DNA of 64,000 nucleotides from Pseudomonas cichorii (GTDB taxonomy: Bacteria; Pseudomonadota; Gammaproteobacteria; Pseudomonadales; Pseudomonadaceae), in NCBI RefSeq assembly GCF_018343775.1, contig NZ_CP074349.1, forward strand, positions 2,532,001 through 2,596,000, read 5' to 3'. This document shows positions 1 to 64,000 of this stretch, piece after piece. The stretch's first letter is position 1. Every line of letters begins with the position of its first letter. The notes beneath the pieces were generated by a model. It did no database searches. It saw nothing but the letters and a program-made list of their open reading frames with translations, and had not been told where the DNA came from. A program made the translations under genes and the position numbers.

Positions 1-1015
1 TATCCGGGATCTGGCGCGGCGCGTAGCCCGATACGGCTTCGGCAATTGCCTTGATGTGCGCAGGCGTGGTGCCGCAGCAGCCGCCGACGATGTTCAGGAA
101 GCCGCTCTGGGCGAATTCCTCGATGATTTTTGCTGTCTGGCTGGGCAGTTCGTCGTATTCGCCGAAGGCGTTGGGCAGTCCGGCGTTCGGGTGCGCGGAA
201 ACGTGGGTGTTGGCCTTGGTGGACAGTTCCTGCAGATAAGGACGCAGGTCGCTGGCACCCAGAGCGCAGTTCAGGCCGACGGAAATCGGCTTGGCGTGGC
301 TGATCGAGTTCCAGAAGGCTTCGGTGGTCTGGCCCGACAGGGTGCGACCCGACGCATCGGTGATGGTGCCGGAAATCATGATCGGCAGCTCGAAGCCTAT
401 TTCCTCGAAGACGCCTTGCACGGCAAAGATCGCTGCCTTGGCGTTGAGGGTGTCGAAGATGGTTTCGATCAGGATCAGGTCGGCGCCGCCTTCGATCAGG
501 CCGCGAGTGGCTTCGGTGTAGTTTTCGACCAGTTCGTCGAAGGTCACGTTGCGGTAGCCGGGGTTGTTCACGTCCGGCGACAGCGAGCAGGTGCGGCTGG
601 TCGGGCCGAGCACGCCAGCGACAAAGCGTGGCCTGTCCGGGGTTTCGAGGGTTTTTGCGTCGGCGACCTTGCGCGCCAGACGTGCACCTTCTACGTTCAG
701 CTCGTAGACCAGCGCTTCCATGCCGTAATCGGCCTGGGAAACCTGGGTGGCGTTGAAGGTGTTGGTTTCCAGGATGTCTGCGCCAGCATCCAGATAAGCC
801 TTCTCGATGGCACCGATGACATCGGGACGTGTCAGGACCAGCAGATCGTTGTTGCCTTTGACATCGCTTGGCCAGTCGGCGAAGCGTTTGCCACGGTAAT
901 CCTCTTCCTCGAGCCTGTAGCTCTGGATCATGGTGCCCATGCCGCCATCGAGGATCAGGATCCTCTGTTTCAGAGCGTTGAGAAAGGCTTGATGGCGGGC
1001 GCTGCGGTCAGACAT
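1..1015 (-). CDS. metH: Methionine synthase, cobalamin-dependent, N-terminal part (runs off the window)
   Basis: This is the start of the B12-dependent homocysteine methyltransferase that makes methionine from homocysteine and 5-methyl-THF in the cytoplasm. Only about 338 N-terminal residues are present, and the gene continues beyond base 1. The visible part is the homocysteine-binding barrel: LDGGMGTM near residue 23, an ETNTFNAT segment, a [15 protein letters not shown] helix, the zinc-ligand region VGLNCALG, and the GGCCGTTP cysteine pair near the left edge that binds zinc. The start is the ATG giving [11 protein letters not shown]. The gene is divergent from cti, with about 150 bases between them. 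No cobalamin riboswitch core was seen in that gap, although the enzyme needs B12 and B12 biosynthesis genes lie a few kilobases away. Family assignment is very secure. Confidence 0.96.
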
Positions 1016-1168
1016 GGGATTACCTTGGAAAGGTCGATACAGAAAGGTCGAGATAATACCAAACCGGAGCGCTTTTGGTGTTGGTGGCGGCTTTGCATGA
1101 AAATAGCTCATGTTGGCGCCCGCTATCCGCTGTAGAATTGCGCGTTTTTTCCTTTCAAGGCCCCGGAT

Positions 1169-3472
1169 ATGCCGTACCGCTCGTTGCCAAGTCTCGTGTT
1201 GCTGTTGTGGTGCTGCGCTGTCCAGGCTCAGGGGGTGCCTGCATCACCTGTGCCGAATATTTCCTATGTGCGGGATATCCAGCCGATCCTGACCCAGAAG
1301 TGCGTGGCCTGCCATGCCTGTAACGACGCCCCTTGTCAGTTGAACCTGGGCAGCGGCGAAGGCATGAGTCGCGGGGCCAACAAGACGCCGGTCTATCAGG
1401 GCGAGCGCAGCGCTGCGATGACGCCAACCCGTTTGTTTTACGACGCCAGCGGCACTGATGCCTGGCGGCGCAAGGACTTCTATTCGGTGCTCGATGCCCA
1501 AGGCAGCCAGGCTTCCCTGATGGCACGCATGCTGGAGTTGGGCCACAGTGCGCCATTGCCTCCCAACAGCAAGATCCCCGACGATATCGTGCTGGGTTTG
1601 AACCGGGAAAACCTCTGCCCGCTGCCGGGCGAGTTCCCGGCCTATGCCCAGGCGCATCCCACCGGTGGCATGCCGCTGGCAGTGGCCGGGCTGAGCGATG
1701 CCGAGTATCAGACCCTGCAACGCTGGCTGGCTGCTGGTGCGCCGGTGGAGCAACAGCCCATCATGCCCAATGTCGCCGAAGCGGCGCAGATTGCCGAATG
1801 GGAAGCCTTGCTCAATCGTCGGGGCTCCAGAGAAGCGCTGGTGGGTCGCTGGCTGTACGAGCACCTGTTTCTGGCACACGTCTATTTTGAAGGCGGCGAT
1901 ACCGGGCATTTCTTCCAGTGGGTTCGCTCGCGCACCCCGAGCGGCAAGCCTGTGGATCTGATTGCCACCCGGCGCCCCAACGACGATCCGGGCAATGACT
2001 TCTATTACCGGTTGATTCCCGTCCAGGGCGTGATCGTTCACAAGACCCATATCACTTACCCGATGAGCCCCCAGAAGCTCAAACGGGTCAAGGAACTGTT
2101 TTACAGCTCTAACTGGAGCGTGAATGCAATGCCGGGCTACGGCCCGGGGCATCGTGCCAATCCGTTTCTGACCTTCGAGGCGATTCCGGCGCAGGCGCGT
2201 TATCAGTTCATGCTTGATAACGCCGAATACTTCGTACGCACCTTCATCCGCGGGCCGGTTTGCCGTGGTCAGATTGCGACCGACGTGATCCGCGACCATT
2301 TCTGGGTGCTGTTCCAGGAGCCGGGGCATGATCGTTACATCACCGATGCCCAGTATCGTGGGCAGGCTACGCCTTTGCTGGCCATGCCGGGGCAGAACGA
2401 TCAGGTCGGCAGTATTCTGAGTTTGTGGCTTTCCTACCGGGACCGCCGCAACGCCTATGAAGACCTGCGTCGCGACAGCTACGCCAGCATGACGCCACCG
2501 AGCTGGTCGACGCTGTGGGCCGGCAACGATAACTCGCTGCTGACGGTCTTCCGCCATTTCGACAGCGCCTCGGTGACCAAAGGGCTGATTGGCGATGTGC
2601 CGCATTCGCTGTGGTTATTCGACTATCCGCTGCTGGAGCGCACCTATTATCAACTGGCGGTGAACTTCGACGTTTACGGCAACATTTCCCATCAGGCCCA
2701 GACCCGGCTTTATTTCGACCTGATTCGCAATGGCGCAGAAATCAACTTCCTGCGACTGATGCCGGCCGACAAGCGCGAGAAGATGCTGGGCGACCTGTAT
2801 CAGGACTCCGGCAAGTTCAAGATGTGGCTGGACTACCAGCGTATCGATGACGATACGGCCAGCGGCCTGAGGCTCGATGGGCATCATCCTCGTCAGGACT
2901 TCGCACGTCAGTTGATTCAGCGCTCCGGCACGCTCAATGCCGCGCCGGACCCGATCAACCGCTGCCAGGGCGCCTATTGCTCACGGCCTGGTATAGGCCC
3001 CGTTTTTGCCCAGGCAGAGCAATCCCTCAGTCGACTGGTTTCACGGCCTGCTGCGGGCCTCAAGGTTATCGATCAGTTGCCCGAAGCGACCATGTTGCGC
3101 GTGGAAGACGCCAGTGGCAAACGCATGATGTACAGCATGCTGCGCAACCGTGCCCACAGTAACGTGGCCTTCCTGTTGGGTGAGTCCTATCGCTATCAAC
3201 CGGGTCTGGACACCCTGACCATTTACCCGGGCGTGCTCAGCAGCTATCCGAACTTCATATTCAACATACCGGCTGGCGAAGTACCCGCTTTCGTCGATGC
3301 CATGCAACAGGTCAAGGATCAGGCCGGGTTTGAGAAAATCGTGGAGCGCTGGGGCGTCAGGCGTACTCATCCGTTGTTCTGGACCTACTTCCACGACATC
3401 AATCGCTATATTCAGGAGACCGAGCCGCGAGAGGGTGGTGTGCTGGATATGAACCGCTACGAAAACCTCTAG
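1169..3472 (+). CDS. cti: Fatty acid cis/trans isomerase (periplasmic c-type haem protein)
   Basis: Cti converts cis-unsaturated membrane fatty acids to trans isomers without shifting the double bond, a fast Pseudomonas response to solvents and heat. The 767-residue protein begins with a hydrophobic signal peptide ([17 protein letters not shown]). A c-type haem motif CVACH follows at residues 45-49, inside a cytochrome-like [15 protein letters not shown] context, as known for Cti. The length matches the family. The gene stands alone between divergent metH and an acyltransferase. It has no obvious regulatory site, in line with the family being expressed constitutively and controlled by substrate access. 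An additional CNDAPC cysteine pair directly after the haem motif is visible, and its role is not known to me. Confidence 0.95.
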
Positions 3473-3639
3473 GAGTCGTTGCAGGTCACGTAAATCGTGG
3501 CCTGCGGCCACTACTGTTTCCTGAACGAAGCAGGATTTTCCTGATCTTTTTTGTCATCTCACTGTCCGACCCCATGCGCGTCCGGCTCCCTTCGAGTGTC
3601 GGGCTTGGTTGAAAAGGCAGGTGACAAGAGGTTTTGTGG

Positions 3640-4662
3640 ATGTTGATTTCGGTTCAGGCTTTACGGGCTTTCGCCGCGTGGGTTGTTGTGTGTCATCACT
3701 TCATGCAGATTTTTTTCGATTTCAAGGCCAGCGGTCCCGTTGGCGAATTCTTTGTTTCAAAGGGCGCAGTGGGCGTCGATATCTTTTTTGTCATCAGCGG
3801 GCTGGTGATCTACCTCTCGACCCATAACAGCGACATGCCCGCCGGGCGTTTCATCCTGCACCGTCTGATCCGTATCGTTCCTGCCTACTGGCTGTACACC
3901 GCCGCCATGGGGTTGTTGCTGCTGGTTGCGGCTCCCTGGTTGCCTCATCAGGTGATCGGCTGGCAGAACTTCCTGCTTTCGCTGTTTTTCATTCCCTCGG
4001 AAAACCCCGGCGGTTACGGCCTGTATCCCACGTTGAACGTCGGCTGGACCCTGAACTACGAGATGCTGTTTTACGTACTGTTCTCCATGGTGTTTCTGTT
4101 CGAGCAGCGCCATAGGCCCTTGATCATCGCGGCAGCACTCTTTGCCGTGACCGAAATTCTGGCTCGCAGCGGCTTGATCAGCCGGTTCTACGGTAACGAC
4201 ATTGTCTACGAGTTCCTGTTGGGGATCGGCATCGGCATGCTCTATCGTCGTGGCTGGATCAAGGAAGGGTTGTGGATGCCATTGGCGGGGATAGTGGCTG
4301 CCATGCTGGTGATTCATCACCTGACCAACGAGCAGCGCCTGTTGAACTGGGGGCTGCCAAGCGCATTGATCGTGTTCTGCGCCATCTCCCTTGAACCCTA
4401 CTTGCGCGGCAACCGCTTGCTCAAAACCCTGGGCGATTGTTCCTATTCGGTCTATCTGCTGCATGTGCTGGTGCTTTACGGTGGCCTGCTCATGGCTCAG
4501 CGCTTTGCCTTGAACCCGTATCTGGTATTTGCCTTCTGCGTGCCGATCATCGCCATTGGAGCATGGTGCAGTTACGAGTGGATCGAGAAGGGCTTGTATC
4601 ACCGGATGCGTCGCAGTCTGGATGCTCGTCAGGAAGGAAGAGGCGTCGTTGCGCTTTCCTGA
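3640..4662 (+). CDS. Acyltransferase family 3 (OafA/ExoZ-like) membrane protein
   Basis: This 340-residue integral membrane protein belongs to the acyltransferase-3 family, which moves acyl groups onto extracytoplasmic sugars such as O-antigen or exopolysaccharide. The N-terminus has the family hallmarks: the LRAFAAWVVVCHHF helix with the catalytic-type histidine pair, and a second helix DIFFVISGLVIYLST. About ten hydrophobic segments follow, with an arginine-rich cytoplasmic tail. An in-frame TTG sits two codons upstream, but the ATG is 7 bases after an AGAGG ribosome site and is preferred. The gene is not in an obvious polysaccharide operon; nfuA follows after about 70 bases. The acceptor sugar cannot be predicted. 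Confidence 0.85.
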   Translation: MLISVQALRAFAAWVVVCHHFMQIFFDFKASGPVGEFFVSKGAVGVDIFFVISGLVIYLSTHNSDMPAGRFILHRLIRIVPAYWLYTAAMGLLLLVAAPWLPHQVIGWQNFLLSLFFIPSENPGGYGLYPTLNVGWTLNYEMLFYVLFSMVFLFEQRHRPLIIAAALFAVTEILARSGLISRFYGNDIVYEFLLGIGIGMLYRRGWIKEGLWMPLAGIVAAMLVIHHLTNEQRLLNWGLPSALIVFCAISLEPYLRGNRLLKTLGDCSYSVYLLHVLVLYGGLLMAQRFALNPYLVFAFCVPIIAIGAWCSYEWIEKGLYHRMRRSLDARQEGRGVVALS

Positions 4663-4731
4663 CAAAAACACTAGGACTTTGTATGCGCATCCGATTGGCG
4701 TAAACTGCCGGCAAGTCTGCGAGGAACGTTC

Positions 4732-5325
4732 ATGACCGCTATCACTATTACCGATGCTGCCCACGATTATCTGGCCGATCTGCTGGAAAAGCAGAACACT
4801 CCAGGTATCGGCATCCGCGTGTTTATCACCCAGCCTGGCACTCAGTACGCTGAAACCTGCATTGCCTACTGCAAGCCGGGCGAAGAAAAACCTGAAGACA
4901 AGGCCATTGGCCTCAAGAGCTTCACGGCCTGGATCGATGGTTTCAGCGAAGCCTTTCTGGATGACGCCGTGGTCGATTACGCCACTGATCGCATGGGCGG
5001 CCAACTGACCATCAAGGCACCAAACGCCAAAGTGCCGATGGTCAATGCCGACAGCCCGATCAACGAGCGCATCAACTATTACCTGCAAACCGAGATCAAC
5101 CCGGGGCTCGCCAGCCACGGCGGTCAGGTGACCCTGATCGACGTGATCGAGGAAGAAGAGCGCAATATCGCCGTCCTGCAGTTCGGCGGTGGTTGCCAGG
5201 GTTGCGGCCAGGCCGATGTGACCTTGAAGGAAGGTATCGAGCGTACCTTGCTGGAGCGTATCCCTGAGCTGTCGGGTGTGCGTGATGTGACTGACCATAC
5301 GCAGAAAGAAAACGCTTATTACTGA
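4732..5325 (+). CDS. nfuA: Fe/S biogenesis protein NfuA
   Basis: NfuA is a carrier that receives a [4Fe-4S] cluster and delivers it to client enzymes, especially under oxidative stress or iron limitation. The 197-residue protein has the expected two-part form. The N-terminal half is a degenerate A-type (IscA-like) domain lacking the full cysteine set. The C-terminal half is an Nfu domain with GGGCQGCG, its cluster-binding cysteines at 155 and 158, followed by the [10 protein letters not shown] helix. The length and the CxxC position agree with the E. coli protein. It is a single gene convergent with cobM, with a strong palindrome (REP or terminator) between them. Assignment is secure. Confidence 0.96.
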
Positions 5326-5346
5326 GTCGTTTTCTTCGCGCGTCCA

Positions 5347-5393
5347 TTCGCGAATAAATTCGCTCCTGCCGTGGGAGCGAATTCATTCGCGAA
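5347..5393. repeat. REP-type palindrome between nfuA and cobM
   Basis: Two 20-base arms, TTCGCGAATAAATTCGCTCC and GGAGCGAATTCATTCGCGAA, are complementary apart from one position and are separated by a 7-base loop. The GCGAAT/ATTCGC core is typical of Pseudomonas REP elements. Its position between two convergent genes suggests it also acts as a two-way terminator or mRNA 3' end stabiliser (inference). Similar arms recur near 14.70 and 44.48 kb. Confidence 0.8.
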
Positions 5394-5398
5394 CATCA

Positions 5399-6145
5399 TC
5401 AGGGCCTGAACAAATGTGCATGCCCGGCGCGATACAGCGATGACTCGCCAAACGTATCGTCAGCCAGTACACGACCGACCAGAATCAGTGCCGTACGTTT
5501 GAATCCCTTCTCCAGTACCTTGTCGTGAATGTCGGCCAGGGTGCCTATAACCCAGTCCTGATCCGGCCAGCTTGCGCGATGGACCACTGCTATCGGGCAG
5601 TCCGCGCCGTAATGCGGTATCAGTTCTTCCACGATTTTCTGCAGATTGTTGACCCCCAGGTGAATGGCCATGGTGGTGCGATGCTGGGCCAGGCTTGTCA
5701 GCTCTTCGCCTGCCGGCATCGACGTCTTGTCGGCGTAGCGGGTCAGGATCACGCTCTGGGAAATGTCCGGCAGTGTCAGTTCGGTGCCCAGCAAGGCTGC
5801 GCAGGCCGCCGTGGCCGTTACGCCGGGGATGATTTCAAAGGGAATGCCCAGCTCACGCAGGCGGCGAATCTGTTCGCCAATCGCGCCATACAGGCTTGGG
5901 TCGCCGGAGTGAATCCTGGCCACATCCCGGCCCTGTTCATGAGCGGATTTCATCAAGGAGATGATCTGTTCCAGGTGCAACTTGGCACTGTTGACCACCT
6001 GAACGGCACGATTGCCATCCAGCACTGCCACTGGCACCAGTGAGCCAGCATAAATGATGACCGGACAGCTATGGATCAGTCGCTGCCCCTTGACGGTGAT
6101 CAGGTCCGGATCGCCAGGGCCTGCGCCGATGAAAAAGACGGTCAA
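5399..6145 (-). CDS. cobM: Precorrin-4 C11-methyltransferase
   Basis: CobM methylates C-11 of precorrin-4 with SAM to give precorrin-5 in the aerobic cobalamin pathway. The protein begins MTVFFIGAGPGDPDLITVKG, the SAM-binding signature of the tetrapyrrole methyltransferase fold. It continues with ARIHSGDPSLYGAIGEQ and a PGVTATAACAALLG segment typical of CobM/CbiF. I place the start at a TTG, 248 residues, because AGGAG lies 6 bases upstream. An upstream in-frame TTG would add six residues but lacks that site. It is the last gene of the cbtB-cbtA-cobE-cobM run, 14 bases after cobE. The function is well supported; the exact start less so. Confidence 0.93.
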   Translation of the reverse strand: MTVFFIGAGPGDPDLITVKGQRLIHSCPVIIYAGSLVPVAVLDGNRAVQVVNSAKLHLEQIISLMKSAHEQGRDVARIHSGDPSLYGAIGEQIRRLRELGIPFEIIPGVTATAACAALLGTELTLPDISQSVILTRYADKTSMPAGEELTSLAQHRTTMAIHLGVNNLQKIVEELIPHYGADCPIAVVHRASWPDQDWVIGTLADIHDKVLEKGFKRTALILVGRVLADDTFGESSLYRAGHAHLFRP

Positions 6146-6159
6146 TGGAATCTCCTGAG

Positions 6160-6621
6160 TCAAGCGGTATTAATGAGCGGCGTATTATCGACACTGCTTG
6201 CCAGGGCAAAGGTTGCCCGGGCGTTTTTCTGGCGTTGGATCACCAGTGTTACCGGGCTTTTGCCCAATTGGCTGGCCAGTGCCAGCGCTGCGCTTTCGGC
6301 AACCCCGTGACAGCCCGTGTGCTGGAACGCCTTTGGCGAGCGGTGGGTCAGTTGCGGTTCGTATTCTGCCAGTTGTGACGCGCTGAAGAATATCAGCGGA
6401 ACGGACAGCTGTTTGGCCAATTCCAGCAAGCCCGGTTCGTCCTGCTTGAGGTCGATGGAGGCGAGGGCAGTGATGGCCCCGATTTCCAGGTCGTGGGCTT
6501 TCAGGCTGCTTTCGATCAGTTCCAGCAGGCTCGCTGCCGGGCAGCCGCGCTGGCAACCCAGGCCTGCCACAAGGGCAGGGCCGGATTGCCCGGTGCCGTG
6601 ATCAGGCGTGCAGGTCGGCAT
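6160..6621 (-). CDS. cobE: Cobalamin biosynthesis protein CobE (CbiG C-terminal homologue)
   Basis: This 153-residue protein matches the CobE/CbiG C-terminal family. The recognisable parts are ALVAGLGCQRGCPAASLLELIE near the N-terminus, an AIGAIT-like IGAITALASIDLKQDEPGLLELA region, and GCHGVAESAALAL, the conserved strand and helix of the family. CobE is needed for aerobic cobalamin synthesis, but its precise reaction is not settled. CbiG, its relative, opens the lactone ring in the anaerobic route. The ATG start overlaps the end of cbtA by 20 bases, which suggests translational coupling. A shorter start near VAGLGCQ is possible because no strong ribosome site precedes the ATG. Confidence 0.86.
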   Translation of the reverse strand: MPTCTPDHGTGQSGPALVAGLGCQRGCPAASLLELIESSLKAHDLEIGAITALASIDLKQDEPGLLELAKQLSVPLIFFSASQLAEYEPQLTHRSPKAFQHTGCHGVAESAALALASQLGKSPVTLVIQRQKNARATFALASSVDNTPLINTA

Positions 6622-7306
6622 TGTTGCGACGGAACAGCCAGGCGCTGATCAGGCCCAGAGCGACCCAGAACAATGCGTTGGTCAGCAACGAAGCCAGGAT
6701 GAACTGCGATTCCAGAGCTTCGGGAGCCAGGCTCTCATGAGTCAATGGCTGTGGCGCGCCAATCAGATGCGGCACAACCAAAATAGCCGCGCCCAGCACC
6801 TTGAGCAGCCAGTTCTGGCCGAAAGCGATCAAGGCCAGACCCGCCGCCGTTGAGGCCGCAGTCCCGATCCACCAGTACTGGCGCAGGTTCAGGTCGGCAG
6901 CCGCTGTCCCCGGCAATTCCGGTGGCAGGCCCAGTGTCGGCGCCAGGACGAAGACCGCAAAACCGGCCAGCCCCCACAATGCGCCCTGAGAGGTGCGACC
7001 CGGTGCGCGTAGCGTGTAGAGCGCCACCAGCATCAAGGCAAAACCTACCGCGACCACCAGATTGCCGCCGGTCGTGGAGAGAATACGCTGCCAGCCGTCT
7101 TCCGGCTCCCAGGCTTCTTCGTCGTGGCTGTGCCCTGCGGCGGAAGCATCGGCGTGGTCATGTTCATGCACGTGTTCGGCGGGTGCCTTTTCAAAGGTTT
7201 CGGCCTGAAGAATCAGGGGCGAAACCCAAAAGCTTTGCAGCAGGGTCAGCAGCAATGCCGCCAGCAGACCGCTGAAACCTGCCGTCTGAATGATTCGCTT
7301 GAACAT
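6602..7306 (-). CDS. cbtA: Cobalt transporter subunit CbtA
   Basis: CbtA is the predicted cobalt-transporting membrane protein found beside CbtB in bacteria whose cobalt genes are under B12 riboswitch control. The 234-residue sequence has about six hydrophobic segments. An early histidine-rich stretch, EHVHEHDHADASAAGHSHDEE, lies in the first loop and probably binds metal. The start MFKRIIQTAGFSG is the family form; a longer reading from an upstream TTG is unlikely. It follows cbtB after 11 bases and overlaps cobE, so the four genes probably share one message starting at the minus-strand cobalamin riboswitch. Direct transport by CbtAB is a family prediction rather than a fact visible here. 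Confidence 0.92.
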   Translation of the reverse strand: MFKRIIQTAGFSGLLAALLLTLLQSFWVSPLILQAETFEKAPAEHVHEHDHADASAAGHSHDEEAWEPEDGWQRILSTTGGNLVVAVGFALMLVALYTLRAPGRTSQGALWGLAGFAVFVLAPTLGLPPELPGTAAADLNLRQYWWIGTAASTAAGLALIAFGQNWLLKVLGAAILVVPHLIGAPQPLTHESLAPEALESQFILASLLTNALFWVALGLISAWLFRRNNADLHA

Positions 7307-7317
7307 GGCGTCAGGTC

Positions 7318-7503
7318 TCAATGGCAAGGGAAGGCGGCGCTGTGGCGGGTGTCGTGGGCCGCGTTGTGAACGGCGGCAATGTGCGAGAAACCGGCGAAGT
7401 ACACCAGGCAGGCGCCCAGAATCGCAGCGCTGATGGCGGCGGTCAGGCGTTGGGCCTGGGTGGACGTGGTGGTGCTCGACTGGCTGCTGCTGATGGTGGA
7501 CAT
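7318..7503 (-). CDS. cbtB: Cobalt transporter subunit CbtB
   Basis: This is a 61-residue protein with one transmembrane helix (LTAAISAAILGACLVYFAGFS) and a C-terminal tail ending HNAAHDTRHSAAFPCH. The single helix followed by a histidine-containing tail is the signature of CbtB, which is thought to bind cobalt and hand it to CbtA. AGAGGGAAG precedes the ATG at good spacing. It is the first gene after the minus-strand cobalamin riboswitch, about 100 bases downstream of the B12 box, so repression by adenosylcobalamin is expected. Confidence 0.93.
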   Translation of the reverse strand: MSTISSSQSSTTTSTQAQRLTAAISAAILGACLVYFAGFSHIAAVHNAAHDTRHSAAFPCH

Positions 7504-7606
7504 GGCGCTTCCCTCTGGTTTCGACAGGCGGGCATGCGCACAGGAACCTGCTGACGGAGGTCAGAAGGCTTCAACTGCGCCCGCCCACCGCGGGTGTGTC
7601 ATTGAG

Positions 7607-7797
7607 TCAGTATCGGGCCGGTCTCCGGGCTCGCGAGGGGTGTCGATATTCAGCCTCGACGCCTTCAGGATCACCTTCCCATGCCGTGGCACAGTGGTTC
7701 TGATCCTCTCTCGCTTACCGTTGCGGGGGCAGCACCGGACTGACTCATGGACAAATGAGCGCACCGGTTTCCCGTTTCACCCCGTGAGGGGCACCCG
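7607..7797 (-). promoter_or_regulatory. Cobalamin riboswitch controlling cbtB-cbtA-cobE-cobM
   Basis: Reading the minus strand, the conserved blocks appear in order: GGGTGAAACGGGAAACCGGTG, then GCTGCCCCCGCAACGGTAAGCG, then GCCCGGAGACCGGCC as the B12-box equivalent near the left end. These are the hallmarks of the adenosylcobalamin aptamer. cbtB starts about 100 bases downstream. A GC-rich hairpin candidate (CCCGCGGTGGGCGGG) lies between the aptamer and the gene, but no clear U-run follows it, so control may act on translation. Confidence 0.92.
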
Positions 7798-7888
7798 TAA
7801 CAAGTTGTGTAGGAGAGCATGGCGGCCCGTGAACGTCAATCTGAACGATTGACCTGCCTTCGACCTCTGCGTAGCCTTGCGCACTTGA

Positions 7889-8060
7889 GGTTCTCGACCT
7901 TGTGCAAAAGGTCGGGCTAAGACGGGAATGCGGTTCAAGCCGCAGCTGCCCCCGCAACTGTAAACGGTGATTTCATTGCATGGCCACTGCGCGAGCGGGA
8001 AGGCGCGATGAATGCCTGTCCTGCCGACACGCCGCCGTAAGCCAGGAGACCTGCCTCGAA
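7889..8060 (+). promoter_or_regulatory. Cobalamin riboswitch controlling cobW-cobN-chlI/chlD
   Basis: The plus strand carries the aptamer blocks GACGGGAATGCGGTTCAAGCCG, AGCTGCCCCCGCAACTGTAA (7944-7963) and the B12 box GCCAGGAGACCTGCC (8041-8055). The variable arm between them is long. cobW begins about 125 bases further on. A 9-bp hairpin at 8120-8142 follows the aptamer and could belong to the expression platform. This aptamer lies back to back with the minus-strand one, their 5' ends only about 90 bases apart. Confidence 0.94.
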
Positions 8061-8119
8061 CCGGGCCACAGGCCCACGAATTCTCACTACAACCGGGCGG
8101 GGTGATCCGGTGGCGAATC

Positions 8120-8142
8120 GATCCGTGCGCAGTGCACGGATC
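8120..8142 (+). other. Hairpin in the cobW leader
   Basis: The arms GATCCGTGC and GCACGGATC pair perfectly around a 5-base loop, between the B12 box and the cobW start. No T-run follows, so it is not a normal intrinsic terminator. It may be part of the riboswitch expression platform (inference). Confidence 0.5.
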
Positions 8143-8180
8143 TCGTCCTGCTTGCCCGCCGTATTGCCAAAGGGCATCCG

Positions 8181-9245
8181 ATGAAAACACTGGCCAAACT
8201 TCCCGTCACCATCGTTACCGGCTTCCTGGGCTCGGGTAAAACCACCTTGTTGCGGCACATGCTCGATAACGCCGAAGGGCGTCGTATCGCGGTGATCGTC
8301 AACGAGTTCGGCGAGCTGGGCATCGACGGCGAAATCCTCAAGCAATGCACCATCGGTTGCAGCGAAGAGGAAGCTGTTGGCCGGGTGTATGAGCTGGCCA
8401 ACGGTTGCCTGTGCTGCACGGTGCAGGAAGAGTTCTTCCCGGTGATGCGCGAACTGGTGTCGCGTCGCGCCGACCTGGACCACATCCTTATCGAAACCTC
8501 GGGTCTGGCGTTGCCAAAACCGCTGGTCCAGGCTTTCCAGTGGCCGGAAATCCGCAACGCCTGCACCGTCGATGCGGTCATAACAGTGGTCGACAGCCCG
8601 GCCGTTGCAGCAGGTACTTTCGCGGCTTTCCCGGATCAAGTGGACGCCCAGCGCAAGCTCGACCCGAACCTTGACCACGAATCCCCGCTACATGAACTGT
8701 TCGCTGACCAGCTGGCCAGCGCTGATCTGGTGATCCTCAACAAGGCCGACATGATCGACGCCGAAGGCCTGGCGGCGGTACGTGCCGAAGTCGCCGAAGA
8801 ACTGCCGCCAGCGGTCAAGGTCATCGAAGCCAGCAGTGGCCGTCTGCCAATCAACGTGTTGCTGGGCATCGGTGCCGAGTCGGAACTGCACATCGATGGT
8901 CGCAAGACTCACCATGACCATCACGACGATGAAGATCATGACGACCACGATCACGATGCTTTCGATTCGATTTCCATCAAACTGCCACAGGCCGACGAAA
9001 GCGTGCTGCTCGATGCCCTGACGCAACTGGTGGTCAAGCACGGCATTCTGCGGGTCAAAGGTTTCGCCGCGATTCCAGGCAAGCCGATGCGCCTGCTGAT
9101 CCAGGGCGTGGGCACACGCTTCGACAAGCATTTCGACCGCGCCTGGCGTGCCGATGAGGAGCGCATCACCAATCTGGTGCTGATCGGCCAGGAGCTGGAT
9201 GCCGTGGCGCTGGAAGCGCAACTCAATGCTGCGATTGCTGGCTGA
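8181..9245 (+). CDS. cobW: CobW family G3E GTPase, cobalt/zinc metallochaperone
   Basis: CobW is a P-loop GTPase that supplies cobalt for corrin ring insertion. The 354-residue protein has GFLGSGKTTLL at residues 14-24 (Walker A), the metal-binding GCLCC motif at 75-79, an ETSGLALPKP switch region, and NKAD for guanine recognition. A histidine/aspartate-rich metal-binding segment, HHDHHDDEDHDDHDHD, precedes the C-terminal CobW_C domain. It is the first gene after the plus-strand cobalamin riboswitch. The cobN start is 3 bases after its stop, consistent with delivery of cobalt to the chelatase encoded next. Confidence 0.95.
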   Translation: MKTLAKLPVTIVTGFLGSGKTTLLRHMLDNAEGRRIAVIVNEFGELGIDGEILKQCTIGCSEEEAVGRVYELANGCLCCTVQEEFFPVMRELVSRRADLDHILIETSGLALPKPLVQAFQWPEIRNACTVDAVITVVDSPAVAAGTFAAFPDQVDAQRKLDPNLDHESPLHELFADQLASADLVILNKADMIDAEGLAAVRAEVAEELPPAVKVIEASSGRLPINVLLGIGAESELHIDGRKTHHDHHDDEDHDDHDHDAFDSISIKLPQADESVLLDALTQLVVKHGILRVKGFAAIPGKPMRLLIQGVGTRFDKHFDRAWRADEERITNLVLIGQELDAVALEAQLNAAIAG

Positions 9246-9248
9246 TCC

Positions 9249-12200
9249 ATGCATTTACTGAGAACCCAGCCGGGCGGTTTCGTACCCGACGACAGCATTG
9301 CCGACCTGGGACAGACGCCGGCCGAGCTGGTGATTCTCTGCAGCGGCGATTCGAGCCTGGCGTTACTGGCCGAAGCCGCTCAGCAACTGCCCGACGACTA
9401 CCCGAGCCTGCGTCTGGCCAATCCGATGCAGGTGCAGAATCACGCCTCGGTGGACTTGTACGTCGATGAGGTGTTGCGCCACGCCAGGGTCATTCTGATT
9501 TCCCTGCATGGCGGCATTGGCTACTGGCGCTACGGTGTCGAGCGCTTGATGGAGCTGGCAGCTCGTGGTGTGCAGGTGATTCTGGTGCCGGGGGATGATC
9601 GTCCCGATCCAGAGCTGAGCGATCTGAGCACTGTGCCTGCCGAGGAGCGTGACCGGCTATGGCAGTTCTTGCGCCAGGGCGGCTTGCAGAATGCGCTGGA
9701 TCTTTATCGTTGCATGGCCAGCAGCTGGCTTGAGCGCGATTACCCATGGGCCGAGCCTCAGCCACTGCCACGCACGGCCATCTATCATCCGCGCAAAGCG
9801 ACGGCCACGCTGCCGGACTGGCAGGCAGACTGGATACCGGGGCATCCGGTGGTTGCGCTGCTGTTCTACCGCTCCCACTTGCAGGCGGCCAATACCGGTT
9901 TCATCGATGTGTTCTGCGAGCGCTTGCAGGCTCAAGGGCTCAATCCCTTGCCGATTGCGCTGGCCAGTCTCAAGGAGCCGGGTTGCCTGACCATGGTCGA
10001 GGACTGGCTGGATGAAGTCGAAGCCGGGCTGATCCTCAATACCACGGGCTTTGCCCAGTCCAGCCCGGAAGCGCCGCATCTGCGACCGTTTCGCCGCAAT
10101 GTGCCCGTGATCCAGGCCATCTGCGCTCAGGACAACCAGCCCGCCTGGCAGGCCAGCGAGCAAGGTCTTGGGGCGCGGGATCTGGCGATGCACATTGCCT
10201 TGCCGGAACTGGACGGGCGGATCATCAGCCGGCCCATCAGCTTCAAGGATCTGGCTTGGCGCAGCGAGCGCAGCCAGTCGGACGTGGTGTGCTATCGCGC
10301 CCATCCCGAGCGCATGGACTTCGTCGCGCAACTGGCACGACGCTGGATCGAACTGGCGCTACTGCCCAATGCCAGCAAGCGGGTAGCGCTGATCCTGGCC
10401 AACTACCCGACCCGCGATGGCCGGATCGGCAACGGGGTAGGGCTCGACACACCTGCAGCGGCGCTGAATATACTGCGCGCCATGCAGGACGAGGGCTATC
10501 CGCTGGCACCGTTGCCCGAAAGCGGCACCGCGCTGATTCAGCAATTGCTGGGTGGCGTCACCAACGATCTGGACAGCATCGACCTGCGTCCTTGCCAGCA
10601 AAGCATGGCGCTGGACGAGTACCTTGATGCCTTCGATGACTTGCCCCAGGCCAGTCGCGATGCGGTAAATGCACGCTGGGGCGCGCCACAGAACGACCCG
10701 ATGTTCCGCAGCGGGCGGATGATGATTGCCGGTATCCGCTTTAGCCTGACCTTTGTCGGCATTCAGCCTGCCCGTGGTTATCAGGTGGACCCCAGTGCGG
10801 TCTATCACGACCCCGATCTGGTGCCGCCTCACGGTTATCTCGCGTTCTACTTCTGGCTGCGCAAGGCGTATGGCGCTCATGCGGTGCTGCATGTGGGCAA
10901 GCATGGCAACCTGGAGTGGCTGCCGGGCAAGGGCGTCGGTCTGTCTCAAGACTGCTGGCCTGATGCAGTGCTGGGCGCGATGCCGAATATCTACCCGTTT
11001 ATCGTCAACGATCCAGGCGAGGGTGCCCAGGCCAAGCGCCGTACCCAGGCGGTCATCATCGACCACCTGATGCCGCCCCTGACCCGTGCCGAAACCTACG
11101 GCCCGCTGCGCAATCTTGAGCGGCTGGCTGACGAATACTACGAGGCGCAACTGCTCGACCCGCGCCGGGCGCAGGAACTGCAACGGGACATTCTCAAGCT
11201 GGTGCGTGAAACCCGTATTGACCGTGAACTGGCGCTGGACGACGCCATCGACAGCGACGCCGACGCCGCAATCTGGCTGCCGCGTCTGGACACCTATCTG
11301 TGTGACTTGAAGGAGTCGCAGATCCGCGATGGCCTGCATGTTTTCGGTCAATCCCCCCAAGGCCGTCTGCGTATCGACACGCTGCTGGCACTGCTGCGCA
11401 TTCCCCGTGGCGATGGCCGTGGTGCGCAGTCGAGTGTGCTGCGGGTGCTGGCCAAGGCTCTGGCGCTGGATTTCGACCCGCTGGATTGCGAGCTGGCCGA
11501 GCCCTGGAACGGTCCGCGTCCGTCCGTCTTGCTGGTAGTGAGTGACGACCCATGGCGCACCACGGGCGATACCCGGGAGCGGCTTGAGCTGTATGCCGCG
11601 ATTCTGATCGAACGCATCGTGAACGAAGAGGCGATTGACGATCTGCCGGATCATCCTGAACTGACACTGGTTCTCGAAAGCCTTCGCAATGTGGTCGCCC
11701 CGCGTCTGGATGCCTGCGGTCCCGAAGAGATGCGCGGTCTGCTGGATGCCCTGAGTGGCCGATTCGTGCCAGCCGGCCCGAGCGGTGCGCCGAGTCGCGG
11801 GCGGCTGGACGTGCTGCCCACGGGCCGCAACTTCTTTACCGTGGATGTGCGCAACCTGCCGACTACCACGGCCTGGCGAATCGGTTTTCAATCGGCCAAC
11901 CTGTTGCTGGAGCGCCATCTTCAGGATCATGGCGACCACTTGCGCCAGCTCGGCCTGTCGGTCTGGGGCACGGCCACCATGCGCACCGGTGGCGACGATA
12001 TTGCCCAGGCCATGGCCCTGATGGGCGTGCGTCCGGTCTGGGCGACGGGTAGCCAGCGGGTCGATGATTTCGAGATTCTGCCCCTGAGCCTGCTGGACCG
12101 GCCTCGTGTGGATGTGACCTTGCGAGTATCCGGGTTCTTCCGTGATGCCTTTGCCAACCTGATCCGCCTGTTTGATGCCGCTGTGCAGGCCGTTGCTGCT

Positions 12201-13013
12201 CTGGATGAGCCGGACGATCAGAATCCGCTGGCGGCCCGTGTCCGTGAAGAGCGCCGCAGCTTTCAGGAGTCCGGGCTGAGCGAAGACGAAGCGGCGCGTC
12301 AGGCGGGTTGGCGCATTTTCGGCGCCAAGCCCGGCGCCTATGGCGCGGGTGTGCAGGGTGCCATCGACGGACGTCTGTGGCAGAGCCGCGACGATCTGGC
12401 CGAGGTCTATCTGAACTGGGGCGGCTATGCCTACGGCGCGGCTGATGAAGGCACGCCGGCTCGCCAGCAGTTCGCGCATCGGCTGACGCAGGTTCAGGCG
12501 GTGTTGCAGAATCAGGATAACCGCGAGCATGACCTGCTGGATTCCAACGATTACTACCAGTTTCAGGGTGGCATGCTGGCGGCCGCCGAAAGCCTGAGCG
12601 GCCAGAAAACCGCCAGTTACCATGGCGACAACAGCCAGCCGGATCTACCCAGGATTCGCACCCTCAAGGAAGAACTGAACCGGGTGGTCCGCAGTCGTGC
12701 GGCCAATCCGAAGTGGATCGAAGGCGTCAAGCGTCATGGCTATAAAGGTGCGTTCGAAATGGCTGCGACCGTGGACTTTCTGTTTGCGTTCGATGCCACC
12801 ACTGAACTGATCGACGACCACCAATATGCACTGCTGGCCGATGCCTACCTGCTTGATCCGTCGACCCGCGACTTCATCCGCGAGCACAACCCCGATGCCC
12901 TGCGCGACATGACCGAGCGTATGCTCGAAGCCCAGCAGCGCGGCCTCTGGCAGGAGCCGGGTGACTATCGTGAAGCGCTGGAAGACCTGTTGCTGGACAT
13001 AGAAGAGAGCTGA
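9249..13013 (+). CDS. cobN: Cobaltochelatase large subunit CobN
   Basis: CobN is the large catalytic subunit that inserts Co(II) into hydrogenobyrinate a,c-diamide, driven by ATP hydrolysis in the partner AAA+ subunits. The protein has 1254 residues, the usual size. Family landmarks seen include the HVGKHGNLEWLPGKG motif with its conserved His and Glu, the IYPFIVNDPGEGAQAKRR motif, a WGTATMRTGGDDIAQAMALMG block, and ENAKP-like IFGAKPGAYGAGVQG near the C-terminus. It lies between cobW and the chlI/chlD gene, and its stop overlaps the next start as ATGA. No cobS or cobT is visible. The partner subunits here are therefore inferred to be the ChlI/ChlD-type proteins that follow. Confidence 0.96.
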   Translation: MHLLRTQPGGFVPDDSIADLGQTPAELVILCSGDSSLALLAEAAQQLPDDYPSLRLANPMQVQNHASVDLYVDEVLRHARVILISLHGGIGYWRYGVERLMELAARGVQVILVPGDDRPDPELSDLSTVPAEERDRLWQFLRQGGLQNALDLYRCMASSWLERDYPWAEPQPLPRTAIYHPRKATATLPDWQADWIPGHPVVALLFYRSHLQAANTGFIDVFCERLQAQGLNPLPIALASLKEPGCLTMVEDWLDEVEAGLILNTTGFAQSSPEAPHLRPFRRNVPVIQAICAQDNQPAWQASEQGLGARDLAMHIALPELDGRIISRPISFKDLAWRSERSQSDVVCYRAHPERMDFVAQLARRWIELALLPNASKRVALILANYPTRDGRIGNGVGLDTPAAALNILRAMQDEGYPLAPLPESGTALIQQLLGGVTNDLDSIDLRPCQQSMALDEYLDAFDDLPQASRDAVNARWGAPQNDPMFRSGRMMIAGIRFSLTFVGIQPARGYQVDPSAVYHDPDLVPPHGYLAFYFWLRKAYGAHAVLHVGKHGNLEWLPGKGVGLSQDCWPDAVLGAMPNIYPFIVNDPGEGAQAKRRTQAVIIDHLMPPLTRAETYGPLRNLERLADEYYEAQLLDPRRAQELQRDILKLVRETRIDRELALDDAIDSDADAAIWLPRLDTYLCDLKESQIRDGLHVFGQSPQGRLRIDTLLALLRIPRGDGRGAQSSVLRVLAKALALDFDPLDCELAEPWNGPRPSVLLVVSDDPWRTTGDTRERLELYAAILIERIVNEEAIDDLPDHPELTLVLESLRNVVAPRLDACGPEEMRGLLDALSGRFVPAGPSGAPSRGRLDVLPTGRNFFTVDVRNLPTTTAWRIGFQSANLLLERHLQDHGDHLRQLGLSVWGTATMRTGGDDIAQAMALMGVRPVWATGSQRVDDFEILPLSLLDRPRVDVTLRVSGFFRDAFANLIRLFDAAVQAVAALDEPDDQNPLAARVREERRSFQESGLSEDEAARQAGWRIFGAKPGAYGAGVQGAIDGRLWQSRDDLAEVYLNWGGYAYGAADEGTPARQQFAHRLTQVQAVLQNQDNREHDLLDSNDYYQFQGGMLAAAESLSGQKTASYHGDNSQPDLPRIRTLKEELNRVVRSRAANPKWIEGVKRHGYKGAFEMAATVDFLFAFDATTELIDDHQYALLADAYLLDPSTRDFIREHNPDALRDMTERMLEAQQRGLWQEPGDYREALEDLLLDIEES

Positions 13014-14032
13014 TGACAAGCATGACCGATACCCCGCATTTTCCCCTGGCAGCAGTGGTCGGCGCCGAGGACTTGAAGCTGGCGCTGTGCCTGACGGCCA
13101 TCGACCCGAAAATCGGCGGTGTACTGATCGAAGGGCCGCGTGGCATGGCCAAGTCGACCCTGGCCCGTGGGCTGGCGGACTTGCTGGCCAGCGGTCAGTT
13201 TGTCACCTTGCCGTTGGGCGCTACCGAAGAGCGGCTGGTCGGCACCCTGGATCTGGATGCGGCGCTGTCCGAAGGTCGTGCGCAGTTTTCCCCCGGCGTA
13301 CTGGCCAAGGCAGACGGTGGCGTGCTGTATGTGGATGAGGTCAACCTGCTGGCCGATCATCTGGTAGATCTGCTGCTGGATGTTGCTGCCAGTGGCACCA
13401 ATCTGGTGGAGCGCGATGGCATTTCCCACCGTCATGCGGCGCGCTTCGTGCTGATCGGCACCATGAATCCTGAAGAGGGCGAGTTGCGTCCGCAACTGCT
13501 GGACCGTTTCGGTTTGAATGTGGCCCTGAGTGGGCAGACGTTGCCGACCGAGCGCAGCCAGATCATCCGCCGTCGTCTGGATTTCGATGCCGACCCCCAG
13601 GCTTTTTGTCTGGCGTGGCAAGGTCAGCAGCAGGCTTTGCAGCAACGTTGCGAGCAGGCCCGTGCGCTGTTGTCTGCCATCGAGCTTGATGATCGTTCGC
13701 TGGGGCTTGTGACGGAGCGCTGTTTTGCGGCAGGTGTCGATGGCATGCGCGCTGATCTGGTCTGGCTGCGTGCTGCGCGAGCCCATGCTGCATGGCGTGG
13801 TGCCAGTGAGATCGAAGAGCAGGATATCGACGCGGTGGCCGAGTTTGCCTTGCGTCATCGGCGTCGCGATCCTGCGCCCTCGGCACAGAATCCAGAACCG
13901 CCAGCGCCCAGCCAGGGCACACCTCAGGAACCTCAGCCTCAGAACGGGCAGGGCAACTGGGGGGAATTGCCTGCCCGGCCTGTGCCCACCGGTGCGCGCC
14001 GCGAAGTGCCGAGCTGGCCAAAAAAGCCCTAG
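13013..14032 (+). CDS. ChlI-like AAA+ ATPase subunit of cobalt chelatase (zero-frame product)
   Basis: This is the 339-residue zero-frame product. It has the magnesium-chelatase-type AAA+ core: IEGPRGMAKSTLARG with Walker A at 41-49, GGVLYVDEVNLL with Walker B at 102-113, the IGTMNPEEGELRPQLLDRFG sensor region, and a helical lid. A proline- and glutamine-rich linker (about residues 285-320) follows before a short end, PSWPKKP. The start overlaps the cobN stop as ATGA. The last codons CCA AAA AAG CCC TAG lie on a -1 slippery site with a strong stem directly after it, so a share of ribosomes should continue into the VWA domain. The short form would act as the ChlI/CobS-like ATPase and the fused form as the ChlD/CobT-like subunit. 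That division is inference. Confidence 0.93.
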   Translation: MTSMTDTPHFPLAAVVGAEDLKLALCLTAIDPKIGGVLIEGPRGMAKSTLARGLADLLASGQFVTLPLGATEERLVGTLDLDAALSEGRAQFSPGVLAKADGGVLYVDEVNLLADHLVDLLLDVAASGTNLVERDGISHRHAARFVLIGTMNPEEGELRPQLLDRFGLNVALSGQTLPTERSQIIRRRLDFDADPQAFCLAWQGQQQALQQRCEQARALLSAIELDDRSLGLVTERCFAAGVDGMRADLVWLRAARAHAAWRGASEIEEQDIDAVAEFALRHRRRDPAPSAQNPEPPAPSQGTPQEPQPQNGQGNWGELPARPVPTGARREVPSWPKKP

Positions 14033-14067
14033 GCATCCGCCCTCGTTCGGCAAAGGGGGCGGATGCC
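14020..14067 (+). promoter_or_regulatory. Programmed -1 ribosomal frameshift signal in chlI/chlD
   Basis: The heptamer A AAA AAG at 14020-14026 is in the correct zero-frame phase (CCA AAA AAG) and is the same slippery sequence as dnaX of E. coli. After a 5-base spacer holding the zero-frame stop TAG, GGCATCCGCCC (14032-14042) pairs perfectly with GGGCGGATGCC (14057-14067). One wobble and one more pair extend it inward, leaving a 10-base loop. A -1 slip opens 222 further codons containing the VWA domain. No ATG or GTG start for that domain was found in its own frame near the junction, which favours frameshifting over separate initiation. Confidence 0.88.
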
Positions 14068-14694
14068 AGTCCCCGTCCTGGCAGCCTGACTTCCGGGCGT
14101 CATGGTGCAGCGCGTTCAGGCATCGATGGTGCGATTGCCTGGCTGCCGACGCTGTTGCGTGGTCGTCCACAAAGCCGCCACGATCTGGTACGCCAGCCTC
14201 GCAGCAGTCGGTCGACCGAGTTGTTGCTGGTCATTGTTGATGCCTCGGCCTCGACACGTCGTCATCAGGCGCTCAGTCAGGCCAAGGGCGTGCTGGCTCA
14301 GATCTTCGACGAGGCCTATCGCCGTCGTGCCAGACTGGCGCTGCTGACTGCCAGCGGCAATGTTCCCCAGTGGAAACATCAAGGCCTCAAGGCTTCGGCG
14401 GCATTACGGCCATGGCTGGATGCGTTGGGGGCGGGCGGAGGAACGCCGTTGTTCGCAGCCATCGAGCAGGCAAAAGACTGGTTGAAAATGCGACACCAGC
14501 GTTATCCCGCTGAACATTTGCGTGTGCTGATCCTCACCGATGGCCGGGTCAAGGATATGCCGCCGTGTTCAGGGTTCGACTGCGAGAGTCTGCTGATCGA
14601 TATCGAGAAAGGGCCTATCCGGCTGGGCCGGGCGCGGGAACTGGCGCTAAGGCTGGGAGCCGGTTACCGGCATCTTGAAGAGCTTCGCGAATGA
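14026..14694 (+). CDS. VWA (ChlD-like) domain reached by -1 frameshift from the AAA+ gene
   Basis: This is the second part of the predicted 560-residue fusion read after the -1 slip. It begins with a basic linker (ALGIRPRSAKGADASPRPGS) like the one before the integrin I domain in ChlD/BchD. The von Willebrand A domain follows: LLLVIVDASASTRRHQAL carries the MIDAS DxSxS, GGGTPL the conserved threonine region, and LRVLILTDGRVKDMPP the LTDG motif. ChlD/CobT proteins use this domain to bind the catalytic subunit, here CobN. The only start-like codon in this frame is a TTG at 14155 without a good ribosome site. Starting there would lose the linker but keep the VWA domain, so it remains a weaker alternative. 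The stop lies inside a REP-like palindrome. Confidence 0.85.
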   Translation, partial: ALGIRPRSAKGADASPRPGSLTSGRHGAARSGIDGAIAWLPTLLRGRPQSRHDLVRQPRSSRSTELLLVIVDASASTRRHQALSQAKGVLAQIFDEAYRRRARLALLTASGNVPQWKHQGLKASAALRPWLDALGAGGGTPLFAAIEQAKDWLKMRHQRYPAEHLRVLILTDGRVKDMPPCSGFDCESLLIDIEKGPIRLGRARELALRLGAGYRHLEELRE

Positions 14695-14722
14695 ATGCGC
14701 TCCGGAGCGCATTCATTCGCGA
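14685..14722. repeat. Perfect 38-bp palindrome over the chlD stop codon
   Basis: The left arm TCGCGAATGAATGCGCTCC is the exact reverse complement of the right arm GGAGCGCATTCATTCGCGA, with no loop. The TGA stop of the VWA frame sits within it, so the last residues of the protein (FRE) are encoded by the repeat. It shares the GCGAAT/ATTCGC ends of the REP-like elements near 5.37 and 44.48 kb. It lies between convergent genes and may end transcription from both sides (inference). Confidence 0.8.
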
Positions 14723-14736
14723 TAAGGATCACCCTA

Positions 14737-15003
14737 TCAGGCCGGCATGGTCCACGGCTGAAGGCTGTAACCTTCATTGCTGATTTCTTCGCGAGCTTCT
14801 TTCAGAACACTGGCAAGTTGCGCTGGGTCGGAGTAAGCGCTGCTCGGGATTTGTTTATGACCGATACGTGCGCAGGTGCGGTCGATCACTGTAAGGCTCA
14901 GTTCTCCGCTTCCGGCCTGGGCTGCCCAGGCAACACACTGGAAAGGTGCAAAAGCGTTTCCAGCGATCAGAAGTGCATCGTTGAAGCGCAGTGGGGCGTT
15001 CAT
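14737..15003 (-). CDS. Small conserved-looking hypothetical protein, 88 residues
   Basis: I do not recognise the family. The protein begins MNAPLRFNDALLIAGNAF, contains a GELSLTVIDRTCARIGHKQIP segment that looks like two beta strands with a conserved-type cysteine, and ends with a short helix (ASVLKEAREEIS). There is no signal peptide or membrane segment. GAGGA lies 7 bases before the ATG, which supports a real gene and decides the start over an upstream TTG. It is convergent with the chlD end across the perfect palindrome. The region upstream on its strand is the AT-rich gap before the AAA+ regulator. Confidence 0.65.
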   Translation of the reverse strand: MNAPLRFNDALLIAGNAFAPFQCVAWAAQAGSGELSLTVIDRTCARIGHKQIPSSAYSDPAQLASVLKEAREEISNEGYSLQPWTMPA

Positions 15004-15377
15004 TTTCAATTCCTCAAAATGCCCATATCAGTCCAGGCACGTCGGCGGGCTTTACCGTTCGGCTGGTTACCTGTGTTGATGCCGAACAGGGTGGGGTGAG
15101 TCACACCGCTTGCCGGATATTTTAAATTTTTTTACATCCGTGCCGTATTCGGCTTGATCTGAGGCAACTTTTACGGTGTTCGGTTCAATGACCGGCAGAA
15201 TTTTCTGACTCTCAAAACGTTACAACCTGTTTAATTACTTTTCGTTATGAGCGATATATTTAAACGGTACAAGGGTGTGTCAAATATTTGCTAACGTAAC
15301 ATTCGGGCTCGTCAACTTACTGTTTATAAAAAGATTTTAATAACTCCACTCCATGTCGGGCGCCAAGGGAATCTACT
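15004..15377. other. AT-rich intergenic region between the 88-residue gene and the AAA+ regulator
   Basis: These 374 bases separate divergent genes and are much richer in AT than their neighbours, with runs such as TTTTAAATTTTTTTACAT and TTTATAAAAAG. Promoters for both genes are expected here. I found no convincing sigma-54 promoter (GG-N10-GC) and no clear regulator palindrome, and no coding signal. Confidence 0.5.
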
Positions 15378-16703
15378 ATGCATGAAGCGGCCCAAACACG
15401 ACGTTTATTGATTGTTGACCCCAGTGATGATTGTCATCAGTTGATCCCTGTCTTGCAGGCTGCCGGCTGGGCGGTGGACAGTAATACGCTGGAAGCGGCG
15501 CTCAACCAGCGTTGCGATGTTGGTCTGATTCGTCTCATGCCTGAGCATTTCGAGCACCCCGAAGTGGTCAAGGAACTGATTACCCGCAGCAACACACAAT
15601 GGATCGCCGTGCTTGCACCCAATGATTTGCGGCGCGAGAAAATCGGCGATTTTGTCTGCGAATGGTTCTTCGATTTTCATACCTTGCCTTTCGATGTGGC
15701 TCGCATGCAGGTCACTCTCGGGCGGGCTTATGGCATGGCGCGTCTGCGTGCGCAGGGTGCTAACCAAGTGTCCAGCGGCGATCACGAGATGCTGGGCGAG
15801 AGTCGTCCTATCCGGGAGCTGCGTCGGCTGCTGGGCAAGCTGGCACCTACCGAATCGCCGGTATTGATCCGCGGCGAACGTGGCACAGGCAAAGAACTGG
15901 TGGCGCGTACCCTGCACATGCAGTCGCAGCGCCGGAACAAACCGTTCGTTGCGGTCAATTGCGGAGCCATTGCCGAGCATCTGTTGCACACCGAGCTGTT
16001 CGGCTATGAGAAAGGTGCGTTCAATGGTGCTCTCGAGCGCAAGATCGGCCGCATCGAAGCTGCGAATGGCGGGACGCTGTTTCTGGACGATATTGGTGAT
16101 CTGCCCATGGAAACCCAGGCCCATCTGCTACGCCTGTTGCAGGACCGGCATATCGAGCGGTTCGGTGGCAGCGAAGCGATTCCCGTGGATGTGCGGGTGC
16201 TGGCCGCGACCCATGTGGACCTTGAAACCGCCATCCGTAAAAAGCGCTTCCGTGAAGATTTGTACTACCGCCTGAATGTCTTGCAGGTTGGCACTGCGCC
16301 TCTGCGTGAACGCCATGGTGATCTGGCCATGCTGGCCAATCATTTTGCGCATTTCTACAGTCAGGAAACCGGTCGACGCGCCCGCAACTTCAGTCAGGAC
16401 GCGCTGATCGCCATGGGCAAGCATGACTGGCCCGGCAATGTGCGGGAACTGGCCAACCGGGTGCGGCGCGGTTTGGTGCTGGCCGAAGGGCGGCAGATCG
16501 AAGCGGCGGATCTGGGGCTGCTCGGTGAAGAAGACATTGCCAGCAGCATGGGGACGCTGGATGACTACAAGTCACGGGCCGAGCGTCAGGCGTTGTGCGA
16601 TGTATTGACTCGCCACAGTGACAACCTCAGCGTTGCGGCCAAGGTTTTAGGTATTTCGCGGCCGACTTTCTACCGGCTGCTGCACAAGCATCAAATCCGC
16701 TGA
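15378..16703 (+). CDS. VpsR-like AAA+ transcriptional regulator with GAFNGA loop
   Basis: This is a 441-residue bacterial enhancer-binding-type regulator. Residues 1-125 form a receiver-like domain without the usual phospho-acceptor pattern, similar to VpsR-type N-termini. The AAA+ domain has IRGERGTGKELVA (Walker A, 166-173), GGTLFLDDIGDLP (Walker B, 231-238) and a REDLYYRLNVLQV sensor region. The C-terminal Fis-type helix-turn-helix reads NLSVAAKVLGISRPTFYRLL. The sigma-54 contact loop, normally GAFTGA, reads GAFNGA at 213-218. Substitution of the threonine often impairs sigma-54 contact, and VpsR itself works with sigma-70, so this protein may not use sigma-54. It ends 13 bases inside the convergent NadR-like gene. 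Targets are unknown. Confidence 0.86.
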   Translation: MHEAAQTRRLLIVDPSDDCHQLIPVLQAAGWAVDSNTLEAALNQRCDVGLIRLMPEHFEHPEVVKELITRSNTQWIAVLAPNDLRREKIGDFVCEWFFDFHTLPFDVARMQVTLGRAYGMARLRAQGANQVSSGDHEMLGESRPIRELRRLLGKLAPTESPVLIRGERGTGKELVARTLHMQSQRRNKPFVAVNCGAIAEHLLHTELFGYEKGAFNGALERKIGRIEAANGGTLFLDDIGDLPMETQAHLLRLLQDRHIERFGGSEAIPVDVRVLAATHVDLETAIRKKRFREDLYYRLNVLQVGTAPLRERHGDLAMLANHFAHFYSQETGRRARNFSQDALIAMGKHDWPGNVRELANRVRRGLVLAEGRQIEAADLGLLGEEDIASSMGTLDDYKSRAERQALCDVLTRHSDNLSVAAKVLGISRPTFYRLLHKHQIR

Positions 16704-17224
16704 GTCATCAGTAGCTGCGTGACGGCCTCCAGTGCCTGCTCGCGGCGTGCCTCCCAGTTACCTCCGATAACCTGATAGTTCTGTCCATGGTGTTCCAGCC
16801 ATTGTCGACTGTCCTCGAAGAATGCCTGACGCTCGCTCAGTTGCGGCTGGCAGCGCTGTCCGTCACTGATCCAGTCGACACCTTCAGGGGAAAGCAGCAG
16901 ATGCAGGTCATAGTGCCTGCTGAGCAATTGCTGCTCGATCCACAGCGGGCAATCACCGAACAAGGTCTTGCTCCAGAGCATATTGCTCAGCAGATGGGTG
17001 TCGAGAATCAGCAGCGGTGGGGCGGTAGCGCGGGCCGTGTCCTCCCAGGCCAGTTGGCCTTGGGCAATGTCGGGAATATCGCTGTAGACAGTGTCGCGAC
17101 CTTGCTGCTCGATGAAATGGCGCACGTACTCGCCCACCACCAGACCGCCGAAGCGTTTGTGTATTTCGCCGGACAACCAGCTTTTGCCGCTGGATTCGGG
17201 ACCTGCCAGGACCAGGATTTTCAT
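16691..17224 (-). CDS. NadR-like P-loop ATPase (predicted nicotinamide riboside kinase)
   Basis: This 177-residue protein starts MKILVLAGPESSGKSWL, a Walker A motif as in the ribosylnicotinamide kinase domain of NadR. It continues with VVGEYVRHFIEQQGRDTVYSDIPDIAQGQL, typical of that family, and ILDTHLLSNMLWSKTLFGDCP. It lacks an NMN adenylyltransferase domain and a helix-turn-helix, so it corresponds to the kinase part only. Its ATG overlaps the stop of pnuC as ATGA, so the transporter and the kinase that traps nicotinamide riboside as NMN are translationally coupled. This context supports the kinase assignment. The 3' end overlaps the convergent regulator gene by 13 bases. Confidence 0.85.
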   Translation of the reverse strand: MKILVLAGPESSGKSWLSGEIHKRFGGLVVGEYVRHFIEQQGRDTVYSDIPDIAQGQLAWEDTARATAPPLLILDTHLLSNMLWSKTLFGDCPLWIEQQLLSRHYDLHLLLSPEGVDWISDGQRCQPQLSERQAFFEDSRQWLEHHGQNYQVIGGNWEARREQALEAVTQLLMTQRI

Positions 17225-17784
17225 CGCGCCAGCGCCAGATCGTTGCGCCATTCACGCCAGCCTTGCACGGCCAGCAGGGTAAAGAGCCCATACAGCGCCG
17301 CGGTCAGGTACAACCCTTTGTAAACGAAAAGGCCGACGAAGATGATGTCCAGCACGATCCACAAGGGCCAGCACTGGAGCCGCTTTTGCGCCATCCACAC
17401 CTGAGCCACGAGGCTGAAGCCGGTGAGTGCCGCATCGAGCCAGGGCTGCGCAGCATCAGTCAGGTGAGCCATGAAAGCGCCGAGCACCAGGCTGATCACA
17501 GCGCCGATTGCCAGGCCACTCAAGACCGGAGCGCCCGGCAGAACCGTGACCGCCCGTACCGGCAGGCCATTGCCGTGGCGGGTCCATTGCAGCCAGCCAT
17601 ACACCTGCAGGCCGGCGTAGATCACTTGCAGCAGCATGTCCGAGTAGAGCTTTACGTCGAAGAAGATCCAGATATAGATCACCACCATCACTAGGCCGAT
17701 TGGCCAGCACCAGGGGTTCTGCTTCACTGTAAGCCAGACTGCTATCACGCCGAGGGCGGCAGCGAAGAGTTCAAGTCCGGACAT
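17221..17784 (-). CDS. pnuC: Nicotinamide riboside transporter PnuC
   Basis: PnuC facilitates entry of nicotinamide riboside across the inner membrane. The 187-residue protein has about seven hydrophobic helices and the PnuC signatures NPWCWPIGLVMVVIYIWIFFDVKLYSD and QVIYAGLQVYGWLQW, plus a second WPLWIVLDIIFVGLFVYKGLYLTA repeat-like block. The start MSGLELFAAALG follows a GGGAGCCGCC ribosome region. A longer upstream reading has a non-membrane tail and is not expected. It is coupled to the NadR-like kinase gene. No riboswitch was recognised in the gap to the uppP gene. Confidence 0.92.
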   Translation of the reverse strand: MSGLELFAAALGVIAVWLTVKQNPWCWPIGLVMVVIYIWIFFDVKLYSDMLLQVIYAGLQVYGWLQWTRHGNGLPVRAVTVLPGAPVLSGLAIGAVISLVLGAFMAHLTDAAQPWLDAALTGFSLVAQVWMAQKRLQCWPLWIVLDIIFVGLFVYKGLYLTAALYGLFTLLAVQGWREWRNDLALAR

Positions 17785-18019
17785 GGCGGCTCCCTGAGAG
17801 TGGTCGAGATGAGTGGGCGCGCGATTGTAAGCGCTTCTGTGCAAGACAGGGAGCCTCATCGACAAGTCGCGTGAGGCTTTACCTGCGCAGGTCTGCTAGC
17901 ATCTCGGCGCTTTTACGCATCCTCTTCAAGAATTGTTCAGGTTCGGGTGCCCATAGTTACAACCTTTTTGCAAAACAACACGAATGAGCGAGCCACTGGC
18001 AGCGCTTTATGGGGGAATG

Positions 18020-18850
18020 ATGGATCTTTGGACCGCCACTCAGGCGTTGATATTGGGTATTGTCGAGGGGCTGACGGAGTTTCTGCCGATTTCCAGTACG
18101 GGGCATCAGATCATCGTCGCCGACTTGATCGGCTTTGGTGGCGAACGGGCCATGGCGTTCAATATCATCATCCAGCTCGGTGCCATTCTGGCCGTGGTCT
18201 GGGAGTTTCGGCGCAAGATCATCGACGTGGTCGTGGGCCTGCCCAAACAGCAACAGGCGCAGCGTTTCACCATCAACCTGCTGATCGCTTTCCTGCCGGC
18301 CGTGGTGTTGGGGGTGATTTTTGCCGACCTGATTCACCACTATCTGTTCAACCCCATCACCGTCGCGACTGCTCTGGTGATTGGCGGTGTGATCATGCTC
18401 TGGGCCGAGCGTCGCCAGCATGTGATACGTGCTGAAACAGTCGACGACATGACCTGGCGTGATGCCTTGAAAGTGGGCTGCGCGCAGTGTCTGGCAATGA
18501 TTCCAGGGACTTCACGCTCGGGCTCGACCATTATCGGCGGCCTGCTGTTCGGTCTCTCGCGCAAGGCCGCGACCGAGTTCTCGTTCTTCCTGGCCATGCC
18601 GACCATGGTCGGTGCTGCCGTGTATTCGGGCTACAAGTACCGTGAGCTGTTCCGCCCTGAAGACTTTGCAGTGTTCGCGGTAGGTTTCGTTGTCTCGTTC
18701 ATCTTTGCCATGATCGCCGTGCGCGGCCTGCTCAAGTTCATCGCCACCCACAGCTATGCCGTGTTCGCCTGGTATCGCATCGTCTTTGGCCTGCTGATCC
18801 TTGCCACATGGCAGTTTGGCTGGATCGACTGGGCTGCTGCCAAGGCATGA
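18020..18850 (+). CDS. uppP: Undecaprenyl-diphosphatase
   Basis: UppP (BacA) removes a phosphate from undecaprenyl pyrophosphate to recycle the lipid carrier for peptidoglycan and polysaccharide synthesis. The 276-residue membrane protein carries both family signatures: [14 protein letters not shown] near the N-terminus and [10 protein letters not shown] in the middle, which form the active site. I start at MDLWTATQ, 4-5 bases after GGGGGA. An adjacent ATG one codon earlier is equally possible. The stop overlaps the DUF1294 gene start as ATGA. The assignment is very secure. Confidence 0.96.
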
Positions 18851-19317
18851 CCTTGCCACGGCAGCGTTCATCGACTCAGAAACCGAACCGGGGCAGGGCG
18901 CCGGTTCAGGGGCTGAATCTCAAGGTCTTTATCCTTGCGCTGTTGTGTGTGATGCCTGCCTATGGCGCAGGCATTTCCTGGTTCCAGTCAGGCATGCCTC
19001 TGGTGCTTGCGGCTTATGTGCTCGTCAGCCTGCTGGCATTTCTGCTTTACCGGCATGACAAGCGTCAGGCCGGTAACGGTGGCTGGCGTACTCCCGAGAA
19101 CGTTCTGCACCTGACAGAACTGTTGGGTGGCTGGCCCGGTGCTTTGCTGGGCCAACAGGTGTTCCGGCACAAGACGCGCAAGGTGTCGTTCCAATTGGTG
19201 TTCTGGCTGATCGTGCTGGGGCATCAGTTGTTCTGGATCGATCAGCTGTTTCTCGACAGTGGCTGGTTCAAACCCTGGTTTTCACAGCTTGAGCGCTACT
19301 TGCAGGCGCTTCGGTAG
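18847..19317 (+). CDS. DUF1294 domain membrane protein
   Basis: This 156-residue protein has a basic N-terminus ([21 protein letters not shown]), two closely spaced transmembrane helices, and the DUF1294 core: [47 protein letters not shown], followed by another hydrophobic helix. Function is unknown for the family. Some members carry an N-terminal cold-shock domain, which is absent here. The ATG overlaps the uppP stop, so it is likely co-translated with the lipid-carrier phosphatase. Its 3' end overlaps the convergent MmcQ-like gene by 36 bases. Confidence 0.88.
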
Positions 19318-19626
19318 TTTACTGACCACCAGTTGATGGGAGCGGGTCAGCAAGTCCCTGATTTCTTCGTCGCTCAAGGCATGGGGTTGCTGGACACTGA
19401 TCCAGTAGGCCCTGGCCAGATAAGGTGCCGGGCGAATCCCCGGACGATCCACATAGCCCAGGAACAGATCCTGGTTGACCTTGAACGACAGGCCCTGGCC
19501 TGCAAGGTTTATGATCGCGAACATCTTCTTCTCGGCAACGGAAAACACGTGCATGCCGCCCCATTTGTAGTCTTCACGGGCGCCCGGCAAGCTCAGGCAG
19601 AAACGGGCGATCTCTTCGTTTTGCAT
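19282..19626 (-). CDS. MmcQ/YjbR family DNA-binding-like protein
   Basis: This 114-residue protein belongs to the MmcQ/YjbR (CyaY-like fold) family. It shows LSLPGAREDYKWGGMHVFSVAEKKMFAIINL and FKVNQDLFLGYVDRPGIRPAPYLARAYWI, the family's core strands, and ends with [23 protein letters not shown]. The role of the family is not established; DNA binding has been suggested from the fold. I chose the ATG giving MQNEEIARF because upstream codons do not match the family. It is convergent with the DUF1294 gene and divergent from pcaD. Confidence 0.87.
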   Translation of the reverse strand: MQNEEIARFCLSLPGAREDYKWGGMHVFSVAEKKMFAIINLAGQGLSFKVNQDLFLGYVDRPGIRPAPYLARAYWISVQQPHALSDEEIRDLLTRSHQLVVSKLPKRLQVALKL

Positions 19627-19742
19627 GGTTTCGGCAGCCTCCCTTTCTAAATTGTTCGATAGTCGCACGAATAATCCCCGAGCGGATTGTTTGACCGTGC
19701 GTCTGTGTCTACTGTGCATCTTTTGTCTATCAGGAGCCTGGA

Positions 19743-20534
19743 ATGTCTGCCGTGCAACTCGCTGAAGGTGAGCTCAATTATCTGCTGGAAGGCCCGGCCG
19801 ATGCGCCGGTGCTGGTGTTGTCCAACTCTCTGGGCACTGACTTGCACATGTGGGATGCGCAGGTTCCGACATTTATCCGGCATTTTCGCGTATTGCGCTA
19901 CGACACTCGCGGCCATGGTCGTTCGCTGGTCAGCGAAGGCCCTTACAGTATCGAGCGCAATGGCCGTGATGTGCTGGCGCTGCTGGATGCGCTGCACATC
20001 GACAAGGTTTATTTCTGCGGCCTGTCCATGGGCGGCCTGATCGGCCAATGGCTGGCGCTCAATGCCCCCGAACGTCTTGAGCGGGTGGTACTGTGCAACA
20101 CCGCCTCGAAGATCGGTACGCCGGAGGTGTGGAACCCGCGCATCGAAACCGTACTGCGCGATGGCAAGGACGCCATGGTCGCGCTGCGGGATGCCTCGAT
20201 TGCGCGCTGGTTCACGCCTGATTTCGCTGTGGCCGAGCCTGCAAAAGTCGAAAGCATCGTTGGCATGCTCGCGCAGACCTCGCCCCAGGGTTATGCTGCC
20301 AACTGCGCCGCTGTGCGCGATGCCGATTTCCGTGACCGGATTGCCTCCATCAACCTGCCGGTTCTCGTGGTGTGTGGCACTCATGATGCCGTGACCACAC
20401 CGGCGGACGGGCGCTTCATGATCGAGCGTATTCAGGGCGCGCAGATGATCGAGCTGCATGCGGCGCATCTGTCGAACGTCGAAGCGGGGGAGTTGTTCAC
20501 GCAGCCCGTGCTGGCATTTCTGACTGGCGAATGA
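19743..20534 (+). CDS. pcaD: 3-oxoadipate enol-lactonase
   Basis: PcaD hydrolyses 3-oxoadipate enol-lactone to 3-oxoadipate in the protocatechuate/catechol branch of the beta-ketoadipate pathway. The 263-residue alpha/beta hydrolase shows the PcaD-specific start LVLSNSLGTDLHMWD, the oxyanion and substrate-loop region YDTRGHGRS, the nucleophile elbow CGLSMGG, and the late HDAVTTP acid and AAHLSNVE histidine regions. CAGGAG lies 5-6 bases before the ATG. No other pca genes are adjacent here, so it may be a stand-alone copy or belong to a dispersed pathway. A related lactonase activity cannot be excluded. Confidence 0.87.
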   Translation: MSAVQLAEGELNYLLEGPADAPVLVLSNSLGTDLHMWDAQVPTFIRHFRVLRYDTRGHGRSLVSEGPYSIERNGRDVLALLDALHIDKVYFCGLSMGGLIGQWLALNAPERLERVVLCNTASKIGTPEVWNPRIETVLRDGKDAMVALRDASIARWFTPDFAVAEPAKVESIVGMLAQTSPQGYAANCAAVRDADFRDRIASINLPVLVVCGTHDAVTTPADGRFMIERIQGAQMIELHAAHLSNVEAGELFTQPVLAFLTGE

Positions 20535-20597
20535 CTCACGCTGTCCCGCCCCCCGTAGCGCTGCCATAATCGCCACTCAGAATGCGAGGGTGGCGCG

Positions 20598-21557
20598 GTG
20601 TTTGATCTCAATGATCTGTTCTATTTCGTTCAGGTGGTCGAGTGCCAGGGGTTTGCGGCGGCCAGTCGCAAGCTGGGTATTCCCAAATCCAAGCTCAGTC
20701 GCCGGGTGGCAGGGCTTGAAGAGCGCCTTGGGGTCAGATTGATTCAGCGCTCCACACGCAAGTTTGCCGTCACCGAAAGCGGTCGTGATTACTACGGCCA
20801 CTGTGTCGCGATGATGGTCGAGGCCGAGGCCGCTGAAGAAGCTATTGCCCGTTCCATGGCCGAGCCTCAAGGGCGAGTGACCATCAGTTGCCCTCCGGGG
20901 CTGGCAGCCATGGGCGTCAGTGAAACCATCGCCCGCTTCATGGTGGCCCATCCGAAGGTTCAGGTGCATGTCGAAAGCTCCAATCGGCGTGTCGATCCCT
21001 TGACGGAAAACATCGATATCGCCTTGCGCGTGCGCTTTCCGCCTCTGGAGGATGACGGCTTGGTGGTCAAGATTCTCGGGCACAGTGCCCAGCGGCTGGT
21101 TGCGCATCCGGCACTGGCCAGCCAGTTGTCCGCCACGCCCACTTTTGAAGAGCTGTCGGCCATGCCCAGCCTTGATTTTCCGTCATCGACTCACGAGCAT
21201 CGCTGGGTACTGAGCACCGGAGATGGTGAGTATGCCGAGGTGCGGCACAGGCCCAAACTGATCTGTTCCGACCTCACAACCATTCGCCAGGCTGCGTTAC
21301 ACGGAGTGGGTGTTGCGCAACTTCCGGAAATTCTTGTACGAGAGGCTTTGCAGGATGCTCGGCTGGTGGAGCTGTTCGCCGGGTCCCCGCCCAAGTGCGG
21401 CATCGTGCACGCCGTATTCGCCTCGCGCCGTGGCTTGCTCCCGGCAGTCAGAGCGTTGCTGGACACCCTGGGTGAAACTTTCAAGACGTTCGAGACCGAT
21501 CCGGCAGATGTTCATTGTTCTGAAAATGGAACGAAGCATCATATTTTTGCCGACTAA
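20598..21557 (+). CDS. LysR-family transcriptional regulator
   Basis: The 319-residue protein has an N-terminal winged helix-turn-helix (LNDLFYFVQVVECQGFAAASRKLGIPKSKLSRRVAGLEERLGVRL) and a C-terminal periplasmic-binding-protein-like effector domain. The last 20 residues are a tail beyond the usual LysR length. It stands 74 bases upstream of azoR in the same orientation, so it may regulate the azoreductase, as in several Pseudomonas LysR-azoR pairs. This is an inference from position. The effector is unknown. The start is a GTG within GCGGTGTTTGATCTC, the only reading that keeps the full DNA-binding domain. Confidence 0.9.
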   Translation: MFDLNDLFYFVQVVECQGFAAASRKLGIPKSKLSRRVAGLEERLGVRLIQRSTRKFAVTESGRDYYGHCVAMMVEAEAAEEAIARSMAEPQGRVTISCPPGLAAMGVSETIARFMVAHPKVQVHVESSNRRVDPLTENIDIALRVRFPPLEDDGLVVKILGHSAQRLVAHPALASQLSATPTFEELSAMPSLDFPSSTHEHRWVLSTGDGEYAEVRHRPKLICSDLTTIRQAALHGVGVAQLPEILVREALQDARLVELFAGSPPKCGIVHAVFASRRGLLPAVRALLDTLGETFKTFETDPADVHCSENGTKHHIFAD

Positions 21558-21631
21558 TTGATGATTGGAATTGTGTATAGGATGCTCGCTATTGATCGCC
21601 TGATGGCGATTCTCATTTAGGGAAGTCCGTT

Positions 21632-22243
21632 ATGACCGTTCTGCACATCGATTCCAGCATTCTTGGCGACCATTCTGCCTCACGTCAGCTCAGCCGTAGT
21701 GTTGCCCAGGCTTATCAGGCCATCAATGTCGATAGCCAGGTGATCTACCGCGACCTGGCCAGCGATGCCCTGAGCCATTTCTCGGCTGGCACTCTGGCTG
21801 CTGCAGGCACTCCGGCTGAAAGCCGTGATGCCGCACAACAGCAGGAAGTGGATGCAAACGAGGCGATCTTGCAGGAGTTTCTGGCCGCGGATGTGTTGAT
21901 TCTGGGCGCACCGATGTACAACTTCACCATTCCCAGCCAACTCAAGGCCTGGATCGACCGGATCACCGTTGCCGGTCGCACTTTTCGCTACAGCGAGGCC
22001 GGCCCCGAAGGCCTGTGCGCCGGCAAGAAAGTTATCGTCGTTTCCACCTCCGGTGGCTTGCATGTCGGCCAGCCAACGGGCGTTGGTCATGAAGAGCTGC
22101 TCAAGGCCCTGTTCGCATTCATCGGTGTGACCGATCTGCAATTCGTACGCGCCCATGGCCTGGCTTATGGCGAAGAGCCTCGCGCCAATGCCATGAGTGC
22201 CGCACAACAGCACATTGAAGAGAGCCTGTTCGCAGCGGCCTGA
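21632..22243 (+). CDS. azoR: FMN-dependent NADH-azoreductase
   Basis: AzoR is a flavodoxin-fold FMN enzyme that reduces quinones and azo compounds with NADH. The 203-residue sequence begins [19 protein letters not shown], the phosphate-binding loop of the family, and has [19 protein letters not shown] and a [11 protein letters not shown] loop that contacts FMN. GGGAAG precedes the ATG. The gene follows the LysR regulator and ends in a strong intrinsic terminator. Pseudomonas genomes usually hold several azoR paralogues, and which one this is cannot be told from sequence alone. Confidence 0.93.
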
Positions 22244-22264
22244 TCGCCACGACTTCTGCTTTTG

Positions 22265-22311
22265 AACCCGACAGCCCGGCGCATTGATGTGTGCCGGGCT
22301 GTCGGGTTTTT
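22265..22311 (+). terminator. Intrinsic terminator after azoR
   Basis: A perfect 16-bp stem, AACCCGACAGCCCGGC with GCCGGGCTGTCGGGTT around a 12-base loop, is followed by TTTT. It lies just downstream of the azoR stop on the plus strand. Confidence 0.92.
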
Positions 22312-22549
22312 GCTGTCTATACGCCGCAACCTGAAACCTTGACAGCTTCCTTACAGGTAAGCGGACCTGTCCGGCAGTAACATGGCCCTCAGTCGGAACG
22401 CAGACGTCCGATAAAATAGTCTGGCCCGGCTTATGCACTATTTAGTGTTTAAAGACTCTCATTTTCTGTGAGAGCCGGGTGGCCGGGGCATGAAGCTCGA
22501 TATCGGCGCAGAAATGGAATGTTCGGGACTACAAAGGATGAGTCTTCAA

Positions 22550-23629
22550 ATGGTACGTCTTTGTGCAGCGATGCTGGTTATTCTGCTCAATGGCCTGATT
22601 TCAGTGCAGGCGCAGGCAGATGAGGAGTGGAGCGCAGGCTTTCATGAGCTGAGCTTTCCCGACCCTCTGGACTCGCAACTGATGCAGGCTTTTGCCTTCT
22701 ACCCGTCCACGGGTTCGGAGCAGGTGAGCGTGCTGCAGGGTTACCGGGTTGAAGCCGGTGAAGATGCACCGATTGCCATGGGGCGCTTCCCCTTGCTCCT
22801 GTTGTCCCACGGCAACACCGGTAATCCGCTGGCACTGCACGATCTGGCAACGTCTCTGGCCCGTCAGGGTTTTGTGGTGGTGGCCGTGATGCATCCCGGC
22901 GATAACTATCGCGATCACAGCCGTCTTGGCAGCCTGAGCAACCTTTACGGTCGTCCGCTGCAGATTTCCGAAGCCATCAGCGCAGCTTTGCTTGACCCCA
23001 TGCTGTCGCCTTATCTCAACTCACGTCAGGTCGGTGTGATCGGTTATTCGGCCGGTGGCGAAACAGCGTTGATACTGGCCGGAGCCCAGCCCGACCTCAA
23101 GCGTCTGCGCCAGTACTGCGTGGAGCGTCCCGACGATCGCGATGCCTGCAAGACCCAGGGGGAACTGGTGGCTGACCGGGATGACCTGCATGCCCAGGCC
23201 GATCCGCGAGTGGGTGCGCTGATGCTCATGGCGCCACTGAGCCTGATGTTCGGCCGTCACACCTTGAGTGATGTGCATGTGCCGGTGCTGATGTATGCCG
23301 GGGATGACGACCAGTTGCTGCCCATCGACAAGAATGCCGAGGCGCTGGCGCGCAAACTGCCGCAAGTCTCGGATTACAAACTGCTGGCGGGTGCAGGACA
23401 CTTCGTGTTCATGGCCCCGTGCAGCGATGAGCAGCGGGCAACCATGCCGCTGCTGTGCACCGACCGTGAAGGCGTGGATCGCGAAGATATCCATCGCACC
23501 CTCAGTGCCGAAGCCGTACGGTTTTTCAGCAGCTCGCTGGGCTCATCCGACGAGGATCGTTCCGGTATGCAGACAGCCCATCATCAATGGCCCGACTCGC
23601 TGCTGCCTTCTGCCAACGACTTCAGGTAG
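22550..23629 (+). CDS. Secreted alpha/beta hydrolase (dienelactone hydrolase/PAF-acetylhydrolase-like)
   Basis: This is a predicted exported hydrolase of about 359 residues. The N-terminus is a signal peptide (VRLCAAMLVILLNGLISVQAQA, cleavage after AQA). The body has PLLLLSHGNTGNP as the oxyanion region, VIGYSAGGETAL as the nucleophile elbow, PVLMYAGDDDQLLP with the acidic residue, and AGHFVFMAPC with the histidine. These resemble bacterial PAF-acetylhydrolase/dienelactone-hydrolase-like proteins. In-frame starts also exist at 22490, 22514 and 22538. I chose the ATG that directly begins the signal peptide and follows AAGGATGAG. The substrate is unknown. The 3' end overlaps the convergent glycosyltransferase gene by 46 bases. 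Confidence 0.78.
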   Translation: MVRLCAAMLVILLNGLISVQAQADEEWSAGFHELSFPDPLDSQLMQAFAFYPSTGSEQVSVLQGYRVEAGEDAPIAMGRFPLLLLSHGNTGNPLALHDLATSLARQGFVVVAVMHPGDNYRDHSRLGSLSNLYGRPLQISEAISAALLDPMLSPYLNSRQVGVIGYSAGGETALILAGAQPDLKRLRQYCVERPDDRDACKTQGELVADRDDLHAQADPRVGALMLMAPLSLMFGRHTLSDVHVPVLMYAGDDDQLLPIDKNAEALARKLPQVSDYKLLAGAGHFVFMAPCSDEQRATMPLLCTDREGVDREDIHRTLSAEAVRFFSSSLGSSDEDRSGMQTAHHQWPDSLLPSANDFR

Positions 23630-24258
23630 TCGCCAAAACCGCCGCTGGCCCGTGGATCGAGGCGAGTACTGGTGGTGACTCTTGGCCTGCAGCTCCAGGC
23701 GATGCGGGCACCGCTGAGTTCCAGTTGCCGTACAAGGTGAACATCTTCATGGCAGGTCAGCAAGGGGAATCCTCCGGCCCGTAAATAGGCCGCAGCACTC
23801 ACACCCAGGTTGGCACCATGAATGTGCCGATGTCCGTCGCGATGCTGATAGTGCTGTTCAAACAGCGTCTGCACGGCGGCTGACAGGCCGTTTTCCTGCA
23901 TGGGGAGTGTGATGGTGCCACAGACGGCGTCGGCATCCAGGGCCAGTTGTTCCACCAGCCAGTCGGCGGCCACGTTGCTGTCGCCATCGGTGCTGGCCAG
24001 CCAGCGGGCACCTTTTTCCAGCAGATAGCCTGCGCCTGCCGCGCGTGCCTGTCCGACATTGCGTGCAGCCACATCCAGGGTGATGACGCCGTACTCCAGC
24101 GCGATATCGGCCGAGTGATCGGTGCAACTGTCCAGTACCACCAGAATGGTGACCTGCTCACCATTCAGGCCCGGGTGCCTGCTGGCCTGGAGCAGGCTCT
24201 CAAGGCAGGCTCCGAGCAGTTTCTCTTCGTTGTGCACCGGGATCAGAATACCAATCAA
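23584..24258 (-). CDS. Glycosyltransferase family 2
   Basis: A 224-residue GT-A fold protein with a typical GT2 start, IGILIPVHNEEKLLGACLESLL, a VVLDSCTDHSADIA nucleotide-binding segment, the DxD-type metal site STDGDSN, and a CHEDVHLVRQL region with the catalytic-type acid. It has no membrane segments, so it acts in the cytoplasm or at the membrane face. It is the last gene of a run after glgX, and its ATG overlaps the stop of the methyltransferase gene. The acceptor and donor sugars are unknown. Its partners (PIG-L deacetylase, NodS-like methyltransferase, dehydrogenase) suggest assembly and tailoring of a small glycoside or glycolipid (inference). Confidence 0.87.
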   Translation of the reverse strand: MIGILIPVHNEEKLLGACLESLLQASRHPGLNGEQVTILVVLDSCTDHSADIALEYGVITLDVAARNVGQARAAGAGYLLEKGARWLASTDGDSNVAADWLVEQLALDADAVCGTITLPMQENGLSAAVQTLFEQHYQHRDGHRHIHGANLGVSAAAYLRAGGFPLLTCHEDVHLVRQLELSGARIAWSCRPRVTTSTRLDPRASGGFGDYLKSLAEGSSESGH

Positions 24259-24854
24259 CGGAGATTTTCCCGAGTGGCCACTGAAGCTGGATCGTGACTC
24301 CAGAGATCCAGCAGAAAGTCATCTTCGTGATGACTGAGCAAGCGAGGCATCTTCAAGCGCTCGTCCAGCACCTCATGAACCCGCTTGGCATCCAGAGGGC
24401 AGTCCTTGATTTCGGGTCGCCAGTGGCAGGCCAGTAGCTGGCCGTCGGGTTTGAGGGAGGCCAGCGCACAGTCGATCCAGCGCTGCAGGTCTTCGAGATC
24501 CAGGTAGTAGCCCAGTTCGCTGAATACGATCAGGTCGAACTGCCCCTCTGGCCATTGTTGCGGAAGCCGGGCGTGCAGCACGCGAGCGTGCTTGAAAGGT
24601 GCAAGGCGTTCACGGGCAAGGTCCACGGCCAGGGCCGAGGTATCGCAACACAGTAAATGGTCGCAACGCTCGGCCAGTCCGGCGCTCAGTTCGCCATTGG
24701 CGCAACCGGGCTCGAAAATCGCGGCATATCGCTCGCGGGGCAGGGCGGCCAGGGTCAGGGCGCGCTTGCGGCGCTCATACCAGCGCTGTTTGAAAGCCCA
24801 GGGGTCGTTGTTGTCCCTGAAAATCTCATCGAAATACTGCTCCGTGACACTCAT
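24255..24854 (-). CDS. NodS-like SAM-dependent methyltransferase
   Basis: This 199-residue class I methyltransferase matches the NodS family, which N-methylates the deacetylated glucosamine of rhizobial Nod factors. Motif I reads FEPGCANGELSAGLAERC; an acidic CDTSALAVDLARERL follows, then FDLIVFSELGYYLDLEDL, and CHWRPEIKDCP near the C-terminus. The start YFDEIFRDNNDPWAF resembles NodS N-termini. The gene overlaps both neighbours by 4 bases. The pairing with a PIG-L type N-deacetylase mirrors the deacetylate-then-N-methylate logic of NodB/NodS, although PIG-L is a different family. No other nod genes are present and the product is unknown. Confidence 0.85.
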   Translation of the reverse strand: MSVTEQYFDEIFRDNNDPWAFKQRWYERRKRALTLAALPRERYAAIFEPGCANGELSAGLAERCDHLLCCDTSALAVDLARERLAPFKHARVLHARLPQQWPEGQFDLIVFSELGYYLDLEDLQRWIDCALASLKPDGQLLACHWRPEIKDCPLDAKRVHEVLDERLKMPRLLSHHEDDFLLDLWSHDPASVATRENLR

Positions 24855-25609
24855 ATGAAAACCACCTCGAAAGGTTGCAGCAATCGTTCAAGAATCCCGG
24901 CAGGCAATATCGGCGAAAGACCGATGTCCGGATCTCCCTGCAACTGGCTGGCAAAGGCATGGGCCGCATGGCGCTTGCGGGCTATGGTCATGGGGTCCAG
25001 CAAGACCTTGCGGGCACGCTCCCAGGGCAGGCGGTCATCCTCTGGACTTGCCCAGTGCCAGGCCCAGACTGGTACTTCATTGAGTCTGGCGCCGACCGTG
25101 GCGCAGGCCCGTGCGCAGGCCCGACCGACCGCCTCATGATCAGGGTGACCATCTTCGGCCCAGGTGGTGAACACCACATCGGTGGGCAACAGATAGCGTT
25201 CGATGAACTTCTCCAGTTTCTCCTCCTGAATGGCGACAGCACCGTCAGGGAAGCCGCCACGAATCCATTGCAGGCGATGCAGTGGCAAGTCGAGACGGCG
25301 CAAGGCTTCGGCGCTTTCCTGAGGGCGGATCACGCTCAGGCGCTCTGTGGGCCACAGTTGCGAGCCGGGATGGCTGGCACTGCCGTCGGTGACCGACAGC
25401 AGTTTCAGGCTCCGCTCCAGTTGCGCCAGTTGGCACATCAGGCCACCGCAGCCCAGGACTTCATCATCCGGGTGAGGCGCGACAATGACGGCCCGTGAGT
25501 GGGGCGGTACCAGCAGATCGGCACTGATGACGGGTACTGCGGCCAGTTTCTGTGAGGCATTCCAGGCTTTGAGGCTGGTGCCGCGACCGGCAATCAGTTT
25601 TTTCTTCAT
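24851..25609 (-). CDS. PIG-L family deacetylase
   Basis: This 252-residue protein is a zinc-dependent N-deacetylase of the LmbE/PIG-L family, which removes acetyl groups from GlcNAc-type substrates. The metal site is visible as IVAPHPDDEVLGCGG (PHPDDE at 45-50), with the downstream HPDHEAVGRA supplying the third ligand. A LRRLDLPLHRLQWIRGGFPDGAV segment follows the family pattern. The chosen ATG (MKKKLIAGRGTSLKAW) is 2 bases after the dehydrogenase stop. A longer reading would run into that gene. It overlaps the NodS-like gene by 4 bases. The likely substrate is an amino sugar conjugate (inference). Confidence 0.88.
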   Translation of the reverse strand: MKKKLIAGRGTSLKAWNASQKLAAVPVISADLLVPPHSRAVIVAPHPDDEVLGCGGLMCQLAQLERSLKLLSVTDGSASHPGSQLWPTERLSVIRPQESAEALRRLDLPLHRLQWIRGGFPDGAVAIQEEKLEKFIERYLLPTDVVFTTWAEDGHPDHEAVGRACARACATVGARLNEVPVWAWHWASPEDDRLPWERARKVLLDPMTIARKRHAAHAFASQLQGDPDIGLSPILPAGILERLLQPFEVVFI

Positions 25610-25611
25610 GG

Positions 25612-26622
25612 CTACCAGGCTGCACCCCATGGGCTGTTCAATGTCTTGCCTGCCAGTTGCCCCAGCACTGCCAGGTCTTTCTCGGCGTGGCTCTGGCGCA
25701 GGAAGACCGGGAGGTCGGCCATCAGGCGGGCGAAATGGGCGTCCTTGCAGTAGGGCGTTGCCCCCAGCGCCCGCCCTACATGATGGATGACCTGTTCGGC
25801 GGTGTTTTCGACATGGGCACGACAACGTCGGGCCAGTTGTTCGGCATGCTCGGCAGGTGCCCGATCCAGGCTTGCAGCTGCTGCCTCAAGGAGCTGAGCT
25901 GCACTGTACAACGCCACATCCACCGCACCCAGATGGGCGAGGGCATGGGGTTCTTCCTTGCCGGCCTGTGATAAAAGCCGCTGCGCCAGTGCGCCCGAAG
26001 CGCCATACCAGCAAGCCGCAATGCCGATGCCTCCCTGCCAGAAGCCTGGACGTGACAGGTACTCACCGGGCGTGCCGACCAGCGATACCCTGGCATGCTC
26101 GAATTGAACGTCGATACTGCCCGTTGCCCCCATGCCGACGGCGCGCCATCCGGCGGCCGCGATATGAATGCCGGGTTGATCGAGAGCAACGGCAACCAGT
26201 TGCTGACGATTGTCCTCATCCCAGGCGGTGATCAGGGCGTGGCTCAATACCGCAGCGCCCGAACACCAGGCCTTGCGTCCATCAAGGCGCAGCGAATCGG
26301 CCTTGCCGCTGAGGTTGACCCTGGCGTTGGGCGGCTCGGCAGCCCACATGCCCCAGGTCGTTCCGGGCCCGGGCGGCTCGGCACCCAGTTCTTGCATGAT
26401 CGCCAGGGCATCGGTATGGCCTTCGTAGAGTTTGCACAACCCCAGATCATGAGCGGCTACACCCGCCAGCGCATGCCAGCGCTCCAGGGTCCTGCCACTG
26501 GCGGGCATCGGCAGACGATCGAGACCTTCGTTCACCAATGCCCGCAGGCACTCGCCCAGCGCCTGCGTATCGGCATAGCCGTGCCTGCGCCAGTCGAGAA
26601 ACTCCTTGAGTGCCTGGGTCAT
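25612..26622 (-). CDS. Acyl-CoA dehydrogenase-like flavoprotein, short form
   Basis: A 336-residue protein with the acyl-CoA dehydrogenase fold, shorter than the usual 380. Visible parts are an N-terminal helical domain, a beta-domain (GPGTTWGMWAAEPPNARVNLSGKADSLRLDGRKAWCSGAAVLSHALI) matching the FAD-contacting strand region, and a C-terminal helical bundle ending RQSHAEKDLAVLGQ. That ending resembles flavin-dependent enzymes such as DszC/HpaB relatives more than fatty-acid dehydrogenases. The classical YEGT catalytic glutamate motif was not seen. The ATG overlaps the glgX stop, and the PIG-L gene starts 2 bases after its own stop. It may be a dehydrogenase or monooxygenase tailoring the cassette product (inference). 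Confidence 0.8.
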   Translation of the reverse strand: MTQALKEFLDWRRHGYADTQALGECLRALVNEGLDRLPMPASGRTLERWHALAGVAAHDLGLCKLYEGHTDALAIMQELGAEPPGPGTTWGMWAAEPPNARVNLSGKADSLRLDGRKAWCSGAAVLSHALITAWDEDNRQQLVAVALDQPGIHIAAAGWRAVGMGATGSIDVQFEHARVSLVGTPGEYLSRPGFWQGGIGIAACWYGASGALAQRLLSQAGKEEPHALAHLGAVDVALYSAAQLLEAAAASLDRAPAEHAEQLARRCRAHVENTAEQVIHHVGRALGATPYCKDAHFARLMADLPVFLRQSHAEKDLAVLGQLAGKTLNSPWGAAW

Positions 26623-28802
26623 GACTGATCTTCACGTTGCAGCTCGAACAGCAGCAGTGAGCGTGGCGTTACGGTGTAGTGGGAGCCGAAGTCGAACTGC
26701 TCCTTGCTGCGCAAGTCCTCCTGATTGGTATCGATCAGGCAGGTGAAATGCGTGCCTTCGGGGACCTGCGGGAAGGTGAAGTCCACACCTTCATGGTGAG
26801 CGTTGACCACCAGCAGCAGGGTGGCATCGGCACCTGGGCGACGAATGCCGGTTTCCTGGGCGCGGCCATCCATCAGCATGCCCAGGCAGCGGGCGTTGCT
26901 GTCATGCCATTGTTCGACGCTCATTTCATTGCCGTCCGGCGCCAGCCAGGTGACATCCTTGACCCCGATTTCCTCGTTGTAGTCACCCACCAGGAAGCGG
27001 CTGCGGCGCAGGATCGGATAGCTCTGGCGCAGCTTGATCACACGCTTGACGAACTTGAGCAGGGCCTTGCCATCGGAATCCAGGTCCCAGTTGACCCAGC
27101 CGATCTCGCTGTCCTGGCAGTAGGCATTGTTGTTGCCGTGCTGGGTGCGGGCGAACTCGTCGCCGGCGACCATCATCGGCGTGCCCTGGGCCAGCAGCAG
27201 AGTGGCGAAGAAGTTGCGCATCTGGCGCAGGCGCAACTGGTTGATTTCAGGGTTGTCCGTCGGGCCTTCAACGCCGTGGTTCCAGGACAGGTTGTTATTG
27301 CTGCCGTCCTGATTGTTCTCGTCGTTGGCTTCGTTGTGCTTGTCGTTGTAGGACACCAGGTCATGCAGGGTGAAGCCGTCGTGGGCGGTGATGAAATTCA
27401 CCGAGGCCTGAGGGCGACGTCCGCGCTGATTGAACATATTTCCCGAGGCGGTCATGCGCCCGGCGAAGTCGGCAAGTTGATTGTCGTCGCCTTTCCAGAA
27501 GGCCCGCACGGTATCGCGGAATTTGTCGTTCCACTCCATCCAGCCCGGCGGGAAGCCACCCACCTGATAACCGCCGGGGCCACAGTCCCAGGGCTCGGCT
27601 ATGAGTTTGACCTGACGCAGGACCGGGTCCTGGCGACAGGCGACCAGGAAGCTGTGGCGCTCATCGAAACCGTCGTGGTAGCGGCCCAGAATGGTCGCCA
27701 GGTCGAAGCGGAAACCGTCGACATGCATCTCCGACGCCCAGTAGCGCAAGGAGTCGGTGACCATCTGCAAGACGCAAGGATGGCTCAGGTCCAGAGTGTT
27801 GCCCGTGCCTGAATCGTTGATGTAGAAACGCTTGTCGTCCGGCATCAATCGGTAATACGAGGCGTTGTCGATGCCGCGCATGGACAGGGTCGGCCCCAGC
27901 TCATTGCCTTCTGCGGTGTGGTTGTAGACCACATCGAGAATCACCTCCAGCCCTGCATGGTGCATGTGGGCGATCATTTCCTTGAACTCGGCGATCTTGC
28001 CGTGTGCCAAGTATCGCGGGTCCGGGGCGAAGAAGGCGATGCTGTTGTAGCCCCAGTAGTTGGTCATGCCTTTGTGCAGCAGGTGCTGGTCATTGACGAA
28101 GGCATGCACCGGCAGAAGCTCGACCGCAGTCACACCCAGCTTGCGCACGTGATCGATGACTTCCTCGACCATCAGCCCGGAGAAGGTGCCGCGCAATTCT
28201 TCCGGTACGGCAGGGTGGCGCATGGTGAAACCGCGTACGTGGGTTTCATAGAGAATGGTCTTGTCCCACGGCGTACCGACCCGTTGGTCGCGGCCCCAGG
28301 TGTAGGCCGGGTCGATGACTTTGCTCTTGGGCACGAAAGGCGCACTGTCACGCTCATCGAAACTCAGGTCGCCATCCGGGTGGCCGATGGTGTAGCCGAA
28401 CAAGGCTTCCGACCATTTCAATTCGCCGACCAGTTGTTTGGCATAGGGGTCGATGAGCAGTTTGTTGTGGTTGAAGCGATGGCCATTCTTCGGGTCGTAA
28501 GGGCCATAGACCCTGTAGCCGTAGATCAGGCCGGGATGCGCGTCGGGAAGGTAGCCGTGAAAGATTTCATCGGTGTACTCCGGCAGCTCGATACGCTCCA
28601 GCTCCACCTCGCCGCTGGAGTCGAACAGGCACAGTTCTACCTTGGTCGCGTTGGCGGAGAACAACGCAAAGTTGACCCCTAGACCGTCCCAACTGGCGCC
28701 GAGGGGGAAGGGCAGCCCTTCACGAATGCGTGAGGTCGAGCCGGCTGGTGTTTCGTGAGTCGTCGAAGTATCGCTTTTCACGGTTTTGGACTTTGTATTC
28801 AT
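26619..28802 (-). CDS. glgX: Glycogen debranching enzyme GlgX
   Basis: GlgX hydrolyses alpha-1,6 branches of glycogen, releasing short maltodextrins that TreY can use. The 727-residue protein starts with a CBM48 module (PFPLGASWDGLGVNFALFSANATKVELCLFD). A GH13 catalytic barrel follows with DVVYNHTAEGNE, VDGFRFDLATILGR (nucleophile Asp) and LIAEPWDCGPGGYQVG (acid/base Glu), and ITAHDGFTLHDLVSYNDKHNEANDENNQDGSNNNLSWNHG, typical of isoamylase/GlgX. A basic/threonine-rich N-terminal tail precedes CBM48. The last gene of the glucan block, it is coupled by ATGA overlap to the dehydrogenase-like gene. Confidence 0.95.
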   Translation of the reverse strand: MNTKSKTVKSDTSTTHETPAGSTSRIREGLPFPLGASWDGLGVNFALFSANATKVELCLFDSSGEVELERIELPEYTDEIFHGYLPDAHPGLIYGYRVYGPYDPKNGHRFNHNKLLIDPYAKQLVGELKWSEALFGYTIGHPDGDLSFDERDSAPFVPKSKVIDPAYTWGRDQRVGTPWDKTILYETHVRGFTMRHPAVPEELRGTFSGLMVEEVIDHVRKLGVTAVELLPVHAFVNDQHLLHKGMTNYWGYNSIAFFAPDPRYLAHGKIAEFKEMIAHMHHAGLEVILDVVYNHTAEGNELGPTLSMRGIDNASYYRLMPDDKRFYINDSGTGNTLDLSHPCVLQMVTDSLRYWASEMHVDGFRFDLATILGRYHDGFDERHSFLVACRQDPVLRQVKLIAEPWDCGPGGYQVGGFPPGWMEWNDKFRDTVRAFWKGDDNQLADFAGRMTASGNMFNQRGRRPQASVNFITAHDGFTLHDLVSYNDKHNEANDENNQDGSNNNLSWNHGVEGPTDNPEINQLRLRQMRNFFATLLLAQGTPMMVAGDEFARTQHGNNNAYCQDSEIGWVNWDLDSDGKALLKFVKRVIKLRQSYPILRRSRFLVGDYNEEIGVKDVTWLAPDGNEMSVEQWHDSNARCLGMLMDGRAQETGIRRPGADATLLLVVNAHHEGVDFTFPQVPEGTHFTCLIDTNQEDLRSKEQFDFGSHYTVTPRSLLLFELQREDQS

Positions 28803-28963
28803 GATTCCTTCCTGACTCGATGATGACTTTGCGGGCAGCCGAAACCGCTATCGAAACCTGACAGCTTCAATACTGCTGAAGAGAGATGTCGGGGTTGCCG
28901 CAGGTCACGTCTCGATCTGGCGCGACATCTGCGGCAGTGGGCTGGTACTGGACCTGTAGGGTT

Positions 28964-29317
28964 TCAGGTTGTCGGTGGCTTGCGGGGTTTCTTCGCCGCA
29001 GGCTTTGGCGGTTGCTCTGCCTGGGCAGGGGTGGATTTGGGTTTTGCAGCGGGTTTTGCCTTGGGTGCTGCTGCCGGCTTGGTTGCCGGTGCTGCCTTGG
29101 CGGCCGGTTTGGAAGGCGCAGTCTTGGGCGCTGTGTCTACCTTGGGCAGCTTGGGCTTGTTGGCTTTGCTGGCACTGGTTTTATCCGGAGCCAGTGCTTC
29201 GGCTTCTGCCAGTTTGCGTGCCATTTCCCAATGGCGTTGTTCATGCCCAACAGGCTTCCCTTCCGATTCCCATATCTGATATGCAAATTCGCGGATTCTT
29301 TTTTCGTCGGCACTCAT
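28964..29317 (-). CDS. DUF2934 protein with Ala/Pro/Lys-rich tail
   Basis: The 117-residue protein has a short N-terminal DUF2934 module (SADEKRIREFAYQIWESEGKPVGHEQRHWEMARKLA). A low-complexity tail of about 65 residues follows, made of Lys, Pro and Ala repeats (PAAKAAPATKPAAAPKAKPAAKPK). Such tails are disordered and basic, like histone H1-type tails. The DUF2934 role is unknown. It lies 17 bases downstream of treY and before glgX, a position common in bacterial trehalose/glycogen clusters. GGGAG precedes the ATG. A role in regulation or in binding glucan-related complexes is only speculation. Confidence 0.88.
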   Translation of the reverse strand: MSADEKRIREFAYQIWESEGKPVGHEQRHWEMARKLAEAEALAPDKTSASKANKPKLPKVDTAPKTAPSKPAAKAAPATKPAAAPKAKPAAKPKSTPAQAEQPPKPAAKKPRKPPTT

Positions 29318-29334
29318 CTCGACACTCCCAGGTA

Positions 29335-32118
29335 TCACATAGTTTGAATAAGCAGGTTTACAGAAAATTCCTTGAGCGCTGCACTGAGCTGTATTTCCCT
29401 GTCATTTATGGCTATGACGTCAGAAAAGAGGCCCTTCCAGTCTGGATGTGAATCAGCGAATGGCAGAATGATTCGTGTATCGCCCCAATTGGCAGCATTA
29501 ATGAATGGAGTTTGCGCAGTACCCAATAGTTCACTGCTTGTGCGTGGAACAACAACGATGGCGCGCTCGCCCTCCCATACACGAGCGAAAGCCACTACAT
29601 GCTCTGCATGACTGCCCGTTACTTCCAGGGGCAGATACTCCCCGTGACTGAACAGCTCTGAATGTGCGGCGCGCAGATTCAGCACCTGCGCGATCAATGC
29701 CTGCTTGACCCTGCCGTCCTGCCAGTCGCTCAGCAGCTCGCTGGCTTTTGCAGACTCGGCCAGTGCCTGTTCGCGGGCCTTGTAGTCCACCGGACGACGG
29801 TTGTCCGGGTCCACGAGGCTGAAATCCCAGAACTCGGTGCCCTGATACAGATCCGGCACGCCAGGCACGGTCATGCGCAGCAAGGTCTGCGCCAGGCTGT
29901 TAAGCGCGCCGGCGGCTGCAATACGGTTGGCAGTGGCGCCCAGAGACTGGCGCAGCGCCAGGGCTTCGGGTGCCAGCAGCAGGCGTTGCAGGAATTCCCG
30001 GCAGGCACTTTCGTAGGCCTGATTGGGCGCTCCCCAACTGCTTTGCAGCTTGGCTTCGCGCAGGGCTTTTTCCTGCCACTGAACCATGCGCCGGGCATAC
30101 GCTTCGTGAGCTTGTTCGCCTTCCAGCTCCAGCGGCCAACTGCCCAGCAGGGCTTGATAGAGCATCAGCTCGTCGCCCGCGCTGATGGTCGGCTCTTCAC
30201 CCTTGAGCGGCACCGCCAATTGCCGCCAGCGCTCCACCTGTTCGGCATACCAGCCTGCACACTCACTGAGCACGGCCAGTCGTGTGCGGGTATCTTCCCC
30301 ACGTTTATGGTCGTGGGTCGCGGTCGCCAGCAGGTTGTTGGCGAACTTCTCATGACGCTGCTGGCAGGCCTGATGGAAAGCTTCCACCGGGGCACTGAAG
30401 TGCTGGGGATGAAAGCCCACGTCGTTACGCGACAGCAGCACTGCCGAGCGATAGAACGCGGTGTCCTCCACGGACTTGGCAGCCACGGGGGAGGTGAGTT
30501 GCTGAAAGCGTACGCAGGCCTTGCGGTGCAGATCGCGCAGGCGTCCGCGTGGCAGCTTGCGCCAGGGCTCGCCACCCAGCCAGCGTTGCAGGTAATCCAG
30601 CACCGGCCAGTCGCCTTCGTTGAGGCTGGTGCGTGCGCCCTGCATGGCTTGCTCGAAGAAGCGATCGTCTTCTGCCGAGCGCCCGCAGGCGCTGATGTAG
30701 GTCCGGTAGATCGGGAAGTTCACTACCAGCGCCAGCAGCGCACGGCGAATGGCTCCCAGCGTCAGGTCACGACTCATCAGGTCGCTGCGCGCCACCTGTA
30801 GCAGCGCTTGTGCAAGATTCTCGAAGTCTCCGGCAAGGGTGCCATGCAGCACAAGATCACGGGCCACCAGGACTTCCTGATCGAAGTCGGCCGTGCGCTT
30901 CGTCAGCCGGTTCCAGAGTTCGGCCAGAGGGGCCTGACCTTTGGGATCGTGCTGCAGCAGAGACACCTGATTCATGAACTCGTAACCGGTGGTGCCGTCC
31001 ACGCTCCAGTCGTCGCGCAGTGGCTCATCGGGGCCGAGGATTTTCTCGACGAAAATCGGCAGGTGTTCCATCTGCGCATGAGCAGGGCGTTGCTTGAGCA
31101 GCCCTTGCACCCGGCGATGGAGTTTTCGGCCATAGCCGCGAGGGTCGGCGAGCCCGTCGATATGGTCGATACGCAGGCCGTCCACCAGACCTTCTTCGAT
31201 CAACTGGAAAATCTTGCCGTGGGTGGCCTCGAAAACCATGGGCCGCTCGACCCGCAGACCGCCCAGTTCATTGATGTCGAAAAAGCGCCGCCAGTTGATG
31301 TCATCGGCAGCGGTGCGCCAGCTTGCCAGCCGGTAATGCTGACGCTCCAGCAAGTGATGCAGACGCTCGAAGCCTTCGTGCTCTCTTGAATCGAACCGGG
31401 CAATCCCTTGTTCGATGGCTTGACGGATCTCCGGCACCCTGGCCAGTTCCGCCAGCTCGGCCTTGGCCTGCCGGGCGCGCTCGTAAGCCTGGGGGTATTG
31501 ATTCAGTGCGCCGAAACGCTGGCCCAGTTCGGTCAGTTGCGGGTGGCCGCTGGCATGCAGCAGTGGACCGTAGGTGGTGGGCGTCACCGGAAAATGATGC
31601 TGATAGTGTTCGATGTGAAACGAGCCGTGCTGCGCATCGAAACGCAACGGAATCTCGCCGGCCTGCAGCACCGCGCCATAGTCACTGCTCAGGAAAGGCA
31701 GCAGCAACTGACCTTCCAGCAGCGGATCGGGAGAGTTCCACTGAATATCGAAGAAGTTCGCGTAAGGGCTGCCGCGTCCCCATTCCAGCAGGTCGAGCCA
31801 CCAGGGATTGTCCGCGCCACCGACGGCCATGTGGTTGGAAACGATATCGAGGATCAGGCCCATGCCGTGGGCGCGCAGGGCCTCCACCAGACGGCGCAGT
31901 GCCGGTTCGCCGCCCAGTTGCGGATTGATGATCGTCGGGTCGACCACGTCGTAGCCATGCATGGAATCGGCTCGTGCCTTGAGCAGTGGCGAGGCGTAGA
32001 TATGGCTGATGCCCAGGCTGGCAAAGTAGGGCACCAATGGCACGGCGTCGTCGAGGGTGAAGTCTTTGTGGAATTGCAGGCGCTGGGTGGCGCGCAGGGG
32101 TTGAAGGGGCATGCTCAT
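29335..32118 (-). CDS. treY: Maltooligosyltrehalose synthase TreY
   Basis: TreY isomerises the terminal alpha-1,4 bond at the reducing end of a maltodextrin to alpha-1,1, giving maltooligosyltrehalose. The 927-residue GH13 protein has FTLDDAVPLVPYFASLGISHIYASPLLKARADSMHGYDVVDPT, the TreY signature near the N-terminus, then LDIVSNHMAVGG, GLRIDHIDGLADP with the nucleophile Asp, and FVEKIL with the Glu. TATHDHKRGEDTRTRLAVLSE and PGVPDLYQGTEFWDFSLVDPDNRRPVDY follow near the C-terminus. The length fits the family. The ATG overlaps the malQ stop. It works with TreZ, which cuts off trehalose. Confidence 0.96.
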   Translation of the reverse strand: MSMPLQPLRATQRLQFHKDFTLDDAVPLVPYFASLGISHIYASPLLKARADSMHGYDVVDPTIINPQLGGEPALRRLVEALRAHGMGLILDIVSNHMAVGGADNPWWLDLLEWGRGSPYANFFDIQWNSPDPLLEGQLLLPFLSSDYGAVLQAGEIPLRFDAQHGSFHIEHYQHHFPVTPTTYGPLLHASGHPQLTELGQRFGALNQYPQAYERARQAKAELAELARVPEIRQAIEQGIARFDSREHEGFERLHHLLERQHYRLASWRTAADDINWRRFFDINELGGLRVERPMVFEATHGKIFQLIEEGLVDGLRIDHIDGLADPRGYGRKLHRRVQGLLKQRPAHAQMEHLPIFVEKILGPDEPLRDDWSVDGTTGYEFMNQVSLLQHDPKGQAPLAELWNRLTKRTADFDQEVLVARDLVLHGTLAGDFENLAQALLQVARSDLMSRDLTLGAIRRALLALVVNFPIYRTYISACGRSAEDDRFFEQAMQGARTSLNEGDWPVLDYLQRWLGGEPWRKLPRGRLRDLHRKACVRFQQLTSPVAAKSVEDTAFYRSAVLLSRNDVGFHPQHFSAPVEAFHQACQQRHEKFANNLLATATHDHKRGEDTRTRLAVLSECAGWYAEQVERWRQLAVPLKGEEPTISAGDELMLYQALLGSWPLELEGEQAHEAYARRMVQWQEKALREAKLQSSWGAPNQAYESACREFLQRLLLAPEALALRQSLGATANRIAAAGALNSLAQTLLRMTVPGVPDLYQGTEFWDFSLVDPDNRRPVDYKAREQALAESAKASELLSDWQDGRVKQALIAQVLNLRAAHSELFSHGEYLPLEVTGSHAEHVVAFARVWEGERAIVVVPRTSSELLGTAQTPFINAANWGDTRIILPFADSHPDWKGLFSDVIAINDREIQLSAALKEFSVNLLIQTM

Positions 32119-34193
32119 CGGTCACGCTCCGCAGCTTGCAGCCGGGATTGGGACAGCAATTCCAGTCGTCGTGCAGCGTCTTCATTGTCGAGTAGGGTAG
32201 CGCTTTCTGCATTGAAGCGGCGCCGCCAGTTTGGATGGCTGTCGATGGTGCCGGGCAGGTTGGCCTGTTCATGAACGCCCAGTGCATCTTCCATGGGCAA
32301 CAGCACCAGCGGTGCCCGGGTATGACCCAGATAACGGATCCCGGCATCGATGAGGCGGGTGAAGTCCTCGGTATCGGCAGGCAGGTTGTCATTGTTCTGG
32401 CTCAGGGCGCGGCGCAGGCCATCGTATTCACGGGCTCGCTCTTCACGCCAGTGACGCTCGCTCTGTTCGTCGAGATGGCCAAGACGCGAATGCCATTCGA
32501 TGTCCAGTTCGCTCAGCCAGCCGGTCAGGGTTGGCAGGTCATGGGTACTGGTGGTTGCCAGCGCTTCGTCCGACCAGTCGAGGATAGGTTTGAAGTGGCC
32601 GTTATTCTGCTCGAACAGCAGGACGCGCATGCCCAGAATCGCCCGGGCCGAGAGTTTCTCATGCAGGCCCTCGGGGACCGTGCCCAGGTCTTCCCCGAGT
32701 ACGATTGCCTTGTGACGCCAGGACTCCAGGCTCAGCAGGCGCAGCATGTCGTCCAGGGGATAGTTGAGGTAGGCACCTTCGCTGGGAGGGGAGCCCAATG
32801 GCACGACCCACAGGCGTTGCAGGCCCATCACGTGGTCGATCCGCAGGCCGCCGGCATGGGCGAAGTTGGCCCGCAGCATCTCGATGAAGGCCCGGAAGCC
32901 ATTGCGTTTCAGCCCTTCGGGAGAAAAGGCCGAGATGCCCCAGCTTTGTCCTGAGCGATTGAGAATATCCGGTGGTGCGCCAACGGTCAGTGCCGACAGC
33001 AGTTCGTCCTGGCGACCCCAGGCCTGACTGCCGGCACCGTCCGCGCCCACTGCCAGGTCAGCGATCAGGCCGACACGCATGCCGCTGCTACGCGCAGCAA
33101 CCTGCGCACGCTCCAGACTGCGCGCAATCAGCCACTGCGCGAAGGCATGAAAGCTGATCAGCGGGCCATGGGCTGCGGCGAACAGGGCAATGGCTTCGCT
33201 GCGTGGTTCTTTGAGCTCGTCCGGCCATTCATGCCAGTTGTCACTGATGCCCATGTTCTGGCTTTCAGCGCGCAGGGCTTCGAAGCGGCAATGGTTTTCC
33301 AGAGCTTCACCGCCGGTATGACGGAAACTGTTGAAGTCTTCATGCAGCGGATGTGCACCGGTGCTGAACGCTTCATAGAGTGCGTGGAGGGCTTTCCATT
33401 TGGCACTGGCGGCGGCAGGCCAGTCGATCAGTTGCAGGTCTTCCAGACGCTTGAATTCATCGCTCACACCAGCGTCTTCAATGGCCTGTCGCCAGGCACG
33501 TTCGCCAAGGATCATGCCTGGCGAGGCGTAAAGACTGTTGAGGAACAGGCGACTGGAAGGGGAATAAGGGCTGTAGCGTTGCGGGTCGCTGGCGAACATG
33601 GCGTGGATGGGGCTGATCGCCAGAGCATCGGCGCCTCTTTCGCCCGCCGAACGCACCAGGGCTTCAAGCGCCTGGGTGTCGCCGAATCCACCATCGCCTT
33701 CGCGGCGTAAACCGTACAACTGCACCGTCAGGCCCCAGGTGCGAGGCGTCTTGACATCGGTGGCCATGGCCATGCTGAAGCAAGCGTCTGGCGCGACAGC
33801 GATGGTCAGGTGCTGACCGGCTATCTCCAGTTGCTGATAGCCGATGGTTGCCAGGGCTGGCAGTTCGGCGTTTGAGGTGAGTCTGGCGGCCAGTCGCGAA
33901 CTGTCTTCCAGGTGCAGGACGAAAGGGGTCTCGGGCTCGAACCACTCCGACAGGTCCAGATTCTTGCCATGATCCACTGTCAGCAGTGGCGGGGCGTTGG
34001 CACCGTGGCGTGCGGTTTGCAACTGCAGCAGGCTGGCGTCGATGGCTTCGCTGCTGTCTGCCCGATAACCGAGGGCTTCAAGAACCTTGCGCAAGACCTG
34101 GGGGCTGACTGTCTGTGGGCGAGCGTTGGCATCGACCCAGTGCACCGACAAGCCTGCTTCAGTGGCAAGTCTCTCCAATTGCTCATTGCTCAT
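32115..34193 (-). CDS. malQ: 4-alpha-glucanotransferase (amylomaltase) MalQ
   Basis: MalQ transfers alpha-1,4-glucan segments between maltodextrins, lengthening short chains and releasing glucose. The 692-residue protein has an N-terminal MalQ-specific extension. The GH77 barrel shows YSPYSPSSRLFLNSLYASPGMIL, GLRIDHVMGLQRLWVVPLG with the nucleophile Asp, LGEDLGTVPEGL with the acid/base Glu, and TSTHDLPTLTGWL. The ATG follows GGAGGAACAG and overlaps the treZ stop by 11 bases; the upstream ATG in MMFWRNRM is less well placed. Sitting between treZ and treY, it supplies chain lengths suited to TreY. Confidence 0.95.
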   Translation of the reverse strand: MSNEQLERLATEAGLSVHWVDANARPQTVSPQVLRKVLEALGYRADSSEAIDASLLQLQTARHGANAPPLLTVDHGKNLDLSEWFEPETPFVLHLEDSSRLAARLTSNAELPALATIGYQQLEIAGQHLTIAVAPDACFSMAMATDVKTPRTWGLTVQLYGLRREGDGGFGDTQALEALVRSAGERGADALAISPIHAMFASDPQRYSPYSPSSRLFLNSLYASPGMILGERAWRQAIEDAGVSDEFKRLEDLQLIDWPAAASAKWKALHALYEAFSTGAHPLHEDFNSFRHTGGEALENHCRFEALRAESQNMGISDNWHEWPDELKEPRSEAIALFAAAHGPLISFHAFAQWLIARSLERAQVAARSSGMRVGLIADLAVGADGAGSQAWGRQDELLSALTVGAPPDILNRSGQSWGISAFSPEGLKRNGFRAFIEMLRANFAHAGGLRIDHVMGLQRLWVVPLGSPPSEGAYLNYPLDDMLRLLSLESWRHKAIVLGEDLGTVPEGLHEKLSARAILGMRVLLFEQNNGHFKPILDWSDEALATTSTHDLPTLTGWLSELDIEWHSRLGHLDEQSERHWREERAREYDGLRRALSQNNDNLPADTEDFTRLIDAGIRYLGHTRAPLVLLPMEDALGVHEQANLPGTIDSHPNWRRRFNAESATLLDNEDAARRLELLSQSRLQAAERDR

Positions 34194-35997
34194 CCTGTTC
34201 CTCCAGAACATCACTTGCTGTCAGGCTGACAATGGCCATGTAAGGATTGAGGGTGCCCTTTGGGGAAAGTTCTACCGGATGTGACTGAGTGGTAAAGAGA
34301 ATCGTAGCGCTCTCCTGTCCAGACGCCAGTACCGGGTGTTTGCCCAGATTCAGATCGATGCGCAGGACACTGCCGTCGCCCATTCGCCAGCGCGCACTGA
34401 CTGCGTCATCGCCCAGCACTTCGCAGCCCAATGGGCGTGTGCCCGGCAGACGCGGGACGATCTCGCGATGGCGGATACTCAGCAATTGCCTGTAGAGCTG
34501 CAGCCAGTTTCGGTGCTCGGTGCCTTTATCGGTTTGCGGTTCGATGGCATCGAAATCGGGACGTGAGGCGGTGAAGGTCTGTGGATCGTTGGGATCGGGG
34601 ATGTGCTCGCGGCGTTCTTCATCGGCAAAGGCTGCGAAAGCGGCAAACTCTTTTCGTCGTCCCTCGCGAACGGCGTCGGCCAGTTCCCCATGATGACTGG
34701 TGAAGAACAGAAAAGGCTCAGTTGCTCCCCATTCATCGCCCATGAACATCAACGGGATCATCGGGGATAACAGCAGCAGTGCGGTCGCCGCCTTGAGCGC
34801 GGGGGCAGAGCAGAGTTGGGTCAGTCGTTCGCCCAGGGCGCGATTGCCGATCTGGTCGTGATTCTGCAGGAACAGGACGAAGGCACTGGGTTCGAGGTGC
34901 CCGCTGGGCTCGCCCCGGTTATGGCCATGCTGGGTCGCTTCACCTTGATAGACGAAACCTTCGCTCAGCAGGCGCGCCAGCTTCTGGGTCGGCTCCTGAG
35001 CGAAATCCGCATAATAGGCATCGGTTTCGCCGGTCAGCAGGACATGCAGAGTGTTGTGCCCGTCATCGTTCCACTGGGCATCGAAGCCTTGTTCGAGCAG
35101 TTCTGCCTGATTGAATTCGTTTTCCAGATTCAGCCAGACATGCCGGTCCTTGCTGATCTGCTGGCGTACACGTCGGGCAAATTCGGGCAGAAAGGTGTCG
35201 TCCTTGATGGCATGCACCGCGTCCAGGCGTAACCCGTCGAAGCGATAGTCGAGCAACCACATCAAGGCGTTATCGATGAAGAAATCGCGAACTTGTGGTC
35301 GACGAAAATCGATGGCATCGCCCCATGGCGTCTTCACATCGCTGCGAAAGAAGCTTTTGGCGTAGCTGCCCAGATAATTGCCGTCCGGGCCGAAATGGTT
35401 GTAGACCACATCAAGAATCACCATCAGGCCAAGGCCGTGGGCTGTGTCTATCAGGTGCTTGAGTTGGTCCGGTGTGCCATAGGATGACTGGGGTGCATAA
35501 GGCAGTACCCCGTCGTATCCCCAATTACGATCACCGGGAAACTGCGCAATCGGCATCAACTCGATGGCAGTGACGCCCAGCTCTGCAAGACGCGCCAGAT
35601 GGCTCTCCGCTACGGCATAGCCGCCCAGTGCGCCCACATGAACTTCCTGGATGACGGCTTCATGCCAGGGCCGGCCTTGCCAGTGGCTGTGTTGCCACTG
35701 ATAGGCCTGATGGTCGATCACGATGCTCCGGGAGTGCACATCATCGACCTGGGCGCGGGACGCCGGGTCTGGCACCTCCAGTTCCCTGTCGATCTTGTAG
35801 CGGTAGCGAGAGCCCGCGGTACAGCGGGCCTCTACGGCAAACCAGCCGTCCTCCTGTGCTTCCATACTCAAGGATCGCCCATCATCCAGTTCGACACTTA
35901 CATTCTGGGCATCCGGTGCCCAAATGGCGAACCGGGTGTGTTCGGGGTTCAACAAAACGGCGCCGTGGCGCCCGCTATCGTCTGTACGCACAGGCAT
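34183..35997 (-). CDS. treZ: Maltooligosyltrehalose trehalohydrolase TreZ
   Basis: TreZ releases free trehalose from maltooligosyltrehalose. The 604-residue protein has an N-terminal beta-sandwich (TRFAIWAPDAQNVSVELDDGR), a GH13 barrel with DVVYNHFGPDGNYLGSYAKSFF, YRFDGLRLDAVHAIKDD (nucleophile Asp) and HVWLNLENEFNQAELL (Glu region), and LFLQNHDQIGNRALGERL. I chose the ATG after AGGAGAAGGGG over a TTG seven codons upstream. It begins 17 bases after the glgA stop and overlaps malQ. It is the second gene of the glgA-treZ-malQ-treY run. Confidence 0.95.
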   Translation of the reverse strand: MPVRTDDSGRHGAVLLNPEHTRFAIWAPDAQNVSVELDDGRSLSMEAQEDGWFAVEARCTAGSRYRYKIDRELEVPDPASRAQVDDVHSRSIVIDHQAYQWQHSHWQGRPWHEAVIQEVHVGALGGYAVAESHLARLAELGVTAIELMPIAQFPGDRNWGYDGVLPYAPQSSYGTPDQLKHLIDTAHGLGLMVILDVVYNHFGPDGNYLGSYAKSFFRSDVKTPWGDAIDFRRPQVRDFFIDNALMWLLDYRFDGLRLDAVHAIKDDTFLPEFARRVRQQISKDRHVWLNLENEFNQAELLEQGFDAQWNDDGHNTLHVLLTGETDAYYADFAQEPTQKLARLLSEGFVYQGEATQHGHNRGEPSGHLEPSAFVLFLQNHDQIGNRALGERLTQLCSAPALKAATALLLLSPMIPLMFMGDEWGATEPFLFFTSHHGELADAVREGRRKEFAAFAAFADEERREHIPDPNDPQTFTASRPDFDAIEPQTDKGTEHRNWLQLYRQLLSIRHREIVPRLPGTRPLGCEVLGDDAVSARWRMGDGSVLRIDLNLGKHPVLASGQESATILFTTQSHPVELSPKGTLNPYMAIVSLTASDVLEEQDEQ

Positions 35998-36014
35998 CCA
36001 GTAACCCCTTCTCC

Positions 36015-37607
36015 TCAATAATAAGTTGCAACGCCTGCATTCTTTTTCAGCAGGTCCTGATAAAGATCCGCATAGGGTTCCACAGCCTGTTGCCAGTTGA
36101 ACGGCGCGGCCATGGCGCGGCAGCGCATGGCATTGAGCAGAGCGGTGTTGTCGAACACCTTGAAGGCACGATTCAGGGCTTCGGTGTAGCTTTCTACGGT
36201 GGAATCATCAAAGAGAAAACCGGTAACACCATCTTCTATCGTGTCCGCCAGGCCGCCGGTGTTTCGAGCAACCGGCAGTGAGCCGAAACGCTGGGCGTAC
36301 ATCTGGCTCAGGCCGCAAGGCTCGTAGCGCGATGGCATCAGCAGGAAGTCGCTCCCGGCGAACATGCGGCGTGCATCGGTTTCATTGAAGCCGATGCGCA
36401 CACTGATCCGGCCGGGGAAGCGTGCCGCCAGGGCGCGCATGGCTTCCTCTTCCTCAGGCTCGCCACGACCGATGATCGCGATTTGCCCACCCTGATTGAC
36501 GATGTGTTCGGCCACGCCAATGGTCAGGTCCAGCCCCTTCTGGTACACCAGCCGCGAAACCACGGCGAACAGCGGACCTGTGGAAGGATCAAGCTCGAAC
36601 AGCTCGCGAACGTAGTCGGCGTTGATTTCCTTGCGCAGCCACTCGTTGGGCGCGAAATGGCAGATCAGGTGCTCGTCGGTACTGGCATCCCAACTGGCGT
36701 CGATGCCGTTGGGGATCCCGCTGAGCTGGCCTTTGTCGGCCTTGCTTTGCAGGAAACCTTCCAGGCCGCAGCCAAAATCGGCAGTGGTGATTTCCTTGGC
36801 GTAGGTGGCGCTGACAGTCGTGATGTGGCTGGCGTACGCCATGCCAGCCTTGATGAAGGACAGCTTGCCGTAGAACTCCATACCGTCGCTGCTCAAGGCT
36901 TCGTCCGGAATACCCAGTTCACGACTCGAACCTGTACTGACCGTGCCTTGATAGGCCAGGTTATGAATGGTGAAAATGCTCGGTGTCGTCTGCCCGCGCC
37001 AGCGCATGTAGGCTGGAGCAAGACCGGCAGGCCAGTCGTGGGCATGGACCAGTTCCGGGCTCCACTGGCTTTTTACTGAGCCAGCGGCGAAATCGGCTGC
37101 CGCCAGGCCCAGCCGGGCGAAACGGATATGGTTGTCGGACCAGTCGCGACCGTTGGCATCGCCATAAGGTGTGCCTTCGCGTTCGTACAGTTCGGGGCAG
37201 ATCAGTACATAAATGACCAGACCGTCCTTCATGTCCATGCGACCGATCTTGCAGGCTGGCAAGGCGGCATAGCCTCCCAGCTCGCTGATCACATGGATCG
37301 GGTTGCCGCTGTTGAGTACTTGCGGATAGCCCGGAATCAGCACGCGCACATCATGCAGATGACGCATGGCACGTGGCAGGGCAGCAGACACATCGCCCAG
37401 ACCCCCGGTTTTTACCAGATCAGCCAGCTCCGAGGTCACGAACAGCACTTTGCGTCTGTTGACCGGGGAGATCATGGGCTGTGCGGTTGAAGTGGGTAGT
37501 TGGAGCTGAGGGACAGTGGTTGTAGCAAATGGTGGTAGATGAGTCAGCTCGTTGGCCAGCTGATTAAAACTCTCTCCCTTCTGGGTTTTGACCGCGGCGC
37601 TAATCAT
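36015..37607 (-). CDS. glgA: Glycogen synthase (ADP-glucose) GlgA
   Basis: GlgA extends alpha-1,4-glucan chains from ADP-glucose (GT5). The 530-residue protein has the substrate-binding KTGGLGDVSAALP motif after VLFVTSELADL. It continues with FTIHNLAYQG, the C-terminal Rossmann domain (FAVVSRLVYQKGLDLTIGVA), and SRYEPCGLSQMYAQRFGSLPVARNTGGLADTIEDG, which carries the E-X7-E region. It has about 45 residues before the usual start. The ATG giving MISAAVKTQ follows GGGAGAAAACG and is preferred over an upstream ATG. It is the first gene of the alpha-glucan/trehalose run, with a long leader region upstream. Confidence 0.95.
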   Translation of the reverse strand: MISAAVKTQKGESFNQLANELTHLPPFATTTVPQLQLPTSTAQPMISPVNRRKVLFVTSELADLVKTGGLGDVSAALPRAMRHLHDVRVLIPGYPQVLNSGNPIHVISELGGYAALPACKIGRMDMKDGLVIYVLICPELYEREGTPYGDANGRDWSDNHIRFARLGLAAADFAAGSVKSQWSPELVHAHDWPAGLAPAYMRWRGQTTPSIFTIHNLAYQGTVSTGSSRELGIPDEALSSDGMEFYGKLSFIKAGMAYASHITTVSATYAKEITTADFGCGLEGFLQSKADKGQLSGIPNGIDASWDASTDEHLICHFAPNEWLRKEINADYVRELFELDPSTGPLFAVVSRLVYQKGLDLTIGVAEHIVNQGGQIAIIGRGEPEEEEAMRALAARFPGRISVRIGFNETDARRMFAGSDFLLMPSRYEPCGLSQMYAQRFGSLPVARNTGGLADTIEDGVTGFLFDDSTVESYTEALNRAFKVFDNTALLNAMRCRAMAAPFNWQQAVEPYADLYQDLLKKNAGVATYY

Positions 37608-38207
37608 CGTTTTCTCCCATTCAACACAGTGTTGGTACGGCATTGGCGTTTTATGAGCCATTTCCTATGGCCGACGTTATTGCACTACGCAAAATCAGTA
37701 CCTGTTTTGCAGCTTGCGCAGTGATGGAGCATTACAAGTAGGCCCAATGCTTATTGGTCAGCCAATAGCATAGGCGCTCTAAGGAGATGACCCGGCCGTT
37801 TTGGAGAAGTTTCGACTTTTTTACGGCGAAATGTCTGGCATGGGCGTCGGACGTAGATAAAGCACACGTCTTGGAAGCCCGCAAAGGCAGGGGTGCGTCT
37901 TTATGGTGCGGATTCTGTAGGAAAAAAAGCCTTGATGACCGGTCGTCGGATAGCTTGATGGCAGGTGCAGAATCGAGCCGATTCAATGACAGATGCCATT
38001 ATTTTGCGCAATTTTCCGGCAGGAAACAGGTTGTATGCCTCTTCCGGGTGCATCAAGCGTTTTATCTTTGGGTGTCCGAAGAAATTTCCTACGTTAAGGT
38101 TGGAACATTTTGGGGTGATGCACGATAGAATCTGCCCTCTTTGGCTTGCCTTTCTGCGTGCTCGCCATATGGAATCAAACTGTGTTGTCGTATTGAAGAG
38201 GTTGGAA
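37608..38207. other. 600-base region between glgA and the GNAT gene
   Basis: This gap should hold the promoter of the glgA run (minus) and that of the GNAT gene (plus). An imperfect hairpin (ATGCTTATTGG with CCAATAGCAT) occurs near 37750. Two open frames (37787-38128 plus, 37732-37986 minus) show no family resemblance or good ribosome site, and I do not call them. No known regulator site was recognised. Confidence 0.45.
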
Positions 38208-38699
38208 ATGGAAGCCCCAGAGGTGCTGGTACTGCAAGCGAGCTACACCAATCCGGTACATGCCGAAGCGATTGGGTTCGTCTTGAATCACTATGCCGAG
38301 GATGTCATGGGCGGTGGCGAGTCACTATCGGTCGATACTCGTCAGCAACTGGCAATCGAACTGGCCAAGCGACCTCATGCTTTCAGCGTGCTGGCTTTTA
38401 TCGCTGGTGAGCCGGTAGGGTTGGTTAACTGCTTTGAAGGTTTTTCGACTTTCGCCTGCCGCCCGCTGATCAATATTCATGACGTGGTCGTGCTTGCTCA
38501 ATACCGTGGCCGTGGCATCTGCCAGAAAATGCTTGCCAAGGTCGAAGAAATCGCCCGTCAGCGTGGCTGTTGCAAGCTGACACTCGAAGTTCTGGAAGGT
38601 AACGCTGCGGCGCAGGCAGTCTATGCAAGGCAGGGATTTGGCAGCTATGAGCTGGATCCGCAAATGGGGCGTGCGATGTTCTGGCAGAAAACGCTATAA
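38208..38699 (+). CDS. GNAT family N-acetyltransferase
   Basis: A 163-residue GCN5-related acetyltransferase. The core is visible: a hydrophobic strand FSVLAFIAGEPVGLVNCFEGFSTF, motif A IHDVVVLAQYRGRGICQKMLAKVEEIAR with the Q/RxxGxG/A acetyl-CoA loop (QYRGRG), and CKLTLEVLEGNAAAQAVYARQGFGSYE, motif B. The ATG giving MEAPEVLVLQ follows GAAGAGG. Longer upstream readings add unlike sequence. The gene stands alone between the glgA leader and a small minus-strand gene. The substrate is unknown and cannot be inferred from position. Confidence 0.88.
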   Translation: MEAPEVLVLQASYTNPVHAEAIGFVLNHYAEDVMGGGESLSVDTRQQLAIELAKRPHAFSVLAFIAGEPVGLVNCFEGFSTFACRPLINIHDVVVLAQYRGRGICQKMLAKVEEIARQRGCCKLTLEVLEGNAAAQAVYARQGFGSYELDPQMGRAMFWQKTL

Positions 38700-38765
38700 A
38701 CTACGCTCATCGCGGGCAAGCCGTGGGTCAGGCTTGCCACTGAGCGTTGGGGCGGGGTGTGCAGG

Positions 38766-38939
38766 TCAGGCTTGCAGGGCTGTGCCAGGAGCGGCCAGTT
38801 GTGCTTGCTGCAGAAGCAGGCTCAAGTGGGCTACTTTGCTGAGCAACTGTTCACGCTCTTCTTTGAGGGCGCGCAGTTCGTCGCGACGGATAGTGACGTA
38901 CAGGGTTTGTGGTGCAAGTGCTGGTAGTACTGTGCCCAT
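38766..38939 (-). CDS. Small protein of 57 residues, predicted coiled coil
   Basis: The minus strand encodes MGTVLPALAPQTLYVTIRRD followed by a strongly helical stretch (ELRALKEEREQLLSKVAHLSLLLQQAQLAA) with leucine spacing that predicts a short coiled coil. GAGG lies 6 bases before the ATG, and the stop is near the end of the GNAT gene on the other strand. Charge and codon use look like a real gene. I do not recognise a family. The TLYVTIRRDELRAL start resembles small regulatory or antitoxin-like helical proteins, but no partner gene is present, so the function is open. Confidence 0.7.
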   Translation of the reverse strand: MGTVLPALAPQTLYVTIRRDELRALKEEREQLLSKVAHLSLLLQQAQLAAPGTALQA

Positions 38940-39256
38940 TGCTCACCTCGCAAATGGCGGATTCAACGTCGGAAAGACCTCTGCATTGACAATCGTTCCC
39001 TGAATCGCCACTGCTTGTCTCTCTATCGGCATCGATTTTGATTTCTTTTGCACAAAATTGGAACTTTTTTATTTTTAATTGTCGCGAACCTTTCGCGTTA
39101 ACGACAAAATGCACTATCGGGCGGATGTAAATGCCGCTGTCCCCACCTTGGGGAACCGATGCCAGAGCTTTCTTGACTAACCAGCATGTGTCACTGAATC
39201 AAGCGCTGGAACCGAGAAAGTGAGGCACCTTTTTACAGATTGAGGAGCACCTTTTC
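38940..39256. other. Intergenic region upstream of gnd
   Basis: Divergent region between the small 57-residue gene and gnd. It contains an AT-rich block (AACTTTTTTATTTTTAATTG) near 39061 and ends with TTGAGGAGCACCTTTTC, the gnd ribosome site. It should carry both promoters. No recognised regulator operator or RNA gene was seen. Confidence 0.45.
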
Positions 39257-40231
39257 ATGCAACTTGGGATTGTTGGGCTGGGCCGCATGGGCGGCAATAT
39301 TGCACGGCGACTGATGCTCGATGGCCACAGCACTGTGGTCTATGACCGCGATGAAGCCTCTCGCAATACCCTGGCCAACGAAGGTTCGACGGCTGCCGAC
39401 GACCTGGCGTCACTGGTCGCTGCGCTCGAAAAACCACGCGCCGTGTGGGTCATGCTCCCGGCCGGTGCTCCGACCGAAGACACCATTCAGGTGCTGAGCC
39501 AGTTGCTGGAAGTCGACGATGTGATCATCGATGGCGGCAACACCTTCTACAAGGACGACATCCGTCGTGCCAAGGAGCTGACTGAAAAAGGTCTGCATTA
39601 CATCGATGTCGGCACTTCCGGCGGTGTGTGGGGCCTGGAGCGCGGCTATTGCATGATGATCGGTGGTGAAAGCGCTATCGTCGAGCGTCTGGACCCGCTG
39701 TTCGCCACCCTGGCTCCGGGCTATGGCTCGATTGAACGCACCCGGGATCGCAATTCCAGCGATGACCGTGCCGAGCGTGGCTATATCCACTCGGGCCCGG
39801 CCGGTTCCGGTCACTTCGTGAAGATGATTCACAACGGCATCGAGTACGGCATGATGCAGGCCTTTGCCGAGGGCTTCGATCTGCTCAAGCAGAAGAACTC
39901 CGAGCACCTGCCGCCCGAGCAGCGTTTCGACCTCAATACCGCCGATATCGCTGAAGTCTGGCGTCGTGGCAGCGTGGTTTCGTCCTGGCTGCTGGACCTG
40001 ACGGCCGATGCCCTGGCAACTGACCCTGACTTGGATGCGTTCTCCGGTTCCGTGGCCGACAGTGGCGAAGGCCGCTGGACCATCGAGGCCGCCATCGAGC
40101 AGGCCGTGCCGGTTCCGGTGTTGTCCAGCGCGCTTTTTGCCCGTTTCCGCTCGCGTCAGACCAGCTCTTACGCCGACAAGATGTTGTCCGCCATGCGCTT
40201 CGGGTTCGGTGGTCACAAGGAACCCAAATAA
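39257..40231 (+). CDS. gnd: 6-phosphogluconate dehydrogenase, decarboxylating, short form
   Basis: Gnd oxidises 6-phosphogluconate to ribulose 5-phosphate and CO2. The 324-residue protein is the short type. It begins [24 protein letters not shown], the dinucleotide fold, and has [22 protein letters not shown] and [26 protein letters not shown] with the catalytic-site lysine and the NGIEY substrate motif. Short-form members commonly use NAD rather than NADP, but cofactor choice was not proven here. GAGGAG lies upstream of the ATG. The stop overlaps the zwf start as TAATG, so the two pentose phosphate enzymes are coupled. Confidence 0.94.
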
Positions 40232-41763
40232 TGGGCCTGTCACGCGGCAAGGCCGCCCACAAAGCTGAGGTTGCTCCGGCTACGACACTGTTTCTGTTCG
40301 GTGCTCACGGTGACCTGGTAAAGCGTTTGTTGATGCCGGCGCTCTACAACCTGGCGCGTGACGGACTGCTGGATGAGGGGCTGCATATTGTCGGTGTCGA
40401 TCACAATGCGATCAGTGACACCGACTTTGCCCTCAAGCTTGAAAACTTCATCCGCCAGGAGGCCTCCAGCAAGGTCTCCGAAGCGGGTGGGGAAGCCTTG
40501 GACCCTGAGCTCTGGGGCAAGCTGGCCAAGCGCATCAGCTATGTGCAAGGCGACTTTCTCGACGATTCGACCTATCAGGACATTGCCGGCAAGATCGAGG
40601 GCAGCGGCACGGCCAATGCTGTTTTCTATCTTGCCACGGCACCGCGCTTCTTCAGTGAAGTGGTTTCGCGACTCGGTTCATCAGGCCTGCTGACGGAGGC
40701 CGCAGACAGCTTTCGCCGGGTGGTGATCGAAAAACCGTTCGGTTCGGATCTGGCCAGTGCGGTTGAGCTCAATGCCTGCCTGCTCAAGGTGATGAGCGAA
40801 AAGCAGATTTATCGCATCGATCATTATCTGGGCAAGGAAACGGTACAGAACATTCTGGTCACCCGTTTCTCCAACGCCTTTTTCGAGTCGTTCTGGAACA
40901 ACCACTACATCGATCACATCCAGATCACGGCGGCTGAAACCGTGGGTGTCGAAACCCGCGGTAGTTTTTATGAAAATACAGGGGCACTGCGCGACATGGT
41001 GCCCAATCACCTGTTCCAGTTGCTGGCCATGGTCGCCATGGAGCCACCGGCAGCGTTCGGCGCCGATGCTGTACGGGGCGAGAAGGCCAAGGTCATCGGC
41101 GCGATTCGGCCATGGAGCAAGGAAGAGGCACTGAGCAACTCGGTACGTGGCCAGTATGCCAAAGGCCGGTCGGGTGATCGTGACGTTGTCGGCTATCGCG
41201 ATGAAGAGCGCGTTGACGCTGACAGCACGACCGAAACCTATGTGGCCCTCAAGGTTCTGGTGGACAACTGGCGTTGGGTCGGGGTGCCGTTCTATCTGCG
41301 CACCGGCAAGCGCATGAGCTCTCGTGATACCGAAATCGCCATCTGCTTCAAGCCGGCGCCTTATGCCCAGTTCCGGGATACCGAGGTCGACCGGCTCAAG
41401 CCCAATTATCTGCGAATCCAGATTCAGCCCAATGAGGGCGTCTGGTTCGACCTGTTTGCCAAGCGTCCGGGGCCGACCCTGGACATGGAAGACATCGAAC
41501 TGGGTTTTGCTTACAAGGACTTTTTCGAGATGCAGCCATCGACCGGCTACGAAACCCTGATCTACGACTGCCTGACAGGCGACCAGACGCTGTTCCAGCG
41601 CGCCGACAATATCGAGAATGGCTGGCGCGCCGTTCAGCCGTTTCTGGATGCCTGGGCCGACAAGCCCGAAGTGCAGTTCTACAAGGCCGGTGAAGACGGG
41701 CCTGAGGCTGCGCAAGACCTGCTGACCCGTGATGGTCGCGAGTGGCGCCAGATCGATGACTGA
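40231..41763 (+). CDS. zwf: Glucose-6-phosphate 1-dehydrogenase
   Basis: Zwf oxidises glucose 6-phosphate to 6-phosphogluconolactone, forming NADPH or NADH. The 510-residue protein shows TLFLFGAHGDLVKRLLMPALYNL (nucleotide fold), VVIEKPFGSDLASA, the active-site YRIDHYLGKETVQNIL (conserved His and Lys), and PFYLRTGKRM. It is fused by overlap to gnd upstream and to the HAD phosphatase downstream (8 bases). The neighbouring genes point to a role in feeding glucose from glucan/trehalose breakdown into the pentose phosphate path. Pseudomonas has other zwf copies in its Entner-Doudoroff operon, so this is probably an additional isozyme. Confidence 0.95.
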   Translation: MGLSRGKAAHKAEVAPATTLFLFGAHGDLVKRLLMPALYNLARDGLLDEGLHIVGVDHNAISDTDFALKLENFIRQEASSKVSEAGGEALDPELWGKLAKRISYVQGDFLDDSTYQDIAGKIEGSGTANAVFYLATAPRFFSEVVSRLGSSGLLTEAADSFRRVVIEKPFGSDLASAVELNACLLKVMSEKQIYRIDHYLGKETVQNILVTRFSNAFFESFWNNHYIDHIQITAAETVGVETRGSFYENTGALRDMVPNHLFQLLAMVAMEPPAAFGADAVRGEKAKVIGAIRPWSKEEALSNSVRGQYAKGRSGDRDVVGYRDEERVDADSTTETYVALKVLVDNWRWVGVPFYLRTGKRMSSRDTEIAICFKPAPYAQFRDTEVDRLKPNYLRIQIQPNEGVWFDLFAKRPGPTLDMEDIELGFAYKDFFEMQPSTGYETLIYDCLTGDQTLFQRADNIENGWRAVQPFLDAWADKPEVQFYKAGEDGPEAAQDLLTRDGREWRQIDD

Positions 41764-42574
41764 ACGCTCGCAGTCACTCATCCAATTCCTGTTGTCCGAT
41801 ATCGATGGCACCTTGCTGCTCCCCGATCACAGCCTCACTTCGGCTACTGTCGAGGCAGTGGGGCGGCTGCGCGATGCCGGGATTCACTTCACCCTGGCCA
41901 GCAGTCGGCCGCCACGGGCCATGGGGCCGATCATCGAAACCCTGGGCGTCGATCTGCCGACCGTCTCTTTCAACGGCGGCACTATCACTCATCCCGATGG
42001 CAGCCTGTTGGCGGCCTATCGAATCGAGCCTGAAGCTGCGCGCACTTGCCTGGAGCTGTTCGCCACTGAAGAGGTCGCGGTCTGGGTCTTTGCCGATGAC
42101 CAATGGCTTCTGCTCGATCCTGACAGCGCTTATGTCGATCACGAGCGCCATGCGCTGGGTTATGAGCCGCTGCTGGTGGACAGCTTCGAGCCGTATCTGG
42201 ATCGCATCGACAAGATAGTGGCCTCCAGCACGGACTTCGATTTGCTCGAAACTCTGGAAAACCGGCTCAACCCCTTGATTGAAGGGCAGGCGCTGGCGGC
42301 GCGCTCGCAATCCTATTACCTCGATGTCACGGCTTTGGCGGCCAACAAGGGCACGGCCCTGATGACGCTTGCCCAGTATCTGGGTGTAGAACTGGTGAAT
42401 ACGGCTGCCATTGGCGATGGTGGCAACGATGTCGCCATGTTCCAGTTGGCGGGGCTCTCCATTGCCATGGGCCAGGCCGATGCCAGCGTGCGAGGGCAGG
42501 CCTATGTCGTGACCGAAAGCAACCTTCAGGACGGTGTGGCTCAGGCCATCGACCGTTACATCTTGCCGCGCTGA
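41756..42574 (+). CDS. Cof-type HAD-IIB family phosphatase
   Basis: A 272-residue HAD hydrolase with FLLSDIDGTLLLPDHSL (motif I, nucleophile Asp), a cap domain typical of the Cof/YidA group, an LDVTALAANKGTALMTLAQYLG segment with the motif III lysine, and AIGDGGNDVAMFQLAGLSIAMGQA (motif IV). Cof proteins dephosphorylate sugar phosphates. Its start overlaps zwf and it precedes the GH15 gene, so a sugar phosphate linked to glucose or trehalose is a reasonable substrate (inference). A longer start upstream lies inside zwf and is not needed. Confidence 0.92.
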   Translation: MTERSQSLIQFLLSDIDGTLLLPDHSLTSATVEAVGRLRDAGIHFTLASSRPPRAMGPIIETLGVDLPTVSFNGGTITHPDGSLLAAYRIEPEAARTCLELFATEEVAVWVFADDQWLLLDPDSAYVDHERHALGYEPLLVDSFEPYLDRIDKIVASSTDFDLLETLENRLNPLIEGQALAARSQSYYLDVTALAANKGTALMTLAQYLGVELVNTAAIGDGGNDVAMFQLAGLSIAMGQADASVRGQAYVVTESNLQDGVAQAIDRYILPR

Positions 42575-42622
42575 GGTCTGCTGTTCCCGGCGCGGCTTCA
42601 CGATAGGGACGGACATTCTCGA

Positions 42623-44446
42623 ATGGCTGCACTGATTGAAGACTACGCATTGCTGGGTAATTGCCGGACTGCCGCTCTGGTTGCCCGGGATGGTTCACTG
42701 GATTGGCTGTGTTTTCCGCGTTTCGATGCACCTGCCTGTTTCGCGGCCTTGCTGGGTGACAGTGATAATGGTCGCTGGAAGATTGCACCGGCAGAAGAGA
42801 TCACCTCTGTCGAGCGTCGTTATCGCGAAGGCACTCTGATTCTGGAAACCCTGTTCACGACCCCGAGCGGCCGCGCACTGCTGATCGACTTCATGCCCAT
42901 GGGCGTCGACAACCAGGTCGTGCGGACTGTGGTCGGTCTTGAAGGACGGGTGCGTTTCAGCATGGACCTTGCCATTCGCTTCGATTACGGCAGTACGGTG
43001 CCGTGGGTCGAGAAGAAGGATCCACACACCCTGACTGCCGTGGCGGGGCCGGAAATGCTCGTGTTACGCAGCCCGGTTTCCCTTCAGCCCCATGATCACC
43101 ACACCGGCAGTGACTTCCATGTCGCTGCAGGCGAGCGCAAGGTTTTCACCCTGGCTTACCAGCCTTCCTACGAACCGATACTGCCCGAAACCGATGCCGG
43201 GCAGGCGATGGTCCGTACTGAGGCTTTCTGGCGAGCGTTTTCCGATCGCTGCCCTGATGTCGGGCCCTGGACTGCTCAGGTCAAACGTTCGCTGATCACC
43301 CTCAAGGCCATGACCTATCAGCCTACGGGTGGCATCGTTGCCGCAGTGACGACTTCGTTGCCCGAGCAGTTGGGAGGTGAGCGCAACTGGGATTACCGCT
43401 ATTGCTGGTTGCGGGATGCGACCATGACGCTGCTGGCGTTCATGAACCTGGGCTATTTCGAGGAAGCGACAGAGTGGCGTGACTGGCTGCTGCGTTCGGT
43501 AGCGGGCAATCCCGAGCAGATACAGATTATGTATGGGCTGGGCGGTGAGCGACGGCTGCTGGAGTATGAATTGCCCTGGCTGAGCGGTTACAAGGGATCG
43601 CAGCCGGTGCGCATCGGCAACGGTGCCGCAACCCAGATGCAGCTGGATGTCTACGGCGAAGTGGCCGATGCCATGATCCAGGCGCTCAAGGGTGGCATGC
43701 CGCGCCACCCGCGCAGCATTGCGATTTCCAAGGTCGTGATGCCGTTTCTGGAAACGGTCTGGCACTTGCCGGACGCCGGTATCTGGGAGATTCGTTCCGA
43801 GCCCCGGCATTTTACCCATTCCAAGGTCATGGCCTGGGTGGCCTTCGACCGTAATGCGACACAGATAGCCGAGGCTGCGCTCACCGAAGAAGATCGGGCT
43901 CTGGCGCGGCATTTTCGGGATGTGGCGGATCAGATCCACGCCGACGTGTGCCTCAATGGCTTCAATGCGCAGTTGGGCTGTTTCGTACAGACCTATGGCG
44001 CCACCGAAATGGATGCCAGCCTGCTACAGATTGCCCTGACCGGATTCCTGCCCGCCAACGACCCACGAGTGGTCGCCACCGTTGAGCGGATCGAGCGCAC
44101 CCTGATGCAGGATGGCCTGTTGCTGCGTTATGACAATGAACGCAGCGTCGACGGCTTGTCGGGAACTGAAGGGACTTTCCTGGTGTGTTCGTTCTGGCTC
44201 GCCGATGTTTATGTCCTGCAGGGGCGTGCGCGGGAGGCCAGAGAGCTGTTTGACCGCTTGTGCGGCCTGTGCAATGACGTCGGGTTGCTGGCCGAGCAAT
44301 ACGAGCCCCAAGGCAAGCACATGCTGGGTAACTTTCCCCAGGCGTTCAGTCATATCGGCATCATCAATACCGCGCTGAACCTGCATCGTGCGGAGTGCCC
44401 GCTCAAGGCGCGCACATCTCCCGGCGTTGAAAGCTGTACGGGGTAG
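42623..44446 (+). CDS. GH15 family glycoside hydrolase (glucoamylase/trehalase-like)
   Basis: A 607-residue protein of the GH15 family, which includes glucoamylases and the mycobacterial-type trehalases. It starts IEDYALLGNCRTAALVARDGSLDWLCFPRFDAPACFAALLGD, the family's N-terminal domain. The (alpha/alpha)6 barrel follows with GGERNWDYRYCWLRDATMTLLAFMNLG, VRIGNGAATQMQLDVYGEVADAM and SGTEGTFLVCSFWLADVYVLQGR. It has no signal peptide, so it acts in the cytoplasm. Free glucose from trehalose or maltodextrin is the likely product. It ends the gnd-zwf-HAD run, 48 bases after the phosphatase. Glucan versus trehalose preference cannot be decided from sequence reading. Confidence 0.88.
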   Translation: MAALIEDYALLGNCRTAALVARDGSLDWLCFPRFDAPACFAALLGDSDNGRWKIAPAEEITSVERRYREGTLILETLFTTPSGRALLIDFMPMGVDNQVVRTVVGLEGRVRFSMDLAIRFDYGSTVPWVEKKDPHTLTAVAGPEMLVLRSPVSLQPHDHHTGSDFHVAAGERKVFTLAYQPSYEPILPETDAGQAMVRTEAFWRAFSDRCPDVGPWTAQVKRSLITLKAMTYQPTGGIVAAVTTSLPEQLGGERNWDYRYCWLRDATMTLLAFMNLGYFEEATEWRDWLLRSVAGNPEQIQIMYGLGGERRLLEYELPWLSGYKGSQPVRIGNGAATQMQLDVYGEVADAMIQALKGGMPRHPRSIAISKVVMPFLETVWHLPDAGIWEIRSEPRHFTHSKVMAWVAFDRNATQIAEAALTEEDRALARHFRDVADQIHADVCLNGFNAQLGCFVQTYGATEMDASLLQIALTGFLPANDPRVVATVERIERTLMQDGLLLRYDNERSVDGLSGTEGTFLVCSFWLADVYVLQGRAREARELFDRLCGLCNDVGLLAEQYEPQGKHMLGNFPQAFSHIGIINTALNLHRAECPLKARTSPGVESCTG

Positions 44447-44455
44447 GGCGGTGTT

Positions 44456-44509
44456 TTCGCGACTGAAGTCGCTCCTACGGGGATGGTAGGTAGCGAATTC
44501 ATTCGCGAA
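44456..44509. repeat. REP-type palindrome after the GH15 gene
   Basis: Arms beginning TTCGCGACTGAAGTCGCTCCTAC and ending GTAGGTAGCGAATTCATTCGCGAA are largely complementary around a short loop. It is the same type as the elements near 5.37 and 14.70 kb. It lies between convergent genes. Confidence 0.7.
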
Positions 44510-44558
44510 AAATGAATCTGGTCGGCTGGCAATCGATCCCGCAAAGACGCTGCTACGG

Positions 44559-44738
44559 TTAAAGAGCCTTGCTGACTTTCACATCGCTGATCTGGTCATC
44601 GCTCTGGCCGTGCATCTTTTCCAGTGCAGCCCTGGCTTCTTCTACCGAGGCCGATTGCAGTTGTGCGAATTCGAAGCGGCGCTCGCCATTGAGTTTGTAG
44701 CTGACGGCGTACTTGGTCGTGCTGGCAGTGTTGTTCAC
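44559..44738 (-). CDS. Small hypothetical protein of 59 residues, GTG start
   Basis: The minus strand encodes a 59-residue protein beginning at a GTG (MNNTASTTKYAVSYKLNGER). It has GGAG five bases upstream, and continues with a strand-rich RRFEFAQLQSASVEEARAALEKMHGQ, then SDDQISDVKVSK. It starts 17 bases after the stop of the DUF1883 gene and is probably co-transcribed. The short beta-beta-alpha-beta pattern recalls small phage or stress proteins, but I do not recognise a family. The GTG is the only start that reads through the conserved-looking frame. Confidence 0.68.
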   Translation of the reverse strand: MNNTASTTKYAVSYKLNGERRFEFAQLQSASVEEARAALEKMHGQSDDQISDVKVSKAL

Positions 44739-44754
44739 ATTGGCTCCTTGGGCA

Positions 44755-45060
44755 TCAGCTCAGGCGAGAGGTCGAACGGCGGACGATCTTGATCGAGTGG
44801 GTGAATTTCGGTTTGTGGCCAGGGTTCGCACTCGGCTTGCGGCCCGTGGTGTCGATGGTGATATTCCAGAAACCGGTGCTGGGCGCTGCGATCTTGGCCG
44901 GGAACTTGTCGAAAGCACCGCCGTGGTAGGTATGGCGTCCGCCGTTCTTGAAGCTGCGAAAGTTGGCATCGTTCATCAGGCGAATGTTGCACGTTTGCGA
45001 GCATTCGATGACGACCAGATCGTCCTCGTTCAAGTGCTCACGCTGGTGTACGAATTTCAT
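44755..45060 (-). CDS. DUF1883 domain protein
   Basis: A 101-residue protein fitting DUF1883: KFVHQREHLNEDDLVVIECSQTCNIRLMNDANFRSFKNGG, then HTYHGGAFDKFPAKIAAPSTGFWNITIDTTG, with a basic tail (KPKFTHSIKIVRRSTSRLS). The fold is thought to be a small beta barrel. The function is unknown. GGAGACACCC precedes the ATG. The next gene on the strand is the 59-residue protein. The family sometimes accompanies TIR or stress domains, but neither is seen here. Confidence 0.88.
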   Translation of the reverse strand: MKFVHQREHLNEDDLVVIECSQTCNIRLMNDANFRSFKNGGRHTYHGGAFDKFPAKIAAPSTGFWNITIDTTGRKPSANPGHKPKFTHSIKIVRRSTSRLS

Positions 45061-45231
45061 GGGTGTCTCCGAAAGCAGTGGCTTTTTCTGAAAAATCAAA
45101 ACGATAGCATGCGGGGCGTGCCATTTGCCGTTGTTTGGGCGTCAATTGCGCTCTTTCTGGTAAAAAGTGTCCCGTTCGGGATCTAATTGCGCCTGTGCTT
45201 GTCGTAGCACCTTTAAATTGGAGGGGATTGT

Positions 45232-45582
45232 ATGAAACTGGCCGTTGTAGTCATGGCTTTGGCGATGAGCGGATGTGCGACCGTTGCTGATATCGAGCAC
45301 TCGCCTGCAACCCTGAACGTAATTTCCGGCAAGACGCCTCAGCAGTATGCCGACTGTTTTGTCGGCAAGATCAGCGAGAGTCGCAAGCCCCCGCTCATCG
45401 AGCCTCATCGTGACGGCCTGCGCCTGATCGTTGCGCAAAGTTTCAGCAGTGACCCCGCAGCGGTGATTTATGTCGAGAACCGCTCCGGAGGCAGCACGAT
45501 CAAGGTTCATGAACGTCTTTCCAACCTGCCTTTGCGTTTCAAGGATGTACGCAACGCTGCCGAGGCCTGCATTTCAGGCTGA
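45232..45582 (+). CDS. Small putative lipoprotein (116 residues)
   Basis: MKLAVVVMALAMSGCATVADIE gives a short signal peptide ending in a lipobox (MSGC), so the cysteine at 15 is likely lipidated. The mature part is about 100 residues with two conserved-type cysteines (YADCFVG and AEACISG) that could form a disulfide. GGAGGGGATTGT precedes the ATG. I do not recognise a named family. It is convergent with another small lipoprotein gene, with 7 bases between their stops. Confidence 0.75.
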   Translation: MKLAVVVMALAMSGCATVADIEHSPATLNVISGKTPQQYADCFVGKISESRKPPLIEPHRDGLRLIVAQSFSSDPAAVIYVENRSGGSTIKVHERLSNLPLRFKDVRNAAEACISG

Positions 45583-45589
45583 TCGCCCT

Positions 45590-45871
45590 TTATTTGCACA
45601 CCACCAGAACGCTACGGCTCTTGTAGTTGCCCACGTCCAGGCCAAGGGTTTTCTCGCTTTCGGCGGGGCGGGGCGTGCCATCGGTGCCGACGATCTCATA
45701 ACCGGTGCCCGCACAGGAAGCATCGGCCTTTTCATAGCAGCTGGCCCATGACATCGCTTCTCCCGAGCAATCGATGCTCAGGCCTTGCTTGCCATTTTTC
45801 AGGTAAGTGTTGGAGGCGGTGGCGCAGCCAGTCAGGCCCAGTACAGCAATAATGGACAGAACTCTGATCAT
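45590..45871 (-). CDS. Small putative lipoprotein (93 residues)
   Basis: The protein starts MIRVLSIIAVLGLTGCATASN, with a signal peptide and LTGC lipobox (lipidated Cys16). The mature part reads NGKQGLSIDCSGEAMSWASCYEKADASCAGTGYEIVGTDG, with several cysteines, then VGNYKSRSVLVVCK. This is the pattern of small Pseudomonas outer-membrane lipoproteins of unknown role. It faces the plus-strand lipoprotein at 45232. Both share a CAT start and cysteine-rich mature parts, but not clear sequence identity. Confidence 0.78.
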   Translation of the reverse strand: MIRVLSIIAVLGLTGCATASNTYLKNGKQGLSIDCSGEAMSWASCYEKADASCAGTGYEIVGTDGTPRPAESEKTLGLDVGNYKSRSVLVVCK

Positions 45872-46055
45872 GTTTTTCGCTTCAAGATAAGGCCGGGGGG
45901 AAGTTTGCAATACGAGGCTTGGACTGATCGTCGGTGCCATCGTTCCGCCATGTGATTCATGATAATTCTTCTGTCATGTGTCTGTCGTCATGTCATCACC
46001 GTGCTGCAATCGGTTTGCGTTGCAATCGTCGCAAATCCGAATGGAGAGGCGACTC

Positions 46056-47417
46056 ATGCGACTGTGCATAATCGGTGCCGGATACGTGGGGCTGGTGACG
46101 GCGGCCTGCTTTGCCGAAATGGGCAATCAGGTGCTGTGTGTCGAAACCCGCTTACAGAGAATTGCCGCCTTGCGGCGTGGTGAGTGTCCCATTTACGAGC
46201 CAGGTCTTGAGCCCATGCTCAAGGAGCATCAGGCCAGCGGGTTGCTCAGGTTTACCTCAAGCCTGGAGGAGGGCGTACGCCAGGCCGATATCATTTTCAT
46301 TGCGGTGGGCACGCCGGGCAATGAAGACGGTGCGGCGGACCTGTCCCAGGTGCTGAAAGTCGCCGATCAGTTGGGGCAATCCCTGAATCGGGCTTGCCTG
46401 GTGGTCAACAAGTCAACCGTGCCGGTGGGTACTGCCGAAGCGTTGTCCCAGCGCATCAACGGGCATCTTTCGCGACGCGGCCTGACTGCGCGTGTAACGG
46501 TGGCGAGCAACCCCGAGTTTCTCAAGGAAGGCGCGGCCATCGAGGACTTCATGAGGCCGGACAGGGTGATTCTGGGCTGTGCGGAGCCTGAGTCCGTGCA
46601 ACTGTTGCAACGCTTGTACGGGCCGTTTCTGCGCAACCGCGAGCGCGCGCTGGTCATGGACATACGCGCCGCAGAGTTCAGCAAATACGCCGCCAATGCA
46701 TTCCTGGCGACAAAGATTTCCTTCATCAATGAAATGGCCGGCCTGTGTGCTCATCTGGGCGTGGATATCGAGCAGGTGCGGCGCGGTATCGGCAGTGACA
46801 AACGCATCGGCACGCATTTCATTTACGCCGGTTGCGGCTATGGCGGTTCGTGTTTTCCCAAGGATGTGCGGGCACTGATTCGAACGGCCGAGCAGCAGGG
46901 GTTCGATCCGCAGATTCTGCGTGCGGTGCAGCAGCGCAATGCAACCCAGAAGACCCTGCTGTTCGAGGCCTTGCACCAGCATTTTGGTGGTTATATGCAG
47001 GGGCGGGTGGTTGCGTTGTGGGGGCTGGCCTTCAAGCCCGGCACCGACGACATTCGTGAAGCCCCAAGCCTGGTCCTGATTGATGCCTTGCTGGCGGCGG
47101 GTGTCAAAGTTCAGGCCACGGACCCGGCGGCCATGGGACCGGTGGCCGAATATTATTCCGGCGCAGTGCAAAGTGGTCAGCTACGCTTGAGCGAGTCGCT
47201 GTACAGCTGTGTCGAAGGCGCAGATGCAGTGGTTCTGCTGACCGAATGGAAGCAGTTTCGTCAGCCGGATTTCATCCGCGTTCGGGGCCTTATGCGCATG
47301 CCCGTGATTTTCGATGGGCGCAATATCTATGATTTTGCGGAACTATCTGCTCATGGATTCCTCTACCATGGCATCGGACGGCCAGTGGCGGGGCATTGTA
47401 AGGTGACCGCCGCCTGA
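46056..47417 (+). CDS. ugd: UDP-glucose 6-dehydrogenase
   Basis: Ugd oxidises UDP-glucose twice with NAD to UDP-glucuronate, a precursor of exopolysaccharide and lipid A modifications. The 453-residue protein starts MRLCIIGAGYVGLVTAACFAEMG, the NAD fold, and has STVPVGTAEALSQRI, SNPEFLKEGAAIEDFMRPDRVILG, and the catalytic-cysteine motif YGGSCFPKDVRALIR. GGAGAGG precedes the ATG; an upstream frame (MSVVMSSPCC...) lacks a site. It is followed by galU after about 45 bases, which supplies its UDP-glucose substrate. Confidence 0.95.
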   Translation: MRLCIIGAGYVGLVTAACFAEMGNQVLCVETRLQRIAALRRGECPIYEPGLEPMLKEHQASGLLRFTSSLEEGVRQADIIFIAVGTPGNEDGAADLSQVLKVADQLGQSLNRACLVVNKSTVPVGTAEALSQRINGHLSRRGLTARVTVASNPEFLKEGAAIEDFMRPDRVILGCAEPESVQLLQRLYGPFLRNRERALVMDIRAAEFSKYAANAFLATKISFINEMAGLCAHLGVDIEQVRRGIGSDKRIGTHFIYAGCGYGGSCFPKDVRALIRTAEQQGFDPQILRAVQQRNATQKTLLFEALHQHFGGYMQGRVVALWGLAFKPGTDDIREAPSLVLIDALLAAGVKVQATDPAAMGPVAEYYSGAVQSGQLRLSESLYSCVEGADAVVLLTEWKQFRQPDFIRVRGLMRMPVIFDGRNIYDFAELSAHGFLYHGIGRPVAGHCKVTAA

Positions 47418-47461
47418 TTAGACTGCGCCGCTAACACCAACAGCCCTTACCAAGGACTTTT

Positions 47462-48301
47462 ATGATCAAGAAATGCTTGTTCCCAGCAGCCGGTTACGGT
47501 ACTCGCTTTTTGCCAGCGACCAAGGCCATGCCCAAGGAAATGCTGCCGGTGGTCAACAAGCCACTGATCCAATACGGTGTGGAAGAAGCGCTCGCCGCTG
47601 GTTTGAATGAGATCTCCATCGTCACCGGTCGCGGCAAGCGCGCACTGGAAGACCATTTCGACATCAGCTACGAGCTGGAGCACCAGATCAAGGGTACGGA
47701 TAAAGAGAAGTACCTGGTCGGTATTCGCAAACTGATCGACGAGTGCAGCTTCTCCTACACTCGCCAGACCGAAATGAAAGGTCTGGGTCACGCGATCCTC
47801 AGCGGTCGTCCTCTGATCGGCAAGGAAGCGTTCGCCGTTGTTCTGGCGGACGACCTGTGTGTCAACCTCGATGGCGACGGCGTGCTGGCCCAGATGGTCA
47901 AGCTGCACAACCATTACGGCTGCTCGATCATCGCGATCCAGGAAGTCGATCCTCAGGAAACCAACAAGTACGGCGTCATTGCCGGTGACGAAATCAAGCC
48001 GGGCCTGTTCCGTGTCACCGACATGGTCGAGAAGCCAAAGCCTGAAGACGCTCCATCGAACATGGCGATCATTGGTCGTTATATTCTGACGCCGGACATC
48101 TTCGAGAAAATCGAACAGACCGCTCCAGGCAAAGGCGGCGAGATCCAGATCACCGACGCCCTGATGAAGCAGGCTGCCGAAGGCAACGTGCTGGCTTACA
48201 AGTTCAAGGGCCAGCGTTTCGACTGCGGTGGTGCAGAAGGCTATATCGAAGCGACCAACTTCTGCTTCGAGCATTTCTACAAAACGGGCAAGGCTTACTG
48301 A
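47462..48301 (+). CDS. galU: UTP-glucose-1-phosphate uridylyltransferase
   Basis: GalU makes UDP-glucose from glucose 1-phosphate and UTP. The 279-residue protein shows KCLFPAAGYGTRFLPATKAMPKEMLPV (nucleotide-binding loop), ISIVTGRGKRALEDHFD, FAVVLADDLCVN, VIAGDEIKPGLFRVTDMVEKPKPEDAPSN and GCGGAEGY-type FDCGGAEGYIEATNFCFEHF near the end. It follows ugd in the same direction and ends with a strong terminator. The pair supplies UDP-glucose and UDP-glucuronate. Assignment is secure. Confidence 0.96.
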   Translation: MIKKCLFPAAGYGTRFLPATKAMPKEMLPVVNKPLIQYGVEEALAAGLNEISIVTGRGKRALEDHFDISYELEHQIKGTDKEKYLVGIRKLIDECSFSYTRQTEMKGLGHAILSGRPLIGKEAFAVVLADDLCVNLDGDGVLAQMVKLHNHYGCSIIAIQEVDPQETNKYGVIAGDEIKPGLFRVTDMVEKPKPEDAPSNMAIIGRYILTPDIFEKIEQTAPGKGGEIQITDALMKQAAEGNVLAYKFKGQRFDCGGAEGYIEATNFCFEHFYKTGKAY

Positions 48302-48321
48302 TTCACGCTCGCACGCTTCAA

Positions 48322-48354
48322 GACAAGGCCACCTTCGGGTGGCCTTGTCGTTTT
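48322..48354 (+). terminator. Intrinsic terminator after galU
   Basis: A perfect 12-bp stem GACAAGGCCACC with GGTGGCCTTGTC closes on a TTCG tetraloop and is followed by GTTTTC. It ends the ugd-galU run. Confidence 0.92.
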
Positions 48355-48403
48355 CTGACTGACCGTTTAGCGGTTATGCTGGCCCATCGCTAAGGAGACA
48401 GTA

Positions 48404-49762
48404 ATGGCTTACGACTTCGATCTTTTTGTAATTGGTGCCGGTTCCGGCGGTGTCAGGGCGGCGCGTTTTGCTGCCGGTTTCGGTGCGCGAGTGGCCGTAG
48501 CCGAAAGTCGCTATCTGGGTGGCACATGCGTCAACGTGGGCTGTGTGCCCAAGAAGCTTCTGGTGTACGGCGCGCATTACTCCGAAGATTTCGAGCAGGC
48601 CAAAGGTTTTGGCTGGTCGCTGGGCGAGGCACAATTCGACTGGGCCACGCTGATCGCCAACAAGGACCGCGAAATCAACCGCCTCAACGGCATCTATCGC
48701 AATCTGCTGGTCAACAGCGGCGTCACGCTGCTGGAAGGCCATGCCCGGATCACCGGGCCGCAGCGTGTTGAGATAAACGGCCAGAGCTACAGTGCCGAAC
48801 GCATTCTGATTGCGACCGGTGGCTGGCCACAGGTGCCTGACGTGCCGGGTCGCGAGCATGCCATTACCTCCAATGAAGCCTTCTACCTCAAGGAATTGCC
48901 AAAGCGCGTGACAGTGGTCGGCGGAGGCTACATTGCTGTCGAGTTCGCTTCGATCTTCAACGGTCTGGGGGCCGACACCACGCTGCTCTATCGCGGCGAT
49001 CTGTTCCTGCGTGGCTTCGATAGTGGTGTGCGTACCCACCTGCATGAAGAACTGGTGAAGCGACACATGAATGTGCGTTTCAACAGCGATATCGAGCGTA
49101 TCGAAAAACAGGCCGATGGCAGCCTGTTGCTGTCCCTCAAGGATGGCAGCAGCCTGGAGACAGACTGTGTGTTCTACGCCACGGGTCGTCGCCCGATGCT
49201 CGATAACCTCGGTCTGGAAAGCGTCAACATCAAGCTGGACGAGCGCGGCTACATTGAAGTCGACGAGCATTATCAGAGCAGCGAGCCTTCGATCCTGGCC
49301 ATTGGCGATGTAATCGGTGGCGTGCAACTGACGCCGGTGGCGCTGGCCGAAGGCATGGCCGTGGCCCGCCGCCTGTTCAAGCCTGAGCAGTATCGCCCGG
49401 TGGACTATAACCATATTCCGACGGCGGTCTTCAGCCTGCCGAACATTGGTACTGTCGGCCTGACCGAAGAGGACGCCATCAAGGCCGGGCATGAGGTGCA
49501 GATTTTCGAGAGCCGCTTCCGCCCCATGAAACTGACCCTGACCGACGTTCAGGAGAAGACCTTCATGAAACTGGTGGTTGACGCCCGGACCGACCGCGTA
49601 CTGGGTTGCCACATGGTCGGCCCGGATGCCGGCGAGATCGTCCAGAGCCTGGCAATCGCCCTGAAGGCCGGCGCGACCAAACAGATATTCGACGACACCA
49701 TCGGCGTACACCCGACTGCAGCGGAAGAGTTTGTGACGATGAGGACGCCGGTGGCGCGCTGA
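48404..49762 (+). CDS. gor: Glutathione-disulfide reductase
   Basis: Gor reduces glutathione disulfide with NADPH. The 452-residue flavoprotein starts [22 protein letters not shown] (FAD fold), has [21 protein letters not shown] with redox cysteines at 42 and 47, [19 protein letters not shown] as the NADPH fold, [17 protein letters not shown], and the C-terminal [16 protein letters not shown] with the catalytic His/Glu pair. It lies 50 bases after the galU terminator. It is followed by a REP-like palindrome. Assignment is secure. Confidence 0.96.
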
Positions 49763-49768
49763 GGAACT

Positions 49769-49829
49769 CTTGCAGCTTGAAGCTTTGTAGCTAGTACCCA
49801 GCTACAAGCCGCAAGCTTTAAGCTGCAAG
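49769..49829. repeat. Palindromic repeat after gor
   Basis: CTTGCAGCTTGAAGCTTTGTAGCT pairs imperfectly with AGCTACAAGCCGCAAGCTTTAAGCTGCAAG. The AGCTTGCAGCTTGAAGC-type unit is a known kind of dispersed repeat in Pseudomonas intergenic regions. It may help terminate gor transcription (inference). Confidence 0.7.
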
Positions 49830-49955
49830 CGATGTTGCGGTGTTTCTAATATTTGTTTTTTTCATAATTAGCTTATAAGAAAATGTGCTTTTTAATGATT
49901 TTGTTATGCGCTTAGTCTTGTGGGACAGGCTTTAAAGTCATTCAGGAGCAATACC

Positions 49956-50774
49956 ATGAGCAACGTCAGCGCTTTACCAGTCCAGCAAGGGACTCCAGGC
50001 CCGGAAAAATCAGGCAGCGTCCGGGATCGGGTTTCGCCTGAGGAGTGGGAAGTGCGGGTCAAGCTGGCGGCGGCTTATCGTCTGGCGGCACTCAAGCGCT
50101 GGACCGATCACATCTACACCCATTTCTCCGCACGGGTTCCTGGCCCGGACGAGCATTTCCTGATCAACGCCTTTGGCCTGTTGTTCGATGAAATTACCGC
50201 ATCGAACCTGGTCAAGGTCGATCTCGACGGCACCATCGTCGATGACCCGACGGGGCTTGGCATCAACTACGCCGGTTACGTGATTCATAGCGCGATCCAT
50301 GGCGCACGTCCCGATCTTCAGGCGGTACTGCATACCCATACCCGCGACGGCATTGCGGTTTCTGCCCAGAAGGATGGCTTGCTGCTTATTTCCCAGCATT
50401 CTCTGGGGTTCTCGGGGCGAGTGGCCTATCACGGTTATGAAGGGGTGGCACTGAACCTGGACGAGCGTGAGCGGCTGGTGGCGGATCTGGGCGACAAGAG
50501 CGTGATGATCCTGCGCAACCATGGCTTGCTGACTGCCGGGGTGAGTGTCGAGCATGCGTTCCAGCAACTGCAATCGCTGGAGTACGCCTGCAATATCCAG
50601 ATCGCCGCTCAGGCTGCTGGCAATGCGGAGCTGGTTTTCCCGCCTGCAGAAGTGATCGCCACTGTGGAAAATCAGGTCAAGGCCTTCAAGGATGGTGACG
50701 AGCCCTATGTGTCCAGGCACTGGAATGCACTGATCCGTCAACTTGAACGCACCGATACCGAATACAAGACCTGA
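49956..50774 (+). CDS. Class II aldolase/adducin family protein
   Basis: A 272-residue protein of the class II aldolase/adducin family, zinc-dependent enzymes acting on phosphorylated or free sugars. After VSPEEWEVRVKLAAAYRLAALKRW it has DHIYTHFSARVPGPDEHFLINAFGLLFDEITASNLVKVDLDG, the substrate-binding start. A zinc motif VLHTHTRDG follows, then LRNHGLLTAGVSVEHAFQQL with the third His. CAGGAG precedes the ATG (MSNVSALPV). There is no sugar cluster around it. Whether it is an aldolase or an adducin-like non-enzyme cannot be told. Confidence 0.88.
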   Translation: MSNVSALPVQQGTPGPEKSGSVRDRVSPEEWEVRVKLAAAYRLAALKRWTDHIYTHFSARVPGPDEHFLINAFGLLFDEITASNLVKVDLDGTIVDDPTGLGINYAGYVIHSAIHGARPDLQAVLHTHTRDGIAVSAQKDGLLLISQHSLGFSGRVAYHGYEGVALNLDERERLVADLGDKSVMILRNHGLLTAGVSVEHAFQQLQSLEYACNIQIAAQAAGNAELVFPPAEVIATVENQVKAFKDGDEPYVSRHWNALIRQLERTDTEYKT

Positions 50775-50893
50775 TGTCGGGTGAGGTCAGGCTTTTTCAC
50801 GATGACTGTAAAACACGGGACATTGTCCTTGTTGGATGATGCTCGTTTTCAATTGTTGGTGTAGTGTGCGCACCCAAAACAAGGGGCGCATGC

Positions 50894-51802
50894 ATGCAAA
50901 ACCTGCTGAACGAAATTCTTGATGAAGTCAGGCCCTTGCTCGGCCAGGGCAAGGTCGCCAATTACATTCCTGCGCTGGGTGAAGTTCGCCCTGATCAATT
51001 GGGTATTGCGGTCTATAGCAACAGCGGCGAGGTGTTCCATGCCGGCGATGCTGCCACGCCGTTTTCGATCCAGAGTATCTCCAAAGTCTTCAGCCTGGTT
51101 CAGGCCATCGGACATTCCGGCGAGGACATCTGGAAGCGTCTGGGGCATGAGCCTTCAGGTCAGCCTTTCAACTCGCTGGTCCAGCTGGAGTTCGAGCGGG
51201 GCAGGCCGCGCAACCCTTTCATCAACGCCGGGGCGCTGGTGATCTGTGATATCAATCAGGCGCGTTTCGCAGCTCCCGCGCTGTCCATGCGCGACTTCGT
51301 GCGACGTCTGTGCGGCAACCCGACCATCATTTCCGATGCCAAGGTCGCGGAGTCCGAATATCAGCACCGTTCCCGCAATGCTGCTGCGGCCTATCTGATG
51401 AAGTCCTTCGATAACTTCAATGGCGACGTCGAAGACGTGCTGCGCAGTTATTTCCATCATTGCGCTCTGAGCATGAACTGCATCGATCTGGCGCGGGCCT
51501 TCGGTTTTCTGGCCAATCAGGGCTTCTGCACCCACAGCGGCGAGCAGATCCTGACGGCACGCCAGGCCACGCAACTGAACTCGATCATGGCCACCAGCGG
51601 TCTTTACGACGAAGCCGGTAACTTTGCCTATCGGGTCGGCCTGCCGGGCAAGAGCGGCGTGGGCGGTGGTATTGTTGCCGTGGTGCCGGGACGGTTTTCT
51701 GTTTGTGTCTGGTCCCCGGAATTGAACGCGGCGGGCAATTCGCTGGTCGGTATGGCAGCGCTGGAAAAACTGAGTGCGAGGATTGAGTGGTCTGTGTTCT
51801 AG
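50894..51802 (+). CDS. glsA: Glutaminase (serine beta-lactamase fold)
   Basis: GlsA hydrolyses glutamine to glutamate and ammonia. The 302-residue protein shows [20 protein letters not shown], the catalytic SxxK, plus [15 protein letters not shown], a [21 protein letters not shown] segment, [23 protein letters not shown] and a C-terminal [42 protein letters not shown] is 8 bases before the chosen ATG; a start ten codons upstream would be less well placed. It has no signal peptide, and lies between the aldolase-II gene and the DUF1615 lipoprotein gene. Confidence 0.94.
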
Positions 51803-51826
51803 ACCAGTATCGAGAGAGGTAAGCAA

Positions 51827-52927
51827 TTGAAGGGAGTGAAGTCTGGAACGCTCATGATGAGCTTTGCATTGGCGCTTGCCGGATGCAGCAGCCAGCGGGT
51901 TCAAGAGCCGGAGTTGAGCCCCGATCAGGCGCGGGCGCAGATCGTGCGCCTGATGCCGCCCAAGACTCCGGATCGTCAGGAATGGGCAGGCGATATCTAT
52001 GCCGCGTTCGTGGCGCAGAGAATCGATCTGACCACCGAGAACCTGTGTTCCGTGCTGGCGGTGACCGAACAGGAATCCACTTATCAGGTTGATCCGACAG
52101 TGCCGGGAATGGCGAAGATTGCCCGTGCCGAGATCGACCGGCGTGCCTCGCGGCTGCATATTCCGGCGGCGCTGGTCAACGCAGCCCTGCGGATCCGTTC
52201 GCCCAGTGGTAAAACGTATGGCGCTCGGCTGGATGCGGCTCGTACCGAGAAGGAACTGAGCGCCATTTTCGATGACTTCATCGGCATGGTGCCGCTTGGG
52301 CAGACGCTGTTCGGCAATTTCAATCCGGTGCGCACGGGCGGGCCGATGCAGGTCAGCATTGCCTTTGCCGAAAAGCAGGCGGCCAATTATCCCTATGCGG
52401 TCGATGGTTCCATTCGCCGGGAAGTCTTCACCCGTCGCGGCGGCATGTACTTCGGTATTGCCCATCTGCTGGGTTACCCGGCCAGCTACACGCAGTCGAT
52501 CTACCGTTTCGCGGATTTCAATGCCGGCTGGTACGCCAGTCGCAATGCCGCTTTCCAGAATGCGGTCAGCCGTGCCACGGGGATCGAGCTGGCGCTGGAT
52601 GGCGACCTGATTCGCTATGATTCGACGTCGCCGGGGTCGACGGAACTTGCAGTTCGCACCTTGGGCGCTCGTCTGGACATGAGCAATTCGGCCATCTGGA
52701 ACCAGCTCAAGCAGGGTGACACGTTCGAGTTCGAGGAAACCCGGCTTTACACCCGTGTCTTCGAGCTGGCCCAGAAGACTCAGGGCAAACCGCTGCCCCG
52801 TGCCGTACTGCCCGGCATTGTCCTGAAAAGCCCGAAGATTACCCGCAAGCTGACAACGGCCTGGTTTGCCGAGCGCGTCGATGAGCGACGCGAGCGCTGC
52901 ATGCAGCGCTCTTCGGCAGGCGTTTGA
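51827..52927 (+). CDS. DUF1615 lipoprotein
   Basis: The 366-residue protein begins MKGVKSGTLMMSFALALAGCSSQ, a signal peptide with lipobox (LAGC). The TTG start is supported by AGAGAGG at suitable spacing and by the KxxK n-region of the signal peptide. The rest contains VLAVTEQESTYQVDPTVPGMAKIARAEIDRRASR and AKTYGARLDAARTEKELSAIF, and ends with KLTTAWFAERVDERRERCMQRS. DUF1615 proteins are outer-membrane lipoproteins of unknown function in Pseudomonas. It stands alone after glsA and faces a convergent DUF1810 gene. Confidence 0.85.
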   Translation: MKGVKSGTLMMSFALALAGCSSQRVQEPELSPDQARAQIVRLMPPKTPDRQEWAGDIYAAFVAQRIDLTTENLCSVLAVTEQESTYQVDPTVPGMAKIARAEIDRRASRLHIPAALVNAALRIRSPSGKTYGARLDAARTEKELSAIFDDFIGMVPLGQTLFGNFNPVRTGGPMQVSIAFAEKQAANYPYAVDGSIRREVFTRRGGMYFGIAHLLGYPASYTQSIYRFADFNAGWYASRNAAFQNAVSRATGIELALDGDLIRYDSTSPGSTELAVRTLGARLDMSNSAIWNQLKQGDTFEFEETRLYTRVFELAQKTQGKPLPRAVLPGIVLKSPKITRKLTTAWFAERVDERRERCMQRSSAGV

Positions 52928-52932
52928 AGCGT

Positions 52933-53364
52933 TCAGGGAAAGGCTTGCAGTTTCTCAATGGTCATGGCGTCCGGTTCACCATCGAAGAAGGTGTCCAGCA
53001 CTTCCTTGAACAAGGGGTGTTCCGGTGCCGCGGCTGCAAACAGGGTCATGCTTGAATGCAGCTTGAGGTCATCCGGGGAGCCGAAAATCTGTCGAGCCGA
53101 ACGCTGGATCTGAGGCGCGATGGTTTTTGCGCACAGCTCCAGGCGCGGCCCCAGCAGCGGGTGCCGCAAATAGGCCCGGGCTTCATCGAGGCCGCTGATG
53201 GCATAGCGCTGCGCCATGGCGCTGCGTCCCAGGCCCTTGATCTGCGGAAATACAAACCACATCCAGTGACTGCGCTTTCTGCCGGCTTCGAGTTCGGCCA
53301 GTGCTTGCCGGAAAACCGGCTCCTGAGCCTCGACGAAGCGTTGCAGGTCGTAAGCATCGTGCAT
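52933..53364 (-). CDS. DUF1810 family protein
   Basis: A 143-residue protein starting MHDAYDLQRFVEAQEPVFRQALAELEAGRKRSHWMWFVFPQIKGLGRS, the DUF1810 signature with the invariant SHWMWFVFPQ. It continues AMAQRYAISGLDEARAYLRHPLLGPRLELC and ends SMTLFAAAAPEHPLFKEVLDTFFDGEPDAMTIEKL. DUF1810 proteins resemble calpastatin-like or CalpA-fold proteins; the function is unknown. The start is the ATG shown because upstream codons give unlike sequence. It is convergent with the DUF1615 gene, 5 bases between stops, and divergent from the ABC exporter gene. Confidence 0.9.
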   Translation of the reverse strand: MHDAYDLQRFVEAQEPVFRQALAELEAGRKRSHWMWFVFPQIKGLGRSAMAQRYAISGLDEARAYLRHPLLGPRLELCAKTIAPQIQRSARQIFGSPDDLKLHSSMTLFAAAAPEHPLFKEVLDTFFDGEPDAMTIEKLQAFP

Positions 53365-53447
53365 GATGTGCCTCTTTTTCACGTTGGGCCGGGGCCGTTT
53401 TGTGATATCAGGCCTGCTCTCAATCCATTCCTGTTTCAAGAGTTCCT

Positions 53448-55265
53448 GTGCGCATGTCCCTTGTCCCTCGTTTGACGTCTTTCCTGCAGCAGGCAGTCCG
53501 TGCCATGCAGCTAGTCTGGACCACTTCACGAGCCTTGTCCCTCGGGCTGGTGCTGGCGACCCTGATTGCCGGTCTGCTGCCTGCACTGGCCGCCTGGCTG
53601 GGCCAGCGCATCGTCGACTCGGTGCTGGCTGCCATCGAACTCAATACGGCCACCGGCGATGCGCCGCTGTGGCCGGTCTTGCGTTATGTCTTGCTTGAGG
53701 CGGGCGTGCTGGCGCTGCTGGCCGCCGCTCAACGGGCGTTATCGGTTCAGCAGGCCTTGTTGCGGGTGCAGCTTGGGCAGAAGGTCAACACCCTGATTCT
53801 GGAGAAGGCCCAGACCCTTTCGTTGTTGCAGTTCGAGGATTCGGAGTTTTACGACAAGCTGGTGCGGGTCCGGCGCGAGGCGTCGGTGAGGCCGCTGGCG
53901 CTGGTTACCAAATCCCTCGGGTTGATGCAGAACCTGATTGCCCTGATGGGCTTCGCTGTGTTGCTGGTGCATTTCTCGCCCTGGGCTCTGCTGATTCTGG
54001 TGCTGGGCGCATTGCCGGTGTTCTTTGCCGAGGCGCATTTTTCGGGCAATGCCTTCCGGCTGTTTGCGCGCCGCGCCCCTGAAACCCGCAAGCAGAATTA
54101 CATCGAAGCGCTGCTCTCCAATGAGGTTCACATCAAGGAGGTCAAGCTGTTCGGTTTTGCGCCGCTGTTGCTCAAGCGCTACCGGGACACCTTCGAGCGC
54201 CTGTATGCCGAAGACCGACAACTGACCATCCGCCGCGATGGCTGGGGTTTCCTGTTGGGCTTGCTGGGCACCGCGGCCTTTTACCTGACGTATGCCTGGG
54301 TGATTGTCGATGCCGTGCACGGGCGTATCACGCTTGGGCAAATGACCATGTATCTGGTGCTGTTCAAGCAGGGCCAGACCGCCGTGAGCAGCAGCCTGAT
54401 GGCAATCAGCGGTTTGTACGAGGATGGGCTGTATCTGGCGGACCTCTATGAATACCTGGGGCAGCCGGTCCAGCCAGCTTCCGGCAGCCTGACCCAAGGC
54501 GTTATGCCCGGCGATGGCCTGCGTTTTGAAGCGGTGAGCTTCAGCTATCCGGGTGCAAGTCAGGCGGCGCTGGAGAATATCGATCTGCACCTGGCGCCCG
54601 GTCGCAGCGTTGCGCTGGTGGGGGCCAATGGTTCGGGCAAGACCACGTTGATCAAGCTGCTGACTCGCCTTTATCGACCGGATCAGGGCCGCATCCTGCT
54701 CGATGGCAGCGATTTGCAGGAGTGGGACGAAGATGCTTTGCGTACCCGTATCGGGGTGATCTTTCAGGATTTCATCCGTTATCAGTTTCTGGTGGGCGAA
54801 AACCTTGGCGTGGGCGATATCACGGCCTTCGATGACGAGGGTCGCTGGAAGGAGGCGGCCTCTCAGGGAATGGCGGCCTCTTTCATTGCGCAGCTCGACA
54901 AGGGTTATGCGACCCAGTTGGGTCGCTGGTTCAAGGGCGGTCAGGAGTTGTCCGGCGGGCAATGGCAGAAGATCGCCTTGTCCCGCGCCTACATGCGGCG
55001 TGATGCCGATATTCTGATTCTCGATGAGCCGACCGCCGCACTGGATGCCGGAGCGGAAGCCGCGGTATTCGATCGTTTTCGCGAGTACGCCAAAGGGCGC
55101 ATGACGCTGTTGATCTCCCATCGTTTTTCCAGCGTGCGCAACGCCGAGCATATCGTGGTGCTGGAGCAGGGGCGTGTGCTGGAACGTGGCGATCACGACA
55201 GTCTGATGGCGGCCGGTGGTCACTACGCAACGCTGTTCGATCTGCAGGCCGAAGGCTATCGCTAA
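53448..55265 (+). CDS. ABC exporter, fused membrane and ATPase domains
   Basis: A 605-residue half-transporter of the ABC exporter type, probably a homodimer. The N-terminal half has about six hydrophobic helices. The ATPase domain shows VALVGANGSGKTTLIKLLTRLY (Walker A), an ELSGGQWQKIALSRAYM signature, DADILILDEPTAALD (Walker B) and ISHRFSSV (switch His). GTG at 53448 has AAGAG 5 bases upstream; an ATG two codons later is possible. It is not next to a natural product cluster. The exported substrate is unknown; such proteins often export lipids, peptides or drugs. Confidence 0.89.
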   Translation: MRMSLVPRLTSFLQQAVRAMQLVWTTSRALSLGLVLATLIAGLLPALAAWLGQRIVDSVLAAIELNTATGDAPLWPVLRYVLLEAGVLALLAAAQRALSVQQALLRVQLGQKVNTLILEKAQTLSLLQFEDSEFYDKLVRVRREASVRPLALVTKSLGLMQNLIALMGFAVLLVHFSPWALLILVLGALPVFFAEAHFSGNAFRLFARRAPETRKQNYIEALLSNEVHIKEVKLFGFAPLLLKRYRDTFERLYAEDRQLTIRRDGWGFLLGLLGTAAFYLTYAWVIVDAVHGRITLGQMTMYLVLFKQGQTAVSSSLMAISGLYEDGLYLADLYEYLGQPVQPASGSLTQGVMPGDGLRFEAVSFSYPGASQAALENIDLHLAPGRSVALVGANGSGKTTLIKLLTRLYRPDQGRILLDGSDLQEWDEDALRTRIGVIFQDFIRYQFLVGENLGVGDITAFDDEGRWKEAASQGMAASFIAQLDKGYATQLGRWFKGGQELSGGQWQKIALSRAYMRRDADILILDEPTAALDAGAEAAVFDRFREYAKGRMTLLISHRFSSVRNAEHIVVLEQGRVLERGDHDSLMAAGGHYATLFDLQAEGYR

Positions 55266-55400
55266 GCGCTCTGCCATGCAGGTGTTGGCCGGCGGACACC
55301 AACAAAACACTTGCAGCGCCTGGGCTGAGGGCGTTTTATAGGGCCTCTTTGCCAGGCGCCGGAGCGCGCTCGTTTTTATCTGAACCAGACGGAGACATCG

Positions 55401-56438
55401 ATGCAATTTCGTTCATTGGGCAAGACCGATATCTCGGTCAGCGCCATCGCGCTGGGCACCATGACCTGGGGCGAGCAAAACACCGAAGCCCAGGCTTTCG
55501 AGCAGATTCAGCTGGCCAAAAAGGCTGGCGTCAACTTCATCGACACCGCCGAGATGTACCCGGTGCCGCCACGTGGGGAAACCTACACCAAGACCGAAAG
55601 CATCATCGGCGAATACTTCAAAAAGTACGGTGATCGCAAGGATTGGGTGCTGGCCAGCAAGGTGGCCGGTCCTGGCCGCATGGAGCATATCCGCAATGGC
55701 AACCCGCGCCTGGATCGCGCCAATATCACCGCAGCGCTGGAGGCCAGTCTCAAGCGTCTGAACACCGACTATCTGGACCTGTACCAACTGCACTGGCCTG
55801 ATCGCAAGACCAATTTTTTCGGTGTGCTGGGCTATCAGCATGACCCGGACGATTCGGCGGTGGAGATCGAAGAAACCCTGTCGGTGCTGAACGATCTGGT
55901 CAAGGCTGGCAAGATTCGTCATTTCGGCCTGTCCAACGAAACTCCCTGGGGCACCCAGCGTTTCCTGCACCTGGCCGAAACCCATGGCCTGCCGCGTGCC
56001 GTTTCCATCCAGAACCCGTACAACCTGCTTAACCGCAGCTTTGAAATCGGCCTGGCGGAAATCGCGATTCGCGAGCAGATCGGTCTGCTGGCTTATTCGC
56101 CACTGGCGTTCGGTGTGCTTGCAGGCAAATACCTCGACGGCGCACGTCCGGCCGATGGTCGTCTGACGCTGTTCGAGCGTTTCCAGCGCTACAACAATCC
56201 GCAGGCCGTGCGTGCTACCGCGCAGTACGTGGCACTGGCTCGCCAGCACGGTCTGGACCCGGCACAAATGGCCCTGGCCTATGTCACCAGCCGCCCGTTC
56301 GTGACCAGCAACATCATCGGTGCGACCACGCTTGAGCAACTGGCCGTCAACCTGGCGAGCATCGATGTCTCGTTGTCCGATGAGGTTATTGCCGGTATCG
56401 AAGCGATTCATGTCGGGCAACCCAACCCGGCACCGTAA
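55401..56438 (+). CDS. Tas-like NADP(H)-dependent aldo-keto reductase
   Basis: A 345-residue aldo-keto reductase close in length to E. coli Tas. It begins MQFRSLGKTDISVSAIALGTMTWGEQNTEAQAFEQIQLAKKAGVNFIDTAEMYPVPPRGETY, with the catalytic Asp and Tyr of the family visible in DTAEMY. The later LASKVAGP provides the Lys and LYQLHWPDRKTNFF the His. The PVPPRGETYTKTE insertion is typical of Tas-type proteins. ACGGAGAC precedes the ATG. It stands between an ABC exporter and the TonB receptor leader. The physiological substrate is unknown. Confidence 0.9.
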   Translation: MQFRSLGKTDISVSAIALGTMTWGEQNTEAQAFEQIQLAKKAGVNFIDTAEMYPVPPRGETYTKTESIIGEYFKKYGDRKDWVLASKVAGPGRMEHIRNGNPRLDRANITAALEASLKRLNTDYLDLYQLHWPDRKTNFFGVLGYQHDPDDSAVEIEETLSVLNDLVKAGKIRHFGLSNETPWGTQRFLHLAETHGLPRAVSIQNPYNLLNRSFEIGLAEIAIREQIGLLAYSPLAFGVLAGKYLDGARPADGRLTLFERFQRYNNPQAVRATAQYVALARQHGLDPAQMALAYVTSRPFVTSNIIGATTLEQLAVNLASIDVSLSDEVIAGIEAIHVGQPNPAP

Positions 56439-56768
56439 CATTCAGCCCCCTTCCAGCCTGTGGGAGGGGGCTTGCCCGCGACCGTCCACCTCAGAAACTG
56501 ATCCATCTGCCAGAAAACTCCCCGTTTTGGTGCGTAAATCCCTGTTCGCAAATAAATCCGCTCCTGCCTTGTGCGCTTGAAAACGCATTTGTAGCTTCTT
56601 ATGCATTAATGGTATTTAAAAACTTACAGTTAATGGCATTAAGCTATAAGGCATCGGACCACCGGGGAACCTAATTACATATCGATGAACGCTACCGTCC
56701 GCCGCACGGATCGCTCGTTGTTACCCAGGCAGAGAGGTCTGGGGTCAGGGATTTAAAAGGGGAGCGGT
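56439..56768. other. Leader and repeat region before the TonB receptor gene
   Basis: The first part carries REP-like sequence (GTGGGAGGGGGCTTGCCCGCG near 56460, and TTCGCAAATAAATCCGCTCC near 56548). From about 56645 to 56760 lies a structured-looking leader. It has GGACCACCGGGGAACC, a CCGT/ACGG-centred hairpin (CCGTCCGCCGCACGG), and ACCCAGGCAGAGAGGTCTGGGGT forming another stem, ending in AAAAGGGGAGCGGTATG at the receptor start. It looks like a possible cis-regulatory RNA, but I cannot match it to a known class. Confidence 0.5.
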
Positions 56769-59156
56769 ATGGGGAGCTTTAAACGACACGTGCTGGGGAC
56801 GGCCATTTTGTCAGCCAATTTGCTGACTGCCGGAACCTGGAGCGCCGCAGCACTGGCCGAGGAGGCCAAGGAAGAAAGCAAAACGCTCGATACGGTCATC
56901 GTGACCGGTACGCGGGCTCAGGAGCGCACTGCAAGCGCTTCGTTGTCACCCATCGATGTCATTTCCGGCGACAGCCTGCGCAATTCCGGTTCTGGAGAAC
57001 TGGGGGCGGTACTGGCTCGCCTGATTCCTTCAATCAACTTTCCACGTCCCAGCCTGGTGGATGGCGCTGAGCTGACGCGTCCTGCGCAATTGCGTGGTCT
57101 GTCGCCGGATCAGGTGCTGGTGCTGGTCAATGGCAAACGCCGTCATACCTCGGCCTTCGTCAACCTGGGTGGCGCGGTCGGCCGTGGTTCGGCACCTGCC
57201 GACCTGAACGCCATTCCGCTGTCTGCCATCGATCACATCGAAGTGCTGCGTGACGGTGCCTCGGCACGTTATGGCTCGGATGCCATCGCCGGGGTTATCA
57301 ACGTCATCCTCAAGGAGGGCGACCATGGTGGTTCGATTTCCACTCAGTACGGGCAGTACAAGAAGGGAGACGGGATCAAGCGCAATATTTCGGGTAACAC
57401 CGGTTTTGCCCTGGGCAGCAATGGTTTCCTCAATCTTTCCGGCGAAGGTGCGAACAACGACTACACTGACCGCGCTGGCAATGACCTTCGCCCGGCAAGC
57501 GTCGGTTCTACCACCTACGGACAGCATGTATTCCGTCAGGGTGAGCCGGAAACCGAAGAAGGCAAGATCCAGTTCAACGGTGGCTACACCTTCAGCGATG
57601 CTGCCGAGTTCTACAGCTTTGGCGGCTACAGCAAGCGTCGCGGTGAAACGGCAGCGTTCTACCGGGCCAGCAATGCCGGTAACAACATTCCTGCAATTTT
57701 CCCCAATGGTTACCTGCCGCTGATTCGCGGCACCCTGGAAGACACGACGCTGGTCGCCGGTTTGCGTGGCGAGCTTGCCAATAACTGGCATTACGACCTG
57801 TCTGCCAACTACGGCAAGAACTCTTACGAGTTGCGCACCAAGACCATCAACACCTCGTTGGGTCTGGCCACTCCGCGCTCGTTCTATAACGGTACGCTGA
57901 CCAACGACCAGAAGCAGCTCAGCCTGGATCTGTCCCGTGAGTTCAGTGCTGCGTGGCTGCCGTATCCGGTGTCGGTGGCGTTCGGTGCCGAGTATCTGCA
58001 CCAGGGTTATCAGATCGAGGCGGGTCAGGCCGAGTCCTACTTCCAGACCGGCAGCTCCGGGCTTGGCGGTTTCCGCGCAGCGGATGCAGGCAGCTATTCG
58101 CGGCATAACATTGCCCAGTATCTGGACCTGGAAACCAATATCACTGAAAAGCTCGGGGTTTCGGCAGCTGTGCGTCGCGAGGACTACAGTGACTTCGGCT
58201 CTAATACCAGTGGCTCGGTTTCGGCGCGTTACGATTTCACGCCGCGTATCGCCTTGCGCGGTAGCGTTTCGACAGGGTTCCGTGCGCCATCGCTGGCTCA
58301 GCAGAACTTCACGTATACCTCGTCGCAGTTGATCGGCAACACCATTCAGGAAGCGGGTACGTTCCCGGCCAACAGCAATGTGGCTCAACTGTTGGGTGCT
58401 GAAGATCTCAAGGCCGAGAAGTCCCGCAACTACAGTCTGGGCCTGGTGCTCAAGCCGCTGGACAATCTGACCGTGACTGCGGATGTTTACCGTATCGACA
58501 TCCGTGATCGCATCTCGCTGTCCTCCAACCTGGTGCTCAACAACGCTGCAACCAACTACCTGCAAGCCAACGGTATCACTGACATCAACTACACCAGTGT
58601 CCGTTACTTCACCAATGCCACCGACACCAGCACCGACGGTATCGACCTGGTTGCCAACTACCGCTATCAGTTCGATAACGGTGTGGATTGGAACAGCACC
58701 CTGGGCTACAACTACAACCACACCAAGGTCACCAGCGTAAAAGCCAACCCGCCGGAGCTGGATCAACTGGGTGTCAATCTGGTGCGTGTAGACCGTCGTG
58801 AACGCATCGGTCTGCTGGGTGATACCACGCCGCAGCACAAACTTACCCTGGCCAACGATTTCACGATCGGCAACTGGACGCTGCACTCCAACCTGGTGCG
58901 GTATGGCGAGTTCACCAGCTATCAGGCAGCCGAAGTCAACGACCAGACGTTCAAGGCGGCCTGGTTGCTGGACCTGGCAGTGGATTACAAGCTCAAGAAC
59001 TGGGTCTTCACAGTGGGCGGCGACAACGTTACCGATGAATACCCGGAGAAGCTGAACGAGTTTGCGTCCAGTGGCGGCAACCTGGCCTACAGTACGTTTT
59101 CACCTTATGGGTATAGCGGCGCGTTTTACTACGCACGTGCCACCTATAACTGGTAA
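56769..59156 (+). CDS. TonB-dependent outer-membrane receptor
   Basis: A 795-residue TonB-dependent receptor. The N-terminus is a signal peptide (LGTAILSANLLTAGTWSAAALA). The TonB box region reads KTLDTVIVTGTRAQERTASASLSPIDVISGDSL. The plug domain continues with LRGLSPDQVLVLVNGKRRHTSAFVNLGGAVGRGSAPADLNAIPLSAIDHIEVLRDGASARYGSDAIAGVINVIL. The beta barrel ends in the aromatic YYARATYNW. No N-terminal FecA-type signalling domain was seen. GGGGAG precedes the ATG. The plug differs from classic siderophore receptors, and with a sulfonate-type binding protein convergent, an organosulfur or other small nutrient is possible (inference). Confidence 0.92.
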   Translation: MGSFKRHVLGTAILSANLLTAGTWSAAALAEEAKEESKTLDTVIVTGTRAQERTASASLSPIDVISGDSLRNSGSGELGAVLARLIPSINFPRPSLVDGAELTRPAQLRGLSPDQVLVLVNGKRRHTSAFVNLGGAVGRGSAPADLNAIPLSAIDHIEVLRDGASARYGSDAIAGVINVILKEGDHGGSISTQYGQYKKGDGIKRNISGNTGFALGSNGFLNLSGEGANNDYTDRAGNDLRPASVGSTTYGQHVFRQGEPETEEGKIQFNGGYTFSDAAEFYSFGGYSKRRGETAAFYRASNAGNNIPAIFPNGYLPLIRGTLEDTTLVAGLRGELANNWHYDLSANYGKNSYELRTKTINTSLGLATPRSFYNGTLTNDQKQLSLDLSREFSAAWLPYPVSVAFGAEYLHQGYQIEAGQAESYFQTGSSGLGGFRAADAGSYSRHNIAQYLDLETNITEKLGVSAAVRREDYSDFGSNTSGSVSARYDFTPRIALRGSVSTGFRAPSLAQQNFTYTSSQLIGNTIQEAGTFPANSNVAQLLGAEDLKAEKSRNYSLGLVLKPLDNLTVTADVYRIDIRDRISLSSNLVLNNAATNYLQANGITDINYTSVRYFTNATDTSTDGIDLVANYRYQFDNGVDWNSTLGYNYNHTKVTSVKANPPELDQLGVNLVRVDRRERIGLLGDTTPQHKLTLANDFTIGNWTLHSNLVRYGEFTSYQAAEVNDQTFKAAWLLDLAVDYKLKNWVFTVGGDNVTDEYPEKLNEFASSGGNLAYSTFSPYGYSGAFYYARATYNW

Positions 59157-59174
59157 CAGCCGAGTTGTAAAAAG

Positions 59175-59205
59175 CGCTCCCGCTTAATGGCGGGAGCGTT
59201 TTTTT
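59175..59205 (+). terminator. Intrinsic terminator after the TonB receptor
   Basis: A 9-bp stem, CGCTCCCGC with GCGGGAGCG around a 6-base loop, is followed by a run of seven T. It lies just after the receptor stop and before the convergent binding protein gene. An A-run on the left side suggests it can work on both strands. Confidence 0.92.
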
Positions 59206-59251
59206 GTAAGGGGTTTACCCCTGCCGGACGACAGGGGCAGCGTGAAGGCTG

Positions 59252-60280
59252 TCAGCTACCTTGAAGCGGCTTGGCATCCTGAAAGAAGTAGTCTTTCCAC
59301 GACTCTGGCTTGTTCTTGATCGCACCGACGCGGTACAGGAATTCGGCCAGCGGGTAAGTGTTCTTCGGGGTGATGGTGAACTGGAATTCCGGTTTGTCGA
59401 TGATCTGCAGCAGTTCTGCGCGATCGATTTTGGCCTTGGTGACACGGATGTAGGTGTCGGCTGCAGCGCCGATGTCCTTGCTGACGAATGCTTCGGCTTC
59501 CGACAAGGCTTCAATGAAGGCCTTGTAGGTCTTCGGGTTTTCCTTGCGGAATTTCTCGGTGGCGAACAGCACGGTTGGCGAGTTTGGTCCCAGCAGGTCG
59601 TAGGTGTTGAGCACGACATGCACGCCAGGGTTTTTCAGTTCCTGCTCCTGAAAGGGCGGGTTGGAGAAATGCCCTGTCAGTTCGGTGCCTCCGGTGATCA
59701 GACTGGCAGCCGCGTCCGGATGTGGCAGGCTGACGGTGTATTTGTCCAGTCGGGCATATTCCTTGTCACCCCATTGTTTGGCGGCTGCATATTGCAGGTA
59801 ACGCGACTGGACGGAAACGCTCACGGCCGGTACGGCAATGCGGTCCTTTTCCGTGAAGTCGGCGATGGTCTTGACCTTGGGGTTGTTGCTGAGCAGGTAG
59901 TACGGGAAGTTGCCCAGCGAAGCGACGGCCTTGACGTTCTGTTTGCCCTTGGTACGGTCCCAGATGGTCAGCAGCGGGCCGACACCGGCGCCTGCGATAT
60001 CGATGGAGCCTGACAGCAAGGCATCGTTCACCGCCGAGCCGCCGGAGAGCTGGGTCCAGTCGACCTTGATATCCAGGCCTTCTTCCTTGCCGTGCTTCTC
60101 GATCAGGTTCTGGTCGCGCACGACGTTGAGCAGCAGATAGACGATGCCGAACTGTTCGGCGATCCTTATTTCACCCTCGGCTTGCGCAGTGGCAGGCATT
60201 ATCAATGCGCCGGACATCAGTGCTGCACCCAGGCCGATGGCGGTTGCCAGGCGAGACAGGCGTTTCGTGGGTTTGTGCAT
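59252..60280 (-). CDS. ABC transporter substrate-binding protein, NitT/TauT type
   Basis: A 342-residue periplasmic binding protein of the nitrate/sulfonate/taurine (SsuA/TauA) family. MHKPTKRLSRLATAIGLGAALMSGALIMPATAQA is the signal peptide. The rest is the type II binding fold: IRIAEQFGIVYLLLNVVRDQNLIEKHGKEEG, LSGGSAVNDALLSGSIDIAGAGVGPLLTIWDR, IAVPAVSVSVQSRYLQYAAAKQWGD. It has no ABC permease or ATPase gene nearby in the window. It is convergent with the TonB receptor, with which it may share a nutrient. The ligand cannot be read from sequence; aliphatic sulfonates are a family-level guess. Confidence 0.89.
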   Translation of the reverse strand: MHKPTKRLSRLATAIGLGAALMSGALIMPATAQAEGEIRIAEQFGIVYLLLNVVRDQNLIEKHGKEEGLDIKVDWTQLSGGSAVNDALLSGSIDIAGAGVGPLLTIWDRTKGKQNVKAVASLGNFPYYLLSNNPKVKTIADFTEKDRIAVPAVSVSVQSRYLQYAAAKQWGDKEYARLDKYTVSLPHPDAAASLITGGTELTGHFSNPPFQEQELKNPGVHVVLNTYDLLGPNSPTVLFATEKFRKENPKTYKAFIEALSEAEAFVSKDIGAAADTYIRVTKAKIDRAELLQIIDKPEFQFTITPKNTYPLAEFLYRVGAIKNKPESWKDYFFQDAKPLQGS

Positions 60281-60425
60281 ACAAGGCTCCAGCTTCCAGG
60301 GATTTAGTCGGATGTGGAGTGAGCTTATATGCATAAAAAATGTTAATTAAATAACATTTAAGAATAATTATATGATGAATAAATAGTGGCTATTTATAGT
60401 AGTCGCGCAGGTTGGCCGGTGCTTT

Positions 60426-61433
60426 TTATTGGTCCGGCGACGCCTTGCCCGAAGCCTTCTTCGGCTTTGGTTTTTCGCCGGGCTCGCGCAGATGTTCCAG
60501 TGCGGCTTCCTTCTTTATCAGCAACAATTCCAGCATGCGGTTCTGTTGGCGAGTGTCCGTCAGGCTTTGCTTGAGTTCGGCGTTCTCGTCCTGAGTGGTG
60601 CGCAGTCGTTCTTCGAGCAGGGCGCATTGGGTGTGTGAATGCTGGTAATGCTCGCGGGTGCTGGCAACTTGTTGGGTGGCCTGGCTCAGCAGGTCCTTCT
60701 GGTCGTTCAGCGCCCTTGCTACGTTGCGATTTTCTGTCAGCAGCCTTTCGTTGTCCCGGTTCAATAAGGTGATTTCTTCCTGACGCATTGTCAGGCTCTG
60801 CTGGGCCTGGCGCAGCTCCATCTGGACTTGCTGAAGCTGGCCTTCGTGGCGTTGTTGCTCGCGGGTGCGCTGTTCCATGATCGAGTTTCGATAGTGCTCC
60901 AGCGCTTCCCGGGCGTGCCGATGCTTTTCTTCCAGTGAGTGAATCTGCGCGTCCTTGTCTTGCAGGCGTGCTTCCAGGTCGCTGTTGGCCTGCTGCAGCC
61001 TGGCATTTTCTGTCTGCTCGCCTTGCAGTGTCTGCTGGCAGTGGAGCAGGGCGGCGTTCTGTTGCTCGAAAGCGTCGGTCTGGCGTGTCAGCCGCTCTTG
61101 CAGTTCATCAATGCGCTGCTGCGCTGTGGTGAGTTCCTGCTGCATGGCCTTGCGATGGGCGTCGTGCTCGTCGCGGACCTGATCAATACGTTCCTGAGCC
61201 TGTTCCTGAAGGCGCTGGGCAAGCCTGCTTACCAGATCCGTCAGTTCATCGTTGATGTCGGGCGGCGCGGTGTCGGTTTCATCCAGCTCCCTGAGATAGC
61301 GGTGGATGGTGGTTTTCGAGCCGGTATTGCCCATTTCGACACGTACTGCATCGATGCTGGGATTTTCCCCGCGAGAGAGCAGGGCAAGCCGTGCCTTGTT
61401 CACCAGCGCCTTGTTTACACCGCCGCGAGCCAT
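60426..61433 (-). CDS. KfrA-like DNA-binding coiled-coil protein
   Basis: A 335-residue protein with an N-terminal KfrA-type DNA-binding domain (GGVNKALVNKARLALLSRGENPSIDAVRVEMGNTGSKTTIHRYLRELDE). A very long alpha-helical coiled coil (residues about 65-310) rich in Glu, Gln, Leu and Arg follows, and a basic tail (KPKPKKASGKASPDQ). KfrA of IncP plasmids is an autorepressor that binds an operator overlapping its promoter and forms coiled-coil multimers aiding plasmid stability. Here it is chromosomal and divergent from a tyrosine recombinase gene. An inverted repeat in the shared gap may be its operator. The role is unknown. Confidence 0.86.
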   Translation of the reverse strand: MARGGVNKALVNKARLALLSRGENPSIDAVRVEMGNTGSKTTIHRYLRELDETDTAPPDINDELTDLVSRLAQRLQEQAQERIDQVRDEHDAHRKAMQQELTTAQQRIDELQERLTRQTDAFEQQNAALLHCQQTLQGEQTENARLQQANSDLEARLQDKDAQIHSLEEKHRHAREALEHYRNSIMEQRTREQQRHEGQLQQVQMELRQAQQSLTMRQEEITLLNRDNERLLTENRNVARALNDQKDLLSQATQQVASTREHYQHSHTQCALLEERLRTTQDENAELKQSLTDTRQQNRMLELLLIKKEAALEHLREPGEKPKPKKASGKASPDQ

Positions 61434-61459
61434 GCTGTCTCCTACGATTTCGTACTGTG

Positions 61460-61482
61460 GTATGTACCCTGTAATTACATAC
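61460..61482. promoter_or_regulatory. Inverted repeat, possible KfrA-type operator
   Basis: GTATGTA and TACATAC form 7-base arms around a 9-base spacer, only 27 bases upstream of the kfrA-like start. Within it TGTAATTACA is a perfect 10-base palindrome overlapping the right arm. The position fits an autoregulatory operator, as known for KfrA-type proteins. Binding itself is inference. Confidence 0.5.
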
Positions 61483-61610
61483 TATATTAGATTGAAAATC
61501 AGCGTTGAATTTGTAATAAATTAACCCGTGATATTGGCGTATTATCCCGTGTCATACGCTTGTCTGGCCTGTGAGGGCGATGTGCGCAGTACACAAAGGG
61601 GTGACAAGGC

Positions 61611-62570
61611 ATGAATGACGTTGATCGCTATATCGCGGCGGCGACCCGGGACAACACCCGGCGCAGCTACCGAGCGGCCATCGAGCATTTCGAGGTGACA
61701 TGGGGCGGGTTTCTGCCGGCCACCAGCGAGAGTGTGGCCCGCTATCTGGCGACCTATGCTTCGACCCTGTCAGTCAATACCCTGAAGCTGCGCATGTCGG
61801 CGCTGGCGCAGTGGCATAGCAGCCAGGGTTTTGCCGACCCGACCAAGTCCGCGATGGTGCGCAAGGTACTCAAGGGCATACGGGCCTTGCATCCCGCTCA
61901 GGAGAAGCAGGCCGAGCCTTTGCAGTTGCAGGATCTGGAGCGTGTGGTTGCCTGGCTTGAAGCTCAGGCGAATGATGCGCTGGCACGGCACGATCAGGCG
62001 CAGTTGCTGCGCTGTCGTCGCGATGCGGCGCTGATCCTGCTGGGATTCTGGCGAGGGTTTCGCAGTGACGAGCTGTGCCGCCTGCAAATCGAGGACATCA
62101 AGGCGATTCCCGAATCCGGGATCAGTCTTTACCTGCCGCGTAGCAAGGGTGATCGGGACAATATCGGCAAGACCTACCAGACCCCGGCCTTGCAGCGCCT
62201 GTGTCCGGTGCAGGCTTACATCGACTGGGTCAATTGCTCTGCCTTGGCGCGTGGCCCGGTATTTCGCTCCATCGATCGCTGGGGCAATCTGGGCGAGGAG
62301 GGGCTGCATGTCAGCAGTGTCATTCCCTTGTTGCGTCAGGCGTTCGAGCGTGCAGGTATCAGCGCCGATCAATACACCAGCCACTCGTTGCGCCGCGGGT
62401 TTGCCACCTGGGCGCATCGCAACGGATGGGACCTCAAGTCGCTCATGGCTTACGTGGGGTGGCGGGACATGAAGTCTGCGATGCGTTACATTGAGCCGGT
62501 TTCGTTCAGCAGTCCTTCCGGGGACCTGGGCGACGTGAAGGTTTCTTCTATTAATAAGCTTCGCCGATAG
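61611..62570 (+). CDS. Tyrosine recombinase/integrase, small
   Basis: A 319-residue site-specific recombinase. The N-terminal part is a SAM-like core-binding domain (DRYIAAATRDNTRRSYRAAIEHFEVTWGG). The catalytic domain shows Arg151 in GFWRGFRSDELCRL, Lys179 in PRSKGDRDN, His258 and Arg261 in HSLRRGF, and Tyr293 in MRYIEP. At the histidine position before the tyrosine, GWRDMKSAMRY has Trp284, an accepted substitution. There are no phage genes, direct repeats or att core nearby. It is divergent from the kfrA-like gene. Its substrate site is unknown and it may act as a chromosomal inversion or resolution enzyme (inference). Confidence 0.87.
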   Translation: MNDVDRYIAAATRDNTRRSYRAAIEHFEVTWGGFLPATSESVARYLATYASTLSVNTLKLRMSALAQWHSSQGFADPTKSAMVRKVLKGIRALHPAQEKQAEPLQLQDLERVVAWLEAQANDALARHDQAQLLRCRRDAALILLGFWRGFRSDELCRLQIEDIKAIPESGISLYLPRSKGDRDNIGKTYQTPALQRLCPVQAYIDWVNCSALARGPVFRSIDRWGNLGEEGLHVSSVIPLLRQAFERAGISADQYTSHSLRRGFATWAHRNGWDLKSLMAYVGWRDMKSAMRYIEPVSFSSPSGDLGDVKVSSINKLRR

Positions 62571-62671
62571 GCAAAACTAATAAGCAACATCAGGTTTGCC
62601 AATGAGCCTTTGTCATCAATCGTGCGTAAGCTTCACTCCATCGAATTCACAACCCATCAGGAGATTCACCG

Positions 62672-63235
62672 ATGCCTATTATCAACAGCCAAGTAAAACC
62701 GTTCAAAGCAACCGCATTCAAGAACGGTGCTTTCGTCGACGTTTCGGAAGCTGACTTCAAAGGTAAATGGTCTGTCGTATTCTTCTACCCAGCCGACTTC
62801 ACCTTTGTTTGCCCTACCGAACTGGAAGACCTGGCTGACAACTACGCTGAGTTCCAGAAACTCGGCGTCGAGATCTACAGCGTTTCTACCGACACTCATT
62901 TTGCCCACGCTGCATGGCACAACACTTCGCCAGCAATCGGCAAGATCCAGTACACCATGATCGGCGACCCGACTCTGCAGATCTCCCGCAACTTCGACGT
63001 GCTGATCGAAGAAGCCGGTCTGGCTGATCGCGGTACTTTCGTGGTCAACCCTGAAGGCCAGATCAAAATCGTTGAACTGAACGATGGCGGCGTTGGCCGT
63101 GACGCTTCCGAGCTGCTGCGCAAGATCAAGGCTGCTCAGTACGTTGCTGCTCACCCGGGCGAAGTCTGCCCAGCCAAGTGGAAAGAAGGCGAGGCTACTC
63201 TGGCTCCGTCTCTGGACCTGGTCGGCAAGATCTAA
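62672..63235 (+). CDS. ahpC: Alkyl hydroperoxide reductase subunit C (peroxiredoxin)
   Basis: AhpC reduces hydrogen peroxide and organic peroxides, then is recycled by AhpF. The 187-residue protein has the peroxidatic cysteine at 47 in [20 protein letters not shown] and the resolving cysteine at 166 in [14 protein letters not shown]. It matches the typical 2-Cys class in size and motif spacing. CAGGAG precedes the ATG. ahpF follows, separated by a terminator-like hairpin, as in other Pseudomonas. OxyR regulation is expected from family knowledge; no clear OxyR site was picked out. Confidence 0.97.
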
Positions 63236-63295
63236 GTCGTATGAAACGGCTAGGGGCTTTGAGCTCTTGAGCAAGTAAACCGCATCGCCCCAAAA

Positions 63296-63332
63296 AACGC
63301 CCGGGCGGTCATCGCCTGGGCGTTGTTTTTTC
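63296..63332 (+). terminator. Hairpin/terminator between ahpC and ahpF
   Basis: AACGCCCGGGCG and CGCCTGGGCGTT form a 12-bp stem (one wobble) with a short loop, then GTTTTTTCT. In this position it would give more ahpC than ahpF transcript by partial termination (inference). Confidence 0.85.
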
Positions 63333-63359
63333 TACCTTCGTAAAATAGGAAGTCGCCAC

Positions 63360-64000
63360 ATGTTGGACGCCAATCTTAAAGCCCAGTTGAAATCCTACCT
63401 GGAGCGGGTTACTCGCCCCATCGAGATCGTTGCGTCCCTTGATGACGGCGCCAAATCCCAGGAAATGCTGGCTCTGCTGAACGATGTACTCAGTGTTTCC
63501 AAAGACATCACCCTGCAAGACAACGGCACCGATGCACGCAAGCCATCGTTCTCGTTGAACAGCCCTGGTCAGAATATCAGCCTGCGTTTCGCCGGTATTC
63601 CCATGGGGCACGAATTCACCTCGCTGGTCCTGGCGTTGCTGCAAACAGGCGGCTACCCACCCAAGGTCAGTGCGGAAACCATCGAACAGGTTCGCGCCCT
63701 GCAAGGCGAGTTCCATTTCGAAACCTATTTCTCGCAGTCTTGCCAGAACTGCCCGGACGTCGTTCAGGCCCTGAACCTGATGGCGGTCCTCAATCCGAAC
63801 ATCAAGCACGTCGCCATCGACGGTGCGCTGTTCCAGGATGAAGTGACTGACCGCAAGATCATGTCGGTACCGAGCATCTACCTCAATGGCGAACTGTTCG
63901 GCCAGGGCCGCATGGGCCTGGAAGAAATCCTCGCCAAGATCGACACCGGCGCCAGCGCTCGTCAGGCTGAAAAACTCAATGCCAAGGATGCCTTCGACGT
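63360..64000 (+). CDS. ahpF: Alkyl hydroperoxide reductase subunit F, N-terminal part (runs off the window)
   Basis: AhpF is the NAD(P)H-dependent flavoprotein that reduces AhpC. About 213 residues are present: [30 protein letters not shown], then the two thioredoxin-like folds with the active CxxC in [21 protein letters not shown], and [27 protein letters not shown]. The FAD and NAD(P)H domains lie outside the window. TAGGAAGTCGCCAC precedes the ATG. It follows ahpC after a terminator-like hairpin. Assignment is secure. Confidence 0.95.

Follow-up and report, generated by a model that had tools for sequence, protein, structure and literature searches.

The gene that follows cobN in Pseudomonas cichorii is divided between two reading frames, with an AAA+ ATPase in one and a VWA domain in the other. 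Does it make one protein, two separate proteins, or a short and a long product that share their N-terminal part? We analysed it within a stretch of 64,000 nucleotides (the window; contig NZ_CP074349.1). All coordinates below are window positions of features on the plus strand. The reading that we consider very probable is programmed -1 ribosomal frameshifting, by which one gene would give rise to two cobaltochelatase subunits.

A chelatase gene in two frames

The zero-frame ORF (13013..14032) encodes an AAA+ ATPase of 339 residues that resembles the ChlI/CobS small subunit and would be the short product. The start ATG and the cobN stop codon overlap, and the protein ends in PSWPKKP, from the codons CCA AAA AAG CCC followed by the stop TAG (14030..14032). 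The open stretch of the -1 frame spans 13810 to 14694; the portion used after a slip comprises 222 codons plus a stop codon (14026..14694) and encodes a basic linker and a VWA domain. The junction would read KK followed by ALGIRPR, and the fused ATPase-VWA long product would have 560 residues, its C-terminal part coming from the -1 frame. These coordinates and lengths, first given in a sequence-only reading, held on re-analysis, and so did its statement that no ATG or GTG start lies near the junction: none occurs in the -1 frame upstream of the GTG at 14290, which is itself inside the VWA domain. The frame does contain TTG codons, at 14155 (the first), 14221 and 14224. The ATPase part contains the domains AAA_5, Mg_chelatase and AAA_lid_2 and the second part VWA_2, and both domains are intact. 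The two parts correspond to the N- and C-terminal stretches of a single family, TIGR02442 (putative cobaltochelatase), and score 414.7 and 69.1 bits when scanned separately, the curated cut-off of 779.45 applying to the whole protein.

The gene is the last of a cobW-cobN-chlID series preceded by a cobalamin riboswitch (7871..8072; RF00174, 101.3 bits). CobW (8181..9245; TIGR02475) scores above its cut-off, as does the large cobaltochelatase subunit CobN (9249..13013; TIGR02257, 1740.8 bits, cut-off 822.05). No separate gene for a small or medium subunit was found: the whole genome has no match to CobS (PD_CobS, TIGR01650) or CobT (TIGR01651) at E <= 0.001, and no second strong ChlI match besides the window gene. 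With CobN adjoining, this supports the earlier proposal that one gene replaces separate CobS and CobT genes. Across the genus, 17 genomes gave no DNA hit for the gene, and 16 of these also have no CobN above the cut-off.

The shift site and stem-loop across the genus

The zero-frame stop codon is preceded by the slippery heptamer A_AAA_AAG (14020..14026), whose first A is the third position of a codon and lies 10 nt before the TAG. This confirms the phase that the sequence-only reading had assigned to it, which is the one required for tandem -1 slippage. The string AAAAAAG occurs in the window at two plus-strand positions, 14020 and 37923, and at five more places on the minus strand. We parsed 181 distinct loci out of 281 genus genomes with a hit, and the junction is present in 176 of them. 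The heptamer keeps its phase and lies just ahead of the zero-frame stop in 171 of these 176 loci, and its distance to the stop is identical in 169 of the 171. It is likewise kept in all 53 distinct named Pseudomonas loci that have the junction. The remaining five loci all carry frame-breaking changes. In two of them (L168, L172) the shift site is kept and an indel lies upstream; in the other three (L171, L196, L219) the heptamer is broken and the VWA frame is also outside the -1 relation. Since loci with a broken heptamer also lose the -1 relation, no examined locus combines a broken signal with an intact -1 arrangement, the case that had been named beforehand as evidence against a shift.

A stem-loop of 13 bp with a 10-nt loop (14032..14067) follows the heptamer after a spacer of 5 nt. 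Its stem consists of 11 perfect pairs, then U-G and C-G, in agreement with the earlier description. The predicted stability of -28.9 kcal/mol compares with a mean of -18.54 (sd 2.85) for shuffled sequences (z -3.64), and none of 200 shuffles was as stable. Of the 171 heptamer-bearing loci, 126 have at least 10 of the 13 pairs in the window's register; in other parts of the genus the stem is shorter or different. Over all 171 loci, 84.6% of cells are paired in the window's register, compared with 34-49% in eight slid registers. The stem also covaries. Pair 10-35 is C-G in 54, T-A in 53 and T-G in 19 of the 126 loci, and C-A in none, a two-sided change in which the 3' substitution replaces Asp (GAT) by Asn (AAT) and the 5' substitution is silent in Ile. 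A tree-based test of this pair found too few independent pairs for significance. A Fisher value for the pair takes no account of relatedness among the loci and is not read here as a probability.

We also considered a Shine-Dalgarno (SD)-like stimulator 5' of the Pseudomonas heptamer and rejected it. The mean energy of pairing with the 16S tail is -7.0, compared with -6.0 for background sites, 47% of which pair at least as well as the median shift site.

Two products or one

We infer that the shift takes place in P. cichorii, and likewise its efficiency and the roles of the subunits. Ribosomes that stay in frame would end at the TAG and release the 339-residue ATPase, which would take the CobS/ChlI role. 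Others, paused by the stem, would slip on A_AAA_AAG, both Lys codons re-pairing one base back, and would continue through the linker and the VWA domain to give the 560-residue CobT/ChlD-like subunit. Both products are expected to cooperate with CobN, whose gene lies immediately upstream, in inserting cobalt during aerobic B12 synthesis.

The counterpoint comes from outside the genus. We fetched 37 distinct loci from other genera of the order, and in 26 of them the gene is one in-frame ORF. These single-ORF genomes have one copy each at E <= 1e-40, mostly without CobS, and some lineages may therefore do without a separate short product. It is conceivable, if unlikely, that the shift occurs in Pseudomonas and that the long product alone is important, the short one not being required as a small subunit; the presence of CobN above the cut-off in 64 of 68 genomes searched is compatible with this. 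However, the genus keeps its zero-frame stop, at the same distance in 169 of 171 loci, although a single base would fuse the frames, and the interpretation of fs-chlD given in print counts against this as well (PMC9227772).

Two further explanations seem to us very improbable, and about equally so. The first is transcriptional slippage, in which the A run alters the mRNA and ordinary translation yields the fused product. The site is indeed a run of six As, and a review passage on known cases describes slippage on nine, which is longer than the run found here (PMC5009743). The stop codon and the covarying stem at a fixed distance point to the ribosome instead; the G after the As is there by definition. 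The second is that the VWA part is translated alone, either by coupling or by internal initiation, for instance from the TTG at 14155 or those at 14221 and 14224. Initiation at the downstream ORF was seen in some of the 2013 experiments, in the part of that study dealing with other clusters (PMC3711429). Yet the -1 frame offers no ATG or GTG before one already inside the VWA domain, single-ORF relatives join both parts in one protein, and separate translation leaves the frozen heptamer and stem unexplained. Five of 176 genus loci do carry frame-breaking changes, which would fit a pseudogene or a sequencing error, but conservation already contradicts that explanation: 171 of 176 genus loci and all 53 named loci share the same arrangement, and both domains are intact in the window gene.

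The freshest lead lies outside the window, in the single-ORF relatives of other genera. A codon-frozen G_GGA_AAG is present in 28 of the 43 single ORFs from a Marinomonas-type genus. It forms part of the site GAG-GTR-RCG-CCG-GGA-AAG, an SD-like element plus the heptamer, and lies in the same interdomain linker. From this sequence pattern we lean slightly towards the view that frameshift polarity is flipped between genera of the order, the Marinomonas-type single ORF giving the long product by default and the short one by shifting. Some ribosomes would enter the -1 frame at the candidate site, stop within 3-13 codons and release an ATPase-only small subunit; selection would then favour having both products, no matter which of them arises by default. 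If true, this mirror-image signal would mean that selection has repeatedly favoured obtaining chelatase subunits of both lengths from a single gene, and it would point to a source of the small subunit where a genome has CobN and a single fused gene. The gapless consensus fold 3' of the site is only -0.34, and we therefore claim no shared hairpin; single members give folds of -7.4 to -21.2 kcal/mol. Shift sites in other single-ORF genes were set aside as weak. The linkers hold 11 heptamers with a near -1 stop in 3,640 codons, compared with 11 in about 12,790 codons elsewhere (28 ORFs, Fisher 0.004). The linker is rich in lysine, however, and the 28 include L314 (MED121), itself a member of the Marinomonas-type genus.

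Published frameshifting and known systems

Frameshifting in this gene family is already published, and the window gene adds one more clear case. Its main interest is that annotation may enter a gene of this kind as two. Antonov reportedly returned in 2020 to fs-chlD, or 'magnesium chelatase', -1 frameshift genes. The relevant section of the 2013 study includes Pseudomonas and reports frameshifting of three family members measured in E. coli; a counterpoint to our reading is that their A runs comprise 7, 9 and 11 As and are not A_AAA_AAG (Antonov 2013, PMC3711429). A 2016 review gives, in its passage on Pseudomonas, A_AAA_AAR plus a stem, and prints a P. protegens stem nearly identical to the window's (Atkins 2016, PMC5009743). 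P. aeruginosa appears in a published list as making its small and medium Co-chelatase subunits from fs-chlD (Kuznetsov 2022, PMC9227772). For the Pseudomonas A_AAA_AAG form, the published inference gains strength from our counts across the genus and from the Asp/Asn change, which tracks the RNA pairing.

Nothing essential separates the window gene from the fs-chlD genes as excerpted from these sources: gene and genus are the same, and the ATPase and VWA frames are likewise split, with an A_AAA_AAR site and a GC-rich stem. The window has an ATPase ORF leading to a -1 VWA ORF, a conserved A-rich site and a downstream structure; CobN is present and a separate small subunit gene absent. The review passage calls the stem sequence weakly conserved and suggests a triplex (PMC5009743), whereas here 126 of 171 loci share one register, and the stem covaries. 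Another review, in its passage on P. denitrificans ATCC 13867, places chlI and chlD next to each other and mentions no frameshifting there (PMC8123684); this pair is probably the same gene as the window's.

CobS and CobT of the alphaproteobacterial-type CobNST enzyme share the proposed roles alongside CobN, but the window proteins are ChlI/ChlD-like, and the genome has a match to neither. The shift site of E. coli dnaX is also A_AAA_AAG. That gene likewise has a downstream stem and yields an AAA+ subunit in a short and a long form, although in Pseudomonas no upstream SD-like element stands out. The shifted product of dnaX is the short one, in the review's account of that gene (PMC5009743), a polarity opposite to that of Pseudomonas and the same as that proposed for the Marinomonas-type genes.

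The chlID gene and its junction

The chlID gene consists of a ChlI-like ATPase ORF (13013-14032, + strand) and a VWA part in the -1 frame. The start codon of the ATPase ORF, ATG at 13013, overlaps the stop of cobN, and its last codons are CCA AAA AAG CCC TAG. The slippery heptamer A_AAA_AAG (14020-14026, + strand) is in a phase that suits tandem -1 slippage, and a stem-loop with a 13-bp stem (14032-14067, + strand) begins 5 nt past it; the stem energy of -28.9 kcal/mol is 3.6 standard deviations below that of shuffled sequence. An uninterrupted -1 frame spans 13810-14694, its first ATG or GTG lying at 14290, and the predicted product of a shift at the heptamer has 560 residues. Re-reading the DNA confirmed the sequence-only reading in its account of the ORF end, heptamer phase, spacer, stem and open -1 frame, and in its claim that no ATG or GTG start lies near the junction.

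In domain searches the ATPase part matches AAA_5, Mg_chelatase and AAA_lid_2, and the second part matches VWA_2. The two parts match opposite ends of the NCBI family TIGR02442, putative cobaltochelatase, with 414.7 and 69.1 bits when scanned separately, both below the cut-off of 779.45 that applies to the whole protein. Upstream on the same strand are cobN, cobW and a cobalamin riboswitch (RF00174, 7871-8072, + strand, 101.3 bits) heading cobW-cobN-chlID. A second one (7599-7813, - strand, 100.4 bits), divergent from the first, heads the genes on the opposite strand: cbtA, an ORF resembling the C-terminal part of CbiG, and cobM. CobT and CobS gave no match at E <= 0.001 in the 5.98-Mb genome to which the window belongs, and its sole strong BchI/ChlI match is chlID itself (two further matches reach 26.5 and 23.1 bits). 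The lack of a CobS or CobT match supports the earlier proposal that one gene stands in place of separate CobS and CobT genes, and the frameshift interpretation is supported.

Frameshifting in this gene family, Pseudomonas included, is already published, and the novelty of the window's example is low. Antonov et al. 2013 describe 23 'magnesium chelatase' genes, from six genera including Pseudomonas, that form one cluster of -1 frameshift genes, with frameshifting in E. coli of 63, 40 and 10% for cassettes with 11, 9 and 7 As (PMC3711429); none of these three A runs is A_AAA_AAG, unlike the site in the window. Atkins et al. 2016 name Pseudomonas and place A_AAA_AAR under strong purifying selection, and the P. 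protegens stem printed there is nearly identical to that of the window (PMC5009743). In Kuznetsov et al. 2022, P. aeruginosa is among the species listed for which fs-chlD gives the small and medium Co-chelatase subunits, with a citation of Antonov 2020 (PMC9227772).

Conservation of the signal in Pseudomonas

A DNA match to the gene was present in 281 of the 298 Pseudomonas genomes searched. In the other 17, as in one genome with a marginal DNA match (G169), protein searches gave weak, distant matches only (best E 1.9e-8 among the 17). CobN over cut-off is missing from 16 of the 17. In the exception, G273, a 1200-contig assembly, cobN sits at the edge of a contig (from base 93), which may place chlID in an assembly gap. 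Six of the genomes that lack the gene (G060, G082, G180, G185, G242, G260) contain an ORF of 1408-1491 residues matching CobN below cut-off, which from its size we infer to be BchH-like.

From part of the 281 matched genomes, 181 distinct loci were parsed; 176 contain the junction and five run off the contig. A_AAA_AAG stands in phase shortly before the stop in 171 of the 176; this is the unbiased count, the third-position A and the two Lys codons being fixed within the 171 by the way the loci were selected. The heptamer-to-stop distance is identical in 169 of the 171, while the stop itself varies (TAG 110, TGA 57, TAA 4). Among the other five, two loci (L168, L172) retain the site with an indel upstream. 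The sequence-only reading had named a broken signal with both ORFs kept as evidence against it; in the three loci with a broken heptamer (L171, L196, L219) the VWA part is also out of the -1 relation, reflecting either gene decay or sequence error. In a separate collection, the heptamer is retained in all 53 distinct loci from named Pseudomonas that contain the junction, and in 3/3 under other titles (L294 and L304 could not be used). One locus titled Pantoea sp. Cy-639 (L299) carries a Pseudomonas-like copy with the heptamer, 72% identical to the window's ATPase; the title may be wrong.

The stem is kept in most loci as well: 126 of the 171 can form 10 or more of its 13 pairs in the register seen in the window, and over all 171 this register pairs 84.6% of cells, versus 34-49% in eight slid registers. 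The remaining loci often have a shorter stem with the same start, and structures that differ or are weaker occur in a few distant members (e.g. L034, L039). Among the 126, pair 10-35 is C-G in 54 loci, T-A in 53, T-G in 19 and C-A in none. On the 5' side the change is synonymous, falling at the third position of an Ile codon; on the 3' side it replaces Asp (GAT) by Asn (AAT), and the protein sequence thus appears to have followed the RNA pairing. In a 125-locus tree of the ATPase part, the two positions of pair 10-35 changed at least 13 and 6 times; a relatedness-corrected test of this pair had too few pairs for significance.

Gene form elsewhere in the order

At E <= 1e-40, 46 of 194 genomes of the order match, with one copy each, 42 of them outside Pseudomonas. 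These 42 gave 37 distinct loci. Eleven are split, nine of them with A_AAA_AAG at or adjoining the zero-frame stop and two (L180, L181) with another geometry; the other 26 are single in-frame ORFs of 564-658 residues. CobS over cut-off was found in none of the 42 genomes, with weaker matches in 14; those in G352 and G461, which reach 458 and 464 bits against a cut-off of 558.55, may represent genuine CobS. CobN over cut-off is present in 64 of 68 genomes searched. The 68 comprise 48 from a single-ORF genus and 20 others, of which 19 yielded single ORFs outside it. The common single-ORF form speaks against a simple account: in these organisms either the fused protein suffices alone or the short form is made another way.

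A candidate frameshift of opposite polarity

What interest is left lies mainly in a possible mirror image of the Pseudomonas signal. The genus of G467, which appears to include Marinomonas sp. MED121, has the gene in 45 of 48 genomes. We compared 43 distinct full single ORFs, dropping a short one (G509) and leaving out G393, whose locus (L174) also has the site described here. In 28 of the 43, an in-phase G_GGA_AAG lies in the interdomain linker near residue 375, the one such site in each ORF. Directly ahead of it stands GAGGTG or GAGGTA in all but two of these 28, with GAGATG in L340 and GAGGTT in L343. The linker stretch GAG-GTR-RCG-CCG-GGA-AAG together with an early -1 stop was noted among L120, L112, L114, L117 and L325-L355.

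Codon choice at the site is frozen. In the 28 ORFs picked by protein sequence alone (E..PGK), whose counts are not independent of each other and therefore carry no binomial values here, Glu is GAG in 28/28 (40% elsewhere in these genes), Thr ACG in 21/21 (22%), Pro CCG in 28/28 (27%), Gly GGA in 28/28 (8%) and Lys AAG in 28/28 (27%); the next highest GGA fraction among 33 conserved Gly columns is 0.25. A stop ends the -1 frame after 3 codons in 18 ORFs, after 5 in 6 and after 13 in 4, where chance places a stop within 5 codons at 36% of positions. Pairing of the 16S tail with the 24 nt upstream of the site is stronger than at background sites (mean -11.3 versus -5.4), and 2.4% of background sites pair as well as the median site.

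These patterns point to a candidate frameshift in which unshifted translation would give the fused protein and a -1 shift at the linker site would yield an ATPase-only form. Several observations count against it. The site is absent from 15 of the 43 ORFs, MED121 among them; L344 keeps PGK while carrying Asp in place of Glu and the Gly codon GGT, and in L336 GGA AAG is preceded by TCA. No shared hairpin was found behind the site among the ORFs of this genus, and the SD-like element lies closer to the site than it does in dnaX. The literature searched, a coverage that Antonov 2020 falls outside, held no earlier mention of such a mirror-image signal. In E. coli, G_GGA_AAG itself is described as highly prone to shifting (PMC5009743). 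In polarity the candidate resembles E. coli dnaX, where the short form is the shifted product, and the polarity of dnaX in turn seems to be reversed in some bacteria (PMC5009743).
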